This document shows, piece by piece, positions 1 through 64,000 of a stretch of DNA of 64,000 nt. Below the pieces are notes generated by a model. That model was not told where the DNA came from. It did not search any database and saw only the letters and a list, made by a program, of their open reading frames with translations. This DNA is from Caldicellulosiruptor morganii (GTDB lineage Bacteria > Bacillota > Thermoanaerobacteria > Caldicellulosiruptorales > Caldicellulosiruptoraceae). The translations under genes were made by a program, and so were the position numbers. Location: the NCBI RefSeq assembly GCF_026810225.1, contig NZ_CP113865.1, positions 2,237,501 through 2,301,500 on the forward strand, in the 5' to 3' direction. The first letter of the stretch is position 1, and each line of letters begins with the position of its first letter.

Positions 1-11
1 ATAAAAAGAAT

Positions 12-29
12 AGAGGCTGTCTCCAGCCT
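12..29. other. small hairpin at window edge
   Basis: A 6-bp perfect inverted repeat (AGGCTG / CAGCCT) with a TCTC loop spans 14-29. Read on the minus strand it is followed by a T-rich stretch, so it could be a second, weaker terminator behind malE or part of a feature outside the window. Nothing else is visible between 1 and 122. Confidence 0.3.
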
Positions 30-122
30 GATAAGAGTATAACTAAAAAGTTTAATATTTCATTCAAAATAAACATCAAAAAACTACTTCAAAACATATA
101 TTATTGCAAAAAAGCATCGCAA

Positions 123-164
123 TAAAAACAAAAGAGGCAGTAGATTTATCTCCACTGCCTCTTT
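123..164 (-). terminator. Rho-independent terminator of malE
   Basis: An 11-bp stem (131-141 with 154-164) is followed, in the minus direction, by TTTTGTTTTT. It lies about 40 bases past the malE stop and fits a strong intrinsic terminator. Confidence 0.85.
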
Positions 165-202
165 ATAAGGACTCATTTTAGCTCTCTGTCTTAAAAAAAA
201 CA

Positions 203-1411
203 TTATTGCATCTGAGCAATACCCTGCTTGATTTGCTTTACCATAGCCTCTGCTGCCTGCTTTGGTGTTGCCTTGCCTGTTGTTACAAGTGAAAGTGTAT
301 TCCCTGCAGGTCCCCACACAGCTTGCATCTCTGGAATATTTGGCATTGGAATACCTACCTTTGCCTGCTCTGCGAATGCACTCATAATCTTATCTGCCTT
401 AACTTCTGGATTGCTGAGCGCACCTGTTGTAACAGGAATTCTGCTTCCAACCTTGAACAATACCTTAACCTGTGACTCTTCAACAAGATATTTCAACAGT
501 TTGAAAGCTGCATCTTTATTCTTGGACTTTGCTGATACAAATGCTGACTGAACACCAACAAATGAAGGTGTTGGCTTACCATCGTCTGTCTTTGGTAGTG
601 GAGCAACTGCAAATGGAACTTTTGCCTTCACAAAATCACCAACATCCCATGGACCACTGATATAAAATGCAATCTTGCCATTCTGGAAGTTACCTTTTGC
701 AATATCGCCTCTGATATCCTTTGGCATGAACTTGTAGGTCAAAACAAAGTCTCTAATCAAAGACAAACCTTTTATAGCACCATTATTTGCAAGACCAATG
801 TCATTTGGATCAAGTGCGCCACCTTTGTTCTTGAAAACATAACCACCATTTTGAGCTATGAATGCAAAGCTGAAGTAGAAGTTGTTCACATCATACATAA
901 ATCCATACTTCTTAGCCAGAGTAATTAGCTGGCTCATTGTCTTTGGAGCTTCTTTTACTTTTGATGTGTTATAAAAGAGTGCATATGTCTCCATTGCAAT
1001 TGGAAGAGCATAGAGCTTTCCATCAAATGAGCAAGCGTCCAAAGACATCGCAACAAAGTTTTTCCTGTCAATAAGATTTGCTGGAACAGGTTCAAGCAAC
1101 TTTGCTTTCCAGAATGTACCCAGATTGTCATGTGGAATACCAAACATTATATCAGGTCCTTTACCGCTCATCGCAGCTGTCTGGAAGCTCTGGAATGAAC
1201 CCTGATCTGAAATCACCTTAACAGTATAGCCATTCTTCTTTCCCCATTCATCAGCAAGTGGCTGAAGAGCTTTTACTTCATTCTGTGTAAGGTGTGACCA
1301 TACAACAAGTTGCTTTTTGGATGTTGCAAACCCGCTGCCAAATGGAAGCAAAACCACCAGCGAAAATACCAATACAAGCCCAATTACCATAAACTTTTTG
1401 AAAGATTTCAT
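203..1411 (-). CDS. malE: maltodextrin ABC transporter substrate-binding protein
   Basis: A 402-residue extracellular sugar-binding protein of the bacterial type 1 family. It captures maltose or maltodextrin outside the membrane and hands it to the MalF/MalG permeases. The N-terminus is a classical signal peptide: Lys-rich start, a long hydrophobic core at about residues 8-25, then an Ala/Ser-rich cleavage region near 28-31. No lipobox Cys is visible, unusual for a Gram-positive binding protein. The mature part begins QLVVWSH and contains the sugar-binder pattern GPDIMFGIPHD. The start follows a strong AAGGAGGT ribosome site. The gene has its own consensus promoter and palindromic operator. 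The malF and malG genes lie in a separate upstream unit, so expression can exceed that of the permeases. Substrate is inferred from the neighbouring phosphorylase and GH13 genes. Confidence 0.9.
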   Translation of the reverse strand: MKSFKKFMVIGLVLVFSLVVLLPFGSGFATSKKQLVVWSHLTQNEVKALQPLADEWGKKNGYTVKVISDQGSFQSFQTAAMSGKGPDIMFGIPHDNLGTFWKAKLLEPVPANLIDRKNFVAMSLDACSFDGKLYALPIAMETYALFYNTSKVKEAPKTMSQLITLAKKYGFMYDVNNFYFSFAFIAQNGGYVFKNKGGALDPNDIGLANNGAIKGLSLIRDFVLTYKFMPKDIRGDIAKGNFQNGKIAFYISGPWDVGDFVKAKVPFAVAPLPKTDDGKPTPSFVGVQSAFVSAKSKNKDAAFKLLKYLVEESQVKVLFKVGSRIPVTTGALSNPEVKADKIMSAFAEQAKVGIPMPNIPEMQAVWGPAGNTLSLVTTGKATPKQAAEAMVKQIKQGIAQMQ

Positions 1412-1451
1412 AACTAAAACAACCTCCTTCTGGAATTTGATATTTTATGTG

Positions 1452-1461
1452 CAAACGTTTG
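1452..1461. promoter_or_regulatory. LacI-type operator of malE (perfect palindrome)
   Basis: CAAACGTTTG is a perfect 10-bp palindrome with the central CG step typical of LacI/GalR operators. It lies just downstream of the malE -10 box, where a bound repressor would block transcription. Near-identical sites precede malF and the GH13 gene, and a LacI-family gene lies in the same cluster. Confidence 0.8.
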
Positions 1462-1469
1462 ACGATAAT

Positions 1470-1498
1470 ATTATACAATTTACTCTAAAAAAAGTCAA
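1470..1498 (-). promoter_or_regulatory. sigma-A promoter of malE
   Basis: On the minus strand TTGACT (1493-1498) and TATAAT (1470-1475) are separated by 17 bases, a near-perfect housekeeping promoter. The operator starts about 8 bases after the -10 box. Confidence 0.85.
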
Positions 1499-1563
1499 TA
1501 TCAATTTAAATTTTTGTCAGGCTGCTAATATTTTTCTTTTTATCAATGCAAACAATATAAAGA

Positions 1564-2571
1564 TTAGGTGCTTGCACAGGACTGTCTCTCAACAATTTTA
1601 TGAGGCACAATCAGTCTTTTGTATGTCTTCTTTGGTTCAGTCAAATCCATCATTAAAAGCTCAGCTGCCGAGTGACCTATGTTAGATATGTCTATGTCAA
1701 CTGTGGTAAGCGGCGGGCTTAGAATCTCTGTTATTGCAGAGTTGTTAAATGAAATTATTGAAACCTCTTTTGCTATCTCAACGCCCAGCTTTCTTGCTGC
1801 CTTTACAACCTCAATTGCTATTAAATCGTCCATGCAAACAATTGCTGTAGGTCTGTTTTCAAAAGTAAGAAGCTCTATTGCAGCTTCATATGCACTTTTT
1901 TGGCTTGTAAATCGAACATAGGAGTTTCTAAACTGAATAGAATGTTCTTCCAGTGCTTTTTTATAGCCTGTTAGTCTATCCTGCGTGACAATCAAATTGC
2001 TGGGCCCGCAAATGAAAGCAATGTCCCTGTGCCCGAGTCCTATTAAATACTCTGTTGCGTCAAAACCTGCTTTTACATTGTCATTGTCAACCCAGTTAAC
2101 CGAGTTCTCATACCCGCGTGGTCTTCCAACAACCACAAAAGGAAAGTCTATCTTCTTTAAATACTCAATTGCAAAGTCATCTTCGCGCGATGAAAGAAGT
2201 ATAAAACCATCAACCTTTTTACTCTCCACAAGCCTCTTTAAAAGGTCTTCTTCCCTTTCTTCCTGGGTGTATGCAAATAGAATGTCGTACTCAAACCTGT
2301 ATACCACAGAACAAATACTTGTCAATATCTGATCAAAAAAGAAATTTAAAAAGGGAGAGTCGGGACTTGCTGGCACAAAGATCCCGACTGTAAATGACTT
2401 CTTTTTTACAAGCCCCTTGGCATTTGCGTTTGGAACATACCCGAGCTTTTTTATAGCCTCTAAAACCCTCTTTGTTGTTTCAGGACTGATTTTTTTACTG
2501 CCAGAGAGAACTCTTGAAACAGTTGAAGGTGAGACATTTGCCTCCTTTGCTATCTCCTTTATTGTAGCCAT
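1564..2571 (-). CDS. LacI-family transcriptional regulator of the maltodextrin genes
   Basis: A 335-residue LacI/GalR repressor of normal family length. Residues 2-29 form the helix-turn-helix (ATIKEIAKEANVSPSTVSRV) followed by the hinge helix. Residues about 60-330 are a periplasmic-binding-protein-like effector domain, with VDGFILLSS and the C-terminal TTVDIDISNIGHSAAELL segment. It starts 6 bases after the phosphorylase stop and is therefore the last gene of the malF-malG-phosphorylase-lacI unit. It very likely binds the three CAAACGTTTG-like palindromes in this cluster, one of which controls its own operon, so the circuit would be autoregulated. The inducer is probably a maltodextrin; this is inferred from context. 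Confidence 0.88.
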   Translation of the reverse strand: MATIKEIAKEANVSPSTVSRVLSGSKKISPETTKRVLEAIKKLGYVPNANAKGLVKKKSFTVGIFVPASPDSPFLNFFFDQILTSICSVVYRFEYDILFAYTQEEREEDLLKRLVESKKVDGFILLSSREDDFAIEYLKKIDFPFVVVGRPRGYENSVNWVDNDNVKAGFDATEYLIGLGHRDIAFICGPSNLIVTQDRLTGYKKALEEHSIQFRNSYVRFTSQKSAYEAAIELLTFENRPTAIVCMDDLIAIEVVKAARKLGVEIAKEVSIISFNNSAITEILSPPLTTVDIDISNIGHSAAELLMMDLTEPKKTYKRLIVPHKIVERQSCAST

Positions 2572-2577
2572 AACCTA

Positions 2578-4200
2578 TCAGCCCTTGAGGTGTTTTGGAA
2601 TATACATTTTCTCATAGTACTCCTTTACCATTCTTTCAGCCGAAAACTTTTCAATTGTGGAGTTGATACTATTTTGCATCATCTCAATCCACTTATCTCT
2701 GTTTTTATAGTATGTTGGAATAACCTCTGTTTGCATAACATTTACAAGGCTTTTAAGGTCATTTTCATCCTGCAACTTCTCATCCTTTGACTCAAACCCA
2801 TCTCCTATCTGCCACCCATTGATTCCGTGCTGACAAGCCTCGGGCCACCATCCATCTAAAGTTGAGACATTCAAAACACCATTCATTGCAGCTTTCATAC
2901 CGGATGTGCCACAGGCCTCAAGCGGTCTTCTCGGATTGTTGAGCCATATATCACAACCGCGGGTAAGCATTGCGCCTATTTCCATGTCATAGTCTTCAAG
3001 GAAGACAACCTTGCCCGGGTACTTCTTTGTCATTGCAATGATGTTGTTGACAATCTCCTTGCCTGTGTCATCAAGAGGATGGCTCTTGCCGGCAAAGATT
3101 ATCTGAATATCATTTTCAAACATTTTATCTGCTGCTTCTTTGTCTCTGAAAATAAGGTCGCTTCGCTTATATGGTGCTGCTCTTCTTGCAAAACCTATTG
3201 TCAGAACATCTTCTTTTAGTCTTATACCAGTCCTTCTTTCAACAAAGTCTAAAAGTTCTTTTTTGAGATTGCAGTGTGTCTCCCAGAGCTTTTGAGGATT
3301 ATTCCGTGCAGAAAGTATTCTTTGGTCTGCCCATGTTCCAACATGAACACCGTTTGTGATCCCTATAATCTCACTTCTTCTGTCAACGCCTGCCCACATA
3401 GCGTTTGCAGTAACCCTGTGAAGGTCAGATACAGCATTTGAAATTCTTGCAAGCCTCAAAGCAGCAACGGTCATGTTAAATGGACTTCCACCAATGTAAA
3501 CAAGCTGCTCTTCTGTCAAATTCAAGTTTGCACCCATGTACATAAGAAGTCTCAAAGGATGTGTCTCATTGCCCGCTTCAACAGGTGTATGTGTTGTAAA
3601 TACAATTTTCTTTCTTGCCTCTTTCAGAGCATCTTCAAACGTAAGACCTTTTTCTTCCATATACTCCCTTACAAGTTCAAGTCCTGCAAATACAGCATGT
3701 CCCTCATTGAAATGATAAACATCAACTTTGATGCCAAGCTTTTTTAATGCCCTAACACCGCCAATACCCAGAACCATCTCCTGTGCTACTCTTTCTTCTC
3801 CAAACCAGCCATAAAGCTGACCTGTTATCCACCTGTCACCATTTTCAGGAAGGTCTGTGTCAAGAAGATAAAGAACTGCATTGTTGAAGCTGTCAACCTT
3901 CCAAACCTTGCAGTACACATCTCTGTTTCTGATCCTAACCTTCACCTTAACACCTGTGTCTTTCAAAAAGTCATATCTGTATATAGGAAACGCATCAATA
4001 ACCCCGTACTCCTGTGTGACAATCTGCTTATTATATCCCTGCTTCCACAAAATACCTACACCAACAACAGGATATCCAAGATCCTTTGCAGCTTTCAAAT
4101 AGTCACCTGCCAGAATGCCAAGACCACCCGCATAGATTTTGAAGTTTGAGTCAAGCCCGAATTCCATACTAAAATACGCAACCGTTGGTAATTTTTTCAT
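2578..4200 (-). CDS. alpha-glucan (maltodextrin/glycogen) phosphorylase, short form
   Basis: A 540-residue GT35 enzyme that releases glucose 1-phosphate from alpha-1,4-glucans in the cytoplasm. The PLP-attachment motif is visible (EACGTSGMKAAMNGVLN), as are the glucan-phosphorylase start YFSMEFGL and HFNEGHAVFAGLELV. It is much shorter than the 800-840 residues of the classical glycogen phosphorylases, matching the compact alpha-glucan phosphorylase subfamily. I place the start at 4200: an in-frame ATG at 4206 directly abuts the GGAGGT ribosome site, while the ATG at 4200 has a 6-base spacer. The gene follows malG by about 60 bases and precedes lacI by 6. It couples uptake to energy-saving phosphorolysis. 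Confidence 0.88.
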   Translation of the reverse strand: MKKLPTVAYFSMEFGLDSNFKIYAGGLGILAGDYLKAAKDLGYPVVGVGILWKQGYNKQIVTQEYGVIDAFPIYRYDFLKDTGVKVKVRIRNRDVYCKVWKVDSFNNAVLYLLDTDLPENGDRWITGQLYGWFGEERVAQEMVLGIGGVRALKKLGIKVDVYHFNEGHAVFAGLELVREYMEEKGLTFEDALKEARKKIVFTTHTPVEAGNETHPLRLLMYMGANLNLTEEQLVYIGGSPFNMTVAALRLARISNAVSDLHRVTANAMWAGVDRRSEIIGITNGVHVGTWADQRILSARNNPQKLWETHCNLKKELLDFVERRTGIRLKEDVLTIGFARRAAPYKRSDLIFRDKEAADKMFENDIQIIFAGKSHPLDDTGKEIVNNIIAMTKKYPGKVVFLEDYDMEIGAMLTRGCDIWLNNPRRPLEACGTSGMKAAMNGVLNVSTLDGWWPEACQHGINGWQIGDGFESKDEKLQDENDLKSLVNVMQTEVIPTYYKNRDKWIEMMQNSINSTIEKFSAERMVKEYYEKMYIPKHLKG

Positions 4201-4260
4201 TGTCATACCTCCTGTAAACTGGATTTTTTTGCAGTATATTGAAAATACAAATATCTATCT

Positions 4261-5130
4261 TTAACCCTTTACAGCGCCGGCTGCAAGTCCGCTTTGAATC
4301 TGTTTTTGCAAAGCCATGTAGATAATTACTATTGGCAGTGATGCTAAGATTGATGCAGCCGAGAACATCGGCCAGTTAGCTGAAAACTGGTTGTTTATAA
4401 AATTTCTCAAACCTATTGGCACAGTTGCATTTTCAGGCGATTGCAAAATAAGGCTTGATAGCAAAAACTCATTGAACACTCCATTAAAGCTCCATATGAA
4501 CATAACAGCAAGCATAGGTGCTGTGAGAGGTAGAATTATCTTTCTGAATATAAGAAAATGGTTTGCACCGTCAATTATTGCTGCCTCGTCAATCTCATAC
4601 GGAATCTGGTCCATATTGCCTTTCAAAAGCCAGATGTTAAACGCAGAGCCACCTGCTAAAACCAGAATCAGCGCAAACAGGTTATCAAGAAGATTGAATT
4701 TCACTAAAAGTCCATAGATTGCCGGCATTGCCATAAATGTCGGGAACATCTGGAGTATCAGAAGCACTTTCAAACCATTTTTCCTGCCAACAAAGTTAAT
4801 TCTTGAAAATGCATATGCAGCCGGGGCAGTCATGAAAATTTGCAAAAATGCAACACCAAAGCAAACTATCAAGCTGTTTTTCACCCACAATACAAAGTCA
4901 GGAAGTGTTTGAGAGGGGCTGCTCTTTCTTCTAAACAGCTCAATGTAATTTTCAAATGTAACCTCTCTCGGGAAAAACGATGACTGAAAGAACGCCCCAC
5001 CTTTTGACAGCGATGCAACAATAATAAACCACGTCGGCAAGAGAGAAAGCAGTACAGCAACCCAGATTATAACCCTTGATACCCATAATACAACCACATC
5101 ACGGGTTGTCATATATTCTCTGCCCACCAT
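4261..5130 (-). CDS. malG: maltodextrin ABC transporter permease (MalG type)
   Basis: A 289-residue inner-membrane permease with about six membrane helices, the first at about residues 13-37. The conserved cytoplasmic EAA loop, which docks the ATPase, is seen as EAAIIDGANHFLIFRKIILPL-like sequence near residues 188-206. Its ATG overlaps the malF stop by one base, a sign of translational coupling, and a GAAGGTGGT site inside the malF end serves it. No MalK ATPase is encoded nearby, so the system probably borrows a shared ATPase elsewhere, as is common in Firmicutes. Confidence 0.9.
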   Translation of the reverse strand: MVGREYMTTRDVVVLWVSRVIIWVAVLLSLLPTWFIIVASLSKGGAFFQSSFFPREVTFENYIELFRRKSSPSQTLPDFVLWVKNSLIVCFGVAFLQIFMTAPAAYAFSRINFVGRKNGLKVLLILQMFPTFMAMPAIYGLLVKFNLLDNLFALILVLAGGSAFNIWLLKGNMDQIPYEIDEAAIIDGANHFLIFRKIILPLTAPMLAVMFIWSFNGVFNEFLLSSLILQSPENATVPIGLRNFINNQFSANWPMFSAASILASLPIVIIYMALQKQIQSGLAAGAVKG

Positions 5131-6038
5131 TACTTAACACCACCTTCAAACGCACGTGTAAGTTTCATATTTATAAGTGAAATTGTCCCAACAATGAAGA
5201 AGATTATTATGGACATGGCAGATGCTAAGTCATATCTGTAAAACTGCATGGTAAGTTTATAGGTTACCGAAACCAAAAGGTCTGTATGCCCGGCAAATTG
5301 AGTGTCAAGCCGTGCAGGTCCACCACCTGTTACAAGGTAGACCACGTTGAAGTTGTTAAACGAATATGCAAACGATGATATTACAATGGGCAGCGCAGCA
5401 GGAACAATCATTGGTATTGTTATTTTGAATAGCTTCGTAAACCAGCCTGCACCATCAATTTCCGCAACCTCATAAAGTTCTGTGGGAATTGATTGAAGCG
5501 CACCCAGGCAAGCGTTCATCATAAAAGGATAGCTAAGCCAGAGATTCACAATAAATATTCCTATTTTTGCCCAGAAAGGGTCAGTTGACCATGGCACAGG
5601 GCTCAAATGCAATGTTCTCAGCACCATATTAATTGCACCGTATTCCTCGTTCAAAAGTCCCTGCCATGCAAGAGCTGCAATTGTCCCCGGGATTGCCCAC
5701 GGGATGATAAGTATTGCTCTGTAGATATTTGTCTCTTTCATAAACTTGTTGTTAAGAAGGACGGCGAGCAAAAGTCCTGCCGAGAAGTTAATCAAAACGG
5801 TTATTAATGCAAAAGAAAATGTCCATGCAAATGTTGGACCAAAAACCTCTTTAAACGGTCCTGTTAAAATATCCACAAAGTTCTTGAAGCCCACAAACCT
5901 GTAATCTTCTAAGTGGTTCAGGTTAAAATTTGTGAAGGCATAATACACAGTCATTGCAATAGGAAAGAACGAAAGCACAGCCATAGAAATTAGAGCCGGT
6001 GCAAGATACGCATAACCTATGGGCTCCTTTTTTTTCAT
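5130..6038 (-). CDS. malF: maltodextrin ABC transporter permease (MalF type)
   Basis: A 302-residue permease with six predicted membrane spans, the first at about residues 10-31. It carries the EAA-type loop (EVAEIDGAGWFTKLFKITIPM-like, near residues 191-210). It is the first gene of the unit malF-malG-phosphorylase-lacI. It lacks the large periplasmic loop of enterobacterial MalF, as usual in Gram-positives. A consensus promoter and a LacI-type operator lie directly upstream. Confidence 0.9.
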   Translation of the reverse strand: MKKKEPIGYAYLAPALISMAVLSFFPIAMTVYYAFTNFNLNHLEDYRFVGFKNFVDILTGPFKEVFGPTFAWTFSFALITVLINFSAGLLLAVLLNNKFMKETNIYRAILIIPWAIPGTIAALAWQGLLNEEYGAINMVLRTLHLSPVPWSTDPFWAKIGIFIVNLWLSYPFMMNACLGALQSIPTELYEVAEIDGAGWFTKLFKITIPMIVPAALPIVISSFAYSFNNFNVVYLVTGGGPARLDTQFAGHTDLLVSVTYKLTMQFYRYDLASAMSIIIFFIVGTISLINMKLTRAFEGGVK

Positions 6039-6068
6039 CTTTTAAATATCCCCCTTTGAATTAATTGT

Positions 6069-6080
6069 GCAATCGTTTGC
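6069..6080. promoter_or_regulatory. LacI-type operator of the malF operon
   Basis: GCAATCGTTTGC is a 12-bp palindrome with one mismatch, the same core as the malE site. It lies just downstream of the malF -10 box. Confidence 0.75.
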
Positions 6081-6091
6081 CTTTTGAAGAT

Positions 6092-6120
6092 ATTATACAA
6101 CACTTTTTCTGCACTGTCAA
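6092..6120 (-). promoter_or_regulatory. sigma-A promoter of malF operon
   Basis: On the minus strand TTGACA (6115-6120) and TATAAT (6092-6097) are 17 bases apart, an exact consensus match. Confidence 0.85.
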
Positions 6121-6147
6121 CTACCTTTTGTCAATCCTGTCTACCCT

Positions 6148-7881
6148 TTATCTAACAATCAAAATCTCAAAATCCTCGGGTAAAATATCAAATTCACATT
6201 TTACAGAAAAACATTTTATCCTTTTTTCTGACCTGAAAAATGTGAGATCTTTACCCACAAATCCCGGGTCAAAAAGTTTTACCTTTTGTGAACTTCTGAA
6301 TGGATTGAAAAAAACATAGATTATCTCATCATCCATCCTTTTTTCAAAGTACATAATATCTCCCAAAAAGCCTTCTTTAACATGGTCCGCATTCAATGCT
6401 TTTGATGTACGTTTAAGGTTTATCAGTTTCCTGTAAAGTTCAAAAACTTCCCTGTCCCACCTTTCTTCCTCCCATACCATCCCCCTTCTGCAGTCAGGGT
6501 CATGCTCTCCTTCCATGCCAACTTCATCTCCATAGTAAATCATTGGCACGCCCTGATATGTAAGATTATACACGCAGGCAAGCATTGCTAATTTCTTATT
6601 CTTCAAAACAGCGTTTAAAACTCTTTTAGTATCGTGACTCCCAATAAGATTCAGCTGGCATGAAAAAAGTCTTGGATTGAACTTTAGCCTGTACTCTGCC
6701 AGAATCTTTGCAGCATCTTCTGCTTTATATTTACCCAGTAAAAATCTCAAAAAAACCTCCCATGAAAAATAATTCATAACTCCATCAAACATATCGCCCA
6801 GAAGAAAACTTTCACTTCTGTGCATAACCTCACCAATAAGCCAGATATCTTTTTTTATGCTCTTCAGCTCAAATCTTATCCTTCTCAAAAAATTTTTATC
6901 AAGCTCGTTTGCAACATCAAACCTGAAACCATCAACGTCAAACTCCAAAAGCCAGTATTTCAGCACACCTAAGAAAAAATCCTGAACTTCTTTTTTTGAA
7001 GTGTCAATCCTTGGCATACTGTTAACACCGGTTGCAAACGTCTCGTAATTTCCTTTCTGGATATCCACCGGCAGGTCTTTTATATTGTACCAGTCAAAAT
7101 ACTTTGAATCCCTTCCATGTTTTATCACATCCTGAAATGCAAAAAAGCCTGTCCCTGTGTGGTTAAACACCATATCCAGGATAACCCTTATTCCATTTTT
7201 GTGCAAAGTCTCAACCAGCTCTTTGAACTCCTCTTTTGTTCCCAAAAGAGGGTCAACATCAAAGTAATCATCAACATTGTATCTGTGACTCGAGCTTGAT
7301 TTAAAAATAGGTGTAAAGTAGATGGCATTTACGCCAAGTTCTTTAAAATAGTCAATCTTACCTTTAATCCCCGCAAAATTTCCACCAAGAAACACCTCGC
7401 TTCCCGGTCTTTCCCATTTGCAATAGTCCCAGGGAAAAAGCTCTTTTGCACTCTTTTTCGTTATATCCCTTGCAAACCTGTCAGGAAAGATTTCATACAC
7501 AACCGTTTTTTCCAACCACTGTGGCTTTTCAAATATATCCGATGGATTTGCATAGGGAAAATGAAAATACCCGAAATAGTCCTCTTCATCATCCTGAAGA
7601 CCGAACTGGTTGTAAATTTTAAATCCCCCGTCAAAAAGCTTTATCAGAAATTCATATCCAAGCCGCGGTGTTGCTGCAAAAAACTCAGCCTGATATACCT
7701 CGTACTCTCCAACTTCCATATAAAAGTCCATCTTCAGCTTTTGAATCTTTTCTCTCTCATATCTGTCCGAAAATATGAGATATATCTCTTTTGCAAACCC
7801 TCTTTTTACCCACAGCCGAATTAAAAATCTTTCTTTTTCCAGTGCAAATATATCATGCAATTGATTGTGAATGACTTCCAA
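6148..7881 (-). CDS. GH13 alpha-glycosidase (cyclomaltodextrinase/neopullulanase-like)
   Basis: A 577-residue cytoplasmic alpha-amylase-family enzyme with no signal peptide, expected to hydrolyse imported maltodextrins, cyclodextrins or pullulan fragments. An N-terminal beta domain (about 1-110) precedes the catalytic barrel. GH13 motifs are present in order: DMVFNHTG, GFRFDVANE (nucleophile Asp), GEVMHR (acid/base Glu) and LIGSHDTKR (third Asp). The C-terminal beta domain ends near FEILIVR. I accept a TTG start at 7881 because AAAGGAGTG lies upstream and no ATG is close. It has its own promoter with an operator on the -35 box. The next gene downstream, malF, has a separate promoter. Confidence 0.88.
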   Translation of the reverse strand: MEVIHNQLHDIFALEKERFLIRLWVKRGFAKEIYLIFSDRYEREKIQKLKMDFYMEVGEYEVYQAEFFAATPRLGYEFLIKLFDGGFKIYNQFGLQDDEEDYFGYFHFPYANPSDIFEKPQWLEKTVVYEIFPDRFARDITKKSAKELFPWDYCKWERPGSEVFLGGNFAGIKGKIDYFKELGVNAIYFTPIFKSSSSHRYNVDDYFDVDPLLGTKEEFKELVETLHKNGIRVILDMVFNHTGTGFFAFQDVIKHGRDSKYFDWYNIKDLPVDIQKGNYETFATGVNSMPRIDTSKKEVQDFFLGVLKYWLLEFDVDGFRFDVANELDKNFLRRIRFELKSIKKDIWLIGEVMHRSESFLLGDMFDGVMNYFSWEVFLRFLLGKYKAEDAAKILAEYRLKFNPRLFSCQLNLIGSHDTKRVLNAVLKNKKLAMLACVYNLTYQGVPMIYYGDEVGMEGEHDPDCRRGMVWEEERWDREVFELYRKLINLKRTSKALNADHVKEGFLGDIMYFEKRMDDEIIYVFFNPFRSSQKVKLFDPGFVGKDLTFFRSEKRIKCFSVKCEFDILPEDFEILIVR

Positions 7882-7932
7882 AGCTTTCGCACACTCCTTT
7901 ATAAAATTTTTTTAATAATAACATTGAATTTT

Positions 7933-7970
7933 ATTCTATCATTTTTCAATTGATAATGCAAATGTTTGCA
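7933..7970 (-). promoter_or_regulatory. promoter and overlapping LacI-type operator of the GH13 gene
   Basis: TGCAAATGTTTGCA-type palindrome at 7957-7970 (14 bp, arms TGCAAA/TTTGCA). On the minus strand a TTGCAT -35 (7956-7961) and TAGAAT -10 (7933-7938) are 17 bases apart, so the operator sits on the -35 box. In the other two sites it sits after the -10 box. Confidence 0.7.
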
Positions 7971-8117
7971 CAAGAATTTTGAAAGTAGAGCTTTTAGGGA
8001 ATTAATATGTCAAATCCGGGTATTTTCAAACCAAATAAAAAATTATAAAATAAAATGGTACAAAAAATCAAAATAAAACAATCATCAATAAATTTGCCGG
8101 GGAAGGTGATTGAATCA

Positions 8118-8753
8118 ATGAAAAATCTTGAGCTTATCAAATCTCAAATCTGCAGGATTGGAAGGATTATGTACAAGAGAGGTTATATAAGCGGACCTGA
8201 TGGAAATATCTCGGTAAGAGTTGATGAAAATACAATAATTACAACTCCATCAGGAGTCTCCAAAGGATTTTTGAAAGAAGATATGCTTGTTGTAATTGAT
8301 ATTGACGGGAATGTCATTGAGAAAACTGAGTTTAAACCATCATCCGAGATAAAGATGCATCTTAAAGTCTATCGTGAAAGAGAAGATGTAAATGCATGCG
8401 TGCATGCACACTCGCCTTTTGCAACAACATTTGCAGTGCTGAGAAAACCCCTCGACAAGCCAATTTTAGCAGAATCTGTTTTTATATTTGGCGGATATAT
8501 CCCTGTTGCGCCATTTGCAACTCCATCAACAGTTGAGGTTCCGGAGTCAATCTCACCTTTTGTAAAGGACTATGATGCAATACTTCTTTCAAACCATGGG
8601 GTTTTGACATATGACAGGGATCTGGAGATGGCTTTTTACAAGCTTGAAATTGTTGAGTTCTGGGCAAAGATTTTATTCCTGTCAAGCCAGATTGGTCAGC
8701 CGCAAATTTTGAGTCCTGATGAGGTCCAAAAGGTGTTAAGTCTTAAAAAATAA
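8118..8753 (+). CDS. class II aldolase family protein
   Basis: A 211-residue member of the fuculose-1-phosphate/ribulose-5-phosphate epimerase-aldolase family, zinc-dependent cytoplasmic enzymes acting on sugar phosphates. Visible motifs are GPDGNISVR, TPSGVSKG, SSEIKMHLKVY, the zinc-ligand HAHSPFATTFAV pair, and SNHGVLTYD with the third His. An open frame extends to 8055, but the GGAAGGTGA site sits 8 bases before the ATG at 8118, so that is the start. The exact substrate cannot be told. The gene is alone before the corrinoid protein gene, about 100 bases away. Confidence 0.82.
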   Translation: MKNLELIKSQICRIGRIMYKRGYISGPDGNISVRVDENTIITTPSGVSKGFLKEDMLVVIDIDGNVIEKTEFKPSSEIKMHLKVYREREDVNACVHAHSPFATTFAVLRKPLDKPILAESVFIFGGYIPVAPFATPSTVEVPESISPFVKDYDAILLSNHGVLTYDRDLEMAFYKLEIVEFWAKILFLSSQIGQPQILSPDEVQKVLSLKK

Positions 8754-8857
8754 AAAGGCTGAAATGATATGGTTAACGATTGAAATTTGCTATCTTGCCA
8801 TTTGGACTTGCAAGTTATAGTATATTAACATCTGATTTTTGAAGGAGGCGATTTTAA

Positions 8858-9499
8858 ATGGAAATATTAAATGAAATCTCCCAGCTTATACAGAAGGGAA
8901 ATGCAAAACTGGCACCGGAAAAAGTAAAAGAAGCACTTTCAATGGGGCTTTCTGCCGAGGAAATTCTAAACGGTGCTTTGATTTCTGCAATGGCAGTTGT
9001 TGGTGAAAAGTTCAAAAACAATGAGATATACGTGCCGGAAGTCCTGATTGCAGCTCGCGCAATGAAAGCAGCACTGGAAGTCTTAAAGCCAATCCTGACA
9101 GAAACAGGCGTAAAGCCAATTGGCAGGGTTGTAATCGGCACTGTAAAAGGCGATTTGCATGACATTGGCAAGAACCTGGTTGCAATGATGATGACAGGAG
9201 CGGGACTTGAGGTAATAGACCTTGGTGTGGATGTTTCGCCCGAGAAGTTCTGCGAGGCGGTGAAAGTCTACCTGCCACAGGTTGTCGCAATGTCAGCACT
9301 TTTGACAACCACCATGCCCAATATGAAGGTGACTATTGAGAAGCTAACTCAAGAGGGATTGAGGGACAAGGTAAAGGTGATTGTTGGTGGTGCGCCTGTG
9401 ACAGATAGCTTTGCCAAGAGTATTGGAGCTGACGGGTACGCACCTGATGCAGCATCTGCCGCTGAGCTTGCTAAAAAGCTTGTTCAGGGTGCTGCATAA
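8858..9499 (+). CDS. corrinoid (B12-binding) methyltransferase protein
   Basis: A 213-residue corrinoid protein of the MtbC/MttC/MetH-module type. Residues about 1-85 form the helical cap domain (LSAEEILNGALISAM, VPEVLIAARAM). Residues about 90-213 form the Rossmann-like B12 domain with the cobalamin-ligand motif DLHDIGKNLV, where the His supplies the lower cobalt ligand, and GGAPVTDSFAKSIGADGYAPDA at the end. Such proteins shuttle methyl groups between a substrate methyltransferase and a second one to tetrahydrofolate or CoM. No partner methyltransferase or reactivase is encoded in this window. A strong GAAGGAGGCG site sets the start. Confidence 0.88.
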   Translation: MEILNEISQLIQKGNAKLAPEKVKEALSMGLSAEEILNGALISAMAVVGEKFKNNEIYVPEVLIAARAMKAALEVLKPILTETGVKPIGRVVIGTVKGDLHDIGKNLVAMMMTGAGLEVIDLGVDVSPEKFCEAVKVYLPQVVAMSALLTTTMPNMKVTIEKLTQEGLRDKVKVIVGGAPVTDSFAKSIGADGYAPDAASAAELAKKLVQGAA

Positions 9500-9527
9500 A
9501 AAACGGGTAAAACCTATGAGTGCTTTT

Positions 9528-9580
9528 GGCTGCTGTGAATTTGCTTTTTTGGGGCAAAAAAGCAGCAGCCTTATTTTTTT
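9528..9580 (+). terminator. terminator after corrinoid protein gene
   Basis: Long stem: GGCTGCTG (9528-9535) pairs with CAGCAGCC (9563-9570), with an inner GCTTTTTTG/CAAAAAAGC stem. TTATTTTTTT follows. It overlaps the stop of the convergent spmB. Confidence 0.85.
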
Positions 9581-10103
9581 AGCTAAAGCTACTCTTTACC
9601 AAAAATGCTGCTACAAGCAGCACAACCACATCTACCAGAACCGCCACAGAGATCAAATATCCAGTCTTCTTCACTTTTGTCTGGGCAAGGTATGTTGTTA
9701 TAACATAAAAAAGGGTTTCTGTTGATGCACAGATAATGGAAGAGTATATTCCTATCTTTGAATCTGGACCATATTTAGAGAAAATATCTTTTAATACCGC
9801 GTAAGAATCACTTGATGAAAATGGTTTTATTATTAAAAGCCCGGTTGCCTCCTTGAATATTCCCGCCTAACTTAAAACAGGTCCAATTAGCCCAATAAGG
9901 ATGTTCAGTGCCTCTGTTTTTGTAAACATCTCAACAGCTAAAATCAGCGCAAATACACTGGGAAATATCCTTATTGAAACCCTGATACCATCTTTTACAC
10001 CCTCAACAAAACTTTTGAAACTGTCATTTGAGTGAAATATCGAAAATACAAGGACAGAGACAATAAAAGCTACTATTATCAAATCAGAAAATGTTTCCAT
10101 CAT
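9579..10103 (-). pseudogene. spmB: spore maturation protein B, interrupted by in-frame TAG
   Basis: The frame encodes 174 codons, the normal SpmB length, but has a single TAG at 9867-9869 after residue 78 (IGPVLS). Reading on in the same frame gives a convincing SpmB C-terminal half: AGIFKEATGLLIIKPFSSSDS, KYGPDSKIGIYSSIICAST and a final membrane helix, ending in TAA at 9579. SpmA and SpmB are membrane proteins needed for spore-core dehydration. The gene begins with an AAAGGTGAT site 28 bases after spmA. A nonsense mutation, a sequencing error or readthrough could explain it. The intact remaining frame says the change is recent. Confidence 0.8.
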
Positions 10104-10131
10104 CTTATCACCTTTGACAGGATTTTACATG

Positions 10132-10656
10132 CTATTGTTCCAAAAAAAGCCCGATAAGGGACACAAAAAGCACTGGAAAAACAACAGCGGCAGGGTCTTT
10201 TGAGCCATATTCCTGTCTTAGCAGAATCATTGTTGTTGGAATAAGCTGAATCGAGCACGTATTTAATATCACAAACAGAATCATATCATCGGTGGCAAAG
10301 TCTTTATAAGCTTCTCTTGAAAGCTCCTGCATCGCTTTGATCCCTGCCGGTGTTGCAGCATTCCCAAGCCCCAGAAGATTGGCAATAATATTTGCTGACA
10401 TCCACTTGAATGCTTCTTCATTTTTTGTTTTAAAAAGGAGTTTTAAAACAGGTTTCAAAAGCCTTTCCAGCATTTCAATCAAGCCCGAGTCCTGAGCAAC
10501 CCTCAAAAAGCCCGACCAGAGGATTATGGAACATGCTATTGTTATAAATATCTGCAAAGCGTTTTTTGGTGCAGAAAACAATACAGTTGAGATCTTATTA
10601 ATATCACCACCAATTGCCTGAGTCAGGATTGAAAACAATATTAGAAAAAGCCTCAT
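10132..10656 (-). CDS. spmA: spore maturation protein A
   Basis: A 174-residue membrane protein with hydrophobic segments at about 1-20, 30-55, 120-140 and 155-174. The SpmA hallmark LLGLGNAATPAGIKAMQELS and FVILNTCSIQLIPTTMILLR are clear. It is slightly short at the N-terminus compared with B. subtilis SpmA. A stop lies a few codons upstream in frame, so ATG 10656 is the only start I can support, without an obvious ribosome site. It pairs with spmB in the usual order. Confidence 0.85.
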   Translation of the reverse strand: MRLFLILFSILTQAIGGDINKISTVLFSAPKNALQIFITIACSIILWSGFLRVAQDSGLIEMLERLLKPVLKLLFKTKNEEAFKWMSANIIANLLGLGNAATPAGIKAMQELSREAYKDFATDDMILFVILNTCSIQLIPTTMILLRQEYGSKDPAAVVFPVLFVSLIGLFLEQ

Positions 10657-10713
10657 TATAAAAAATATTTATTGGGTTTTGTATGAATTTATTAAAATAA
10701 AAGTAGAATTTGT

Positions 10714-11820
10714 CTATATACATAAAACTTCTCTCAAAAGCTTCATATCCAAAAGAGGAACATCGGGCGCTTTGCTCTGGACATCCACAAATCTTTCCTC
10801 CTGCAGAGAAGTATATATTGCAAAAAGTGTTTCCAAAACATGAAAGGCTAAGCTTCCGGATGCTCTGAGTGGAGTTTTGAGCCTTATCGCAAGCGCCATG
10901 TCAAGTATCCCAAGCCCCCTTAAATTGTCGTAATTGAACGGGTTTATTACAGGCACTTCTTTAAACTCCTGATCATCATGTCTTTTCAAAAGCACTCTGC
11001 CATAGTCAAAGAAGTTGGGGTCAGGAACAATCAATGTACCTTCTTCTCCATATATTTCTATTCCACGAAGATTTGTTGCCGGCACATCATACGACACAGT
11101 TACATTTCCAATTATGTCATCTTCAAACAAGATTTTTGCCGTCACATACGTTGGCATTTCAACCACAATTTTTTCGCCCCTGTGAGGCTCAGATGTAACA
11201 AGTCTTTCATTGAAAGTAATCTTGCCCATTGCAGATACCTTTTTCACAGAGCCCAGCAAGAACACAAGTGCAGTCAGGCAATATGGACCTATGTCAAACA
11301 GAGGTCCCATAAACTTTTTGAAAATAAAGTGAGGATTTGGATGCCACTTTTCCGGTCCGCCATACATTACAAAACAGTTGGCTGCAAACGGCTTCCCTAT
11401 CCAGCCATCCTGGATAAGCTTTTTAGCCGTCTGGATATTTGCACCAAGAAAGGTATCTGGAGCACATCCAATTATCAACCCTTTATTTTGGGCAAACTCC
11501 AGAATTTCTTTTGCTTCATACACCGTAGAGCAAAGAGGTTTTTCGCTGTAAAGGTGTTTACCGCTTTCAAGTACCTTTTTGTTGATGTTGTAATGATGCT
11601 GGGGTGGTGTCAGGTTGACAACTATATCTACATCCAAATCATACACCCTGTCTGGCTCAACAGCTTCTTTTATTGAAAATTCCGATGATAGCCCTTTTGC
11701 TCTCTGTAAATCTACATCCGCACATGCCACAATCTCAAATATTCCAAACCTTTTTAAATTTTTAACATACACAGGCGCTATGTTGCCACAGCCCATTATC
11801 GCTACTCTGGTTTTTGTCAT
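10714..11820 (-). CDS. Gfo/Idh/MocA family NAD(P)-dependent oxidoreductase
   Basis: A 368-residue sugar or inositol dehydrogenase-like enzyme. The N-terminal Rossmann fold has the dinucleotide loop MGCGNIAPVY, and the conserved YSEKPLCSTVYEA (Lys in the EKP motif) is followed by a C-terminal beta-sheet substrate domain including FDIGPYCLTALVFLLG. It is a soluble cytoplasmic enzyme whose substrate cannot be named from sequence. It starts after AAAGGAGAG. It stands alone: spmA is 57 bases downstream and the MarR gene is divergent. Confidence 0.85.
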   Translation of the reverse strand: MTKTRVAIMGCGNIAPVYVKNLKRFGIFEIVACADVDLQRAKGLSSEFSIKEAVEPDRVYDLDVDIVVNLTPPQHHYNINKKVLESGKHLYSEKPLCSTVYEAKEILEFAQNKGLIIGCAPDTFLGANIQTAKKLIQDGWIGKPFAANCFVMYGGPEKWHPNPHFIFKKFMGPLFDIGPYCLTALVFLLGSVKKVSAMGKITFNERLVTSEPHRGEKIVVEMPTYVTAKILFEDDIIGNVTVSYDVPATNLRGIEIYGEEGTLIVPDPNFFDYGRVLLKRHDDQEFKEVPVINPFNYDNLRGLGILDMALAIRLKTPLRASGSLAFHVLETLFAIYTSLQEERFVDVQSKAPDVPLLDMKLLREVLCI

Positions 11821-12014
11821 TATTTTTATCTCTCCTTTCTGTTAAAAACTTACCTTTGTAAACAATTACCCTAAAATTTTTGCTAAATGCCCAAATTAGA
11901 TTATATCACAATCATAATCCTTTGGTGTTATACAACTCAATCAAACCTTTACCTTAAGTATATCTACTTTGTCAGTAAAACTTCAATTTCTTCAATAAGT
12001 TATTAAATAAGCTA

Positions 12015-12062
12015 TTGACAAATTTAATTTGGTTGTATAATATTTCGTATATAAAATATTTG
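12015..12062 (+). promoter_or_regulatory. promoter and MarR operator of the MarR-HlyD-MacB operon
   Basis: TTGACA (12015-12020) precedes TATAAT (12036-12041) with a short 15-base spacer, or TAATAT (12038-12043) with 17. An inverted repeat 12039-12062 (arms AATATTT and AAATATT around CGTATAT) covers the -10 box. It matches 22 of 24 bases with the site at 21871-21894 before the second MarR gene. The rest of 11821-12014 shows nothing I can name. Confidence 0.75.
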
Positions 12063-12090
12063 TGTTTTAAAATTTTTGGGGGCTAATTAA

Positions 12091-12528
12091 GTGGAAAATA
12101 AATGTGAAGAAAAAGCTATCTACGAAATGCTCAGAGCAATAAGAAGAAAACTTAACAGCAGGCTCAAGATAGAAGAGTTTTTTGACTGCGAGGATGTTTT
12201 AACGTTTGGTGAGCAGCAGGTGATAATGGTTTTAAGCGAAAACTCACAGCCTATGACCATGAAAGACATTGCAAAGGAGCTTGGCATATCCCCTTCTACT
12301 CTGACAGGAATTGTAGACAGGCTTGTTGAAAAAGGAATTGTAAATAGAGAGCCGGATAACCAGGATAGAAGGAAGCTTCAAGTTTTTCTTACAGAAAAGG
12401 GTAAAAATATGGTTAAAAAGGTGACAGACTTTAGAACAAGGGTTTTAGAACCTGTGCTGAAAAACCTATCTCACGAGGAAATAAGCTTGCTTATAAAGAT
12501 TATTCAAAAAATCAATGAGGCACTCTGA
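12091..12528 (+). CDS. MarR-family repressor
   Basis: A 145-residue winged-helix regulator of usual MarR length. Residues about 50-110 hold the DNA-binding domain: MTMKDIAKELGISPSTLTGIVDRL, then the wing DRRKLQVFLTEKG. The GTG start at 12091 follows a GGGGGC stretch at 12078-12083. It is the first gene of an operon with an HlyD-type adaptor, an ABC ATPase and a MacB-type permease, so it probably represses that exporter and itself through the palindrome on the promoter. Confidence 0.88.
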   Translation: MENKCEEKAIYEMLRAIRRKLNSRLKIEEFFDCEDVLTFGEQQVIMVLSENSQPMTMKDIAKELGISPSTLTGIVDRLVEKGIVNREPDNQDRRKLQVFLTEKGKNMVKKVTDFRTRVLEPVLKNLSHEEISLLIKIIQKINEAL

Positions 12529-12558
12529 AAATATTCAAAAAAGGACGGTGAGTCTTCG

Positions 12559-13764
12559 ATGAAAAGGTCTTTAAAAGGAATAATTGTATCAGTTTTCATC
12601 CTGGCTATCCTGGTGTCAGCTGTGTATGCAATTTCTGTTCGAAACAAACAGGCTCTGTCTACAATTGAAGTCAAAACTGCAAAGGTAGAAAAAGGTGATA
12701 TTGTATCACTTTTCTCAACCAACGGTGATGCTGAGTCAAAGTCAAAACAGGATTACTACATCATCTCACCCACAAAGGTTTTAAAGGTGTATGTTGAAAT
12801 TGGCAAAAGAGTAAGAAAAGGAGACAAACTTCTGGAACTTGAGACTCAGGATTTGACCTATCAGTACCAGATTGCCCAGAAACAGCTTGAGATGGCAAAG
12901 CTACAACTTGAGTCATTAAAGAAATTAAAAGAAAACTCTTCAGCAGCCAATAATCAGCCTTTGCAGCAGTCAAAATCCAGTGCTGCAAATATGCCTGCAT
13001 CTTCCAATGCCCAGCAGTTTCCCCTGCAGTCAAACATGATTTTTTCTTTACAGAGTCAACTTCAGTCTTCTTCAAGCCTCAGCAACATCGACGACCAGAT
13101 AAAGCTTCAGCAAAAGCAGGTTGAGATTGCAGAGCTCAATCTTAAAAGTATAAAGCAGTCAATGGACAAGCAGCAAAGGTATGTGAAAGCAGAAATTGAT
13201 GGAATTGTGACGGCGATAAATGCAAAAGAGGGGAATTATTTTGCCTCTGCACAGCTTCCTGCTGTGACGGTTGAAGACCCTGATAATCTTCAGATTGTTC
13301 TCAATGTCAATCAGTATGATGCCATAAACATAAAGGAAGGGCAAAAAGCATATATAAGGTTTGGCAACAGGACATTTGACGGGGTTGTGAAACAGGTTGC
13401 GCCTGCTGCAACAAAGCTATTAACACAAACAGGTTCTGAAAATGTTGTAAAAGTGTATGTTGACATACTGAATAACGATGGGACAATCAAACCCGGGTTT
13501 AATGTGGATGTGGATATAAAAACGGGTGAGAAAAAGGATGTAGTAAAAGTTCCATCAGAGGCAATTGTCACAGACAAAAGCGGCAAAAGCTATGTTTATG
13601 TGGTTGAAAATAATGTTGCAAAGCAAAGAGAGGTAAAATTGGGGCTTTCTTCTGATCTGGAAACCGAGATTTTAGATGGTGTAAATGTCGGGGAAGAAGT
13701 AATCTTAAATCCAAACAGTTCAATCCAGGATGGCACAAAAGTCAGGGTAAAAGGGAGCGAATAA
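12559..13764 (+). CDS. HlyD/MacA-type periplasmic adaptor subunit of an ABC exporter
   Basis: A 401-residue membrane-fusion protein. It has an N-terminal membrane anchor (about 7-25), a lipoyl-like half (VYVEIGKRVRKGDKLLELE), a coiled-coil hairpin (about 95-210, with a Gln/Ser-rich insert near 130-175), the second lipoyl half (KAEIDGIVTAINAKEGNYF) and a beta-barrel (VNQYDAINIKEGQKAYIRF). In Gram-positives these proteins join MacB-type transporters without an outer-membrane partner. It is 30 bases after marR and 4 before the ATPase gene. The Ser/Gln-rich tip is unusual and variable. Confidence 0.87.
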   Translation: MKRSLKGIIVSVFILAILVSAVYAISVRNKQALSTIEVKTAKVEKGDIVSLFSTNGDAESKSKQDYYIISPTKVLKVYVEIGKRVRKGDKLLELETQDLTYQYQIAQKQLEMAKLQLESLKKLKENSSAANNQPLQQSKSSAANMPASSNAQQFPLQSNMIFSLQSQLQSSSSLSNIDDQIKLQQKQVEIAELNLKSIKQSMDKQQRYVKAEIDGIVTAINAKEGNYFASAQLPAVTVEDPDNLQIVLNVNQYDAINIKEGQKAYIRFGNRTFDGVVKQVAPAATKLLTQTGSENVVKVYVDILNNDGTIKPGFNVDVDIKTGEKKDVVKVPSEAIVTDKSGKSYVYVVENNVAKQREVKLGLSSDLETEILDGVNVGEEVILNPNSSIQDGTKVRVKGSE

Positions 13765-13768
13765 TAAG

Positions 13769-14461
13769 ATGATTGAACTAAAAGACATCAGAAAGGTGTA
13801 TAACTTAGGGAAGATTGAGCTTGAAGTGTTAAAGGGGATAACACTCACAGTTGAAAAAGGCGAATATGTTGCAATAATCGGTCCATCAGGTTCAGGCAAA
13901 TCAACACTGATGAATATAATTGGACTGTTAGACAGACCCACATCCGGTGTATATAAGCTTAACAATGTAGAGGTTTCAAACCTGTCAGATGTAGAGCTTG
14001 CAAGAATTAGAAACAGCCAGATAGGTTTTGTATTTCAGTCGTTTAACCTTCTGAGCAAGCTGAATGCACTTGAGAATGTAGAGCTTCCCATGCTGTATGC
14101 CAGAATACCACCAAAAGAAAGACGTCAAAGAGCACTCAGTGCACTGGAAAAAGTAGGATTGAGTGATAGACTGTATCACAGACCAAATGAGCTTTCAGGT
14201 GGACAGCAGCAAAGAGTTGCAATTGCACGTGCAATTGTGATGAACCCTTCTTTTTTGCTTGCAGACGAGCCAACAGGAAACCTTGACACAAATTCAAGCA
14301 TTGAAATCATGAAGATATTCTATGAGCTAAACAAAACCGGCACAACAATTATTATGGTGACACACGAACAGGATATTGCAAAGCACGCAAAGAGAATTAT
14401 CAGAATCAGAGACGGCATGATTATCGAGGATAGTCCTGTTGCAGAAAGAATAACATATTAA
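13769..14461 (+). CDS. ABC transporter ATP-binding protein, MacB/LolD type
   Basis: A 230-residue ATPase of full family length. Walker [11 protein letters not shown]-loop VFQSFNLL, signature [14 protein letters not shown], Walker [12 protein letters not shown] and switch His in VTHEQD are all intact. It powers the permease encoded 30 bases downstream. Family members export macrolides, peptides or lipoproteins. Confidence 0.92.
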
Positions 14462-14490
14462 AAAACCATTTGAAAAGGTGTGAACAAAGG

Positions 14491-15699
14491 ATGTACATTT
14501 CAGAGCTTGTCAAAGTTGCTGTAAAAAGTATATTTTCAAACAAACTCAGAACCTTTTTAACAATGCTTGGAATAATAATTGGTATTGCCTCTGTTATAAC
14601 AATCATGTCTCTTGGCGAAGGCGGTCAAAAAGCAATCCTGGGCGAGTTTGAGAAGATTGGTGTGAATATCTTCTCAATCAGAACAAGGTCAGATGTAGCC
14701 ATTACAGAAAGTGATAGATTTACCATCAAGGATGTTGAAATGATAAGAAAAAGAATCCCTGCTGTCAAATACGCTGCACCGGTTGCACAGAAGTTTGGAC
14801 TTGTCAGAACTGAAAATAAGACAAAAAGATCCATTTTCATTGCAACCGATTTTGACTATGGAAATGTGTCAAATTTGAAGGTTGTATATGGAAGGTTTTT
14901 CAATGAAAAGGACATATTGCAGGGCAGAAATGTTGTTTTAATTGACAGAGACTCGGCAAAAGAGCTTTTTGGCTATGAAGACTGTGTTGGAAAGACCATA
15001 AAGGTTGGCAGTTTTTCTTCTTTTGACACAGCAAAGATAATAGGTGTGATTGACAGTGGTAATTTTAAGATTCTGGGCGGCTCTGCTTCTGACCAGTTCC
15101 CTGTAATTGCTGCACTGCCAATAACCTATGCCCAGAAGATTTTTGAAGATGTTAATATTTCCAATATATATGTCATGACTTACGACTCAAGCCAGCTTGA
15201 TGAGGCATCAAGCCAAGCTGTGAGAATTTTAGAGGCAAGGCATCATAACAAAGACAAGTATAAAACAGAAAACTTTGTGGCTTTTATGGAGCAGTTTAAT
15301 CGAATCCTGGGAATATTTACAACAATCATGAGCGCAATTGCTGCAATATCGCTTCTTGTGGGTGGCATTGGTGTGATGAACATTATGCTTGTGTCTGTTA
15401 CAGAAAGGACACGCGAGATTGGCATAAGAAAGGCAATCGGCGCAACACAGAGAGATATCCTGATTCAGTTTTTAATAGAGGCTCTTTTAATCTCTCTGAT
15501 TGGCGGTGCTATCGGAACATTTTTGGGATATCTTCTGGCAAACATAGCCGGACCGTTTATACAAATAACACCGGTTGTGTCACTCAAGACCATACTGATT
15601 GCGTTTATATTCTCCTCAGCAGTTGGAATCTTCTTTGGAATCTATCCTGCAAAAAGGGCTGCAAAGCTTGACCCAATTGTCGCGCTGAGATACGAGTAA
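14491..15699 (+). CDS. MacB-type ABC transporter permease
   Basis: A 402-residue FtsX/MacB-family permease with four membrane helices: one near residues 17-40 and three in the last 130 residues. A large extracytoplasmic MacB core domain lies between. GGIGVMNIMLVSVTERTREIGIRKAIGA is the classic conserved segment. An open frame reaches 14470 (TTG), but ATG 14491 after AAAGGTG and just behind AAAGG is preferred. It is the last gene of the MarR-adaptor-ATPase-permease operon, and a terminator follows. Confidence 0.88.
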   Translation: MYISELVKVAVKSIFSNKLRTFLTMLGIIIGIASVITIMSLGEGGQKAILGEFEKIGVNIFSIRTRSDVAITESDRFTIKDVEMIRKRIPAVKYAAPVAQKFGLVRTENKTKRSIFIATDFDYGNVSNLKVVYGRFFNEKDILQGRNVVLIDRDSAKELFGYEDCVGKTIKVGSFSSFDTAKIIGVIDSGNFKILGGSASDQFPVIAALPITYAQKIFEDVNISNIYVMTYDSSQLDEASSQAVRILEARHHNKDKYKTENFVAFMEQFNRILGIFTTIMSAIAAISLLVGGIGVMNIMLVSVTERTREIGIRKAIGATQRDILIQFLIEALLISLIGGAIGTFLGYLLANIAGPFIQITPVVSLKTILIAFIFSSAVGIFFGIYPAKRAAKLDPIVALRYE

Positions 15700-15710
15700 G
15701 CATGTATCAA

Positions 15711-15757
15711 AAAGCGGGACTATCCAGCCAGAATTATGGATAGTTCCGCTTCTTTTA
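15711..15757 (+). terminator. terminator of MarR-HlyD-MacB operon
   Basis: A 14-bp stem with one mismatch (AAGCGGGACTATCC against GGATAGTTCCGCTT) is followed by CTTTTATTG. Confidence 0.8.
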
Positions 15758-15928
15758 TTGTTTGAAAAGGCACATCTGTTTATTTACACTCTTTTATAGT
15801 AGTATTTTTTAATTGTCATTTAAACGCCAAAAACAATTTTTTTGAAAGAAATATTAGCAAAAAGTTAACATCTTGTATTATAATAGATGGTATAAAGAAG
15901 AAATTTGTGCTATAAAGGAGTGAAGTGA

Positions 15929-17203
15929 ATGTCACCAAGAGGAAATGAAAATGGAACTGTAAAAAAAGGAGTTATAAGCCTTACATACGTGGCTCTTGCG
16001 TTTATAATTATCCTTGACATTCTGCTTGCAATCTTGCTGCCATCAAAGTTAAAATTCACGGGCGTTGCTGTTGCCACAATCACTTTCATTCTTACTCTTG
16101 CTATAACCGCCTTTATGATTCGCTATGAGATGAACAAAATGATTGCAAAGCTTGAAAAGGTCTTAGAAGAGATTAAAAATGGCGACTATAGCAAGCTCAT
16201 AGCTTCCAAAGAATTTGGAAACATTCAGAGAGTTGCATCAAGCGTAAATATAGTTCTATCTGACATAAAACTTTTGATTGAAGACTTTTTCAATCTGTCA
16301 AATGCTATAGTTGGAGCATCCAAAAAAGTCACAAAGACCTCCGAAGAAGCTGCTGCGGCAATCGAAGAGATTTCAAAGACGGTTGAAGAGATCGCAAAAG
16401 GTGCATCCCAGCAGGCAGAAGAAGCTCAGCATGGAGTTTTGCTTGTAAACAACCTATCTGACCAGATAAATGCTGTGTCAGACAGCTACAATGCGGTTGT
16501 AGAGGAGACAAATAAGATTGACCTTCTTAACAGAGAAGGAATTGAAAAGATGAGTGCTTTGAGAGAGAAAAGCGAACTTGCTGTTGAGACAGCTGAAAAG
16601 GTAATTGGGACCATACTCTCATTTATTGACAGAATTAAAACAATATCCAACTTTGTTGAGGTAATAAATACAATCGCCGAGCAGACAAACCTTCTGGCTT
16701 TGAACGCTGCAATTGAGGCGGCAAGAGCGGGCGAGGCGGGCAAAGGTTTTGCTGTTGTTGCTGATGAGGTGCGAAAGCTTGCTGACCAGAGCAAAAAAGC
16801 TGCGGATGAGATAAATTCTATAGTGGATGTCATCCTGGGTGAGACAGAAAATACAATCAGGATTATTGACGAGATCAAGGCAGCAGCACTCGGTCAGAAA
16901 GATGCTGTGATTGATTCCCAGCAGTCTTTTGCAAAAATCTCGGATGAAATCAATGAGATTGTTCAAAAGACCCAGATAGTAAAAGATGCTTTGAGTAGAA
17001 TGGAAGAGGCAAGAAATGCGGTCATTCGTGCAATTGAAAGCATATCTTCAGTCTCACAGGAGACAGCCGCTGCATCCCAGGAAGTTGCTGCTACTGTTGA
17101 AAATCAGCTCAATTCTATAAATGAAATGAAATACTCAGCTCAGTCATTGCAAAAGCTTGTTGATGAGCTTGAAAAGAAGCTGAAGAAGTACAAAATAAGA
17201 TAA
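15929..17203 (+). CDS. methyl-accepting chemotaxis protein without extracellular sensor domain
   Basis: A 424-residue receptor with two membrane helices (about 15-37 and 44-66) separated by only a short loop, so there is no ligand-binding ectodomain. The rest is a long coiled coil. The signalling tip (about 245-285) is [20 protein letters not shown] and continues with [20 protein letters not shown]. Glutamate/glutamine pairs typical of methylation sites flank it ([12 protein letters not shown] and [13 protein letters not shown]). It probably senses a membrane or cytoplasmic signal. The gene is a single unit between terminators, with an AAAGGAGTGAAGTGA site before the ATG. Confidence 0.9.
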
Positions 17204-17239
17204 AAAGGGGCTGATTTTAAAAATCAGCCCCTTTTTTTT
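17202..17239. terminator. bidirectional terminator between receptor and ABC genes
   Basis: A perfect stem (GGGGCTGATTT with AAATCAGCCCC) is flanked by AAAAA on one side and TTTTTTTT on the other. It serves the plus-strand receptor and the convergent minus-strand ABC exporter. Confidence 0.9.
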
Positions 17240-17248
17240 GCTTTCTGT

Positions 17249-19132
17249 TTAACCTGCCAGCTCTTCTTTTTCAAACTGGCTGTAGTAAAGCTTTGCGTAA
17301 AATCCGCCTTTTTTGAGAAGTTCTTTGTGTGTGCCCATCTCCACAATATCGCCATGGTCCATGACAAGTATCAAATCAGCATCTCTTATTGTAGAAATTC
17401 TGTGGGCAATTACAAAAGAGGTCCTGCCCTTCATCAGATTGTCCATTGCTTTCTGGATTTGCAGCTCTGTCAGTGTATCAACAGAGCTTGTGGCCTCATC
17501 AAGAATCAAAATCCTGGGATTTTTAAGGATAGCCCTTGCAATTGTCAGAAGCTGCTTCTGTCCCTGGGAAATGTTTGTGGTCTCTTCATTCAAAACTGTG
17601 TCATATCCATCCGGCAATGTTCTTATATAATGGTCTATGTGCGCAAGCTTTGCTGCTCTTATTACCTCATCATCTGTTGCATCTGGCTTTCCGTATTTTA
17701 TATTCTCTTTAATGGTTCCATTGTAAAGCCATGTGTCCTGCAAAACCATGCCAAATAAGGACCTGAGGTCTTTGCGTGAAAATTCTCTTATATCATGCCC
17801 ATCAATCAGAATAGCACCGTCATTCACATCGTAAAACCTCATAAGAAGCTTTACAATGGTAGTCTTACCGGCACCGGTCGGTCCAACAATAGCAACCTTC
17901 TGACCTGCTTTTATCTTCGCAGAGAAATTGTTTATGACAGTCTTATCCGGTCTGTAACCAAACCTGACATTCCTGAATTCAACATCACCTTTTATACTCT
18001 CAAGGTCTATTTGCTTGGGATTATCAGGTGTCTCTTCCTCTTCTTCCAGAAATTCGAATACCCTTTCGGCACATGCAGCAGTCTGCTGCAGGATATTTGA
18101 GATATTTGCAATCTGGGCAATTGGCTGGGTAAATAACCTTATATACTGGATAAATGCCTGAATGTCACCAACTTCAATCCTGTTTTTTACAACAAGCCAG
18201 CTACCAAGCACAGTCACTGCCACATAGCCAAGATTCCCTATAACGTTCATAAGCGGCATCATAACACCGGTTAAAAACTGCGACTTCCATGCAGCGCTGT
18301 AGAGTGTGCTATTTAGCTTTTCAAACTTCTCTATACTTTTTTGCTCTCTATTAAAGGCTTTGACTATATGATGCCCGCCATACATCTCTTCTATATGACC
18401 GTTTAGATGCCCGAGATAGTCCTGCTGCTGTTTGAAGTATTTTTGAGATTTCTTTATTATAAACATAATAACCATTGAAGATACCGGTATAATCAAAAGT
18501 GCAACCAGTGTCATCAGCCAGTTTATGCTGAGCATCATTATAAATACACCAATTACCATTGTGACAGAGGTAATTATCTGTGTCATGCTCTGGTTGAGAG
18601 TCTGTGTGATTGTATCAACATCGTTTGTAATCCTTGACAGGATTTCGCCCTGGTTAGTGCTTTCAAAATACTTAAGCGGAAGTCTGTTTATCTTTTCTGA
18701 AATCTCTTTCCTGAATCTGTAGGTAACCTTCATGGTAATACCAGACATAATCCAGCCCTGAAGGTATCCAAAGAGGCTGCTTATAACATACAGAGCAAGC
18801 AGGATGATCAAAATCCTGCCCACATATTCAAAATCTATGCCATTGCCCTGCCCTGTTATCCTGCTCATAACGCCTTCAAAAATCTTTGTAATCGCCTTTG
18901 AAAGTATCTTTGGTCCTGCAATTGAAAATGCAGTGCTTGAAATTGCCAGAATCAATACAAAAATCAAAGAAAGTTTATAATCAGAAAGATATCCAATGAG
19001 CTTTTTCATTGTCCCCTTAAAATCCTTGGCTTTCTCACCCGGGACAAAACCACGCGGTCCAGGTCCATAACCAAAACCTCTTCGGGGTCCTGTATGCAAA
19101 GGTCTTTGACTGATGTTTTGCTCCCTACTCAT
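17249..19132 (-). CDS. heterodimeric ABC exporter, consensus-site subunit
   Basis: A 627-residue half-transporter: a Gly/Arg/Pro-rich N-terminal tail, six membrane helices (about 45-330), then the ATPase domain. Walker A is GPTGAGKTT, the signature is the variant ISQGQKQL, Walker B is LILDEATSSVD with catalytic Glu, and the switch His is in IAHRIST. It pairs with the 743-residue partner encoded just upstream; the two frames overlap by 8 bases. ATG 19132 is chosen over TTG 19138 because the GGAGGAGG site then has a 9-base spacer. The pair probably exports drugs or peptides under the MarR protein at 21396. Confidence 0.9.
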   Translation of the reverse strand: MSREQNISQRPLHTGPRRGFGYGPGPRGFVPGEKAKDFKGTMKKLIGYLSDYKLSLIFVLILAISSTAFSIAGPKILSKAITKIFEGVMSRITGQGNGIDFEYVGRILIILLALYVISSLFGYLQGWIMSGITMKVTYRFRKEISEKINRLPLKYFESTNQGEILSRITNDVDTITQTLNQSMTQIITSVTMVIGVFIMMLSINWLMTLVALLIIPVSSMVIMFIIKKSQKYFKQQQDYLGHLNGHIEEMYGGHHIVKAFNREQKSIEKFEKLNSTLYSAAWKSQFLTGVMMPLMNVIGNLGYVAVTVLGSWLVVKNRIEVGDIQAFIQYIRLFTQPIAQIANISNILQQTAACAERVFEFLEEEEETPDNPKQIDLESIKGDVEFRNVRFGYRPDKTVINNFSAKIKAGQKVAIVGPTGAGKTTIVKLLMRFYDVNDGAILIDGHDIREFSRKDLRSLFGMVLQDTWLYNGTIKENIKYGKPDATDDEVIRAAKLAHIDHYIRTLPDGYDTVLNEETTNISQGQKQLLTIARAILKNPRILILDEATSSVDTLTELQIQKAMDNLMKGRTSFVIAHRISTIRDADLILVMDHGDIVEMGTHKELLKKGGFYAKLYYSQFEKEELAG

Positions 19133-21356
19133 GAACAATTTCCTCCTCCGGTAGCTGTGATAGAGCTATTTCTCTGTAGGTAGGACATGTTTTCATAAGC
19201 TCTTCATGTGTGCCTATTCCAACAAGTTCCCCATCATCCAGCACTATAATCCTGTCGGCATGCATCATAGTGGCAACCCTTTGCGAAACCATAATGACAG
19301 TTGCATCTTTCAGCCTTTCTCTGAGTTTCCTTCTCAGGGCAAGCTCCGTTCTAAAGTCAAGAGCCGAAAAGCTTTCATCAAAGATGTAAATCTCGGGCTT
19401 TTTAACAAGAGCCCTTGCAATAGAAAGTCTTTGCTTTTGCCCGCCTGACACATTTGTGCCGCCCTGGGCAATCTCTGTGTCAAACCTGTCTGGCTTTTCC
19501 TCTATAAACTCAAGCGCCTGGGCAATCTCTGCTGCCTCTACAATCTCTTCATCTGTTGCATCATCCCTGCCATATTTCAGATTCGACTTTATAGTGCCGC
19601 TGAAAAGCCAGCTTTTTTGTGGAACATAGCCTATTTTCTTTCTCAAATTTGCCTGTCTTACTTCTCTGACATCCACACCGTCAACCAGAACCTGACCTTC
19701 TGTTGCATCGTAAAATCTCATAATCAGGTTCACAAGCGTGCTCTTCCCTGAGCCTGTGCAGCCGATTATTCCAACCTGTTGCCCGGGTAAAATTGTAAAG
19801 CTTATGTTTTTGAGCACATACTCCTCTGCACCCGGGTATTTAAACGAGACATTCCTGAACTCAACCATGCCTTTTTTGCTCTCATCAAAGCTCTTTGGAT
19901 TCTGTGGATCTTTTATGGAAGGTTCTGTTGACAGCACCTCAGCAATACGCTCTGCAGAAACAGAAGCCCTTGGTATCATGATAAATAGCGCGGACATCAT
20001 CAAAAATGCGAATATAATCTGGATTGAGTACTGCATGAAAGCCAGCATATCGCCAACCTGCATGCTTGAATTTTGAATCTGGTGAGCCCCAACCCATACT
20101 ATCAAAAGGGTTACCGAGTTCATTATAAACATCATTGTAGGAAACAGAACTGCCATTGTCCTGTTTACAAAAAGCCCTACTTTTGTCAAATCTCTGTTGG
20201 CATCGTCAAATCGCTTCTCTTCAAACTCCTCACTGTTGAATGCTCTGACAACCATAATACCTGAGAGGTTTTCCCTTGCAACAAGGTTCAGCCTGTCGAT
20301 CAGCTTTTGCATAAGTTTAAACTTTGGCATTGCCACCCTGTAAAGAACAGCAATCAGGCAAATCAAAATACCAACCGCCAGAGCTATAATCCACGACATA
20401 GAATGGCTCTTTGCAAGTGCCTTGAATATACCACCAACGCCCATCACAGGGGCATAGAACACCATTCTTATCATTATCAAAAATAGCATCTGTATCTGCA
20501 TAACGTCGTTTGTTGTCCTTGTTATCAAAGAAGCTGTTGAAAACTTTTCAAACTCAGCTATTGAGAAACTCTCCACTCTTGTGAAAAGGTCCTTTCTCAG
20601 ATCTCTTGCAACACCCGCTGCCACTTTTGAACCAAAAAATGCTACCATCACAGTTGAAAATGCACTCAAAATTGTTATCAAAAACATCAAAAGCCCCATA
20701 TGAAGAATATACCTCGTTTGCAAAGCTGCTGTGTCAACCCCGACCTCTTTGTACTCATCTTTCACAACTGCAGCTGCCGCCTGCACAATCATGCTATCGC
20801 CCAGTGCCGAGAACTTTTTGTTTATCTCATCTTCAATTCTGGATCTCTGCTCTTCTGGCAGCTTTGAAAGAATCATAAAAAGGTCTACATTTGCCGGTAT
20901 CTGCCTTCCGTTAAATTCAATCACACCATTTTTGGCGTTTTTCTTTGCCTTTTCAATCCCCGCAACTGTCAGAAGGGCTTTTGCCATTGGTATATTCATC
21001 TTATCTATCCTTTGCTTATCAACATTTTTCAGTACATACACAGCTTCTTTTTTCAGCACCGGATACTTTTTTAAATACTTCTGGTAGTCTTTGCTTGAGC
21101 TATCAATGAGTCTGTAGCTGTCCAAAATCATTTCCTTTTCACTGTCCGATACAAATATCAAAAGCTTATCCATCCTGTCCTTTCGTATCACTTCAGGCAC
21201 TGCATTGACAATCCCGCCCTGCTGGATACCTTTGTTAACAATAATTGACATATAATCCGGAAGTGCCAGATCGCTCATAGCCTGAACAACTACAAAGAAT
21301 ATAGCCATGAACAAAAGTGCAATATATGGTTTGATATATCCAATAATTTTTGCCAA
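19125..21356 (-). CDS. heterodimeric ABC exporter, subunit with enlarged extracellular loop
   Basis: A 743-residue half-transporter, about 160 residues longer than usual. The extra part (about residues 45-210) lies between the first and second membrane helices, so it should be outside the cell. It is rich in Lys, Glu and Asp. ATPase motifs: Walker A GCTGSGKST, signature VSGGQKQRLS, Walker B IYIFDESFSALD, but the switch His is Gln (MVSQRVAT). The Gln makes one ATP site probably degenerate, as in asymmetric exporters of the TmrAB/LmrCD type. TTG start at 21356 after GAAGGTGAT. Second gene of the MarR unit. Confidence 0.88.
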   Translation of the reverse strand: MAKIIGYIKPYIALLFMAIFFVVVQAMSDLALPDYMSIIVNKGIQQGGIVNAVPEVIRKDRMDKLLIFVSDSEKEMILDSYRLIDSSSKDYQKYLKKYPVLKKEAVYVLKNVDKQRIDKMNIPMAKALLTVAGIEKAKKNAKNGVIEFNGRQIPANVDLFMILSKLPEEQRSRIEDEINKKFSALGDSMIVQAAAAVVKDEYKEVGVDTAALQTRYILHMGLLMFLITILSAFSTVMVAFFGSKVAAGVARDLRKDLFTRVESFSIAEFEKFSTASLITRTTNDVMQIQMLFLIMIRMVFYAPVMGVGGIFKALAKSHSMSWIIALAVGILICLIAVLYRVAMPKFKLMQKLIDRLNLVARENLSGIMVVRAFNSEEFEEKRFDDANRDLTKVGLFVNRTMAVLFPTMMFIMNSVTLLIVWVGAHQIQNSSMQVGDMLAFMQYSIQIIFAFLMMSALFIMIPRASVSAERIAEVLSTEPSIKDPQNPKSFDESKKGMVEFRNVSFKYPGAEEYVLKNISFTILPGQQVGIIGCTGSGKSTLVNLIMRFYDATEGQVLVDGVDVREVRQANLRKKIGYVPQKSWLFSGTIKSNLKYGRDDATDEEIVEAAEIAQALEFIEEKPDRFDTEIAQGGTNVSGGQKQRLSIARALVKKPEIYIFDESFSALDFRTELALRRKLRERLKDATVIMVSQRVATMMHADRIIVLDDGELVGIGTHEELMKTCPTYREIALSQLPEEEIVHE

Positions 21357-21395
21357 GCCACATCACCTTCTTTAGAATTTGGTTTTTTAATATTT

Positions 21396-21839
21396 TTAAT
21401 GCTTTGTATATCTTTCAAGAACCTTTTTCAAAGTTTCAAGCCCTGTCAGTATTGTATTTATTTCTTCTTCATCTGCTCTTGAGAGTATCTCCTCAAATTT
21501 TCTCTCCATGTCTTTAAAATTTTTCTCAAATGCCCCTTTAACCTCTGGCATAATCTCAACATACACAACTCTTCTATCTTCCTGGCTTCTTACTCTTTTA
21601 ACCATCCCCTGCTTTTCAAGCCTGTCAATTATCCCCGAAACAGTGCTGTTTGTCAGCCCCATCTTCTGGCTCAAATCGCTTACCTTCATCCTTCCATACC
21701 TGCACAAATGCCCCAGAAGCATACCCTGCGGTGCTGTGAGCTCAAGGCTGTCAAATTGCTGCCTGCTAATCTTTTTCACAGCCTTCATTATATCCTTCAC
21801 AAGCTCAATTATTCTCATCCCTTTGGTAATATCATTCAT
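21396..21839 (-). CDS. MarR-family repressor of the ABC exporter
   Basis: A 147-residue winged-helix regulator: MKVSDLSQKMGLTNSTVSGIIDRLEKQGMV is the DNA-recognition part (about 55-85), followed by the wing SQEDRRVVYVEI. It is the first gene of the unit with the two ABC genes, 39 bases ahead of the 743-residue subunit. It starts after AAAGGGGTGCAAGG. Its promoter carries almost the same palindrome as the MarR operon at 12091, so each protein may bind both sites. Confidence 0.88.
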   Translation of the reverse strand: MNDITKGMRIIELVKDIMKAVKKISRQQFDSLELTAPQGMLLGHLCRYGRMKVSDLSQKMGLTNSTVSGIIDRLEKQGMVKRVRSQEDRRVVYVEIMPEVKGAFEKNFKDMERKFEEILSRADEEEINTILTGLETLKKVLERYTKH

Positions 21840-21870
21840 CCTTGCACCCCTTTCAATCTATTTGCACCAT

Positions 21871-21933
21871 AATATTTCGTATAAGAAATATTTGCATGCT
21901 ATTTATTTTACGCACTTTTTTCTATTATGTCAA
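21871..21933 (-). promoter_or_regulatory. promoter and MarR operator of the ABC exporter operon
   Basis: On the minus strand TTGACA (21928-21933) and TAAAAT (21905-21910) have a 17-base spacer. The inverted repeat 21871-21894 (arms AATATTTC and GAAATATT) lies just downstream of the -10 box and shares 22 of 24 bases with 12039-12062. Confidence 0.8.
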
Positions 21934-22169
21934 TAGTCAAACAAAAAATCTCTCGAAGTTAAATTGCAATATTAAATGCAACACCTAGTGAAAATCATGT
22001 AGAATAGGTTTAGTTTAAACCATACTTAATCTTAAGCTCATTTTAATTAATGAAACAAAGCAAAAGCAGGAATTTGTCAAGGGCTGCGTAGAAGGTGAAG
22101 CTTTACCCTTATAAATCCCAAGTGAGCTCTATAAAAAGCTATATGTGAGCTTAATAAACCCTAGTTAAT

Positions 22170-22748
<579 letters not shown>

Positions 22749-22797
22749 TTAGAATAGAAATAGAAACAAACCAAAAATCTAACTGGAGGGATAGGAA

Positions 22798-24027
22798 ATG
22801 GCTCAATACAATATTACCATAGACTTTGAAATTTTGCATTACCTTTTTGTAAAAGGAACAAAAGATGAAAAGTTAGCTAAATTATTAGAGTCTGTACTTA
22901 ATAAAATTTTAGCAGCTCAATCTACTGAACAAGTTAAAGCTAAATCTTATGAAAGGACAGAAGAAAGACAGGATTATCGAAATGGTTATTATTCAAGAAG
23001 TTTAGTTACCAGGGTGGGGACTCTTACTTTAAGAGTTCCACGACTTCGTAATGGTAAATTTAGCACTGATCTTTTTGCTGGTTACCAGAGAAGTGAGCAG
23101 GCTCTTTTGTTAGCACTAATGGAGATGGTGGTTAATGGAGTATCTACCCGGAAAATCGAAGAAATCACTTATGAACTTTGTGGAACTGAATTTTCAAAAT
23201 CTACAATTTCCGAGCTTTGCAAAAATCTCGATCCTATTATTACAGCGTGGAATTCAAGACCTTTAAAAGAAAAAAGCTTTCCCTTTGTTATAGTTGATGC
23301 AATAGTGATAAAAGTAAGAGAAGAGGGACGTGTTCGTCAACGCAGCGTATTAATTGCTGTAGGCATAAATGAAGATGGCTATAGAGAAGTATTAGGTCTT
23401 ATGATAGGAGACAGTGAATCAGAAGATAGCTTTAAGTGAATTCTTTTCATGGCTGAAGCAAAGAGGGCTTTATTGGAGTTGATTTAGTAGTTTCGGACCA
23501 TCATAAGTAGCCTTGTACAAGCTATTTGTCGGCACTTCCAGGGAGCTACGTGGCAAAGGTGCCAAACACATTTTATGAGAAATATCCTTGATAAGTCTCC
23601 AAAGGCTTTACAAAGAGAATTACATGCCAAACTAAGAGCCATATTTGAAGCACCAGATCCCTCAGCAGCAAGAATGCTATTAAATCAAGTATTAGATGAA
23701 TATAGAGATAAAGCTCCAAAAGCAATGGAGATTTTAGAAGAAGGGTTTGAAGACGCAATAGCAGTTTTAAAACTTCCTGAGCCTTATCGAAGGAAACTTC
23801 GTACTACTAATATGTCAGAACGGTTAAATGAAGAAATTCGTCGTCGTGAAAGAGTTATAAGAATATTTCCAAACCGAGAGTCTGGTATTCGTTTAATAGG
23901 AGCTCTGTTAATGGAACAGGATGAGAAATGGGCTTCAGGGAGGAAGTATTCAGATATGACTGAGTATTTCGAGTGGCAAAAAAGAATTATGGAAAGAGTG
24001 GAGGATAAGGTTATTTCAATAAAATAA
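22798..24027 (+). pseudogene. IS256/Mutator family transposase, frameshifted
   Basis: The first 213 codons (22798-23439) hold NGYYSRSLVTRVGTLTLRVP, FVIVDAIVIKVREEG (first catalytic Asp) and LGLMIGDSESEDSFK. The last 150 codons (23575-24027) hold the C-terminal part with TTNMSERLNEEIRRRERVIR. Between them the missing piece can be read by changing frame three times: EFFSWLKQRGLY, then GVDLVVSDHHK (second Asp), then LVQAICRHFQGATWQRCQTH. At least three indels inactivate it. An ACTGGAGGG ribosome site precedes the ATG. Confidence 0.85.
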
Positions 24028-24028
24028 C

Positions 24029-24160
24029 CTTTATCACCATCGTTAGTTTTTAATAACTGCTTAAGACCATTGGTGTCAAGAACAGGCGAAAGCCCGGCGT
24101 AGCATATCCTTCACACCAATGGTCGTAGGCAGTACAATGAATTGAACGGTGCTGATAAAG
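24029..24160 (+). repeat. long imperfect hairpin in the 3' end of the IS256-type element
   Basis: Arms 24056-24076 and 24113-24133 match in 18 of 21 positions, with GACCATTGGTGT perfect. Weaker pairing extends outward to CTTTATCA (24029-24036) against TGATAAAG (24153-24160). The 36-base loop contains GGCGAAAGCC, a stem closed by a GNRA tetraloop. It lies between the transposase stop and the right inverted repeat. Confidence 0.7.
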
Positions 24161-24210
24161 ACGATCCATATTCTAACCAGAGGGATTTTACACAAAAATT
24201 TGGACTTGAC

Positions 24211-24603
<393 letters not shown>

Positions 24604-24777
24604 TTAGGTGTTTAAAAGATACATGTTGCATTTAATTTTACAATAAGCCTATTGTCTTTAGATTAATAAGTGGTAGAATAGTTATAGAAGTAAATTCTAA
24701 ACACATATTTCAATTACGAGTAGGAAGGGAGGAAAGGGCACATTTTCTCTACTAAACAGGAGTGTAGATAAAAATTT

Positions 24778-25578
24778 TTGTGCCCAAAGGTAATGGCAAA
24801 TAGTCAAATAAAAAAAATGAGTTTGTTAGAAATAGAGGAACTAGAATATGTTCATTTAGAGCGAATACGTTATTATTTTTTAGATAATTTTCAAGATATT
24901 AAAAAGGGGCTTATCTATAGACTTGAGATAAAAAATGATTGGTATAATATTTTTATTAAAACAAAGCATAATCAATCATCAGACTTAGACAAGGGTGCTG
25001 AGAGAATATTTCATCATGTTTTCTCACAAGGTATGAAAATACCTAACTCTTCTCCTATTGGAGCAGATTTAATGTATGAGACTTTTGATTCTTTTATACA
25101 TATAGATATAAAAACAATTTCAGATTCAAATTGGGAAGATTATAAAGGTAAAATTGCTATTCAATGTAATCAAACTTCTTATCCATTATTCAAAGTTGGA
25201 TCGTCTCCTAATTTACCTACCTATTACTCAAAAACTTTTATAAAAAATGGATGCGAATATAATAAACCGACTTTAACTTATTTTATCTATATTTTACACA
25301 AACATGCATCTGAAGAAATATTCAGTATCCTTCTTGTTTGTATGCCTAATGGAGAGTTGTATGAAATATATGAAGATAAGATATTACATAAAGGAAAAAA
25401 TAAGGGAACCCCAAGATATGCTTTTAAAGAAGAGCCAAGATTCGTACTTCTGAGTAACCAAAGAGGAAAAAATGTATTTAGAGTAGAATTTTTGTTTAAA
25501 AACAGTAATTATTCCCAAGAGGAGCTAGTAGGTTTTTCTGAAAAGAAATATAAAATTCCGGTATGGGTGGAGAGATAA
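24778..25578 (+). CDS. putative type II restriction endonuclease (PD-(D/E)xK)
   Basis: A protein of up to 266 residues with no named family that I recognise. Its role is proposed from position and one motif: GADLMYE near residues 96-102 followed by FIHIDIKT near 108-115, which fits the D...(D/E)xK metal-binding core of PD-(D/E)xK nucleases. It ends one base before the methyltransferase ATG, so the two are translated together. The start is uncertain: TTG 24778 follows AGGAGTG by 13 bases, ATG 24793 has AAAGG 2 bases before it. The sequence is rich in A and T compared with housekeeping neighbours, and IS remnants lie on both sides, which suggests acquisition by transfer. Confidence 0.65.
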   Translation: MCPKVMANSQIKKMSLLEIEELEYVHLERIRYYFLDNFQDIKKGLIYRLEIKNDWYNIFIKTKHNQSSDLDKGAERIFHHVFSQGMKIPNSSPIGADLMYETFDSFIHIDIKTISDSNWEDYKGKIAIQCNQTSYPLFKVGSSPNLPTYYSKTFIKNGCEYNKPTLTYFIYILHKHASEEIFSILLVCMPNGELYEIYEDKILHKGKNKGTPRYAFKEEPRFVLLSNQRGKNVFRVEFLFKNSNYSQEELVGFSEKKYKIPVWVER

Positions 25579-25579
25579 G

Positions 25580-27616
25580 ATGAAGAAAGATATAATAATA
25601 CATGGAGATGTATGGGCGGGCTTAGAATTTATTAAGGATAATTCTGTTAGTGTAGCTATTACATCACCACCATATTGGAAACAGCGTGATTATAATTTCG
25701 AAGGACAAATAGGGCAAGAAGAATCTCCAGAAGAATATATAGGTCGTTTAGTTACTATATTCAATAAACTTCGACAAAAACTTAAAGAAGATGGTGTTTT
25801 CTTTCTTAATATTGGTGATAAATATTTAAATCAATATGGGAAATCTCATCTTATGATGATCCCATATAGGTTAGCTTATCATATGGTTAAGGATGGTTGG
25901 ATTTTAGAAGAGATAATAATTTGGTACAAACCAAACCATATGCCATCATCAGTAAAAGATAGATTTACAAATACATACGAACCCATTTTCGTTTTTGCAA
26001 AAAGAAAAGAGAATATTTACAAAGATTTCTATAAAAGAGAAAAAAAGAGCGTTGTAGAAATACCTTTGCAGCAAACACCATGGAAGCATACAGCTGTGTA
26101 TCCAGAAAATTTAGTCCAAGAAATGTTAGAACGGGTAAATCTAAATAATGGAGATATAGTATTAGATCCTTTTGCAGGAACGGGTACTACAGGAATAGTT
26201 GTTAAAAATCTAAGGAATGGTTTTTTAAGTAAAGAAGTTTATTCTATTATGATTGAAAAGGGTAATGAATTTGTGAAAATAATTAAAGAAAGAGTTGGTA
26301 TTGAGAATATTATTCAAGTGAGAGAAATACCTTATACATGGCACTCAGCAAAAGAGGAAAATCTACCTAGCAATATAGATTCTCTTCCTTTAGTGAACGA
26401 CAAACATGGGGAGGTACATATAGCACAAAATTACGAAGAATTTTTATCTATTTTAAAAGGAATGTGTACAAAAGAATTTAAAAATTTTCATCGGGAAGAT
26501 GCTATTTATTTTGTAGGTGTTAAAGAATGGAATTTACAATCGCTATATTATGTGCACGCTGTATATAAATATGGATATGTAGTGAGGAACATGCTGGTTG
26601 TTTCTAATGGTAGTAAATGGTATCCCATTTTTATGTTGTCGCGCGATACTACAAAAGTGGCATATAAATTTTATCTTGATAGAGTACGAATAAATCCAAA
26701 AATAAAGGAAGAAAGAGATTGGACTAAAGAAGAATTTATTGGCATGAAGGTTCGCGATATTTCTGGAAAGACTTCAAGAGAAGGACAGGTAATGGAAATT
26801 TTAGACAAATATCCAGACGAATTTCCTAAGATTATTGTTGTTCAGTGGAATGGAGAAGCCTCTATTGAATTCGTCATGCATCCGGAAAAAGATGAATTTT
26901 TAATGGAAGGGTTAAGATTCTTTTGCCCAAGATGTAATAATGAATTGATAGATCCTTATGATCCAATAGGAAAAAACATTTGTTCCTTCTGCGGATTAGA
27001 ACTTTGGATAAATGTAGAAACTATTCCTATTATAAAAGAACCACAAGAAATTTTGGAGTACGTTAATGATTTAGAAAAAAGTGATTACTTAGTAGGACAG
27101 ATTGTAGATGTAGTAGATTTCAAAATCAAAAAAAATGGGTCTTTTAGTAAATTTCATTCACTTGACAGAATTAATTGGGGAGCATCTCCAGGTGCAAGGA
27201 AACTAGTTGAAGGAGAATACTTTACAAAAATGCGTCTTTATAGAATAGATCAACCTATTGTAGCTCAATATCTAACGTTACTTAGGAAATCCAAGAACAT
27301 GCGTATTCAAGATGTGATAAGTAAATTTCCAAAAGAATATTATCATACGGTCGGACATTGGTTTAGAAAGGATTTCGGAGGGTCTATCCCTATACCTGAA
27401 GATATTAAATTGCTCAAAAAAGTATTTAATATTCATGATGGTTTACTAAGAATTTTAGAAAGAACTGCTTTAAAATTTCAAACAGTAAAAACCTCAGTTA
27501 AAGGTAAAAATCCAGGAGACTATATCAAGAATAAAAATGATGAAGAATTAAGTACTTTTCTTAAAAAATTATACGTTCCTTCAACCGAATATCTACTTAC
27601 TATGTGTAAAAAATGA
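25580..27616 (+). CDS. DNA methyltransferase, probably N4-cytosine (beta class), with zinc ribbon
   Basis: A 678-residue site-specific methyltransferase. Catalytic motif IV TSPPYW (about residues 30-35) comes before the SAM-binding motif I DPFAGTGTTG (about 197-206), the beta-class order. TSPPY usually marks N4-cytosine enzymes, though some adenine enzymes share it. The catalytic part ends by about residue 240. The remaining 430 residues hold a zinc ribbon (CPRC near 450, CSFC near 468) and another region with EYYHTVGHWFRKDFGG that resembles an extra target-recognition or DNA-binding part. It is translationally coupled to the upstream nuclease, protecting host DNA against it. Base composition is AT-rich. 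Confidence 0.85.
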   Translation: MKKDIIIHGDVWAGLEFIKDNSVSVAITSPPYWKQRDYNFEGQIGQEESPEEYIGRLVTIFNKLRQKLKEDGVFFLNIGDKYLNQYGKSHLMMIPYRLAYHMVKDGWILEEIIIWYKPNHMPSSVKDRFTNTYEPIFVFAKRKENIYKDFYKREKKSVVEIPLQQTPWKHTAVYPENLVQEMLERVNLNNGDIVLDPFAGTGTTGIVVKNLRNGFLSKEVYSIMIEKGNEFVKIIKERVGIENIIQVREIPYTWHSAKEENLPSNIDSLPLVNDKHGEVHIAQNYEEFLSILKGMCTKEFKNFHREDAIYFVGVKEWNLQSLYYVHAVYKYGYVVRNMLVVSNGSKWYPIFMLSRDTTKVAYKFYLDRVRINPKIKEERDWTKEEFIGMKVRDISGKTSREGQVMEILDKYPDEFPKIIVVQWNGEASIEFVMHPEKDEFLMEGLRFFCPRCNNELIDPYDPIGKNICSFCGLELWINVETIPIIKEPQEILEYVNDLEKSDYLVGQIVDVVDFKIKKNGSFSKFHSLDRINWGASPGARKLVEGEYFTKMRLYRIDQPIVAQYLTLLRKSKNMRIQDVISKFPKEYYHTVGHWFRKDFGGSIPIPEDIKLLKKVFNIHDGLLRILERTALKFQTVKTSVKGKNPGDYIKNKNDEELSTFLKKLYVPSTEYLLTMCKK

Positions 27617-27838
27617 AGAAAATTTTAGCAAAGAAAAGTATATATAAAAATGAACGATGTTAACGTAGAGTTTAAATTTTTGAATAAATTCTAAATTGCA
27701 ATATTAAATGCAACATTTTTAGATGGAACTGGAATTATAACTTGATTAAAGCAGCAACTTTGTATGATATTAGTTGCTAATATATGCCAGCTTTCCTATA
27801 GGAAAGCTGGTGGCTGCCATTTTGTACTATATTTTCCT

Positions 27839-28075
27839 CTATCTATATACGCCACCTCCTATGCCTCTACCAAAAACTTTTCTATCACTTCTATTTCGCA
27901 TATCTCCTTCATCTCCACTAAAAAACCTTTCTATACTGCTCTTGTAGTTGAATATCCGATTGGGAATCCTGTTGTACCACTCTTGCACCCTCTTTATTGC
28001 TTTTTTCGATATCTCTCTTATCTATTTACCCTTAGGTAAAAAACACTTTATCAATCCATTCAAACGCTGAGACTT
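27839..28075 (-). pseudogene. IS30-like transposase C-terminal fragment
   Basis: The minus strand reads QRLNGLIKCFLPKGK, a stop, then EISKKAIKRVQEWYNRIPNR and IFNYKSSIERFF, resembling the IS30 C-terminus. A stop at 27839-27841 ends it. It joins directly to an unrelated IS256 fragment. Confidence 0.6.
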
Positions 28076-28077
28076 GT

Positions 28078-28620
28078 CAAGAATTTTGTGTATCCAATTC
28101 ATAGCGTAAATTGAAAAGCTGTAAGATTTCGTAAGTATGATGTTTAATAAGTGGTACTCCATTTTTCCGTTTACCTCGCTTAAAGTTCTTTCTTTGAAAG
28201 CAAAGTTCTCAAGAATTTCTGTTGATTGAAAATATCCACCCGATTTCATTCTTATTTTCTCAATTATGCTATTTATGCCATCAAACTGCACAAGTGCGTA
28301 AATATGCTTTCTAATTTCCTCAGGATATTTTATATAAGCAAAGTAATATTCAGCTTTATCTAAAAGTCCTTTTAAAAAGCGAGGATATTTTAGGTGTGTA
28401 TTCATTGCAAAGTTGGTTAAAAGCAGAAACAGCTTCATCAATATCAGAAGAAGATAATCTTATTTTTTCTAATTCTTTATTGAATTTTGAGCTATCTTCT
28501 TTTGTCATATGTCGTTTTACGTTACGTTGTAGGTGGACAAAAGCAAACTCAAGATCGGCATAAGGATAAGCGATTTTAATAGTATCTATGATACCAGGGA
28601 CGTCATCGCTTACAATTTAT
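28078..28620 (-). pseudogene. IS256/Mutator transposase C-terminal fragment
   Basis: The minus strand reads VSDDVPGIIDTIKIAYPYAD, FAFVHLQRNVKRHM, KAEYYFAYIKYPEEIRKHIY, INSIIEKIRMKSGGYFQSTE and, after a frame change, GVPLIKHHTYEILQLFNLRY. This is the C-terminal half of a Mutator transposase of a different subgroup from the element at 22695. The N-terminal half is missing. Confidence 0.75.
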
Positions 28621-28836
28621 TTTTGACTTTTTTCAGCCTCCTTGTATAGTTTTGTATTTTCAACTAATATCATACACAGTTTGAAGCTATGGCTACAATA
28701 TTTATTGCCCCTGTTGCATTTAATTTTACAAACAAACAAAAAATTTCAAAAGCTTTTTGTTTTGCTTTTTCAGAAAAGATTAATTATAATTTTTGTCAGG
28801 CAAATTTTGAAGCTATAAAAGGCGGGTAAAAACAAT

Positions 28837-29679
28837 ATGATATTCATTGTCACTGCTTACCATCAGGAAGCAAGGGCTTTGATAAAGCATTTTAGCCTTA
28901 AGAAACTATATGAACCTTCAAAATTTCAGATTTTCACCGGCAATGACATTATCCTGATAGAAAGCCGGCAGGGAATTGTAAAAAGCAGCATTGCTACCAC
29001 ATTTGCCCTGACAAGCTTTAAAGCAGCAAAAATGGATATTGCACTTAACATTGGAATCTGCGGTGCAAAAGAAAATACATTCACAAAAGGCGATGGAATC
29101 CTGTGCAACAAAATAATAAACCATCATTCCAAAAAGAGATTTTATCCTGACATTTTAATAAATCACAGCATGAAAGAGGCAACACTTGAAAGTTTTATGC
29201 ATCCTGTGAAAAAAGAAAGCCTCCCACCAGACATTGAAGGTGATATTGTGGACATGGAAGGTGCAGGATTTTTTGAAGCAGCTTCTTTATTTTTGCCACC
29301 TCACAATATTCACTGTATCAAAATTGTCCACGATTTTCTTGACTTTGAAAATATAAATCCCGCTGAGGTTGAAAATCTGATAGAGCAAGGTATTCCTTAC
29401 ATAGAAGATATAATAAATTCTCTTTCAAGATTGAACTGTGAATTTTCAGACAACCTGCCTGAGCCTGATGATATACATCTTCTGGTAAACAAATTAAAAG
29501 ATAACTTAAAGCTTACAGCATATATGAAAAATGAGCTTGAAGATTTGCTAAAAGGCTATTTTGTGCGACATAAAAAGCTTCCAGAGGAGCTATTTGATTT
29601 TCTTAACATATCCAGCATTAAATCTAAAAAGGAGGTAAAAGAACACTTTGACAGACTCAAAAAAATCCTTCTTGGCTAA
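28837..29679 (+). CDS. nucleoside phosphorylase/nucleosidase-like protein (MTA/SAH nucleosidase fold)
   Basis: A 280-residue protein whose first 190 residues resemble the PNP/MTAN family: start IFIVTAYHQEARALI, NIGICGAKE (phosphate or ribose loop), VDMEGAGFFEAASLF (the Met-Glu ribose-binding motif) and KIVHDFLDF, where an Asp sits at the catalytic purine-binding position. The last 90 residues are a charged helical tail not found in standard MTA/SAH nucleosidases. Its end overlaps the start of the spore-photoproduct-lyase-like gene by 32 bases, and that gene's ribosome site lies inside it, so they act together. A likely role is removing 5'-deoxyadenosine or another adenosine by-product of radical SAM chemistry; this is inference. 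Confidence 0.75.
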   Translation: MIFIVTAYHQEARALIKHFSLKKLYEPSKFQIFTGNDIILIESRQGIVKSSIATTFALTSFKAAKMDIALNIGICGAKENTFTKGDGILCNKIINHHSKKRFYPDILINHSMKEATLESFMHPVKKESLPPDIEGDIVDMEGAGFFEAASLFLPPHNIHCIKIVHDFLDFENINPAEVENLIEQGIPYIEDIINSLSRLNCEFSDNLPEPDDIHLLVNKLKDNLKLTAYMKNELEDLLKGYFVRHKKLPEELFDFLNISSIKSKKEVKEHFDRLKKILLG

Positions 29680-30658
29680 GCACTTTTCACACGTGTACAT
29701 TGAAAAAGAGGTATTTTCACACCCGATAACAGAACAAATATTAGAAAAACTGGCAAATCCACAGATTGTTAGAATTGATAACTACAGAGAAGTCTTTAAC
29801 AGAAGCAATCAGAGCTTCTTTTTGCAGGAAAAGAGCAAAAAGCTCATACTTGCGAAAAAATATGGTGAATTTCTCTATCCTGGACCCTCGGTCTGTCACA
29901 GCTTTGGATATGAAAACTTCTATTACACAAGCAATATTCTAAACTGCATTTATAGCTGTGAGTATTGCTTTCTGAAAGGCATGTATCGGTCTGCAAATAT
30001 AGTTGTATTTGTAAATATTGAAGACTACTTTAATGAGATTGACAGGATTTTAGAAAACAAATTCCTTTATATCTCTGTATCTTACGAATCAGACCTTTTA
30101 GCACTCGAAGGCATTGTGCCATTTTCATCTGCGTGGATTGAATATGCAAAGGAAAAACAAAATCTGATGATTGAAATCAGAACAAAAAGCGCCAATTTCA
30201 AAGCCCTGGAGAAATTGCCCCCGCAGCAAAACGTCATTCTTGCATGGACACTCTCGCCACAGGAAATCATTGAAAAGTATGAACACACAACTCCATCTCT
30301 TTTTGCACGACTTTCTGCAATTAAAAAAGCAATAGAAAACGGCTGGAAAGTAAGGCTCTGTTTTGACCCGGTTTTATACATAGAAGACTGGAAAACAATC
30401 TATGAAAATTTCATAAATACTGTCTTTGAAGAACTTAACCCCGAAAAGATACTGGACATATCTGTGGGTGTGTTCAGAATCTCAAAAGATTACCTAAAAA
30501 GTATGAAAAGGGCATTTTCAAATGAGATCACTGCATTTTTGTATGAAGAAGCAGAACACGTATGCACCTATCCAAAATGGCTAAAGGAAGATATGATGGC
30601 TGCCTTAATCTCAAGGCTTGAACATTTTTTGCCTTCTTATAAAATCTTTGTGGTATAA
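29648..30658 (+). CDS. spore photoproduct lyase family radical SAM protein
   Basis: A 336-residue relative of SplB, the enzyme that repairs spore photoproduct in DNA. The SAM cluster motif is CIYSCEYC (residues about 100-107, CxxxCxxC), followed by FLKGMYRSANIVVFVNIEDY as in SPL. Compared by eye with B. subtilis SplB, the segment SCTSDIVGID appears here as SYESDLLALE. The hydrogen-donor Cys141 is therefore Tyr (residue 146), and the Tyr after the cluster (CYL) is Phe. It may do different chemistry from SplB. TTG start at 29648 after AAAGGAGGT, overlapping the nucleosidase-like gene. Confidence 0.78.
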   Translation: MTDSKKSFLAKHFSHVYIEKEVFSHPITEQILEKLANPQIVRIDNYREVFNRSNQSFFLQEKSKKLILAKKYGEFLYPGPSVCHSFGYENFYYTSNILNCIYSCEYCFLKGMYRSANIVVFVNIEDYFNEIDRILENKFLYISVSYESDLLALEGIVPFSSAWIEYAKEKQNLMIEIRTKSANFKALEKLPPQQNVILAWTLSPQEIIEKYEHTTPSLFARLSAIKKAIENGWKVRLCFDPVLYIEDWKTIYENFINTVFEELNPEKILDISVGVFRISKDYLKSMKRAFSNEITAFLYEEAEHVCTYPKWLKEDMMAALISRLEHFLPSYKIFVV

Positions 30659-30659
30659 T

Positions 30660-30845
30660 GACAGCAAGAGTTTGGAAAAAGACCTGAGCTGCAAAGGATG
30701 TGTCCATATTACTTTTCCCTGAAAAACCCACCAGGGTCTCTCTTTTTAAAGACCTTATATACAGACTTTGCCCGGGATAAAAACGCGGCTGAAAATGCCC
30801 GAAAAGACCAAAAAATTGAACAATTTACTTAAGAAGTACAAAAAC
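30660..30845 (+). other. structured intergenic stretch, possible small RNA
   Basis: These 186 bases lie between the SPL-like gene and the tRNA cluster and have no credible open frame. They contain several short stems: CCCTG/CAGGG around 30718-30736, GGTCT/AGACC just after, and CGGG/CCCG around 30772-30802. A TATAAT lies at 30654-30659, over the end of the preceding gene, and a strong terminator follows. It does not match any riboswitch, 6S, SRP, tmRNA or T-box pattern that I can recall. Confidence 0.3.
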
Positions 30846-30847
30846 AA

Positions 30848-30892
30848 AGGGTAACCACTCCTTTGTAGATGGAGCAGTTACCCTGATTTTTT
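30848..30892 (+). terminator. terminator downstream of the SPL-like gene
   Basis: AGGGTAAC pairs with GTTACCCT, with an inner CTCC/GGAG stem, then GATTTTTT. It ends plus-strand transcription before the minus-strand tRNA genes. Confidence 0.85.
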
Positions 30893-30974
30893 ACGGTTTT
30901 TGCATAGCTGCAATGTAGCTGTAGAAAATGAATTTGTAACATTATTCTAAAGCCTCAAAACCCTTTAAAACAAA

Positions 30975-31051
<77 letters not shown>

Positions 31052-31058
31052 ATTTAAA

Positions 31059-31134
<76 letters not shown>

Positions 31135-31161
31135 ACCTGTAAATTTTATATTCAAATTAAA

Positions 31162-31237
31162 TGGAGCTGGCGATGGGACTCGAACCCGCAACCTGCCGAT
31201 TACAAGTCGGCTGCTCTACCGATTGAGCTACGCCAGC
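31162..31237 (-). tRNA. tRNA-Thr (TGT)
   Basis: 76 bases on the minus strand: acceptor GCTGGCG with CGCCAGC, anticodon loop CTTGTAA (TGT), T arm GGTTCGAGTCC, encoded CCA. Confidence 0.96.
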
Positions 31238-31256
31238 ACCATTTTTTTGCTTTAAG

Positions 31257-31341
31257 TGGTGGAGGGGGTTGGATTCGAACCAACGAAGCCTGCGGCAACA
31301 GATTTACAGTCTGCCCCCTTTGGCCACTTGGGTACCCCTCC
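31257..31341 (-). tRNA. tRNA-Tyr (GTA)
   Basis: 85 bases on the minus strand: class II tRNA with a long variable arm (GCCGCAGGC region), acceptor GGAGGGG, anticodon loop CTGTAAA (GTA), T arm GGTTCGAATCC, encoded CCA. Confidence 0.96.
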
Positions 31342-31429
31342 ACATTTTTGCTCAAACCATATTTTTTGAAGCCGACAATTTTGTATTTTAGCATATAAAA
31401 TTGTCCGCTGTCAAGCCTTTTTTTGCTCA

Positions 31430-31506
31430 TGGTCGGGGTGAGAGGACTTGAACCTCCGGCCCCATGGTCCCAAACCACGTGCTCTACCAAGCTGAGCTAC
31501 ACCCCG
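31430..31506 (-). tRNA. tRNA-Pro (TGG)
   Basis: 77 bases on the minus strand: acceptor CGGGGTG with CACCCCG, D arm TAGCTCAGCTTGGTAGAGC, anticodon loop TTTGGGA (TGG), T arm GGTTCAAGTCC, encoded CCA. It would be the first gene of the five-tRNA unit (Pro-Tyr-Thr-Lys-Arg). Confidence 0.96.
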
Positions 31507-31659
31507 CCATCAGCATTAATATGATAACATCATTTTTGGTTTTAGTCAAGAGGAAAGCTGCAGGAATTTTTTTACTTCTCTGTTTTCTGCTATGCATGAT
31601 ATAATTAAAAATAGTCTACAATGCAAATCAAAACAACAGTATTTGGGGGAAGAAAGCAG

Positions 31660-32367
31660 ATGCAGCATATATTCAGCAAAGTTAGAAAAGCTGTTGAAGA
31701 TTTTGATATGATAGAAGACGGTGACAGAATTGCAGTTGGTGTTTCTGCTGGAAAGGACAGCCTTACCATGCTCTATACTTTGAGCTTTATGAGAAGGTTT
31801 TATCCAAAAAAATTTGAGGTTGTGGCAATTACAGTTGATATGGGGATTGAAGGCATGGATTTTTCGCCAGTAAAAGAATTTTGTGATAGAATAAATGTTG
31901 AATTTCACCTTGTGCCATCACAGATAAAACAGATTGTGTTTGATATCAGAAAAGAAGAAAATCCCTGCTCACTGTGTGCAAACCTTCGACGCGGGATATT
32001 GAACTCAACAGCAAAAAGCCTTGGTTGCAGCAAGGTTGCGCTGGGACATCACCTGGATGATGTGGTTGAAACATTTTTCTTAAGTCTTTTTTACGAAGGA
32101 AGGATATACTGTTTTTCGCCAAAGACATATCTTGACAGAACTCAAATTACAACAATCAGACCCATGATTTATCTAAAAGAGCATGAATTGAGGTCAGCTG
32201 CAAAAAAGCTTGAGCTTCCTGTTATTACAAATCCATGCCCTGCAAACGGTAAAACTAACAGGCAGAGAATGAAAGAGTTTGTAAAAAGCTTGAAACAATT
32301 TCACCCGGCAACCAAGGACCTTATATTCAATGCTATCAAAAGAGGCATATGGGGATTGAAGGATTAA
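31660..32367 (+). CDS. TtcA-like tRNA thiolation enzyme (ATP-PPase)
   Basis: A 235-residue PP-loop ATPase of the TtcA/TtuA type, which adds sulphur to a tRNA base. The ATP loop is GVSAGKDSLTML (Ala replaces the first Gly of the common SGGKDS). The CSLCANLRRGIL segment matches TtcA's cluster-binding CxxC. ALGHHLDDVVETFFLSLFY and a later Cys in NPCPANGKTNR are also typical. An open frame begins at 31621, but ATG 31660 sits after GGGGGAAG and starts at the conserved point. The tRNA gene cluster is next door on the opposite strand. Confidence 0.82.
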   Translation: MQHIFSKVRKAVEDFDMIEDGDRIAVGVSAGKDSLTMLYTLSFMRRFYPKKFEVVAITVDMGIEGMDFSPVKEFCDRINVEFHLVPSQIKQIVFDIRKEENPCSLCANLRRGILNSTAKSLGCSKVALGHHLDDVVETFFLSLFYEGRIYCFSPKTYLDRTQITTIRPMIYLKEHELRSAAKKLELPVITNPCPANGKTNRQRMKEFVKSLKQFHPATKDLIFNAIKRGIWGLKD

Positions 32368-32408
32368 GCAGCGCCTATTTTTTACTAAAATGGTGGAGGT
32401 ATTTTAAC

Positions 32409-35039
32409 ATGAAAAGATTTTTTGGCTTTGTTTCACTTGCAACCATTGTGTCAATTTTTATATCAGCATTTGCAAAGCCACATACAGAAATCTTGAGATT
32501 CAAAACAGTGCAGCAGATAGCTCCTCGCACATACTATGAAAAGTATGAACTTTTGACCGATGAGGGGTTTGTGGATATAAACTGTATAAAACTTGACCTT
32601 ATAGATGGTGGTTTTGACTTTGATGTTTTGAAAGCAAACATTGCAAACACAGGCAATTTTGTTTACAACATGGTTTACAGGCAAAGCGACAGAAACCCGG
32701 TTGCGGCAATAAATGCAAACTTCTTTTATACAAACACCAGAACAGATTACAACAGGATCTGGCCGATTGGAATTTCTGTATCAGGCGGCAGGATTTTATC
32801 TTCGCCAAATAACAGACAAAACACCTTCCCTGCTTTTGTGTACACAACCTCAAATGAAATTCTGTTTGATTATATTAACGGTCTTTCATATAAGCTTGTA
32901 AATGTAGCTACTGGTTATGAATTCAAGATTGCACATGTAAACAAGTTCACAGGCGATTTGACATACCCCATTCTGTTCACAGGCGAGTATGTTCAAAAAA
33001 CCATTGGAAACAGGTACAGGGGAATTGTGGAGATTATCATAAAAGATGGAATCATCAAAGAAATCAGAGAACAGGCCCCTGCTATTGATTTAGACAAAAG
33101 CGAGTACCTTCTGGCAGCAACAGGAAACTACGCAAAAAGCTTGCTGAAAAACTTTAAAACCGGCGACAGGGTGGAAATCAAAATAGACCTTTCTTTCCCT
33201 CTTGAAAAAATCAAAGCTGCGGCATCCGGAAATACATTTTTGTTGAAAGATGGGAAAATCCCGGCCTTTACTCATGAGATTGCCGGAAGACACCCGCGCA
33301 GTGCAATTGGGATTGACAAAACCTCAAGATACCTGTATTTTGTTTCGGTTGATGGGCGAAACGGGAAAAGCATTGGACTTACGCAAACAGAGCTTGCAGG
33401 TTTTTTACAATCAATAGGAATCTGGACGGCTATAAACCTTGATGGCGGCGATTCTACACAGCTTGTGGCAAAGGACAATGATGGCACTTTAAAAGCATTT
33501 TACAACAGAGGAGACACCCGGAAGGTTTTTGACTCAATAGCAGCTTTTTATAAATACACAGATGATAAAATTGCCACGTTTTATATAGACTGCCCTGACA
33601 GGGTCTTTGCAGGCGAGGAGTATCCTGTAAAGGTATATGCAAAGGACAGATTCTACAATACAATTACCTATGATGCTGTTTATTTAAAAGTTTATCAGGA
33701 TGCTTACGAGATAGACATAAAAGATGGAGTATTCACCCCTTACAAAGACGGAGTTGTTACAATATCCTGTGTCTACGAAGATGTGTATTATAAAGCTTTT
33801 GCACAGAAGAAGATTTCGGTGTACAGACCAGAAATCCTGGACACAGACAAAAAGCAGCTCTACCTTTTGCCCGGTGAGTCAGCAAACTTAAGGTTTTATA
33901 TAAAAGACAGACTCGGGCATTTTGAAGAGATAGACCCGGGGAAAGTTCAGGCAGAAGAAAATCCCGCTTTTGAGTTCAAAGATGGAGTTTTTAGAGCAAA
34001 ATCTGACTTCCAGGGTTTTGTAACATTTACTTACAAAGACCTAAAATGCAGTTTACCTGTTGGGATAGGTCAAACAACAAAGCTTCTTCGGTCGTTTGAC
34101 TACCTTGCCTTTGACTTTCCAAAAGGTGTTTCGATGTTTCTTTCATCCAAAAACAGGACACAGGGAAAATATTCAAACAAGATATATTTCAGCTCTCTAA
34201 CAAAAGGCAAAAGCTTTAAGCTTAAATTTAAAACCCCTGTTGACCTTACAAGTGTAAATGAAATTTCATTCGACCTGTGCGCAAAAAATGTCAGGGTTTA
34301 TTTTGGCTTCAGGATGCCGGATGGTACTCAAAAAGAGGTTGAAATAAATAGTCTCAAAAGCGATAACTTCAAAAGCTATTCCCTGAATGTGGAAAGCTAC
34401 AAAACCTTGGAGTATATCTCAGTTGCTTTACAGAATACACAGGGCTATATCTGGATTGACAATCTCACAGGCAGCATTGTAAATCTACCTCCTGTTGAAG
34501 ATATAAAGCAGTACGTTGCAAAGTTCAGTACAAATCTTGCAAAGACATCTGTTATTTTCCTGACAGGAGGTTTTGAAAATCTGCCAGGTGATATCAAGAA
34601 AAAAGTTGAATCCAACCTTGGGAGCTATTTGAAATACTACAGTCTTGAAAAGGAAAATCCACCCTATGAAAAGAATGAAAAGTTCAATATAGTATTTTTA
34701 AAAACCAGAAGCGGTTCAGTTCTGGATTTTTCATTTTATCAGTGGATCAGAATAAAAAATTTGTCAGCTGAGAAAAAACCACTGATTGTTGTTTTAGACA
34801 TTCCGTTTGAAAGACTCAATCAAAACGAAAAGGGTATGCTCATAAGACTTTTAAAATCAAGAAAAGCACCGTCAATGATTATCTGCCAAACAGGCGACTA
34901 CACCCGTGTAGAAAGATATGATACTCTTTACATCGGCTATGCATCATCAAATAAACTTCTTGCAAAATCAAGTACAAAAAGTGTAAACCTCGCATGTGAT
35001 GTTGAAAAAGGCTACATTTACCTTGCAAGAGGATACTGA
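32409..35039 (+). CDS. secreted phosphodiester glycosidase (NAGPA) domain protein
   Basis: An 876-residue exported protein. Residues 1-19 are a signal peptide (FFGFVSLATIVSIFISAFA). Residues about 70-390 carry a phosphodiester glycosidase domain of the NAGPA/DUF2233 type, seen in HPRSAIGIDKTSRYLYFVSV and GIWTAINLDGGDSTQL. Beta-rich segments with a CBM-like region follow (about 580-700, SSKNRTQGKYSNKIYF and YIWIDNLTG). The last 150 residues are alpha/beta and look like a cut-down metallophosphoesterase tail, though I see no complete metal motif. Such proteins are thought to trim cell-wall or surface polysaccharides. ATG 32409 follows GGTGGAGG; a spurious in-frame start lies at 32349 inside ttcA. 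Confidence 0.75.
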   Translation: MKRFFGFVSLATIVSIFISAFAKPHTEILRFKTVQQIAPRTYYEKYELLTDEGFVDINCIKLDLIDGGFDFDVLKANIANTGNFVYNMVYRQSDRNPVAAINANFFYTNTRTDYNRIWPIGISVSGGRILSSPNNRQNTFPAFVYTTSNEILFDYINGLSYKLVNVATGYEFKIAHVNKFTGDLTYPILFTGEYVQKTIGNRYRGIVEIIIKDGIIKEIREQAPAIDLDKSEYLLAATGNYAKSLLKNFKTGDRVEIKIDLSFPLEKIKAAASGNTFLLKDGKIPAFTHEIAGRHPRSAIGIDKTSRYLYFVSVDGRNGKSIGLTQTELAGFLQSIGIWTAINLDGGDSTQLVAKDNDGTLKAFYNRGDTRKVFDSIAAFYKYTDDKIATFYIDCPDRVFAGEEYPVKVYAKDRFYNTITYDAVYLKVYQDAYEIDIKDGVFTPYKDGVVTISCVYEDVYYKAFAQKKISVYRPEILDTDKKQLYLLPGESANLRFYIKDRLGHFEEIDPGKVQAEENPAFEFKDGVFRAKSDFQGFVTFTYKDLKCSLPVGIGQTTKLLRSFDYLAFDFPKGVSMFLSSKNRTQGKYSNKIYFSSLTKGKSFKLKFKTPVDLTSVNEISFDLCAKNVRVYFGFRMPDGTQKEVEINSLKSDNFKSYSLNVESYKTLEYISVALQNTQGYIWIDNLTGSIVNLPPVEDIKQYVAKFSTNLAKTSVIFLTGGFENLPGDIKKKVESNLGSYLKYYSLEKENPPYEKNEKFNIVFLKTRSGSVLDFSFYQWIRIKNLSAEKKPLIVVLDIPFERLNQNEKGMLIRLLKSRKAPSMIICQTGDYTRVERYDTLYIGYASSNKLLAKSSTKSVNLACDVEKGYIYLARGY

Positions 35040-35097
35040 AATATAAAATAAAAGTCTCAAAATATAGTTTATTGAGAGCATACCCGTGTATGGTATA

Positions 35098-35126
35098 TTG
35101 ACTTTTAAGCTTATAGCAGCTATAAT
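35098..35126 (+). promoter_or_regulatory. sigma-A promoter of fmdB
   Basis: TTGACT (35098-35103) and TATAAT (35121-35126) with a 17-base spacer, 40 bases before the fmdB start. Confidence 0.8.
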
Positions 35127-35166
35127 ATTTAATGATAGATAAAAGATGTATATGGGGGTATATGGT

Positions 35167-35385
35167 ATGCCATTTTATGATTTGAGATGCAAAGAATGTG
35201 GAGAAGAATTTAATACATGGGCATCCATCCAGCAGAGGGAAAACAAAGAAATTGAGTGTCCAAACTGTCACAGCCGCGAGCTTGAGCCTGTTTTCAAAAA
35301 TGTCAACTTTATTGTATCTTCAAAATCATACGACAGTGGCTCTTCATGCTCAAGTGGATGTTGTGGAGGATCCTGCGGATTTTAA
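35167..35385 (+). CDS. FmdB-family zinc ribbon protein
   Basis: A 72-residue small zinc ribbon: MPFYDLRCKECGEEF (first CxxC, residues 8-11) and IECPNCHSRELEPVF (second CxxC). A Ser/Gly/Cys-rich tail ends in CGGSCGF. The family is common and regulatory, with no firm function. ATG 35167 has GGGGGT 7 bases upstream. Its last 15 coding bases and terminator are duplicated 3,300 bases downstream. Confidence 0.85.
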   Translation: MPFYDLRCKECGEEFNTWASIQQRENKEIECPNCHSRELEPVFKNVNFIVSSKSYDSGSSCSSGCCGGSCGF

Positions 35386-35401
35386 AACCGGGGCAATCCT
35401 G
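35370..35401 (+). repeat. 32-bp direct repeat, left copy (3' end of fmdB)
   Basis: Perfectly identical to 38670-38701. It covers the last codons and stop of fmdB and the first arm of its terminator. The identity resumes 10-13 bases later for 21 bases (GGGTTGCCCCTTTG and the T-run). Confidence 0.9.
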
Positions 35402-35428
35402 AGAAAAGGGGTTGCCCCTTTGTTTTTT
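35390..35428 (+). terminator. terminator of fmdB
   Basis: GGGGCAA (35390-35396) pairs with TTGCCCC (35412-35418), followed by TTTGTTTTTT. Confidence 0.85.
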
Positions 35429-35560
35429 CTATAGCCATTCCCAATTTTAATATTATCAATAAAATTTTAACAAAAATTTGTGCATTTTTTATATTGCTTT
35501 TTTTTGATAGTATGATACTATACGATTGCCTAAAAATTACATAAATAAGGAGTGAGGGGT

Positions 35561-36592
35561 ATGAGTGTTAAAACTACTAACAATTATAATTTGAATAAAA
35601 ATCATTACACAACTTCTCATTCAGTCCAGTCCAATAACTTAAGTAAAAATGTTTCCGCCCAAAGTATATCTCAAAGCCACTACATTGCAGCAAAAAATAA
35701 TACCAAAAGCATTGCATCCCCCAATAATTTTTACAAAGTTTCTACCACTTCAACTGTAATAGGATCTGTAAAGTCGACACAACCAAATCAGCAAATTTCA
35801 ATTTCTATAAAAACAAACAATAGCAACAATACATCCAACCATACAATAAAAGCTGCTGACAGACCTGAATTAGTAATTACAAAATATGACCCCAAAAAAC
35901 ACTCAAATGTTCAAAACTCAAACAAAAGTTTTAAAGATCAGAAAGGGATAAAAGCAAACCTTTCTGTAAATGCTGAAAATACTGTTATTGAAAAACATCT
36001 AAAACTGGGGGTTTTTGAAATTGACTATTCATTGTCAGAAAACTTTAAGAATGAAAAAACTCTGGTAATAAAGAAAGGCAAATCTTACTCCACCACTGAA
36101 GGAGAATTGACTGTCGGGAAAGATGGTGTAAAAGGTAGTATAAATATGGGGAATTTAAGTGGGGAAATCATTGATAAAAATAAAACTGGAGTAAAATTGA
36201 CAACAGCAAAATCTAAGATTATAGGTATAACATTCGAAGCAGGTGCAGGGGTTGAAAAAGGAAAAGCATATGCAAAGCTAACCTTAAGCAAGGAACAAAC
36301 ATCAACAACACCGGAAATCCAACAGGAAATCAAAGCAAGTGTAGATTATGATAAACTTAAAAAAACAGGCAAGAAAATTGGCGAAGCGATGGGAAGAGCA
36401 GCTGCAATAGCAGGTGGAGTAGCTTATTCTTTGACAGTCGAAGGTTATGTTGAAGGGTGGAAAAAAGAAGGTATCAAAGGTGTTGTAAAAGAACTTGGTA
36501 AAGATGCTGCAAGTATAATTCTGACAAGAGGTGCTGGTAAAATTCTTAAAGGAGTTAAAGTTTTGCGAAAAGCACCGAAGCTTGCTCACTGA
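35561..36592 (+). CDS. unknown protein with Asn/Ser/Lys-rich N-terminus and glycine-rich hydrophobic C-terminus
   Basis: A 343-residue protein that I do not recognise. Residues 1-110 are low complexity (Asn, Ser, Lys, Thr), with no signal peptide. Residues about 130-270 look like a beta-rich repeat: KLGVFEIDYSLSENF, YSTTEGELTVGKDGVKGSIN and ITFEAGAGVEKGKAYAKLTL. Residues about 275-335 are helical with small residues (GKKIGEAMGRAAAIAGGVAY, SLTVEGYVEGWKKEG, DAASIILTRGAGKILKG). That layout recalls the region in front of the toxin tip of polymorphic toxins, but no toxin domain follows. ATG 35561 is set by AAGGAG 8 bases upstream. First of three genes between the 32-bp repeats. Confidence 0.7.
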   Translation: MSVKTTNNYNLNKNHYTTSHSVQSNNLSKNVSAQSISQSHYIAAKNNTKSIASPNNFYKVSTTSTVIGSVKSTQPNQQISISIKTNNSNNTSNHTIKAADRPELVITKYDPKKHSNVQNSNKSFKDQKGIKANLSVNAENTVIEKHLKLGVFEIDYSLSENFKNEKTLVIKKGKSYSTTEGELTVGKDGVKGSINMGNLSGEIIDKNKTGVKLTTAKSKIIGITFEAGAGVEKGKAYAKLTLSKEQTSTTPEIQQEIKASVDYDKLKKTGKKIGEAMGRAAAIAGGVAYSLTVEGYVEGWKKEGIKGVVKELGKDAASIILTRGAGKILKGVKVLRKAPKLAH

Positions 36593-36649
36593 AAAATTTA
36601 AATATATAATTAAAAAAGATTTTTTGCTTTGAGGGGGTAATCTCGGGCT

Positions 36650-37864
36650 GTGAACTTCTTGAAAACCAAAAAGATAAGAATTTTAGTCTTTTTTATTGTC
36701 CTGAGCTATCTTGTTTTGATTTTAAGTTTAATGATTTCAACAGGGTTTCTGAAAATTATCTATATCGCTCCTCCAGATAAAGTGTTTACAAATTATTCTG
36801 ATGAAGCCATCTGGAACCAAATAAACGAAAGACTGTATTCAGGAGATGCTAATTCATGGGCACTTGCCAGGTATTTAATAAACAAAGGTGATGTGGCTGG
36901 CTACCAGTGGATGTGTGAAATCTATAATTTTATGGTAGAACCCTACGGCAATCCTGTTGTTGCAAAAATCATCGGAGAAGAAGGGTTTAAGAAAATTGGA
37001 CAAAACACTAAAATTGTAGATTTAATTTATCTATATCAAAATTTAGCAGAAGCTTATTTTGTTCTGGGTATATATTTTAACGGCATGGATAAAAAAGCCT
37101 ACAAGCTGGCCAAAAGTGCTATTGATCTAAATAGTTTAAGTACATTTGAAATCAAGGCTAGAAGTGCTGAAGACAGTCTTCGAATTTTAAATGCAATTGA
37201 CTTGTTGAATGGCAAATATGATGAAGTATACAATCGTTCACTACAACACATAAATAGTAATGGTTTACACTTTAATGGCTGGCTGGGTGTATTTTTTTCA
37301 TCATTGTATGCGCATAAAAAAGATAAGCTGGCAGAAGTCATTGATGCTGCACAAAAAGTTCTTCAAATACTCAAAACAAAAGCAGCCACGCCAGACTCAG
37401 AACAAGAAGATTACAGAAATTATTATGATTTGTTTTCGAGTATTTGCAATGTTTTCAATGTTTTTTACTACATAGAAACAAAAAATTTTGATAAAGCAAA
37501 AGAGGCATATGAAATGTTAAAGAAAGATGATATAAAGTTTGACCCTGAAAACGGGATATATTCACAATACTATACCTTCTATGCAGCTGCATATTATTGC
37601 TATGCAACCGGTGATATAACCTCAGCAATAGATTACATGATAAAACTCTTTTCAATACCAACTTTAACCTTTCCGGAAACCTACTATGAACCTGGTATTT
37701 TGAAATTGGCTAAAGAACTGAAAATAGATATAAAGAAGATTAGAGATTTTGACAAAGATATAGAGAGCTGGAAAAATAAATTCTGGCCGGTTGACAGAAA
37801 GAAATACAAGCCTCTTTTTGATAAGGAACTTAAAAATCTTTTAAAATACAAAAGAACATGGTGA
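36650..37864 (+). CDS. unknown membrane-anchored helical-repeat protein
   Basis: A 404-residue protein that I do not recognise. Residues about 9-33 are one membrane helix, with the rest outside or inside the cell depending on topology. Amphipathic helix pairs of TPR/SEL1 flavour follow, for example LAEAYFVLGIYFNGMDKKAYKL-like and NFDKAKEAYEMLKKDDIKFD. Aromatic residues are common near the end. GTG start at 36650 behind GAGGGGG. It lies 57 bases after the first island gene and 6 before the next, probably in one transcript. AT-rich codons are frequent. Confidence 0.65.
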   Translation: MNFLKTKKIRILVFFIVLSYLVLILSLMISTGFLKIIYIAPPDKVFTNYSDEAIWNQINERLYSGDANSWALARYLINKGDVAGYQWMCEIYNFMVEPYGNPVVAKIIGEEGFKKIGQNTKIVDLIYLYQNLAEAYFVLGIYFNGMDKKAYKLAKSAIDLNSLSTFEIKARSAEDSLRILNAIDLLNGKYDEVYNRSLQHINSNGLHFNGWLGVFFSSLYAHKKDKLAEVIDAAQKVLQILKTKAATPDSEQEDYRNYYDLFSSICNVFNVFYYIETKNFDKAKEAYEMLKKDDIKFDPENGIYSQYYTFYAAAYYCYATGDITSAIDYMIKLFSIPTLTFPETYYEPGILKLAKELKIDIKKIRDFDKDIESWKNKFWPVDRKKYKPLFDKELKNLLKYKRTW

Positions 37865-37870
37865 GAAAAT

Positions 37871-38542
37871 ATGATTTATAACATTGAATATAAATTCAGT
37901 AACGCTAATTTTATCTTTGCCATCTTTGAAACAAATGATGGCAAAGATTTTTTCCTGCCCCTTGAAAAATCTTCAGATGACATTTGGACAGCTCAGATTG
38001 ACCTTGCACCAGGCATTTATTACTATCAGCTTATTATTGACAACACAATAAAACTTCCTCATCCCTCCGCACCTATGTTACTTTTAAATGAAAAACAAGA
38101 AGTTGTGTCATGTGTGATCCTGACTGAAGATTTGTTTTTCCTCACATACGAATTTGAACCATCCATTATGATTTATGATTATAGAATCTGCTGCAAACTG
38201 GATGGAAGAACAACCGAAAAGAAAGTTTTTAAAAAAACTGACAAATATGTATCAGTTGAAATTGAGTTGAAGAATATTATTGGTTTCCACGACGTAAGCA
38301 TAGTTTGGCAAAAGCCTGACAGAAGCTTCTTTTACCAGACAAAATGCCCTGTCTGGAATTTCAATGAAAAAGATCAATCACCAGTTATTCAAGAACATTC
38401 AATAGATATATCTGGCGAACATATTTCACCTGGCAGATGGAATTTTCTGTTGTTTATTGATGAAGTCTTTATTCTGTCTGATGAATTTTTTATAGAAAAC
38501 ACTTTTTGTTATTATGCACCCTATTCTATAATGAACTTTTAA
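37871..38542 (+). CDS. unknown two-domain beta-rich protein (CBM48/Ig-like start)
   Basis: A 223-residue protein without signal peptide. The first 90 residues look like an early-set Ig or CBM48 fold (DGKDFFLPLEKSSDDIWTAQ then IDLAPGIYYYQLIIDN), a form found in glycogen-binding modules. The rest is a second beta domain (about 100-220). No catalytic motif is seen. The ATG lies 6 bases after the previous stop, with GGTGAG as ribosome site. Last gene of the repeat-bounded island. Confidence 0.65.
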   Translation: MIYNIEYKFSNANFIFAIFETNDGKDFFLPLEKSSDDIWTAQIDLAPGIYYYQLIIDNTIKLPHPSAPMLLLNEKQEVVSCVILTEDLFFLTYEFEPSIMIYDYRICCKLDGRTTEKKVFKKTDKYVSVEIELKNIIGFHDVSIVWQKPDRSFFYQTKCPVWNFNEKDQSPVIQEHSIDISGEHISPGRWNFLLFIDEVFILSDEFFIENTFCYYAPYSIMNF

Positions 38543-38669
38543 TCATTATTAACAATTTTTTGTCTACCAGTTAATTTCGGTATATCTTCAGAAATGATAA
38601 TAAGTTTGTATATACAGTCTAAAAGTATTTATTTTGTTAAATATAAACCTTCATTGCAAAAGTTCAAAA

Positions 38670-38701
38670 ATCCTGCGGATTTTAAAACCGGGGCAATCCT
38701 G
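38670..38701 (+). repeat. 32-bp direct repeat, right copy
   Basis: Perfect copy of 35370-35401, exactly 3,300 bases away. Here it is not attached to an fmdB gene: the bases just upstream differ completely from fmdB coding sequence. Confidence 0.9.
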
Positions 38702-38733
38702 CTTTAAAGTACAGGGTTGCCCCTTTGTTTTTT
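38690..38733 (+). terminator. terminator at the right end of the island
   Basis: GGGGCAA (38690-38696) pairs with TTGCCCC (38717-38723), then TTTGTTTTTT. The loop differs from the fmdB terminator. Bases 38543-38669 before it show nothing else. TATAAT at 38748-38753 with TTGTTT 17 bases before may start the next gene. Confidence 0.8.
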
Positions 38734-38804
38734 CATCTTTTGTGCGGTATAATTTAAGAAAAAAAGATTTCTTGAAAACCTCAAATCTTTCAGGGTGAGA
38801 TACA

Positions 38805-39152
38805 ATGTATAGGATATTTTGCGAAAGCTATTACAACTACATGAAAATCTTTGAAAACAAAGAAGCAAAGGATGAATACAGGTACAAAATTGCCAGAGTG
38901 TTTGAACTGATTGCAGAGCCTCAAAAGTTTCGTCAGGAAAAATTCAAAAACTCTGAAACTTACCAGAACCTCTGTGATCTTTTGTATTACATGAAAGAAA
39001 ATATCAACAGGTACCCTAAATTCAAGGCCTTTCTGTGGACACTTGAATCCCGTCAAATTGAGCCGGTTTACTTTGGCAAAACTCCTGAAAATGTACTCAA
39101 GCAGCAGGCAGATCTTGCGAACATGTTTTTAAATCTTGTTTACTGGGAATAA
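38805..39152 (+). CDS. small hypothetical protein
   Basis: A 115-residue soluble, helical, charged protein that I do not recognise. It is rich in Tyr, Phe and Lys (YRIFCESYYNYMKIFENKE), with no signal or membrane segment. A GGGTGAG site lies before the ATG, and a promoter-like TTGTTT-17-TATAAT lies just upstream. It stands alone between the island and the convergent reductase gene. I cannot offer a function. Confidence 0.6.
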   Translation: MYRIFCESYYNYMKIFENKEAKDEYRYKIARVFELIAEPQKFRQEKFKNSETYQNLCDLLYYMKENINRYPKFKAFLWTLESRQIEPVYFGKTPENVLKQQADLANMFLNLVYWE

Positions 39153-39201
39153 TCTTTATGTTTTTCAAAAATAAAAAAGGACCTCATCGGTTTTTCCCGA
39201 A

Positions 39202-40080
39202 TCAGTCCTTCTTATCAGCTTCTTTTATCCTCTTTACATAGGTAGAAGCAGAAAGACCTGCTATCTGTCCTTCTCCAACTGCCTTTGCCACCTGATAAGG
39301 TCTTCCAACAACGTCCCCTGCTGCAAAAAGTCCCTCAATTGAGGTTTGCATGTTCTTGTCAACTTTTATATACCCTTCTTCGGTAAATTCCAGCCCATAA
39401 ATCAACTGGTCTGCCGGCATGGTTTTTCTTATTATGAATATCCCGTCGACATTCAAAATCCTGTCTTCAAGCTCTACTGCATTTACAAAGTCCTCGCCAT
39501 GCACACCTTTCGGTCTTGACAAAACCACCTCAACATTGTCCTTAAAGTGAAATTCATCCTTTTTATAAAGCGGAATATAGTAAAGCTTTTTGGCAAGCTC
39601 AGACAAATACTCTGCCTCTTCCTCAGCCTCAGCAGACTCTCCAACAACCGCTATGACTCTTCCTTTATAGAGCATTCCATCGCACACCGCACAATAGCTA
39701 ATTCCCCTTCCCACAAACTCAGCTTCATTTTCAAGAAGGGTCTTCTTTGGCGTGCCTATCGCCAGAATCACCGAATAAGCTTCGTAAAACTCATTATTGG
39801 CATTTATTGTAAAAATATTTTCTGATTTGTAGAAGTTTATAACCTTTTTTCGGACAATCTCAATATTGTACTTTGCAGCATGGTCATAAAAGCTTTGTAA
39901 AAGCTCTTTGCCAGAGACTCCAAAAAAGCCAAGATAGTTATTCACCTCGGGCGCTCTGTAAATGCTCGAATCCTCTTCCTTGGTTGTAAAAACAATTACA
40001 CTTCTGTTTGTCTGAGCAAGATTTACGGCAGCAGAAAGCCCGGCCGGTCCCGCACCAATTATCGCACAATCATAAATCAT
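39202..40080 (-). CDS. thioredoxin reductase-like FAD/NAD(P)H oxidoreductase
   Basis: A 292-residue flavoprotein of the low-molecular-weight thioredoxin reductase class. It has the FAD loop IGAGPAGLSAAVNLA (residues 9-23), redox CAVC in ISYCAVCDGMLY (about 130-140), a second nucleotide site (VAVVGES-type) and the C-terminal FAD stretch GLFAAGDVVGRPYQVAKAVGEGQIA. It probably reduces a thioredoxin or glutaredoxin-like partner; none is adjacent. GGGGTGATTT precedes the ATG. Confidence 0.85.
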   Translation of the reverse strand: MIYDCAIIGAGPAGLSAAVNLAQTNRSVIVFTTKEEDSSIYRAPEVNNYLGFFGVSGKELLQSFYDHAAKYNIEIVRKKVINFYKSENIFTINANNEFYEAYSVILAIGTPKKTLLENEAEFVGRGISYCAVCDGMLYKGRVIAVVGESAEAEEEAEYLSELAKKLYYIPLYKKDEFHFKDNVEVVLSRPKGVHGEDFVNAVELEDRILNVDGIFIIRKTMPADQLIYGLEFTEEGYIKVDKNMQTSIEGLFAAGDVVGRPYQVAKAVGEGQIAGLSASTYVKRIKEADKKD

Positions 40081-40138
40081 CTTTCAAATCACCCCTATAA
40101 TATTATACCCCTATTGGGTATATTTTAAAAGTACTTTT

Positions 40139-40465
40139 TTAAACTTTCAAAAACTCCTCAATGTCAATAACAAATATCACAGCACCGCCCTGTTCTATTT
40201 TTTGCTTGCTGACAAAAAACAGAGTCTGCAGCGCAGGTGGCAGGGTGCTTTTACAAACTTCCTTTCGCTCAGAGACATTTTTTCTGATCAGTTCAATTAT
40301 CTCATCCACCCTATCATCCTCAGCACCAATCATGAATGTAACAGTGCCCCTGTTCAAAAAACCGCCTGTTGAATAGATAATGGTTGCCTGAACGCCATTT
40401 TCTACAAGCGCAAGATTTACTTTGTTTTTGTCTGTATCAGAGACAATTACCAGCAATAATTTCAT
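40139..40465 (-). CDS. cyclic-di-AMP receptor (DarA/PstA-like)
   Basis: A 108-residue PII-like protein of the DUF970 group, known in B. subtilis as DarA. Features: MKLLLVIVSDTDKNKVNLAL at the start, the YSTGGFLNRGTVTFMIGAED nucleotide-binding loop, and GGAVIFVIDIEEFLKV at the end. It forms trimers that bind cyclic-di-AMP; the downstream partner is unknown. An upstream in-frame start exists at 40492, but AAAGGAG is 8 bases before ATG 40465, which also matches the family N-terminus. Confidence 0.88.
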   Translation of the reverse strand: MKLLLVIVSDTDKNKVNLALVENGVQATIIYSTGGFLNRGTVTFMIGAEDDRVDEIIELIRKNVSERKEVCKSTLPPALQTLFFVSKQKIEQGGAVIFVIDIEEFLKV

Positions 40466-40627
40466 ACCCCAATTCTCCTTTTTTCTAAGCATTGAATTGA
40501 CTTAATATTATTTTACCACATTTTTCTTTTGAAAACTGCATCTTTCAATTTGTTGTTAGCAAATGCAAATTTGGTGGTATAATTAATAGAGTGTGAAAAA
40601 ACCTTATAGTAAGGAGATGGCAGAGAC

Positions 40628-41368
40628 ATGCTTGAAATTGTTGACCTTCACGTTGAGGTCGGGTCAAAAGAGATTTTAAAAGGGGTTTCTCTGACAATCC
40701 CAGATGGTGAGACTCATATTCTGTTTGGACCAAACGGCAGTGGGAAAACCACTCTTATGATGAGTATAATGGGTCTTCCCAAATATAAAATCACATCCGG
40801 AAAGATTGTCTTCAATGGCATTGACATAACATACATGCCAACGCACGAAAGGGCAAAGCTTGGCATTGGAATGATGTTTCAAAAACCTCCTGCCATAAGA
40901 GGCGTTGAGCTAAAAAAACTTTCTGAAATTATAAAATCTCTGAGAAACACTGACATAGATGTAGACGAATATGCAAAGATTTTGAACTTAGAGGAACATC
41001 TATCAAGAGAAGTAAACTTAGGCTTTTCGGGTGGAGAGATTAAAAGATCTGAGCTTTTGCAGCTTATCTGCCAGAGACCCAGTCTTGTGCTTCTTGATGA
41101 GCCAGAGTCGGGTGTTGACCTTGACAATATTAGTCTTCTGGGAAACATGATTAAAAAGCTTCTAAAAGGCGAAAAGGTGAGAAAAAGAAATACTTCCGGC
41201 TTGATTGTTACACACACAGGCTACATTCTGGACTATGTTCATGCAGACAAAGGGCATATTCTGATAGATGGAAAGCTTGTGTGCTCGGGTCCGGCCGATG
41301 ACCTGTTTGAAGAGATCAGGCAAAACGGGTTTGGGAGGTGCGAAGGATGTCTTCAAGACATTATATAG
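40628..41368 (+). CDS. sufC: Fe-S assembly ATPase SufC (SmsC-like)
   Basis: A 246-residue soluble ABC ATPase. Walker A GPNGSGKTT, signature LGFSGGEIKRSELLQL, Walker B LVLLDEPESGVDLDN (the Suf-specific PESG) and the switch His in VTHTGY are intact. It powers conformational change of the SufB scaffold for Fe-S cluster building. The ATG follows AAGGAGATGG. The next gene overlaps its end by 22 bases. The length and PESG motif separate it from transport ATPases. Confidence 0.92.
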   Translation: MLEIVDLHVEVGSKEILKGVSLTIPDGETHILFGPNGSGKTTLMMSIMGLPKYKITSGKIVFNGIDITYMPTHERAKLGIGMMFQKPPAIRGVELKKLSEIIKSLRNTDIDVDEYAKILNLEEHLSREVNLGFSGGEIKRSELLQLICQRPSLVLLDEPESGVDLDNISLLGNMIKKLLKGEKVRKRNTSGLIVTHTGYILDYVHADKGHILIDGKLVCSGPADDLFEEIRQNGFGRCEGCLQDII

Positions 41369-42597
41369 ATGAAGAAATTCTGGAGCTGGCAAAAAAAGCA
41401 GCTGACAGAAAGGCAGCATTCGGAACAGATGTTGATTTGAGCCAGTTTGAAGAAGCTGAAGAAAAGGAAGAGATAGATGAGCTTTCAAAGCTGCCTGAAG
41501 AAATACAAAAGACAATCTTAAATGCAGGAATTGAAATCAAAGAAGAGGGTCGGTCCGGTTCATTTTTGCAACTTGACCACTCTGTTGTTTACAAAAGACT
41601 TGCTCAGCGCTACAATGGGCAGCTTGAAATTATGGATATAAACGAGGCTCTTGAAAAGTACCCCGAAGTGCGAGAAAAATACTTCTGGAAGGCAGTAAAA
41701 CCCGACAGGGACAAATACACCGCATTTTCTGCCATGCACCCTGCCCATGGATATTTTATTAGAGTATTCAAAGGACAAAAGGTTGAAAAGCCCATTCAGG
41801 CATGCCTTTTACTTCAGGAAAATGCAAGAATACAAAATGTGCACAATATAGTAATTGTTGAAGAGGGAGCAGAGGTTCAGATAATAAACGGGTGTGCAAC
41901 GGCGCCAAAGGTAAAAGAGGGACTTCACATTGGAATTTCTGAGTTTTACCTTGAAAAGGGAAGCAAATTGACATTTACAATGGTTCACAACTGGGCAGAG
42001 GATTTTTATGTAAGACCCAGAGGAGTTACAATTGTCGAAGATGACGCAGTTTTTATTTCAAACTATGTTCTTCTAAAACCTGTAAAATCCATACAGTCAT
42101 TCCCCATTGCCATTTTGAAGGGCAAAAACTCTGTTGCGTCTTTTAACTCTCTTTTGTATGGACTCAAAGACTCTGAAATTGACATGGGCTCTCATATAAT
42201 CTTAGAAGGTGAAAACTCAAGCGGACAGGCAATTTCAAGGGCAATTGTAAAGGACAGGGCAAAGATTTACTCACGCGGAATCTTGGAGGCAAGGCATAAC
42301 CAGTCACGCGCACACTTAGATTGCCGTGGAATTCTGTTCTCTGAAGAAGGTCTTATGTATGCTGTGCCAGAGCTGCTATCAGCCGGTGCGCCGCAGAGCC
42401 ACCTTTCACATGAGGCAGCAATAGGTCCGATTGCCGAAGAAGAGGTAGAATACCTGATGTCAAGAGGGCTTTCAAAAGACGAAGCAATATCTTTGATTAC
42501 CCAGGGCTTTATGGATGTTAAAATTTTGGGGCTTCCAAAACAGCTTGAAAATTATATCCAGGAGCTGATAGTGCAGACGCAGGAGGAGAATATGTAA
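41347..42597 (+). CDS. Fe-S assembly scaffold SufB/SufD family (SmsB-like)
   Basis: A 416-residue SufBD-core protein. An N-terminal helical part (1-75) precedes a right-handed beta-helix core (IVEEGAEVQIINGCATAPKV, GENSSGQAISRAIVKDRAKI). The conserved end includes SHEAAIGPIAEEEVEYLMSR and GFMDVKILGLP. It is encoded right behind sufC with overlapping frames, and no sufD, sufS or sufU follows; a strong terminator does. This is the two-gene ancestral arrangement found in anaerobes and archaea. ATG 41347 behind GGGAGGTG is the start. Confidence 0.88.
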   Translation: MSSRHYIDEEILELAKKAADRKAAFGTDVDLSQFEEAEEKEEIDELSKLPEEIQKTILNAGIEIKEEGRSGSFLQLDHSVVYKRLAQRYNGQLEIMDINEALEKYPEVREKYFWKAVKPDRDKYTAFSAMHPAHGYFIRVFKGQKVEKPIQACLLLQENARIQNVHNIVIVEEGAEVQIINGCATAPKVKEGLHIGISEFYLEKGSKLTFTMVHNWAEDFYVRPRGVTIVEDDAVFISNYVLLKPVKSIQSFPIAILKGKNSVASFNSLLYGLKDSEIDMGSHIILEGENSSGQAISRAIVKDRAKIYSRGILEARHNQSRAHLDCRGILFSEEGLMYAVPELLSAGAPQSHLSHEAAIGPIAEEEVEYLMSRGLSKDEAISLITQGFMDVKILGLPKQLENYIQELIVQTQEENM

Positions 42598-42604
42598 AAA
42601 AAAA

Positions 42605-42647
42605 AGCGGATGAGCACATTTAATTCTGGTGCTCGTCCGCTTTTTTG
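42605..42647 (+). terminator. terminator of sufCB
   Basis: A 13-bp stem with one wobble pair (AGCGGATGAGCAC with GTGCTCGTCCGCT), then TTTTTGTTG. Confidence 0.9.
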
Positions 42648-42771
42648 TTGCCAGCAGTTTCAAGCAGTCAACTGAATCATTCCTTTTTCTGTTTCTTAAC
42701 AAAGCAGTAGTTAAGCCATTTTTTAATAGTTTGAAAAAAACAGATAATTTCTGTAAATATCTAATTTGTCT

Positions 42772-44616
42772 CTACACCACCGCAAACTGGCTCATATAGA
42801 GGTTGTAGTAAAACCCTCTCTTTTGCAAAAGCTCTTCATGTGTCCCCTGTTCAACAATCTGTCCATTGTTTATAACCAGAATCAGGTCAGCATTTCTGAT
42901 TGTGGAGAGCCTGTGAGCTATGACAAAGCTTGTTCTACCCTGCATGAGCTTTAGCATTGCATCTTCTACATGCTTTTCTGTCCTTGTGTCGATATTGCTT
43001 GTCGCCTCATCCAAAATCAAGATTGCAGGGCTGGATAAGATTGCCCTTGCTAAAGCCAGAAGCTGTCTTTGTCCCTGGCTCAGGTCTGCACCGCCATCTG
43101 TCAGCACTGTTTTGTAGCCGTGTGGCAGGTGTTTTATAAACTCATGGGCGTTTGCAATCTTTGCTGCTTTTATAACCTCATCATCTGTTGCTGTGAGCTT
43201 TCCGTAGCGGATATTTTCCATAACAGATTCAGAAAAAAGATATGTGTCCTGAAGCACAATCCCAAGGCTTTTTCTCAGCGACTCTCTTTTTATCTTCCTT
43301 ATATCAATACCATCTATGAGTATCTGCCCTCTGTCAATGTCATAAAACCTTGTGAGCAGATTTACAATTGTAGTCTTTCCGGCACCGGTTGGACCAACCA
43401 GGGCTATCGTCTGCCCAGGTTTTGCATGAAAGCTTACATCTTTTAAAACCATCTCACCTTGTTTGTACGAAAACCACACATTTTTAAACTCAACCTCACC
43501 CTTGATACTTGCAAGCTCAATAGCATCTTTTTCATTTTCCTTTTCTTTCTCCTCGTCCATTATCTCAAACACCCTTTCTGCTGCAGCAAAGGCAGACTGA
43601 AGCTGGTTGAACTGGTTTGCAAGCTCATTCAAAGGGCGGACAAACTGTCTTGCGTACTGAACAAAGCTTGCAATCACCCCCACAGAGACACTTCCTTTCA
43701 AAGCTAAATACCCGCCTGCAGCTGCAACAATTATGAAAGCAAAGTTGTTGAGCATATTCATAAGCGGCGGAATTACACCGGATAGAATTTGCGCTTTTGT
43801 GCCAACCCGGGTCAAATCCCTGTTTATTTCAATAAACTTATTTATTTCTTTTTCCTCTCTTGTGAACACCTTGATAACCTTTTGACCAGTGATGTCCTCC
43901 TCAATAATCCCATTGAGCTTCCCGAGCAGTTTCTGGTTTTGCGAAAAGTATTTTCTTGTGTTTTTAGCAATCAGGTTTGTCAGAAAGAACATAAGCGGCA
44001 CAACCAGAAGCGTGCAGGCTGTCAGGATGGGGCTTATCAATAGCATTACAATGGCTGAACCAACAAGTGTAATTGTGCTTGAGAAAATTGAAGTCACACT
44101 TGCATTGACTGTGTTGTTGACAACGTCAATATCATTTGTAAGCCTGCTCATCAAATCGCCATGAGCACGGGTATCAAATATCTTTACAGGAAGTCTCTGG
44201 AGCTTTGCAAACATGTCATTTCGTATATTAAATACAACCTGCTGGGAAATCTTCATCATCCCATATCCCTGAAGATAAGCAAAAACAGAGTTCAGAACAT
44301 ACAGCAGCACCATTGCAAATATTACATACACAAGCCCGGCAAATTTTCCGGGTACAATATAGTCGTCAATTGCTTTTTTTATCAAAAGAGGTGAGACTAC
44401 GGAGATAATTGAGCTTATAAATATCAGAAAAAACACTCCGGCAAGCATTGATTTATAGCTGCTAAAATATTTCCAGAGCCTTCTCAGTGTATTTCTCAAA
44501 TCTTTTGGTTTTGCAGAAGGATGAGAAAATCTGTGCCCCGGTCCTCTGCCGGGTGCGGGGCCAGGACCAAAAGCAGGTGGTGGTGTTTGCACCTCTTTTC
44601 TTCTTTCATCAGGCAA
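42772..44616 (-). CDS. heterodimeric ABC exporter, consensus-site subunit (second system)
   Basis: A 614-residue half-transporter closely similar in layout to the one at 17249: a Pro/Gly-rich N-terminal tail (PPPAFGPGPAPGRGPGHRF), six membrane helices, then the ATPase with Walker A GPTGAGKTT, signature LSQGQRQL, Walker B LILDEATSNID (catalytic Glu) and His in IAHRLST. TTG start at 44616 overlaps the upstream partner by 8 bases. It needs that partner to make an exporter, and the partner gene has an in-frame stop. Confidence 0.9.
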   Translation of the reverse strand: MPDERRKEVQTPPPAFGPGPAPGRGPGHRFSHPSAKPKDLRNTLRRLWKYFSSYKSMLAGVFFLIFISSIISVVSPLLIKKAIDDYIVPGKFAGLVYVIFAMVLLYVLNSVFAYLQGYGMMKISQQVVFNIRNDMFAKLQRLPVKIFDTRAHGDLMSRLTNDIDVVNNTVNASVTSIFSSTITLVGSAIVMLLISPILTACTLLVVPLMFFLTNLIAKNTRKYFSQNQKLLGKLNGIIEEDITGQKVIKVFTREEKEINKFIEINRDLTRVGTKAQILSGVIPPLMNMLNNFAFIIVAAAGGYLALKGSVSVGVIASFVQYARQFVRPLNELANQFNQLQSAFAAAERVFEIMDEEKEKENEKDAIELASIKGEVEFKNVWFSYKQGEMVLKDVSFHAKPGQTIALVGPTGAGKTTIVNLLTRFYDIDRGQILIDGIDIRKIKRESLRKSLGIVLQDTYLFSESVMENIRYGKLTATDDEVIKAAKIANAHEFIKHLPHGYKTVLTDGGADLSQGQRQLLALARAILSSPAILILDEATSNIDTRTEKHVEDAMLKLMQGRTSFVIAHRLSTIRNADLILVINNGQIVEQGTHEELLQKRGFYYNLYMSQFAVV

Positions 44617-46345
44617 TTTCCTTCTCCCCCTCTCCCATCTGTGTTGAATAAATCTCCTGGTAAATCGGGCAGCTTTTCAAAAGCTCTTCATGCCTGCCCT
44701 GTGCAACAATCTTCCCACCATCCATAACCAGAATCTTATCTGCGTGTTTTATAGAAGATATTCTCTGGGCAATTATAAATGTTGTTGTGCCTTTGACATA
44801 CTCTTTCAGTGCTGCCTGAATTCTCTTTTCTGTTGCCATGTCAACAGCCGATGTGCAGTCGTCCAAAATGAGTATCTTTGGCTTTTTTAAGATAGCCCTT
44901 GCAATGGAGATTCTCTGTTTTTGCCCGCCTGAAAGATTCACACCTCGTTCAGACACCTCTGTGTCATAGCCCTTTTCAAAGCTCATTATAAAGTCATGAG
45001 CCTGGGCAGCTTTTGCTGCTTCAATTATCTGATCCATTGTTGCATCTTCATTTCCCCATGCAATGTTGTCCTTTATAGTTCCTGTAAAAAGAATGGTGTC
45101 CTGCAACACAACGCTGATACTTTTCCTTAAAACAGTAACATCATAATCTCTGACATCTATATCATCAATCAGAACCTCACCTTCTGTTGCATCATAAAGC
45201 CTTGGAATAAGACTTACCAAAGTGGATTTTCCAGAGCCTGTTGTGCCAATTATCCCAACAACTTCACCCGGCTCTGCAACAAAAGAGATTCCCTCAAGCG
45301 CAGGACTGCTTTCTTCTTCATTGTAACAGAATGTGACATTTCTGAACTCTACCTTTCCCTTTTTTATTGGAGTTGTAATTGCCCCATCTTTGTTTTTGAT
45401 GTCAATCTCACAGCTTAAAACCTCATTTATTCTCTCGGTAGACGCGCTTGCCCTTGTGATAAACAAAAAGATATTGCCTATCATCATCAAAGAAAATAGA
45501 ATCTGGGTGGTGTAATTGATGAACGCCATAAGCTGACCAACCTGCATGGTTGATGCCTTTACATGAAGTCCGCCAAACCAGACAACCCCAACCATGCTCA
45601 TGTTCATGACAAGCATAAAAAGCGGTGTTGTAAAAACAATCAGCCCGAACGCTTGAACAGACACATCAAGCAGCTCCCTGTTTGCCTTTAAAAACCTTGA
45701 CTTTTCATGTTCATGCCTGACAAATGCCTTTACAAGCCGAGCCCCAAGCAAATTTTCACGCATAACCGCATTGACCCTGTCTATTTACTTTTGGAGAGCT
45801 GAAAACAAAGGGAAACTCCTTTTTACCATAAAGTAAAATATCAGGATAACAAATGGTATTGCAACAAATAGCACCAATGAAAGCCTGGGGTTTATCATAA
45901 CCGCCATAACAAGCCCGCCAATGAACAAAAAAGGGGCTCTCACAACAATTCTCAAAGACATCATGACAATATTTTGCATCTGCATAACATCGTTTGTAAG
46001 TCTTGTAATGAGCGTCTCAGGCTTGAATCTGTCAATGTTTTTGAAAGAAAATGCCATAACCTTTTTGAACAGGTCATTTCTCAAATCAAAGGCAAAGTTC
46101 TGACTTGCAATGCTTGAAAAAACCACACATCCCCCGCCGCCAATCATTCCAATGAGCGCTGCCAAAATCATCAAAAGCCCGGTTTTGAATATGTAGCTCA
46201 TGTTGCCAGTTTTCAAGCCCACATCTATAATCCTTTCTAAAAATCTTGGCTGCATAAGGTCCATTGCAACTTCCAGTAGCATAAAAAGCGGAGCTAAAAG
46301 TGTGGCTTTCCAGTACGGCTTTAAATATCGAAAAAGCTTGAACAT
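44609..46345 (-). pseudogene. heterodimeric ABC exporter, degenerate-site subunit, broken by in-frame TAA
   Basis: The frame would encode 578 residues, a normal length, but TAA at 45785-45787 follows residue 186 (FPLFSALQK). The next codons, IDRVNAVMRENLLGARLVKAF-like, are exactly the family continuation (usual LQKKIDRVN). One base change, AAA to TAA, would explain it. ATPase motifs: Walker A GTTGSGKST, signature LSGGQKQRIS, Walker B LILDDCTSAVD (Glu replaced by Asp) and Gln for the switch His (IAQRISS), so the degenerate ATP site is clear. A GGGAGGG site precedes the ATG. It may be two fragments, readthrough or a sequence error. Confidence 0.85.
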
Positions 46346-46349
46346 TTCT

Positions 46350-46829
46350 TTAATTGCCCTCCCTCTGCTTGCAGCAATCTGCCATCTTCAAAACAAGCTT
46401 TTTTAGCCTCTTTAGAACATACCAGAGCTCTTCTATCTCATCGTGCGAAAGCCTTTCCAGTCTTTTTTTAAGATTTTGATTTAGCCAGTTTGTGTGAAGC
46501 AAAACCAGTTCTCTTCCCTTTGGTGTGAGCTGAATGATTGAGATTCTCCTGTCATTTTCCTGGGAATTTTTAATAACATAACCTTCTGAGATTAGCCTTT
46601 CAATAAGAGGTGTCATATTGGGTGCAGATACAGAAAGCCTCTTTGATATCTCGCTTATTGACATTGGTCCAAAGTCATCAATCAGATGAAGAATGTGCAT
46701 ATATCTTGGTCCTAAGCCATACTCTTCAGTAAACTCATCTTTTTTGAAGATATTTTTCATAAGCATAGGAAATATGGAAAGCATATTCTCAGCAATTTCA
46801 TTTACAACTTTTTCGTTTATTTCCAACAT
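46350..46829 (-). CDS. MarR-family repressor of the second ABC exporter
   Basis: A 159-residue winged-helix regulator: MSISEISKRLSVSAPNMTPLIERLISEGYV is the recognition part, with the wing ENDRRISIIQLTPKG. ATG 46829 follows AAGGAGG by 6 bases; the frame stays open to 46844. It lies 4 bases before the exporter genes and leads the unit. Its upstream region has TAATCA...TGATTA as a possible operator near 46896-46917, unlike the other two MarR sites. The tail contains Cys residues (MADCCKQ) that might sense oxidation. Confidence 0.87.
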   Translation of the reverse strand: MLEINEKVVNEIAENMLSIFPMLMKNIFKKDEFTEEYGLGPRYMHILHLIDDFGPMSISEISKRLSVSAPNMTPLIERLISEGYVIKNSQENDRRISIIQLTPKGRELVLLHTNWLNQNLKKRLERLSHDEIEELWYVLKRLKKLVLKMADCCKQREGN

Positions 46830-47090
46830 CTTTGCCTCCTTCAAAAAATCATTTTTAAGTTGAGTTTGAATTTTCCGGCGTGAAATAATATAATAATCAA
46901 AAGTGATTCTGATTAATATTTTTTTAAAAAGGTTGAGATCTGTCTATCGATTATTAAATTATAAATTTTAAAAATTTAAAGCCTTATTTTAACGTATACT
47001 GCTGCGGCAAATATTATATTTTCATAAGTATTATACTCCTTTTTAAAACTATAAGTCAAAAATTTTTTGGAGAAGGGAGAAAAGCTTTAA

Positions 47091-47831
47091 ATGACAGGTC
47101 TTGGAACAATTGTAAACACTGCTGCGGTAATAGCCGGGTCAATTATAGGAATAATTTTAAGACATGGCATTCCTGAAAGGTTCAAAAACACAATAATGCA
47201 GGCAATCTCTCTTTCTGTAATCTTTATTGGAATCTCGGGGGTTCTTCAGGGAATTTTCAAGATACTTTCCGGAGGTAAGATTGACAGGCAGTATATAATG
47301 CTGATGATATTTTCCTTGATTATTGGCGGTATTGTGGGTGAGCTTTTGAAAATAGAGGATTTTTTGGATAGCCTGGGTGAGAGGATAAAATCTTCTCTTG
47401 GCAGTCGAATTAGAAGTGAAAATAGCAGGTTTACAGAAGGCTTTGTAACAGCAAGCCTGGTTTTTTGTGTTGGTGCTATGGCAATTGTTGGCTCGCTTGA
47501 AGATGGGCTTAACCACAACTTTAGCATTCTGTTTGCAAAGTCAATCTTAGATGGAGTGAGCTCTATAATTTTTGCTGCAACAATGGGAATTGGTGTGATG
47601 TTCTCAGGCGCAGTGATTTTATTTTACCAGGGTTCAATCACACTGCTTGCAAATTTTTTAAAGCCTCTTTTGACAGATGTGGTAATTGCTCAAACATCCA
47701 TGGTGGGGTCTGTGTTGATATTTGCAATCGGGCTTAATATGCTTGGCATCTCAAAAATAAAGGTGGGAAATCTGCTTCCAGCAATTTTTGTACCCATGCT
47801 CTGGTATTTAATTACAACACTGTTCAGATAA
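47091..47831 (+). CDS. DUF554 family membrane protein
   Basis: A 246-residue integral membrane protein with about seven helices. It begins MTGLGTIVNTAAVIAGSIIG and contains FCVGAMAIVGSLEDGLNHNF, both typical of the DUF554/YqgA family. Function is not established; transport has been suggested. It starts behind GGAGAAGGGAG and is divergent from the MarR gene with a 260-base spacer. It ends before a long hairpin at 47855. Confidence 0.85.
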   Translation: MTGLGTIVNTAAVIAGSIIGIILRHGIPERFKNTIMQAISLSVIFIGISGVLQGIFKILSGGKIDRQYIMLMIFSLIIGGIVGELLKIEDFLDSLGERIKSSLGSRIRSENSRFTEGFVTASLVFCVGAMAIVGSLEDGLNHNFSILFAKSILDGVSSIIFAATMGIGVMFSGAVILFYQGSITLLANFLKPLLTDVVIAQTSMVGSVLIFAIGLNMLGISKIKVGNLLPAIFVPMLWYLITTLFR

Positions 47832-47854
47832 TAAACAGTCTGGTTTATTCAAAA

Positions 47855-47897
47855 GGAAGGGGCTCTGGCATTTTTTTTGCCTGAAAGAGCCCCTTCC
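47855..47897. terminator. long hairpin after DUF554 gene
   Basis: A perfect 12-bp stem (GGAAGGGGCTCT with AGAGCCCCTTCC) has a loop that itself holds GGCA/TGCC around eight Ts. There is no T-run on the plus strand, so termination would be weak there; the minus-strand side has TTTTG. The rest of 47898-48117 shows only AT-rich sequence. Confidence 0.55.
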
Positions 47898-48117
47898 AAA
47901 ATCTATGTTAAAAGGAGGAGTCCCTGCTTTTGTTTTTTACTATAAATAATTTATATACTAAATCTTTTACGAAAGTATAAATAGTTGGTTAAAAAATTGT
48001 AAACAATCTGTTAAAATATAAGGCAAAACTGCATTGTTAAATTTCTACTTGCGTTTTTTTATTTTTTGTTTTATTATATAATTAAATTCTTATTTATTTA
48101 AAAAGGGGAATGCTGAA

Positions 48118-48417
48118 TTGGTAAAGGATGAAGCTCTTGCAAAGTTATTCAAGGCACTATCGCATCCTCTTCGCATAAAGATTGTAAAAATACTGCTGGA
48201 CGGTGAAAAGTGCGTATGTGAGCTAAACCAGCTTGTTGAGTACTCTCAGCCCAATCTTTCACAGCATCTTAAAATCTTAAAAGATGCAGGAGTTGTGGAG
48301 ACTCAAAAACGGGGCTTAAACATACATTACAGAATTAAAAATGAATATGTAAACATTCTTTTAAAAGACGCAGAAAAGATTATCCTTTCGAATTTGCAGT
48401 CTCTAACAGAGGTTTAG
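48118..48417 (+). CDS. ArsR-family metal(loid)-responsive repressor
   Basis: A 99-residue ArsR/SmtB regulator. The DNA-recognition helix is YSQPNLSQHLKILKDAGVV, and the metal-binding CVCEL (residues about 31-35) in helix 3 is the arsenite/antimonite type. TTG start at 48118 after AAAGGGGAATG. It leads an operon with the permease and thioredoxin-like genes and would release DNA when As(III) or a similar ion binds. Confidence 0.88.
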   Translation: MVKDEALAKLFKALSHPLRIKIVKILLDGEKCVCELNQLVEYSQPNLSQHLKILKDAGVVETQKRGLNIHYRIKNEYVNILLKDAEKIILSNLQSLTEV

Positions 48418-48461
48418 TACCATGCACATTGTTTTAAAATTTTGAAAGGTGGGAGAATAAG

Positions 48462-49433
48462 TTGTTTTATCCCGTTCAGAAATTTGCTGACTTTGTTGTT
48501 TTTAAACTTCTAAATATCAGGCAGGGTACAAAGCTTGCATCAGCACTTAATTTTTTCATATTTGATACAATCAAGATCTTCATTCTGCTGTTTATAATTG
48601 TCTTTGTTATAACCTTTATAAGAAGCTATTTTTCGCCCGAAAAGACACGTAGCATGCTTGCCAGGAGCAAAGGCAAAACCTTTCTGACTCACATTTTGGC
48701 AGCACTTTTTGGAATTGTAACACCATTTTGTTCATGTTCTGCCGTGCCACTTTTCATCGGATTTGTTGAAGCAGGAATCCCCCTTGGTGTTACATTTTCA
48801 TACTTGATTGCAGCACCGATGGTAAATGAGGTTGCGCTGGGGCTTCTTTATGCAAACTTTGGTCTTAAGATTGCTTTGATTTACATCATTTCGGGTGAGA
48901 TAATCGCTATCATAAGCGGCATTATTATAGGAAAGCTTGGACTTGAAAAATATGTAGAAGATTATGTGTTCAGGATTAAAGTTGGGAATGTGCAGGAGTT
49001 TGAAGAAAAGAAAACCATGAAGATGCGATTGAAAGAAACATTAAACTTCACCCTGGAACTTATAAAAAAGGTGTGGGTTTATGTTGTTGTTGGTATAGGC
49101 ATAGGTGCATGGATGCATGGATATATACCGGCCGGAGCACTTGCTTCTCTTGCAGGAAGGCACAATCCTTTTGCTGTGTTTATTGCAACATTGATTGGTA
49201 TACCTCTTTATTCAAATGCAGCGGGGATAATTCCTCTTGTCAGTGAGTTCAGACGTCTTGGAGTTTCAATGGGAACTTCACTGGCTTTCATGATGAGCGT
49301 AACCGCTCTTTCTCTTCCTGAGATGATACTTTTAAGAAGAGTTTTAAAACCAAAGCTCCTTGCTGTGTTTGTTGCAATTGTTGGCTCTGGGATAATTCTG
49401 ACAGGTTATCTTTTTAATATAATACTTGGCTAA
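48462..49433 (+). CDS. permease of the ArsP/DUF318 (YraQ) family
   Basis: A 323-residue membrane protein with eight to nine helices. The conserved TPFCSCSAVPLFIGFVEAGI and SYLIAAPMVNEVALGLLY define the family; the CSC motif is thought to bind the metal. Family members export trivalent organoarsenicals or related compounds. TTG start behind AAAGGTGGGAG. The ArsR gene with CVCEL upstream and the CxxC thioredoxin-like gene downstream support a metalloid-efflux role. The substrate remains inferred. Confidence 0.85.
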   Translation: MFYPVQKFADFVVFKLLNIRQGTKLASALNFFIFDTIKIFILLFIIVFVITFIRSYFSPEKTRSMLARSKGKTFLTHILAALFGIVTPFCSCSAVPLFIGFVEAGIPLGVTFSYLIAAPMVNEVALGLLYANFGLKIALIYIISGEIIAIISGIIIGKLGLEKYVEDYVFRIKVGNVQEFEEKKTMKMRLKETLNFTLELIKKVWVYVVVGIGIGAWMHGYIPAGALASLAGRHNPFAVFIATLIGIPLYSNAAGIIPLVSEFRRLGVSMGTSLAFMMSVTALSLPEMILLRRVLKPKLLAVFVAIVGSGIILTGYLFNIILG

Positions 49434-49461
49434 AATAATCTTGAAAGGAGAGGTTTTGAGT

Positions 49462-49704
49462 ATGATAGTAAAAATTCTTGGCGGCGGGTGTGCAAATTGC
49501 AAGAAGCTTATGGAAAATGCAAAAAAGGCAGCTGAAGAACTTGGAATTTCAGCTCAATTTGAAGAGGTCAAAGACTACGAAAAGATTCTTGGTTATGGCG
49601 TTATGAGAACACCTGCTCTTGTTGTAAATGAAAAGGTGATGTTTTCAGGAAGGGTTGCAGGAGTTGAAGAGATAAAAAAGATTCTGAAAAAGGAAAATGC
49701 TTAA
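49462..49704 (+). CDS. thioredoxin-like small redox-active disulfide protein
   Basis: An 80-residue glutaredoxin/thioredoxin-fold protein: MIVKILGGGCANCKKLMENA with a CANC active site (residues 10-13), and MRTPALVVNEKVMFSGRV with the cis-Pro. This small type is often encoded beside ArsP-like permeases. ATG 49462 has GGAGAGG upstream; an in-frame start at 49426 overlaps the permease gene but lacks a ribosome site. Confidence 0.88.
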   Translation: MIVKILGGGCANCKKLMENAKKAAEELGISAQFEEVKDYEKILGYGVMRTPALVVNEKVMFSGRVAGVEEIKKILKKENA

Positions 49705-49712
49705 AAAAGTTC

Positions 49713-49755
49713 AAAAGACCGCCGGTACAACTTTTAAAAGAGGCGGTCTTTTTTT
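49713..49755. terminator. terminator of ArsR-permease-thioredoxin operon
   Basis: AAAAGACCGCC pairs with GGCGGTCTTTT, followed by eight Ts in total. It abuts the stop of the convergent cupin gene. Confidence 0.88.
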
Positions 49756-50072
49756 TATAAACTATTTGGCGACAGAAGCTCTTCAAATGCAATTGCACCT
49801 ACAAATATAGAAAGAAGATTTTCCAAAGAGTAATCTATCCTGTGTATCTGATATGGCATAACCAGGGAAAAAGTCCCGGGCTTGAGAGTATATCTCAAGG
49901 AATTAACAGTCTCCACACCTTCGCCCTTTAATACATACATAAACTCAATAAAGTTATGCCGGTGAGTCTTGAAATACCTCGGATCTTCCCAAAAGTTAAG
50001 TGCAAACTTACGCGCACTCTGTGTCACATAGTCAAAAATCTCCTCTATGTAGACTGGCCATTTCACAGACAT
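49755..50072 (-). CDS. AraC-type cupin sensor domain, lacking the DNA-binding half
   Basis: A 105-residue protein matching the N-terminal arabinose-binding-type cupin of AraC regulators: HRHNFIEFMYVLKGEGVETV and FSLVMPYQIHRIDY, with cupin His residues. A full AraC regulator would have another 150 residues with two helix-turn-helices. Here translation ends at LLSPNSL within the neighbour's terminator. ATG 50072 follows GAGGAG by 10 bases; the frame is open to 50126. It is either a stand-alone sensor or the remnant of a deleted regulator. Confidence 0.7.
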   Translation of the reverse strand: MSVKWPVYIEEIFDYVTQSARKFALNFWEDPRYFKTHRHNFIEFMYVLKGEGVETVNSLRYTLKPGTFSLVMPYQIHRIDYSLENLLSIFVGAIAFEELLSPNSL

Positions 50073-50183
50073 TCTCAAAAACTCCTCATTCAAAATTACA
50101 GTTGCTATAGATTTATTATACAACATTTTGCACCCACAGCCAAAGTGTGTTAAAATAGACTATTGAAGCAGGGAAAAACCTGC

Positions 50184-50223
50184 CCGGGTCGCAGCAAACC
50201 CCGGTTAACAAAACAAGAGGAGG
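50184..50223 (+). promoter_or_regulatory. preQ1-I riboswitch controlling queF
   Basis: CCGGGTCGCAG, CAAACCCCGG and TTAACAAAACAAG follow the compact preQ1-I aptamer. It matches the crystallised Thermoanaerobacter sequence (CUGGGUCGCAGU...CCCAGUUAACAAAACAAGG) in nearly every base as I recall it. P1 is CCGGG/CCCGG. The A-rich tail runs straight into GAGGAGG, the queF ribosome site, so bound preQ1 would hide it and stop translation. A preceding CAGGG...CCTG stem (50169-50182) may belong to the leader. Confidence 0.92.
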
Positions 50224-50233
50224 CTTGAAAAAA

Positions 50234-50644
50234 ATGCTGCTACCAAACTCAAACGATAAGTATCAGCAAAGAAGGTTTGACATCTACGGGTATGAAAAGA
50301 TAGATACAGAGGTTCTGGAAACTATCGACTATGAATATCCGGAAAAAAATACAGTTGTTGAATATATCACAGATGAATTTTCATCTGTCTGTCCGTGGAC
50401 AGGTCTTCCTGATACAGCACGGCTTGTAATAAGATATATCCCGGATAAAAAGCTTGTTGAGTTAAAATCTCTGAAATATTATTTAACATCATTCAGAAAT
50501 GTGGGAATTTTGCAGGAGCACGCAGTAAACAGGATTCTGGATGATCTTGTAAAACTACTTGAACCAAAGTTTATGGAAGTGATTGGAGAGTTTCACGAAC
50601 GAGGTGGCATATCAACAAGGGTTGTGGCAAGGTATGAAAAGTAG
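50234..50644 (+). CDS. queF: preQ0 reductase (NADPH-dependent 7-cyano-7-deazaguanine reductase)
   Basis: A 136-residue QueF of the short type, which reduces preQ0 to preQ1 for tRNA queuosine. The active-site [17 protein letters not shown] has the Cys that forms the thioimide and the Asp that donates a proton. The QueF motif [21 protein letters not shown] binds NADPH. ATG 50234 is 10 bases after GAGGAGG; a TTG at 50225 touches that site and is rejected. Product feedback by the upstream preQ1 riboswitch is expected. Confidence 0.95.
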
Positions 50645-50673
50645 CTCATACCCTGCCATTTTATTTTTTAAAG

Positions 50674-50721
50674 CTATGCCTCTTTAAAAATCTCGTCGGT
50701 TGAAATCTCAAAGCCAGCCAT
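50674..50721 (-). other. 15-codon remnant frame after the hypothetical gene
   Basis: Directly after the TGA of the gene at 50725, the minus strand reads ATG for MAGFEISTDEIFKEA and then TAG. The end of that gene (AGTGAATGAAGG) would act as its ribosome site. It may be the cut-off start of a lost gene in the same operon, or chance. Confidence 0.3.
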
Positions 50722-50724
50722 CCT

Positions 50725-51375
50725 TCATTCACTGCCAAGAATCAAATTGATTGCAAACTGGAGATTGTCAAGTCTGAAGAGTGAAAAATTATCCCAGAAA
50801 ATGCAGCTACCGCAAACAATCAGCCTGCTGCCACTTTCAAAGCTCTTCTGTGCAACCAGCACAGGTGATCTTTTGCCTGAATCAGAAACTGCTGTATCCC
50901 TGCCTTTCAGTATACTCTCCACTCCATCCGAAACAGAAAGTGGGGCTGAATAAGGAAACACAACCTCTTTTACACCCGATGCATACCTTTCAACATTGTC
51001 TGTTGTTATAATCAGGCTGTCATCCTCTAAGTGGTTAAGCTCATCCCTTACAGCTTCTTTGAGGATATCTATGCCAAATTCTTTTACTATTCCATTGCAA
51101 ACTTCCGCAACACCATCTTTGCCTCTAAAATGGGCTGTGAAGATAATTCTTTTTCTGTCTTCCTCAAGCACTCTTTTTATTTTCTCTTTCTCTTCCTGTT
51201 CAAAAGTATTTTCGGGATAGTTAAATATAATCACGTCATATTCAAAAAGCCTGTCAAAGTCATCTACTTCTTCAATCAATATTTCTCTTTTCGAAAGCTC
51301 CCTGTAAAGCCCTGAAAAATAATACCCGTCGGAGAGCAAAAACTCCTGATGTGTTGCGCTCCATGCAACCCTCAT
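50725..51375 (-). CDS. hypothetical protein, amidotransferase-like alpha/beta fold
   Basis: A 216-residue soluble protein that I do not recognise by name. The opening MRVAWSATHQEFLLSDGYYF and YDVIIFNYPENTF followed by RIIFTAHFRGKDGV look like the class I glutamine amidotransferase or GldG/IFT52-like fold. The nucleophile Cys motif is absent, so an enzyme role is doubtful. The end holds SRLIVCGSCIFWDN. ATG 51375 follows GGGTGAT by 9 bases. It is convergent with queF. Confidence 0.65.
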   Translation of the reverse strand: MRVAWSATHQEFLLSDGYYFSGLYRELSKREILIEEVDDFDRLFEYDVIIFNYPENTFEQEEKEKIKRVLEEDRKRIIFTAHFRGKDGVAEVCNGIVKEFGIDILKEAVRDELNHLEDDSLIITTDNVERYASGVKEVVFPYSAPLSVSDGVESILKGRDTAVSDSGKRSPVLVAQKSFESGSRLIVCGSCIFWDNFSLFRLDNLQFAINLILGSE

Positions 51376-51571
51376 CTTTTTTATCACCCGCAAAATAGTT
51401 TAATTATATTTACATAATTAATTTTATACTCCAACCTTGACTTTTTCAAAGATTAGAAGCATGCTAAATTTGCAGGGCTGCACAGTATACACTCTGGCAC
51501 AAAAAGTGATATTATATAGTCTGTAAACTTTCATAACCTTTTAAAATAACAAAAGAGGTGACACATGGCAA

Positions 51572-52993
51572 ATGACATACACAGACAGCCAGAGGATTAA
51601 CAAAAATATCCTGATTGCGACAACAACATCGTCGTTTCTGGTACCTTTTATGTCAAGCGCAATAAACATTGCCGCACCGGATATTGCAAAAAAATTTAAT
51701 CTGACTGCCGAAAATTTAAACCTTGTCATTACTATTTTTCTTCTGTTTTCGGCAGCATTTATTCTTCCGCTTGGAAGACTATCCGACACATTCGACCGTG
51801 CAAAGATATTCATAACAGGACTTGTATCTTTTACTCTTTCAACGTTTATGTGCGCTATCGCGCCAAACATAACAATGCTTTTTATTTTCCGAGCTCTTCA
51901 GGGCTTTTTCTCGGCTTTTGTGTTTGTAACATCCATCGCAATTTTGATTGAAAACCATCCGCCCGGCATAAAAGGAAGACTTCTGGGGATAAACACTGCA
52001 ACCGTGTACCTTGGAACATCAATAGGTCCTTTTCTGGGCGGAGTATTGGTTAGACTTTTTGGTTTCAGAAGCATATTTCTGTTTGCATTTACAGTGGGAT
52101 TTGGGGCATCGCTTGTTAGCCTTTTCCTGCTCAAAAAGGAAATTAAAAGCACAAAAACTACTTCCTTAGCGGAAAGCTTTAAAAATCTGGATAAAATTGG
52201 TGCAGCTTTTTCCATTGCAGGGCTTTTTTTATTAATCTACGGTGCCTCTACTTTTGAGCTTGGCAGAATGCCAAAGGTGTTATTCTTCCTGGGTTTTGCT
52301 ATTTTGATTTTGTTTGTTGTGTTTGAGCTTTGCACGCAAAACCCTTTGCTTGATGTGAAGCTGTTTGTAAAAATACCCCAGTTTGGCTTTTCCAACCTGG
52401 CAGCGCTTATAAACTACAGCTGTACATTTTCGGCAGGCTACCTTCTTTCGTTATATCTTCAGCTTGTAAAAGCACTGCCTTCACAGCTTGCCGGGACAAT
52501 CTTAATTTTGCAGCCAATCTCTCAGGTTATAACCTCACTGATTTCAGGGCGTGCATCAGAAAAGATTGAACCACGAAAGCTTGCAACAGCAGGAATGGCT
52601 CTTACAACCGCCGGGCTTTTTGTTTTTTCGCTGTTTTCTGAAAAGACAAATATTGCTATTGTTATAGTAAATCTGATTGTGATGGGAGTTGGTTTTGGGC
52701 TCTTTTCATCGCCCAACACAAATGTTGTGATGAGCTCTGTGCCACAGTCTCTGTATGGTGCGGCGTCATCCACAATATCCGTTATGCGAGTAATGGGTCA
52801 GGCATTTTCAATGGCAGTTGTCTCTTTTATATTCTCTTTGCACCTGAAAGGTGCAAGGCTCTCTCATGAAAATTACTTCATGATTTTAAAAAGCATGAAG
52901 ATAAGCTTTTTTGTATTTTCCATCCTGTCCATTGTGGGAATTGTTGCATCCATAAAGAGAGGAAATATATATGCGCAGGAAGATACAAATTAG
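51572..52993 (+). CDS. MFS drug exporter, DHA2 (EmrB/QacA) type
   Basis: A 473-residue membrane protein with about 14 helices. The MFS motif A-like loop is LGRLSDTFDRAKIF (residues about 67-80), and the antiporter motif C region is GTSIGPFLGGVLV. The family expels drugs or metabolites with proton exchange. It starts after AAAGAGGTG with a 12-base spacer and is a single gene, ended by a terminator. There is no regulator gene beside it. Confidence 0.88.
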   Translation: MTYTDSQRINKNILIATTTSSFLVPFMSSAINIAAPDIAKKFNLTAENLNLVITIFLLFSAAFILPLGRLSDTFDRAKIFITGLVSFTLSTFMCAIAPNITMLFIFRALQGFFSAFVFVTSIAILIENHPPGIKGRLLGINTATVYLGTSIGPFLGGVLVRLFGFRSIFLFAFTVGFGASLVSLFLLKKEIKSTKTTSLAESFKNLDKIGAAFSIAGLFLLIYGASTFELGRMPKVLFFLGFAILILFVVFELCTQNPLLDVKLFVKIPQFGFSNLAALINYSCTFSAGYLLSLYLQLVKALPSQLAGTILILQPISQVITSLISGRASEKIEPRKLATAGMALTTAGLFVFSLFSEKTNIAIVIVNLIVMGVGFGLFSSPNTNVVMSSVPQSLYGAASSTISVMRVMGQAFSMAVVSFIFSLHLKGARLSHENYFMILKSMKISFFVFSILSIVGIVASIKRGNIYAQEDTN

Positions 52994-53004
52994 GTTATTA
53001 AACT

Positions 53005-53050
53005 AAAAAAGGAGCTGCTTCTTTGTTTTTCTCAGCAGCTCCTTTTATTT
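53005..53050. terminator. bidirectional terminator between MFS gene and 53045 gene
   Basis: A perfect 13-bp stem (AAAAGGAGCTGCT with AGCAGCTCCTTTT) flanked by A- and T-runs serves both converging genes. Confidence 0.88.
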
Positions 53051-53719
53051 CAAAACCTTTATGCCAATCACAGTAGGATTTGAATTTGGGTCCCGGGAAT
53101 TTGTTTTGAATGTCACTTCCACGTCTGTATTTTCATCAAGATAAGAAATCCTGTCCAATACATCTGATATCTGCAACACCACATGCTTGCTGTCAAACAA
53201 AAACTCGGCAAAGTTATTGTCAGCAAGCCCTATATATTTGCCTTTCAAGGTAACCTCATCCGGAGTGCTTAAATTTACTATCCTTGGATTACCACCATCT
53301 TCTGGCTTTTCAAAATCAATCTCCACAATCTGTCCCGGCTTTAGATTGAAATTTTGCAAATTTTGCACATCCACCTCAAAGGTTTTGTAATCAAAATCTG
53401 TGTTCAAAAGATTTACTTCAATTGAATGTGAATCTATCTCACCTGCAAATCTGCCATATGCCTTAAAGGTTTCTACATTTTCTGCATTTCTGCTTTCCTG
53501 AGAAGGCTCATAGACAGATCCCGATGTTTGGGGTAAATTGCCAGAAGTTTGACCCCCGCTCAAAGCCGCCTGCTGCTGCAAAGAAGGCTCCTGATGCTTT
53601 ACTTCCTTGTGTAATGAAACGTAATACCCTGCGGCAAAACCTGCCGCCAAACCAAAAATCAATCCTATTACAAATCCCAGAATCCATTTCTTGTTGCCTG
53701 CACTTTTCTTTACCCTCAT
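53045..53719 (-). CDS. membrane-anchored hypothetical protein
   Basis: A 224-residue protein. Residues 1-11 are positive (MRVKKSAGNKK), 12-32 form a glycine-rich membrane helix (WILGFVIGLIFGLAAGFAAGYY), and 35-75 are a Gln/Ser-rich linker. Residues about 85-224 are a beta-rich outer domain containing QIVEIDFEKPEDGGNPRIVN and SRDPNSNPTVIGIKVLK. I do not recognise the outer domain; an OB-like barrel is possible. The single upstream helix places it outside the cell. AAAAAAGGAG precedes the ATG. Confidence 0.65.
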   Translation of the reverse strand: MRVKKSAGNKKWILGFVIGLIFGLAAGFAAGYYVSLHKEVKHQEPSLQQQAALSGGQTSGNLPQTSGSVYEPSQESRNAENVETFKAYGRFAGEIDSHSIEVNLLNTDFDYKTFEVDVQNLQNFNLKPGQIVEIDFEKPEDGGNPRIVNLSTPDEVTLKGKYIGLADNNFAEFLFDSKHVVLQISDVLDRISYLDENTDVEVTFKTNSRDPNSNPTVIGIKVLK

Positions 53720-53817
53720 AGCTCTTTGAATCTCCTTTTTTCAGGTTAGAAAAAGCTATCTTTCAATAATGCCTACAGGCAAAAGTCTACACCATAGCTT
53801 TAATAAAATCAATAGAA

Positions 53818-54879
53818 TCAATCACCAGATGCTTTTTTTGCTCTGTAATGTCTGCTCTGTCCATAACCCTGACCAACCCTTCTGCCAAGAGATATTATAA
53901 TCGACTCAATACAGCCCCTGCACTTTGTCGCATCTTCATTTATACATATCTTCCCAGGGTAAAGTTCGTATTTGAGCTTGTAGTCAAGGTCATTTACATT
54001 TGGCATGACAATATTCGCACCGCACTTCAAGCCCTTCTGCCTGCCAAGAGGGTCAAGTGTTCCAAGCGCTGTTGTTGCCGGTATGTTACTGTCCGGAAGA
54101 AGAAGTCTTAAAATAGCAATGCATTTTAATGTAATGTCAACAGAGCCCTCGTGTGCATCCTTTAAAGGTGTTTGAGGGTGGGGTATAAAAGGACCTATTC
54201 CCACCATGTCAGCGTCAAGCTCGCACACAAGCAAAATGTCATTTGCCAGGTCATCTACTGTCTGCCCGGGAAGACCTATTAAAAACCCCGTCCCAAGCTC
54301 GTATCCCAAGCTTTTTATCCATTTGAGACACTCAATCCTGTTTTCAAAACTCATCCCCGGGTGCAACTTTTGATAAAGTTCCTTGTTGGATGTCTCAAAC
54401 CTCATAAGATACCTGTCTGCACCCACCTGCCTGAAGGCTTTGTAATCTTCATACGGTCTTTCACCAATGCTGAGTGTTATTGCAACATCCACTTCCTCTT
54501 TTATTTTTCTTATTATACTGCACATTCTTTCCCTTGTATAATAAGGATCTTCACCGGACTGAAGCACAACTGTTCTGTATCCCATCTCGTATGCTCTTCT
54601 GGCAACCTCAACTATTTCTTCTTCCTGCATTCTGTATCTCTGTGCTTCTGTGTTGCTGCGACGAAGCCCGCAGTAAAAACAGTCGTTCTTGCAGTAGCTT
54701 GAAAACTCTATAAGCCCCCTGAGAAAAACATCATCACCAACATACTTCTGTCTTGTCCTGTCTGCTAAGTCAAACAGAAGCTGCCTTTCCTCTCCCTCAA
54801 GGGTGAGCAAAAGCTTTATTTCATCTTTACTGAGTTTGTGTGTATTGTAAGCTTTATCTAAGATTTCTTTTACATTCAT
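53818..54879 (-). CDS. hydE: [FeFe]-hydrogenase maturase HydE (radical SAM)
   Basis: A 353-residue radical SAM enzyme of the BioB/HydE group. The SAM cluster motif is FSSYCKNDCFYCGLRRSN (CxxxCxxC, residues about 59-66). Other HydE features are VVLQSGEDPYYT, LSIGERPYEDYKAFRQVGAD, YLMRFETSNKELYQKLHPG and NVNDLDYKLKYELYPGKICI with a C-terminal CRGC. HydE helps build the non-protein ligands of the H-cluster with HydF and HydG, which are not in this window. The related PylB is less likely: there are no other pyrrolysine genes. GGGGAG lies before the ATG. Confidence 0.85.
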   Translation of the reverse strand: MNVKEILDKAYNTHKLSKDEIKLLLTLEGEERQLLFDLADRTRQKYVGDDVFLRGLIEFSSYCKNDCFYCGLRRSNTEAQRYRMQEEEIVEVARRAYEMGYRTVVLQSGEDPYYTRERMCSIIRKIKEEVDVAITLSIGERPYEDYKAFRQVGADRYLMRFETSNKELYQKLHPGMSFENRIECLKWIKSLGYELGTGFLIGLPGQTVDDLANDILLVCELDADMVGIGPFIPHPQTPLKDAHEGSVDITLKCIAILRLLLPDSNIPATTALGTLDPLGRQKGLKCGANIVMPNVNDLDYKLKYELYPGKICINEDATKCRGCIESIIISLGRRVGQGYGQSRHYRAKKASGD

Positions 54880-55061
54880 AATAATTTCTCCCCATAAATT
54901 TTGAGTATTTCTATCATTTTAAAAGGGTATTTTAATTTTATTATACTATATCTTAGAAAGTTTTTAAAGCAAAATAACCTTGAAAATTCTTTTTAGCAGT
55001 GTTTTTAGAGCGGTATACTTCTTAGTTTTTGTGGTATAATTGAATAGAGGAGGTAATCTTT

Positions 55062-57548
55062 ATGGCTGAAAATAGCAAAAAAAACAAAGATTCTAAGAAA
55101 ACAAATACTGGCTTTAAAATATTTATAAAAAGCTTTTTCAGAACATTTTTGCTTTTGATCATTGCAAGTGCGGTGGTTATGGTTGGTGCCGGGCTTGGAA
55201 TGATCACAGCATACATAAAGGCAATACCGCCAAATGCTCTGGATATAATAACAAGCTCTTCAAATGAGAGTCAAACGACAATTGTATATGACCAGAGCTC
55301 AAATGAAATAGCGCGACTTCACGGAAGTGAAAACAGAGTCAGAGTCCCCTACAGTAAAATCCCCAAAAATCTTATAAATGCATTTGTTGCAATTGAAGAT
55401 GAGAGATTCTGGCAGCACAGCGGAATTGATATCAAACGAATCTTTGGCGCAATTTATAAAAATCTCAAAAGTGGAAATATGTCCGAGGGCGCAAGCACAA
55501 TCACACAGCAGCTTGTGAGAAACAAACTTCTGACATTTGAAAGATCATTCAAAAGAAAGATACAGGAACAGTACTTAGCAATTCAGCTTGAAAAAAGATG
55601 GACAAAAGAGCAAATCATGGAAGAATACCTCAATACAATCAACCTTGGCAGCGGAGCATATGGTGTTGAGGCTGCTGCTTACACATATTTTGGAAAGGAT
55701 GTATCGCAGCTTACGCTGGCAGAGTGTGCTTTGATTGCCGGCATTACACAAAACCCTTCATATTACAATCCATATGTCTTCCCCGATCATGCAAAACAGA
55801 AGCAGGAGCTTGTTTTGAAGAAGATGCTGGAGCTTGGATACATTACAGAACAGGAATATTTAGAAGCCAAAAATCAGCCGCTTGTTTATGTGAAAAAGGA
55901 TGTGCCATCAGAATCTTTGTATAAACATCCATATTTTGTTGACTCTGTGATTGATGAGGCAATTGAAATCCTGTCCAGCAAAAAGAGAATTTCGGAAGAT
56001 GAAGCAGAAAACCTTGTATACAGCGGCGGGCTCAGAATCTATACCACCATGGATGAAACTGTGCAGAGCATCATGGAAGATGCATTTTCAGACCCTTCAA
56101 TCATGCCAAAAATAAGACACTACGATGCCTCCGGCACACCACAGCCGCAGGCAGCAGCAGTTTTGATTGACTTTTCAACAGGGGAAGTAAAAGGCATCAT
56201 GGGCGGAAGAGGAAATCTAAAAGGTGTCAGGCTTTTGAACAGGGCAACAATGTCTGTGCGCCAGCCAGGCTCTGCTATAAAACCAATCGCTGACTATGCA
56301 CTTGCACTTGAAAATGGATACACCGCAGCTTCTATAATTGACGATGTCCCGTTTTCAGTGGGTGGCTACACACCGAGAAACTTGTACAAAAGTGCTGTGG
56401 TGCCCGGAAAGCGTGGCTATAAAGGCTTGATGACGTTAAGAGAAGCTCTTCAGTGGTCGGCAAATGTGCCGGCTGTTAAAGTTGCCTACAACCTTGGTAT
56501 TCAAAATGTGTACAGGAACCTAAAAAGGTTTGGCTTTACAACCCTCGCACCGCAGGACATGAACAGTTTATCAATTGCAATTGGCGGATTTACCTATGGT
56601 GTAAAACCCATTGAACTTACTGCTGCGTTTGCTGCAGTTGCAAACGGCGGGATTTATATAAAACCCTACTTCATAACAAAGATTGAAGACAAAAACGGCG
56701 CTGTCTTGTTTGAAAGAACACCTTACAAAAGAAAGGTTATGGACGACAAAAACGCCTATATTCTGACAAACATACTGCAAAGCGTTGTGACTGCACGAAT
56801 TACAGTTGGGGTAAGATTTTCCTACCCTGTTGCAGGCAAAACCGGTACAACTGACGATAGCAAAGACAGGTGGTTTGTAGGATATACACCCAACTATGCG
56901 CTCGGTGTTTGGGTCGGTGAGGACAAACCTGTTGCACTGAACTATCTTACCGGTACAAACCCGGCTTTGAAGATCTTTAAAGGTATAATGGACAGGGTTG
57001 TTAGCAAAAAAGGTGTGAGCTCCGAATTCCCAAGACCACCCGGAATTGTCGAAAGGTACATCTGCAAAGAGTCGGGCAAACTTGCAACAGATCTATGCAG
57101 GAAAGACCCAAGAGGAAGCCAGGTTATAAAGGAGATTTTTGTTGCCGGCACAGAGCCAACCGAGTATTGTGACAGGCATGTAAAGCTAAAAGTGTGCGCA
57201 CAATCAAAAGCACTTGCAACACAGTACTGTCCCAATGTCATTGAGAAGATATTCATCCGCAGAGACAACCCCATCTGGCCTGATAAATCAAACTTGGTTG
57301 TGCCACCTGACGATTATATGTACCAGGCACCGGAAAAGTACTGTGACATTCACAGAGCACCACAAAACCCGCAGGCTGATACAAATTTGCAGGGTGGTTT
57401 GCAAAATGAAGCATCCCCGGGGCAGGGAAATGAAGGTAATAGCACATCCGGCAGCACACTAAATCAAAGCACCGGGCAGACAAATGAATCTACAGGTGCT
57501 TTGCAAACTGATCAGACAACGTCGGGGGAGGTCTACGGGCAGAGGTAA
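55062..57548 (+). CDS. class A penicillin-binding protein (PBP1A type)
   Basis: An 828-residue bifunctional cell-wall synthase. It has a membrane anchor (about 25-48), a GT51 transglycosylase domain (about 80-250; EDERFWQHSGIDIKRIFGAI with catalytic Glu, GASTITQQLVRN) and a transpeptidase (about 330-640) with SxxK in RQPGSAIKPI, SxN in WSANVPAVK and KTG in VAGKTGTTDD. The C-terminus has a Cys-containing repeat (YICKESGKLATDLC, CAQSKALATQYC), likely extracellular, and a Gly/Ser/Gln-rich tail. TATAAT at 55035-55040 and AGAGGAGGT precede the ATG. Confidence 0.92.
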   Translation: MAENSKKNKDSKKTNTGFKIFIKSFFRTFLLLIIASAVVMVGAGLGMITAYIKAIPPNALDIITSSSNESQTTIVYDQSSNEIARLHGSENRVRVPYSKIPKNLINAFVAIEDERFWQHSGIDIKRIFGAIYKNLKSGNMSEGASTITQQLVRNKLLTFERSFKRKIQEQYLAIQLEKRWTKEQIMEEYLNTINLGSGAYGVEAAAYTYFGKDVSQLTLAECALIAGITQNPSYYNPYVFPDHAKQKQELVLKKMLELGYITEQEYLEAKNQPLVYVKKDVPSESLYKHPYFVDSVIDEAIEILSSKKRISEDEAENLVYSGGLRIYTTMDETVQSIMEDAFSDPSIMPKIRHYDASGTPQPQAAAVLIDFSTGEVKGIMGGRGNLKGVRLLNRATMSVRQPGSAIKPIADYALALENGYTAASIIDDVPFSVGGYTPRNLYKSAVVPGKRGYKGLMTLREALQWSANVPAVKVAYNLGIQNVYRNLKRFGFTTLAPQDMNSLSIAIGGFTYGVKPIELTAAFAAVANGGIYIKPYFITKIEDKNGAVLFERTPYKRKVMDDKNAYILTNILQSVVTARITVGVRFSYPVAGKTGTTDDSKDRWFVGYTPNYALGVWVGEDKPVALNYLTGTNPALKIFKGIMDRVVSKKGVSSEFPRPPGIVERYICKESGKLATDLCRKDPRGSQVIKEIFVAGTEPTEYCDRHVKLKVCAQSKALATQYCPNVIEKIFIRRDNPIWPDKSNLVVPPDDYMYQAPEKYCDIHRAPQNPQADTNLQGGLQNEASPGQGNEGNSTSGSTLNQSTGQTNESTGALQTDQTTSGEVYGQR

Positions 57549-57559
57549 ATAAACCAAAC

Positions 57560-57592
57560 AAAAAGCGGGGCACAATGGGCTCCGCTTTTTTT
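57560..57592 (+). terminator. terminator of PBP gene
   Basis: AAAAGCGGGGC pairs with GCTCCGCTTTT (one wobble pair), followed by TTTTTTTA. It ends next to the stop of the convergent csx1. Confidence 0.85.
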
Positions 57593-59003
57593 ATACACGT
57601 TTAAGAAGAAATTCTTTTATTATCTCTCTCAATCTCAATTCAGGCGAATCATCAAGGTATCTTACATATTTTAAATACCTTACGTTATTCTTTTTTTCTT
57701 TCTCCTCTACCCACTCTACCCAAATAAACTTCTTTTCAAACCCACAGTGAGCAAAAAAATTTCGTTGCTCTTGTTGCTCTTTTTTATTAGAGATTTTTAT
57801 GTAATTCAATTTATCTTTTTCATCTGATATTTCTAGTCTATCCAATTCGACTTTCAAAATATCGATGTGATTTTTAAGTCCAAATATTTTATACATTTTT
57901 CCTGCTTTATCTTCCAAATCTTCTATTGATATACCTTTTTGTTTTTGGTATTTTGAAATTTCTAAATTTTTTATTGTATCTATTATCCCCAAATAAAATC
58001 CAAGTGTATTTAACATTTTGATCCAGAGATTTTTATTTAGCTTGGGAGATTCTTTATAGCTTTTCACTATCTTGCTATACATATTGTTAATAATATTTTT
58101 CAGTAACTCCTTAACTTCGTCTGCTTCATCAATTTCAGTTTCGGTATCAAATAGATAAAGAGGTGTATTGTTTTTTATACTACTAAAAATAAGCAGGAAT
58201 CTATTCAAAATAGCTTCTACTTGATCTTTGAGGTTCTCTAGTTCTATTTCAGATAATTTTTTATAAATTTCATTTAAATCATTTGATTTCAATGGAGACT
58301 CAAAGAAAACAATAAACATCTGTTTTTCACTATACACCTGATAAACATTTTTATTTCCAGGTAGAATGGGATCACAAATTGTTACAAATAATCCTGGTCT
58401 TCTTTCTTTATTAATCCAGTGTCTTAAATTTGCAAACGTTGCAAAATGTCTGAGTGCCTCAAGCATAGCTGAAATATAAATATTGTGCCCACTTGAAATA
58501 TCAATATAAATTTCTTCTATTAAGCTTTCCTTTTCAAGGTACCTTTTTAACATGTCAAGGAAAATTTCTAATACTATATCTCCATAAGCGGTATCAAAAC
58601 GCACTTCCTTTGTATTTTCTCCATCTTTACCATATAAATACCTACCCATCGAATGAATCACTATAAAATCATCTTTTTCTTTGCCATAAGGAAAATAATT
58701 TTCAAAAAAGCCTCGAGGGTTTCTAAAGTATTCATCTTCTTTTTCCCAAATTTCTTCAATTTTCTTCTTGCATATATCATCCAGTTTCGAATTGTTTTTA
58801 AGTAAAGTAGGATTAAAAGGTAAACTTACTGGGTAGAGAAGCACTACTTCTGTTTGTTCATTTTTTACGCTATTGAAATACTTTTTTAAATAAAGTGAAC
58901 TTAATTCTGCCTCAATGCAATTTTTTTCATCCTCATCTACAAATTTAAACTTTTGAGGTTCCATATTAGAATCCAATCGCCCCAATTGATATATTAATTT
59001 CAT
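57591..59003 (-). CDS. csx1: Csx1-type CARF-HEPN CRISPR ancillary RNase
   Basis: A 470-residue protein in two parts. The N-terminal half resembles the CARF domain of Csx1/MJ1666 proteins, including YIDISSGHNIYISAMLEALR (residues about 165-185), the S-G-H-N ligand loop. The C-terminal HEPN domain has RNFFAH (R-x4-H, near residue 424), the RNA-cutting motif. Cyclic oligoadenylate made by Cas10 would bind CARF and activate RNA cleavage. It is divergent from cmr2 with a shared promoter region. GGAGG precedes the ATG. Confidence 0.82.
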   Translation of the reverse strand: MKLIYQLGRLDSNMEPQKFKFVDEDEKNCIEAELSSLYLKKYFNSVKNEQTEVVLLYPVSLPFNPTLLKNNSKLDDICKKKIEEIWEKEDEYFRNPRGFFENYFPYGKEKDDFIVIHSMGRYLYGKDGENTKEVRFDTAYGDIVLEIFLDMLKRYLEKESLIEEIYIDISSGHNIYISAMLEALRHFATFANLRHWINKERRPGLFVTICDPILPGNKNVYQVYSEKQMFIVFFESPLKSNDLNEIYKKLSEIELENLKDQVEAILNRFLLIFSSIKNNTPLYLFDTETEIDEADEVKELLKNIINNMYSKIVKSYKESPKLNKNLWIKMLNTLGFYLGIIDTIKNLEISKYQKQKGISIEDLEDKAGKMYKIFGLKNHIDILKVELDRLEISDEKDKLNYIKISNKKEQQEQRNFFAHCGFEKKFIWVEWVEEKEKKNNVRYLKYVRYLDDSPELRLREIIKEFLLKRV

Positions 59004-59042
59004 TAATTCAGCCTCCTATAACATAATTAATACTTTTAACTA

Positions 59043-59070
59043 TTGATTTCTTTTCTGTATATGATATAAT
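59043..59070 (+). promoter_or_regulatory. promoter of the cmr operon
   Basis: TTGATT (59043-59048) and TATAAT (59065-59070) with a 16-base spacer, about 70 bases before cmr2. Confidence 0.65.
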
Positions 59071-59138
59071 TATACAAAATCTTTCTTTACAGTATCAACC
59101 CTGTCGAATTTTATCAAAAAATACGAAAGGTGAGCAAA

Positions 59139-62051
59139 ATGGGTGTATGGAAGCTAAAACTAAAGGCTTTTCTGCATGATCCTCTTGACAAACAATGGGT
59201 ACTAAGCTTTGATTGCCCAAAAAATAAAGAACATGAATCTCATGAAATGGTATCAGAAAAACTTCTCAACTATATTCTCCCCAACGAGTGTATAGAAGAA
59301 TTCTCCGAGATAACCAAAATTGCAGACGAAATTTCATACCCGATGAACGAAATAAACGAAATATTAGAAAATCTTAAAAAACCTACTATTATAAAGCCTG
59401 AAGAAATTTGTTTTCATGATATTTACTCACGAAAAATCAGGAAAAAAGTAATTAACAAATATTTTAAAAATAAACATAAAAGGCTTGAAAAGTTTTTTCA
59501 ATTACTTGGAAACATTTTTTTAAATTTGAATTGCAATGATGAAGAAAAAGCAAAATTGGCTTTTTTACTTCTCTGGCAGTATGTTCCTGATTTTTTCAAA
59601 TGGGTAACTATTCATCCAGCAGATAGTCAAATACCTTCACACTCAATTTATAATCATTTGGTTCAAACAAGCGCAATTGCAACTGCTATTACAAACGTCA
59701 ATGAACTTTTATCTGGTAAGTTAGAAGGTGATATCCCAGCGTTTTTAATTTTCACAATTGGACCTGTCCAAAGTTTTATTGCAAAAGCACGTAAAACTCA
59801 GGATTTATGGGCAGGAAGCTACATTCTTTCGTATCTTACATACAAGTCTTTGGAACCTCTAATAGATGAACTTGGTCCTGACATGGTAATTTACCCAAAT
59901 TTGAGAGGTCAACCTTTAATAGAAAGATGGCTACATAACATTTTTTCCAGTATTAGAGATAAAAATGAGTCTTTTGAACAGATTATAGAATCATTTAAAG
60001 CAATGTTTTGCCATAATAATAAAGAAGATAATGAGCAAAAACTTCTGATTGCAAATATTCCAAATCGTTTTCTGGCATTTATACCTTTTAGTAGAAAGAA
60101 TATAGCAGATAAATGCAAAGAATCCCTTACCAATACTTTGACAAAGTTTGCAAAAGAAATTGACACTCTGGTAAAAGAAGAATATTTAAAAGATTTTGAG
60201 ATCAACCCTGCTTTTCAGGATGAAATAAAAAACCAGCTATTATCATATTTTCAAGTTTATTATGCAGTATTGCCCTGGACCACTAACAAATGCAATTTAG
60301 AAAGTGGTGGTAATATTCCTGGTGAACTGACAAGTGAAAGTGTATTTAATGACCATAAAATTTTATTTGAAAAGAGTGAAATTCGTAACCTCATTATTGA
60401 AGAAATAATTAAATTGAACCAAAACTCTAAAAATGGGGACAAAATCGATTATTCAAAAGCAGGCATAGGCAGGTCATATCCTTTACTAATTGATTTATTA
60501 GAAAAACTTCTGGGCGCTCGGAAAAGTATTAGAGATTTTCAATATTTACCTTCTCGTAATAGAGAAAAATGTCATCTGTGCGGTGAAAATGAAATAGTAT
60601 CTTTATCCATAGATGAAAAACAAAATAAATCTTTATGGGAAAAATTGAGAAAAAAAGAGCCAGGGCTTTTAAAAGAAAACGAAAGACTTTGCAGTGTTTG
60701 CTTATTCAAAAGATTTTTCCCAAAATTGCTTGAGAAAGAGCTTGAAATTAAAGTCTTATCATTCCCTTCAACTTCTGAGATTGCTTCTATACCGGCAAAA
60801 GTAGAACTTCTGAAAAACAATGAAGAGTTTGTTAAAAAATTTGTGGAGAAATATAACAATTTTAAAAATTCAATTGAAGCAAGTGGCAGGAAGCTTCCAT
60901 TTTCAGAAACAGTTCCTGCTTTGAAAAAAATGTATGGTGGTAAATACTGCAGCCTGTGTTCCATTGATGGTCAGTGGCTTATGATAGAAAGTTACTCAAA
61001 AGATTATCTTAAAAATGAGTTTGGAATTGAAAAAATTGATGAAAGTTTTCTCCGCACTATCGGAGAAATAAAAGAACTTTTATATAAAGAAAATCTGAAT
61101 TTTTCAAGGTATTTTGCAATTTTACAAATGGACGGCGACCACATGGGCAAATGGATTAGAGGATTCGGAAGTTTTGAGGAAAGTGAAAAAATAGAATTCC
61201 CCACAATAAAAGAAACCATCCATGAAAAGGTCCTTGAAGATTTACAAAATAACTTTAAAGACAGCACTAATATTAACTTAGATAGTCTTATTGAGAAAGT
61301 ACATCCTTCCACTCCTACATACCATCAAATATTAAGTAGCAGACTAATTTCATTTGCTTTACACGAGGTTAGACGAATAGTAGAAGAAAAATATTTTGGA
61401 AAATTGATATATGCAGGTGGCGATGATGTTTTAGCTTTGCTTCCTGTAAATACTGTTTTGAACTGTGCATACGAACTTCAAAAGCGATATAAAGAAGTAG
61501 TAAATTCAAGGGCTACAATGAGTGCAGGTATTGTTATAGCTCATCATAAATACCCACTGTCGCTTGCACTAAAAGCAGTAAGTAGCGCTGAGAAAAAGGC
61601 TAAAAATCTGCTTGGCAGAAATGCCTTTTGTGTTCAGCTTATAACCCACTCGGGTGAAACCAAAGAGAGCGGTGGAAAATGGGATCTGGTAGACTTTATA
61701 AATAAAATAAGAAACGACCTTCAAAATGGTTCAATTCCCAAAGTATTTTGTAACCAAATAATTGAGATTATGAATCAGCTTTTAAACGTTGAACAGGAAT
61801 CTGTTTCACAAGAAATAGTAGAGATTTTGAAACTGGAAATAAGACGGTTATGGCAAAGAAAGAAGAAATATGAAGGCAAAAAGCCCATTTTAAAGATAGA
61901 AGATGTAATTGAGCGCTTTGAAAAATATATAGCTCAAGATATCAAAAATTCCGAAAATTCTCTCTTATATAAAACTCAGAAAATTTTGATGTTTGGCTAT
62001 CTATTTTATTTAGCAAAGTTTTTGACAGGCAAAGATGATCTTAATTTATAA
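59139..62051 (+). CDS. cmr2: Cas10/Cmr2, type III-B CRISPR effector subunit
   Basis: A 970-residue Cas10. The N-terminal HD-type nuclease region begins KLKAFLHDPLDK and has HSIYNHLVQTSAIA (Asn where many Cmr2 proteins have Asp). The Cmr2 palm follows with IGPVQSFIAKARKTQDLWAG. A zinc finger (CHLC near 478, CSVC near 518) separates it from the cyclase palm, where YAGGDDVLALLP carries the GGDD at residues 760-763, intact for making cyclic oligoadenylate. ATG 59139 follows GAAAGGTGAG; GTG 59130 is rejected. It opens the operon cmr2-cmr3-cmr1. Target RNA binding through Cmr1/3-6 would turn on DNA cutting and signalling to Csx1. Confidence 0.93.
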   Translation: MGVWKLKLKAFLHDPLDKQWVLSFDCPKNKEHESHEMVSEKLLNYILPNECIEEFSEITKIADEISYPMNEINEILENLKKPTIIKPEEICFHDIYSRKIRKKVINKYFKNKHKRLEKFFQLLGNIFLNLNCNDEEKAKLAFLLLWQYVPDFFKWVTIHPADSQIPSHSIYNHLVQTSAIATAITNVNELLSGKLEGDIPAFLIFTIGPVQSFIAKARKTQDLWAGSYILSYLTYKSLEPLIDELGPDMVIYPNLRGQPLIERWLHNIFSSIRDKNESFEQIIESFKAMFCHNNKEDNEQKLLIANIPNRFLAFIPFSRKNIADKCKESLTNTLTKFAKEIDTLVKEEYLKDFEINPAFQDEIKNQLLSYFQVYYAVLPWTTNKCNLESGGNIPGELTSESVFNDHKILFEKSEIRNLIIEEIIKLNQNSKNGDKIDYSKAGIGRSYPLLIDLLEKLLGARKSIRDFQYLPSRNREKCHLCGENEIVSLSIDEKQNKSLWEKLRKKEPGLLKENERLCSVCLFKRFFPKLLEKELEIKVLSFPSTSEIASIPAKVELLKNNEEFVKKFVEKYNNFKNSIEASGRKLPFSETVPALKKMYGGKYCSLCSIDGQWLMIESYSKDYLKNEFGIEKIDESFLRTIGEIKELLYKENLNFSRYFAILQMDGDHMGKWIRGFGSFEESEKIEFPTIKETIHEKVLEDLQNNFKDSTNINLDSLIEKVHPSTPTYHQILSSRLISFALHEVRRIVEEKYFGKLIYAGGDDVLALLPVNTVLNCAYELQKRYKEVVNSRATMSAGIVIAHHKYPLSLALKAVSSAEKKAKNLLGRNAFCVQLITHSGETKESGGKWDLVDFINKIRNDLQNGSIPKVFCNQIIEIMNQLLNVEQESVSQEIVEILKLEIRRLWQRKKKYEGKKPILKIEDVIERFEKYIAQDIKNSENSLLYKTQKILMFGYLFYLAKFLTGKDDLNL

Positions 62052-62091
62052 AAAGCAGCTCTAACAAATTATATCTGAGGTGGTTCTAAAA

Positions 62092-63309
62092 ATGATGTTA
62101 AAGTTTGAATTTAAGCCCTTTGATGTGCTGTTTTTTGGAAGTGGTAAACCTTTTAACAGGGGAGATGACGCAAGTTCCATCTTCCCTCCGTTTCCACACA
62201 CCCTTGCCGGAGCAATATCACAAAGACTTACAACTTTTTCTAAGATAGAGTCTTCAAGGACTATAAAGTTTATCTTTGGCCCTTTTGTAAAAAGACTGAC
62301 AACAATTTCTGAGGAAGAAACTTTATTTTTCCCTGCACCTTCGAATATATACACTGCCCGAAAAGAAGATAAACCTGATTTTTTCTGCATACTAAATCCA
62401 TTTGAAAATATGAGTCTGAAGTTATTTCTTTCCCAAAATACTAATAAGCCAAATACAATATATACATTTTGTGTTTACACTAAAGATGAGACCGAAATTG
62501 AACCCTTCAATGGGTTTGTCTCAATGAAATATTTAAAACACTGGTTAGATGGAACGTTAGAAAATAAACTTTCAAATACAGAAAATAAAGTAGAAAATAA
62601 AAACAACATTATCAAGCTTGATGAAATATGTCAAAACGATGAGAGAATTGGCATAAAAATAAATCCAGAACAAGGAACTGTAGAAAAAGATAGTGGTGTT
62701 TACAGAGTATCCTTTAAAAAACTCAAGACTGAACCTGCAGAAGAGTTTTCACTTGTTGTTTGGGCAGAGTTTGATCTTGAAGATGAAAATCTCAAAAAAG
62801 CTAATTTAGGATATGAACAAATAAAAGCTATTTTTGAAAAAGAACCACACGTGTTAAAAGTTGGGGGCGAGTCAAAAACTGTGTTTTATAAGCTTGAAGA
62901 AAGTTCATTCTTTGATGAAATAAAGGATCTTCTTGAAACTGAAAATACTATCGTTGGATTTTTAAAGTGTGAAAATGATAGTTTATCAATGATCCCCAAA
63001 AAAGTTTCAAAAATAGAAAAAGGCGAAAAAGTTCAGTTTTTATTTTTAACACATGGAGTATCTGGTAGTTTCTTGCCTGATTTGCTCAGGAGATGTGGTT
63101 TTAGAACTATAAGCATGACAATGAATGGTTGTCCCAATGTAACACTGTATTCATCAAAAAGCAAAAGATTTTTCTCAAAAGCAATTCCAGCTGGCACAGT
63201 AATTTGGACAGTAGCAGAAAAAGATATTGAAATCTCATCTGAGAACGCTTGTACTTTATCTCAAAATAATTTTATTGGTTCAAACCTTGTCCTGATTAGA
63301 AAGGAGTAA
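62092..63309 (+). CDS. cmr3: Cmr3, type III-B RAMP protein
   Basis: A 405-residue RAMP of the Cmr3 (Cas5-like) type that contacts the 5' handle of the guide RNA. The start FKPFDVLFFGSGKPFNRGDD and SSIFPPFPHTLAGAISQRL are clear family marks. A central Glu/Asn/Lys-rich insert runs at about 165-200. The end KAIPAGTVIWTV fits Cmr3. ATG 62092 lies behind GAGGTGG; the frame is open to 62080. It follows cmr2 by 40 bases and precedes cmr1 by 7. Confidence 0.88.
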   Translation: MMLKFEFKPFDVLFFGSGKPFNRGDDASSIFPPFPHTLAGAISQRLTTFSKIESSRTIKFIFGPFVKRLTTISEEETLFFPAPSNIYTARKEDKPDFFCILNPFENMSLKLFLSQNTNKPNTIYTFCVYTKDETEIEPFNGFVSMKYLKHWLDGTLENKLSNTENKVENKNNIIKLDEICQNDERIGIKINPEQGTVEKDSGVYRVSFKKLKTEPAEEFSLVVWAEFDLEDENLKKANLGYEQIKAIFEKEPHVLKVGGESKTVFYKLEESSFFDEIKDLLETENTIVGFLKCENDSLSMIPKKVSKIEKGEKVQFLFLTHGVSGSFLPDLLRRCGFRTISMTMNGCPNVTLYSSKSKRFFSKAIPAGTVIWTVAEKDIEISSENACTLSQNNFIGSNLVLIRKE

Positions 63310-63316
63310 ACAGAAA

Positions 63317-64000
63317 ATGAGGGAATATACCTTTCACTGTGAGGTTGTCACTCCCCTTTTTATGGGTGGGAGTGATCCCAAAAAATTAGAATTAAGAAGC
63401 CAGTCTTTTAACGGACTTTTTAGGTACTGGTTCCGAGTTGGCGGAGGAAGTTTAGAAGATGAAAAAAGAATTTTTGGCTTTGGTGGAAATAATGCCAGAA
63501 AAGGACTTGTGCAGATAATAGTCAGACAATTGCCTCCCATTAACATTTGGCATAAAGATATAATGAAAGATACTGAGCTGGTTAAAGGTATGTATTATTT
63601 GAATAATTTTTTGCAAAGAACCGAACGCGAATGTGCTTTTATTACAGGCCAACAGTTCAAATTAATATTTCGCTTTTCACCTTTAGCAACAGAAGATGAT
63701 ATCAAGAAGTTCTTCTGCAGTGTGTGGCTTGCAATTAATCTTGGTAACTTTGGTGCAAGGGCAAGAAGAGGCTTTGGCTCTATAAAAGTTAATAGTATAG
63801 ACGGCACAGATGAACTGTATTCTTTTCTTCAGTTTAAACCTCAAAGCTCTTTAGAAATTTGGCTCCCTGATAATCTTAAAGTGATAAAAAACACTTTGTT
63901 TGCGGAAGAAAGAAAAAGTATTCCCTGTTTGTTTAATAATAGTGTTGAAATATACTATTTAAAAAAAGAAGATTTAGAAAATTCCTATAATAAATGGTTT
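63317..64000 (+). CDS. cmr1: Cmr1-like RAMP protein, 3' end outside the window
   Basis: The frame is open for 228 codons to the window edge and has no stop. It begins REYTFHCEVVTPLFMGGSDP, then LRSQSFNGLFRYWFRVGGG and EKRIFGFGGNNARKGLVQII, typical of Cmr1 (type III-B backbone, binds the 3' end of the guide). GARARRGFGS near residue 150 is the glycine-rich RAMP loop. AAGGAGTAAA sits before the ATG, overlapping the cmr3 stop region. The order cmr2-cmr3-cmr1 suggests that cmr4, cmr5 and cmr6 follow outside the window. Confidence 0.85.
   Translation, partial: MREYTFHCEVVTPLFMGGSDPKKLELRSQSFNGLFRYWFRVGGGSLEDEKRIFGFGGNNARKGLVQIIVRQLPPINIWHKDIMKDTELVKGMYYLNNFLQRTERECAFITGQQFKLIFRFSPLATEDDIKKFFCSVWLAINLGNFGARARRGFGSIKVNSIDGTDELYSFLQFKPQSSLEIWLPDNLKVIKNTLFAEERKSIPCLFNNSVEIYYLKKEDLENSYNKWF

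Follow-up and report, generated by a model that had tools for sequence, protein, structure and literature searches.

A three-gene cassette lies directly behind fmdB in the window (the whole 64-kb stretch of DNA analysed), flanked on both sides by copies of the fmdB 3' end, and it probably entered this locus in the window lineage via recombination between differing versions of this 3' end. The usual interpretation of a duplicated gene end is that an integrase has acted. In the fmdB case, and in a parallel insertion behind sufB in a sister species, such a duplication occurs together with clear signs of general recombination, and the two cases caution against a reflex integrase reading of duplicated gene ends.

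The duplicated fmdB tail and the empty site in relatives

The host gene fmdB (35167..35385, + strand) encodes a 72-aa FmdB-type zinc ribbon protein, which matched TIGR02605 and PF09723 above the cut-offs and is syntenic in 11 relatives. The segments 35370-35401 and 38670-38701 were identical at 32 of 32 positions, with starts exactly 3,300 bases apart, and were the only exact 32-mer repeat within the window. The 21-bp sequence GGGTTGCCCCTTTGTTTTTTC, comprising a terminator arm and T-run, was also present twice, at 35409 and 38714. A gapped alignment joined these matches into a single repeat with 88% identity, 35370..35429 on the left and 38670..38734 on the right (60 and 65 bp, both on the + strand), in which the hairpin loop is the sole difference. 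The repeat consists of the final 13 coding bases of fmdB and its stop codon, and the remainder is the terminator. An earlier examination of the letters alone (the sequence-only reading) had reported the 32-bp repeat and its spacing, the repetition of the terminator's second arm and T-run past a variable loop, and the left copy as the natural end of fmdB with its terminator; all three were confirmed. Since the longest exact repeats in 20 Markov shuffles of the window were only 15-19 bases, the fmdB-tail repeat is far beyond chance. A 111-bp query across the repeat matched just two places in the 2.48-Mb chromosome, which ruled out a common terminator repeat, the explanation that the sequence-only reading had named as fatal to its proposal.

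Folding predicted a strong hairpin followed by a T-run for both tail copies (-20.9 and -22.7 kcal/mol). The loops of the two hairpins were unrelated, with 7-8 bases of the AGAAAAG type on the left and 10 bases (CTTTAAAGTA) on the right. In the right copy, the 13 former coding bases of fmdB were unaltered although under no selection. Because the loops are unrelated amid otherwise identical sequence and these 13 bases are unchanged, the two copies look like two alleles, rather than one aged copy.

To place the island, we compared 12 genomes of the genus, namely the window genome and 11 relatives. All 11 relatives carried a single tail copy and lacked the island at fmdB, and nothing was found integrated at fmdB in any of them. 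In each, fmdB and its one terminator, with a loop of its own, were immediately followed by the sequence found downstream of the right copy in the window, and then by a conserved gene for a 115-aa protein, the right-hand synteny anchor (38805..39152, + strand, in the window). The right copy thus adjoins the native flank known from the relatives (TTTTGTGCGGTATAATTTAAG..., 38735..38804). The bases equivalent to 35428 and 38735 were adjacent in G004, G005 and G006 and within 2 bp of each other in G003, G011 and G002, giving an insertion size of 3,306 bp. The most economical reading is that a single insertion of this length would have occurred in the window lineage. These data bear out the earlier claim of an insertion at a gene 3' end with duplication of that end; the empty site that it had suggested looking for was present in 11 of 11 relatives, and none carried the three genes at fmdB without the repeat.

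Some relatives have a small nucleotidyltransferase-like gene interposed before the 115-aa gene. This gene showed an identical internal deletion in G005 and G011 (L006 and L009), and in the window a mere 3' remnant of it occupies 38756-38804.

The cassette, its relatives in the genus and its possible function

The cargo of the island is three uncharacterised ORFs, and domain searches found no integrase or recombinase domain in any of them, in agreement with the sequence-only reading. They are preceded by a cassette leader (35430..35560, + strand), which matched DNA elsewhere in the genus and combines a promoter-like region, with a -10 box of the ATAC(T/A)AT type, and a ribosome-binding stretch, AGGAGTGAGGGGT, that every family member in an 11-cassette alignment shares. 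ORF1 (35561..36592, + strand; 343 aa from ATG) has a conserved, disordered, Ser/Thr/Asn-rich N-terminus and a variable C-terminal part, as judged from ORF calling, domain searches and family alignments. It gave no Pfam, NCBIfam, PHROG or PADLOC match above cut-off, and its AlphaFold model (pLDDT 31) was unusable. ORF2 (36650..37864, + strand; 404 aa) shows one N-terminal hydrophobic segment, by eye, and then a helical repeat region; its identity with the TPR-type ORF2 proteins from other cassettes is 23-26%, the TPR matches having been obtained with a relative. ORF3 (37871..38542, + strand; 223 aa) is the constant cassette member, with two beta-sandwich-like domains, the N-terminal half resembling CBM48/AMPK glycogen-binding domains. 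This likeness was below cut-off in the genus and above cut-off in one distant homologue, and the predicted structure of moderate quality (pLDDT 68) matched generic beta-sandwiches with low TM-scores. The island tail (38543..38669) gave only chance-level matches, none convincing, in the genus comparison. We found no match for ORF3 or ORF2 in plasmids, for the island DNA in phages, or for ORF1 and ORF3 in viral contigs, and a phage or plasmid origin was rejected on these grounds.

The window trio belongs, as a divergent member, to a cassette family that occupies about ten other places in 6 of the 12 genomes. In those six genomes, each ORF3 homologue lay downstream of DNA matching the window leader and the start of ORF1, and inspection of the family loci showed the three-gene layout. 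Across the family, ORF1 has a common N-terminal region and leader followed by at least two unrelated C-terminal types, A and B, which are 47-48% identical over the first ~150 aa and dissimilar beyond; a constant N-terminus is thus combined with an exchangeable C-terminus. The type of ORF2 switches with that of ORF1: type A pairs with the TPR-type ORF2, and in type B the ORF2 is a polytopic membrane protein, its hydrophobic segments having been recognised by eye. ORF3 is common to both types, and the window cassette is a divergent relative of type A. Within type A, co-variation of ORF1 and ORF2 alleles appeared inconsistent by eye on the alignments and is not claimed. At L039, extra ORF2-like genes have accumulated, and several cassette copies are broken by stops or frameshifts. 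The leader is conserved among family members, and no common element ends were found; the outer ends are not conserved.

Several further features were observed at the family loci. Immediately upstream of the -10-like box, cassette leaders carry a homopolymeric T tract of highly variable length, up to about 60 T (for example, L044 about 5910-6000, in G008), which makes the tract a candidate for promoter phase variation. G009 contains a 5.15-kb tandem duplication (L037:5491-15789) comprising a 121-aa gene, a cassette and a fumarylacetoacetase-like gene; its copies have near-identical ends and 12-24% divergence across parts of ORF1 and ORF2. Imperfect inverted repeats at L040 (5555-5638 / 11041-11124) and L044 (5592-5686 / 12335-12431) enclose a type A cassette and a remnant of an IS256-like transposase, and insertion sequences may have carried some of the cassettes along. 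Behind several cassettes there is a gene for a secreted-looking protein that combines Ig-like, trypsin-like and MORN repeats (L043:10198-11610 and its equivalents).

Earlier searches had first suggested that ORF3 is restricted to the genus; this was overturned by a search of 398 Bacillota genomes, in which four clear and two weak homologues were found outside it. Behind each of the four clear ORF3 homologues lies a protein whose N-terminus is disordered and which has either long amphipathic helices or a beta-rich part; at L120, L121, L122 and L123, the helices of this downstream protein, where present, are apolipoprotein-like. In G086 and G040 a small hydrophobic protein also follows. The distant ORF1-like proteins showed no significant similarity to ORF1 in sequence, and their link to it rests on position and general make-up. 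The cassettes expose an undescribed and uncharacterised pair, ORF3 and an ORF1-like protein, that recurs in distant Bacillota.

A constant partner, a variable protein with a disordered N-terminus and a matching membrane protein together have the look of an effector, adaptor and immunity set. Our best guess, held more weakly than the proposed route of entry, is that ORF1 may be an effector-like protein that is polymorphic and possibly exported, that ORF2 may act as its matching, immunity-like membrane partner, and ORF3 as a constant adaptor or chaperone. No toxin domain was recognisable in ORF1 by Pfam, NCBIfam, PHROG or PADLOC. Searches for EssC (type VIIb secretion) in the 12 genomes gave only FtsK-like matches below cut-off, and a type VII toxin was rejected for lack of EssC. 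A polysaccharide- or surface-associated role of the cargo is a fair alternative. The variability of the pair of ORF1-like protein and ORF3 in the genus suggests competition or surface interaction.

The sufB insertion and the route of entry

In the sister species G009, sufB is followed by a type B cassette, which is flanked by a duplicate of the last 348 bases of sufB with 98% identity, and six genomes (G003, G005, G007, G008, G010 and G011) have the empty, native arrangement. The sequence-only reading had advised looking for the three genes next to duplicated ends of other genes, and that search was positive at this locus; gene-end duplication was found at only 2 of roughly eleven cassette loci. 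The right end of the duplicate coincides exactly with the sufB stop codon, and at its left end the duplicate is fused into a truncated ORF3 via about 9 bp common to ORF3 and sufB. The duplicated sufB tail is roughly 340 bp long. The first three mismatches between the copies are ORF3-derived sequence, and the other four are synonymous third-position changes, though the mismatch at position 20 is perhaps ORF3-derived too. The differences in sufB proper, all synonymous, are close to the junction and are followed by 286 identical bases. At position 35, at least, the right copy has the majority base of the relatives and the left copy is unusual. Since the changes are synonymous and position 35 shows the majority state, the duplicate appears to have come from a working sufB of another lineage. 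The repeat ends at the stop codon, the point at which two versions of the locus would be expected to lose their homology. The fmdB and sufB insertions belong to different species but to one conserved neighbourhood, in which about 7 kb separates them (window 35370-38734; L045:9436-12692 in G009), a possible hot spot.

We favour homologous or illegitimate recombination over site-specific integration, because the two insertions involve different genes and different repeat lengths (60-65 bp at fmdB and roughly 340 bp at sufB), with no common element ends and no recombinase. Incoming DNA would have carried a short stretch of gene tail beside the cassette, and this stretch would have paired with the resident gene. 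Closure of the other end may have involved circularisation and then a single crossover, or else illegitimate joining at a few common bases (homology-facilitated illegitimate recombination, HFIR). One tail version would thus have arrived with the island, the other being native. As fmdB would retain an intact end and terminator, with the old terminator left on the far side, neither neighbour would be harmed. For sufB, joining of ORF3 and sufB at their common bases into a circle, followed by a single crossover in sufB, would yield the observed structure directly; HFIR may be an alternative route. Circularisation of linear DNA with single-crossover integration and HFIR have both been described (PMC3240628), and HFIR has been proposed for an effector-immunity insertion (PMC5361080). 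C. bescii has been described as limited to single-crossover integration (PMC4633485), and attempts at its natural transformation failed (PMC3425538). We found comEC in 12 of the 12 genomes.

The evidence for recombination between alleles is the empty site in relatives together with the difference in the loops at fmdB, and three or four synonymous changes at sufB. An illegitimate joint with a short common sequence was seen at sufB of G009; the island tail at fmdB has no relative for comparison. No donor allele was found, flank identity profiles showed no donor tract, and a search of genome contigs, in which near relatives were possibly left out, gave no match. The homology at fmdB is short, near the lower limit for RecA recombination, which counts against the proposal, as does the small number of cassette loci with a duplicated gene end.

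The sequence-only reading had left the choice between site-specific and homologous insertion. Its homologous branch is the better reading, and its site-specific branch fits poorly with variable sites and repeat lengths and the lack of common ends. A small integrative element, with an attachment site mimicking the fmdB tail and an integrase encoded elsewhere, would account for the sharp 32-bp identity at a gene 3' end, the restored gene and the attL- and attR-like divergence of sequence beyond the core; seven tyrosine-recombinase matches elsewhere in the chromosome leave some room for a borrowed integrase, although nothing links them to the fmdB site. However, the island is without a recombinase, the attachment site was not reused (11 of 11 relatives are empty at fmdB), the fmdB-tail site is absent from viral contigs, and sister cassettes sit at unrelated sites without common ends. 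At sufB the repeat is five times longer, and the junction is internal and truncates ORF3. We consider such integration unlikely. The related suggestion that the cassette borrows its recombinase, or is the remnant of a larger element, was not supported either, given the same lack of common ends, the different genes and repeat lengths, and the illegitimate-looking ORF3 junction.

Duplication in place is less likely still. A cassette already beside fmdB could have had the tail copied by a tandem duplication and trimmed by deletions, the relatives having lost the island; the 5.15-kb cassette-bearing duplication in G009 offers a precedent, and deletion between the repeats would restore the exact empty site. 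This account requires loss in 11 relatives, however, and a copied tail would share its loop and downstream sequence, whereas here the loops are unlike and it is the native flank that adjoins the right copy. Direct repeats on both sides of an insert would also be left by transposition with a long target-site duplication, but we regard such transposition as very improbable, as the repeats are unequal between the two insertions, the loops are not identical, and the island has neither a transposase nor terminal inverted repeats. Beyond the recombination route that we favour, it is a doubtful though conceivable extension that a family of small recombinase-free cassettes spreads between species by bringing along a host gene's tail and terminator, which serve as a disposable landing pad, and that at its core an effector-like protein, variable and disordered, is coupled with a constant partner of CBM48-like type, a combination undescribed and found together across Bacillota.

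Relation to known insertion types

HFIR (de Vries and Wackernagel 2002 and Prudhomme et al. 2002, as cited in PMC5361080 and PMC3240628) resembles the sufB case of G009 in that foreign DNA adjoins a homologous anchor and is joined homologously at one end and illegitimately at the other. It differs in that the joint here is upstream of the anchor's end, hence the duplicated gene tail, and in that the process would here be deduced from sequence. Campbell-type integration of circularised linear DNA (PMC3240628) likewise predicts an intact gene, the insert, and a partial second copy with the native flank, the circular intermediate being in our case only a presumed one. In the type VI effector-immunity insertion of Vibrio cholerae (PMC5361080), effector-immunity pairs travel from strain to strain as cassettes, with additional partner genes piling up, much as our effector-immunity-like pairs may do and as the ORF2-like genes do at L039. 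In contrast to those modules, the present cassettes have no linked type VI or EssC-type secretion system and no toxin domain, and are inserted at unrelated housekeeping genes. Islands of tyrosine recombinases at gene 3' ends share the duplicated gene end and the intact gene, but here there is no integrase and no reuse of an attachment site, and repeat lengths vary across the family. The type of insertion is known in principle, and the cassette family is uncharacterised.
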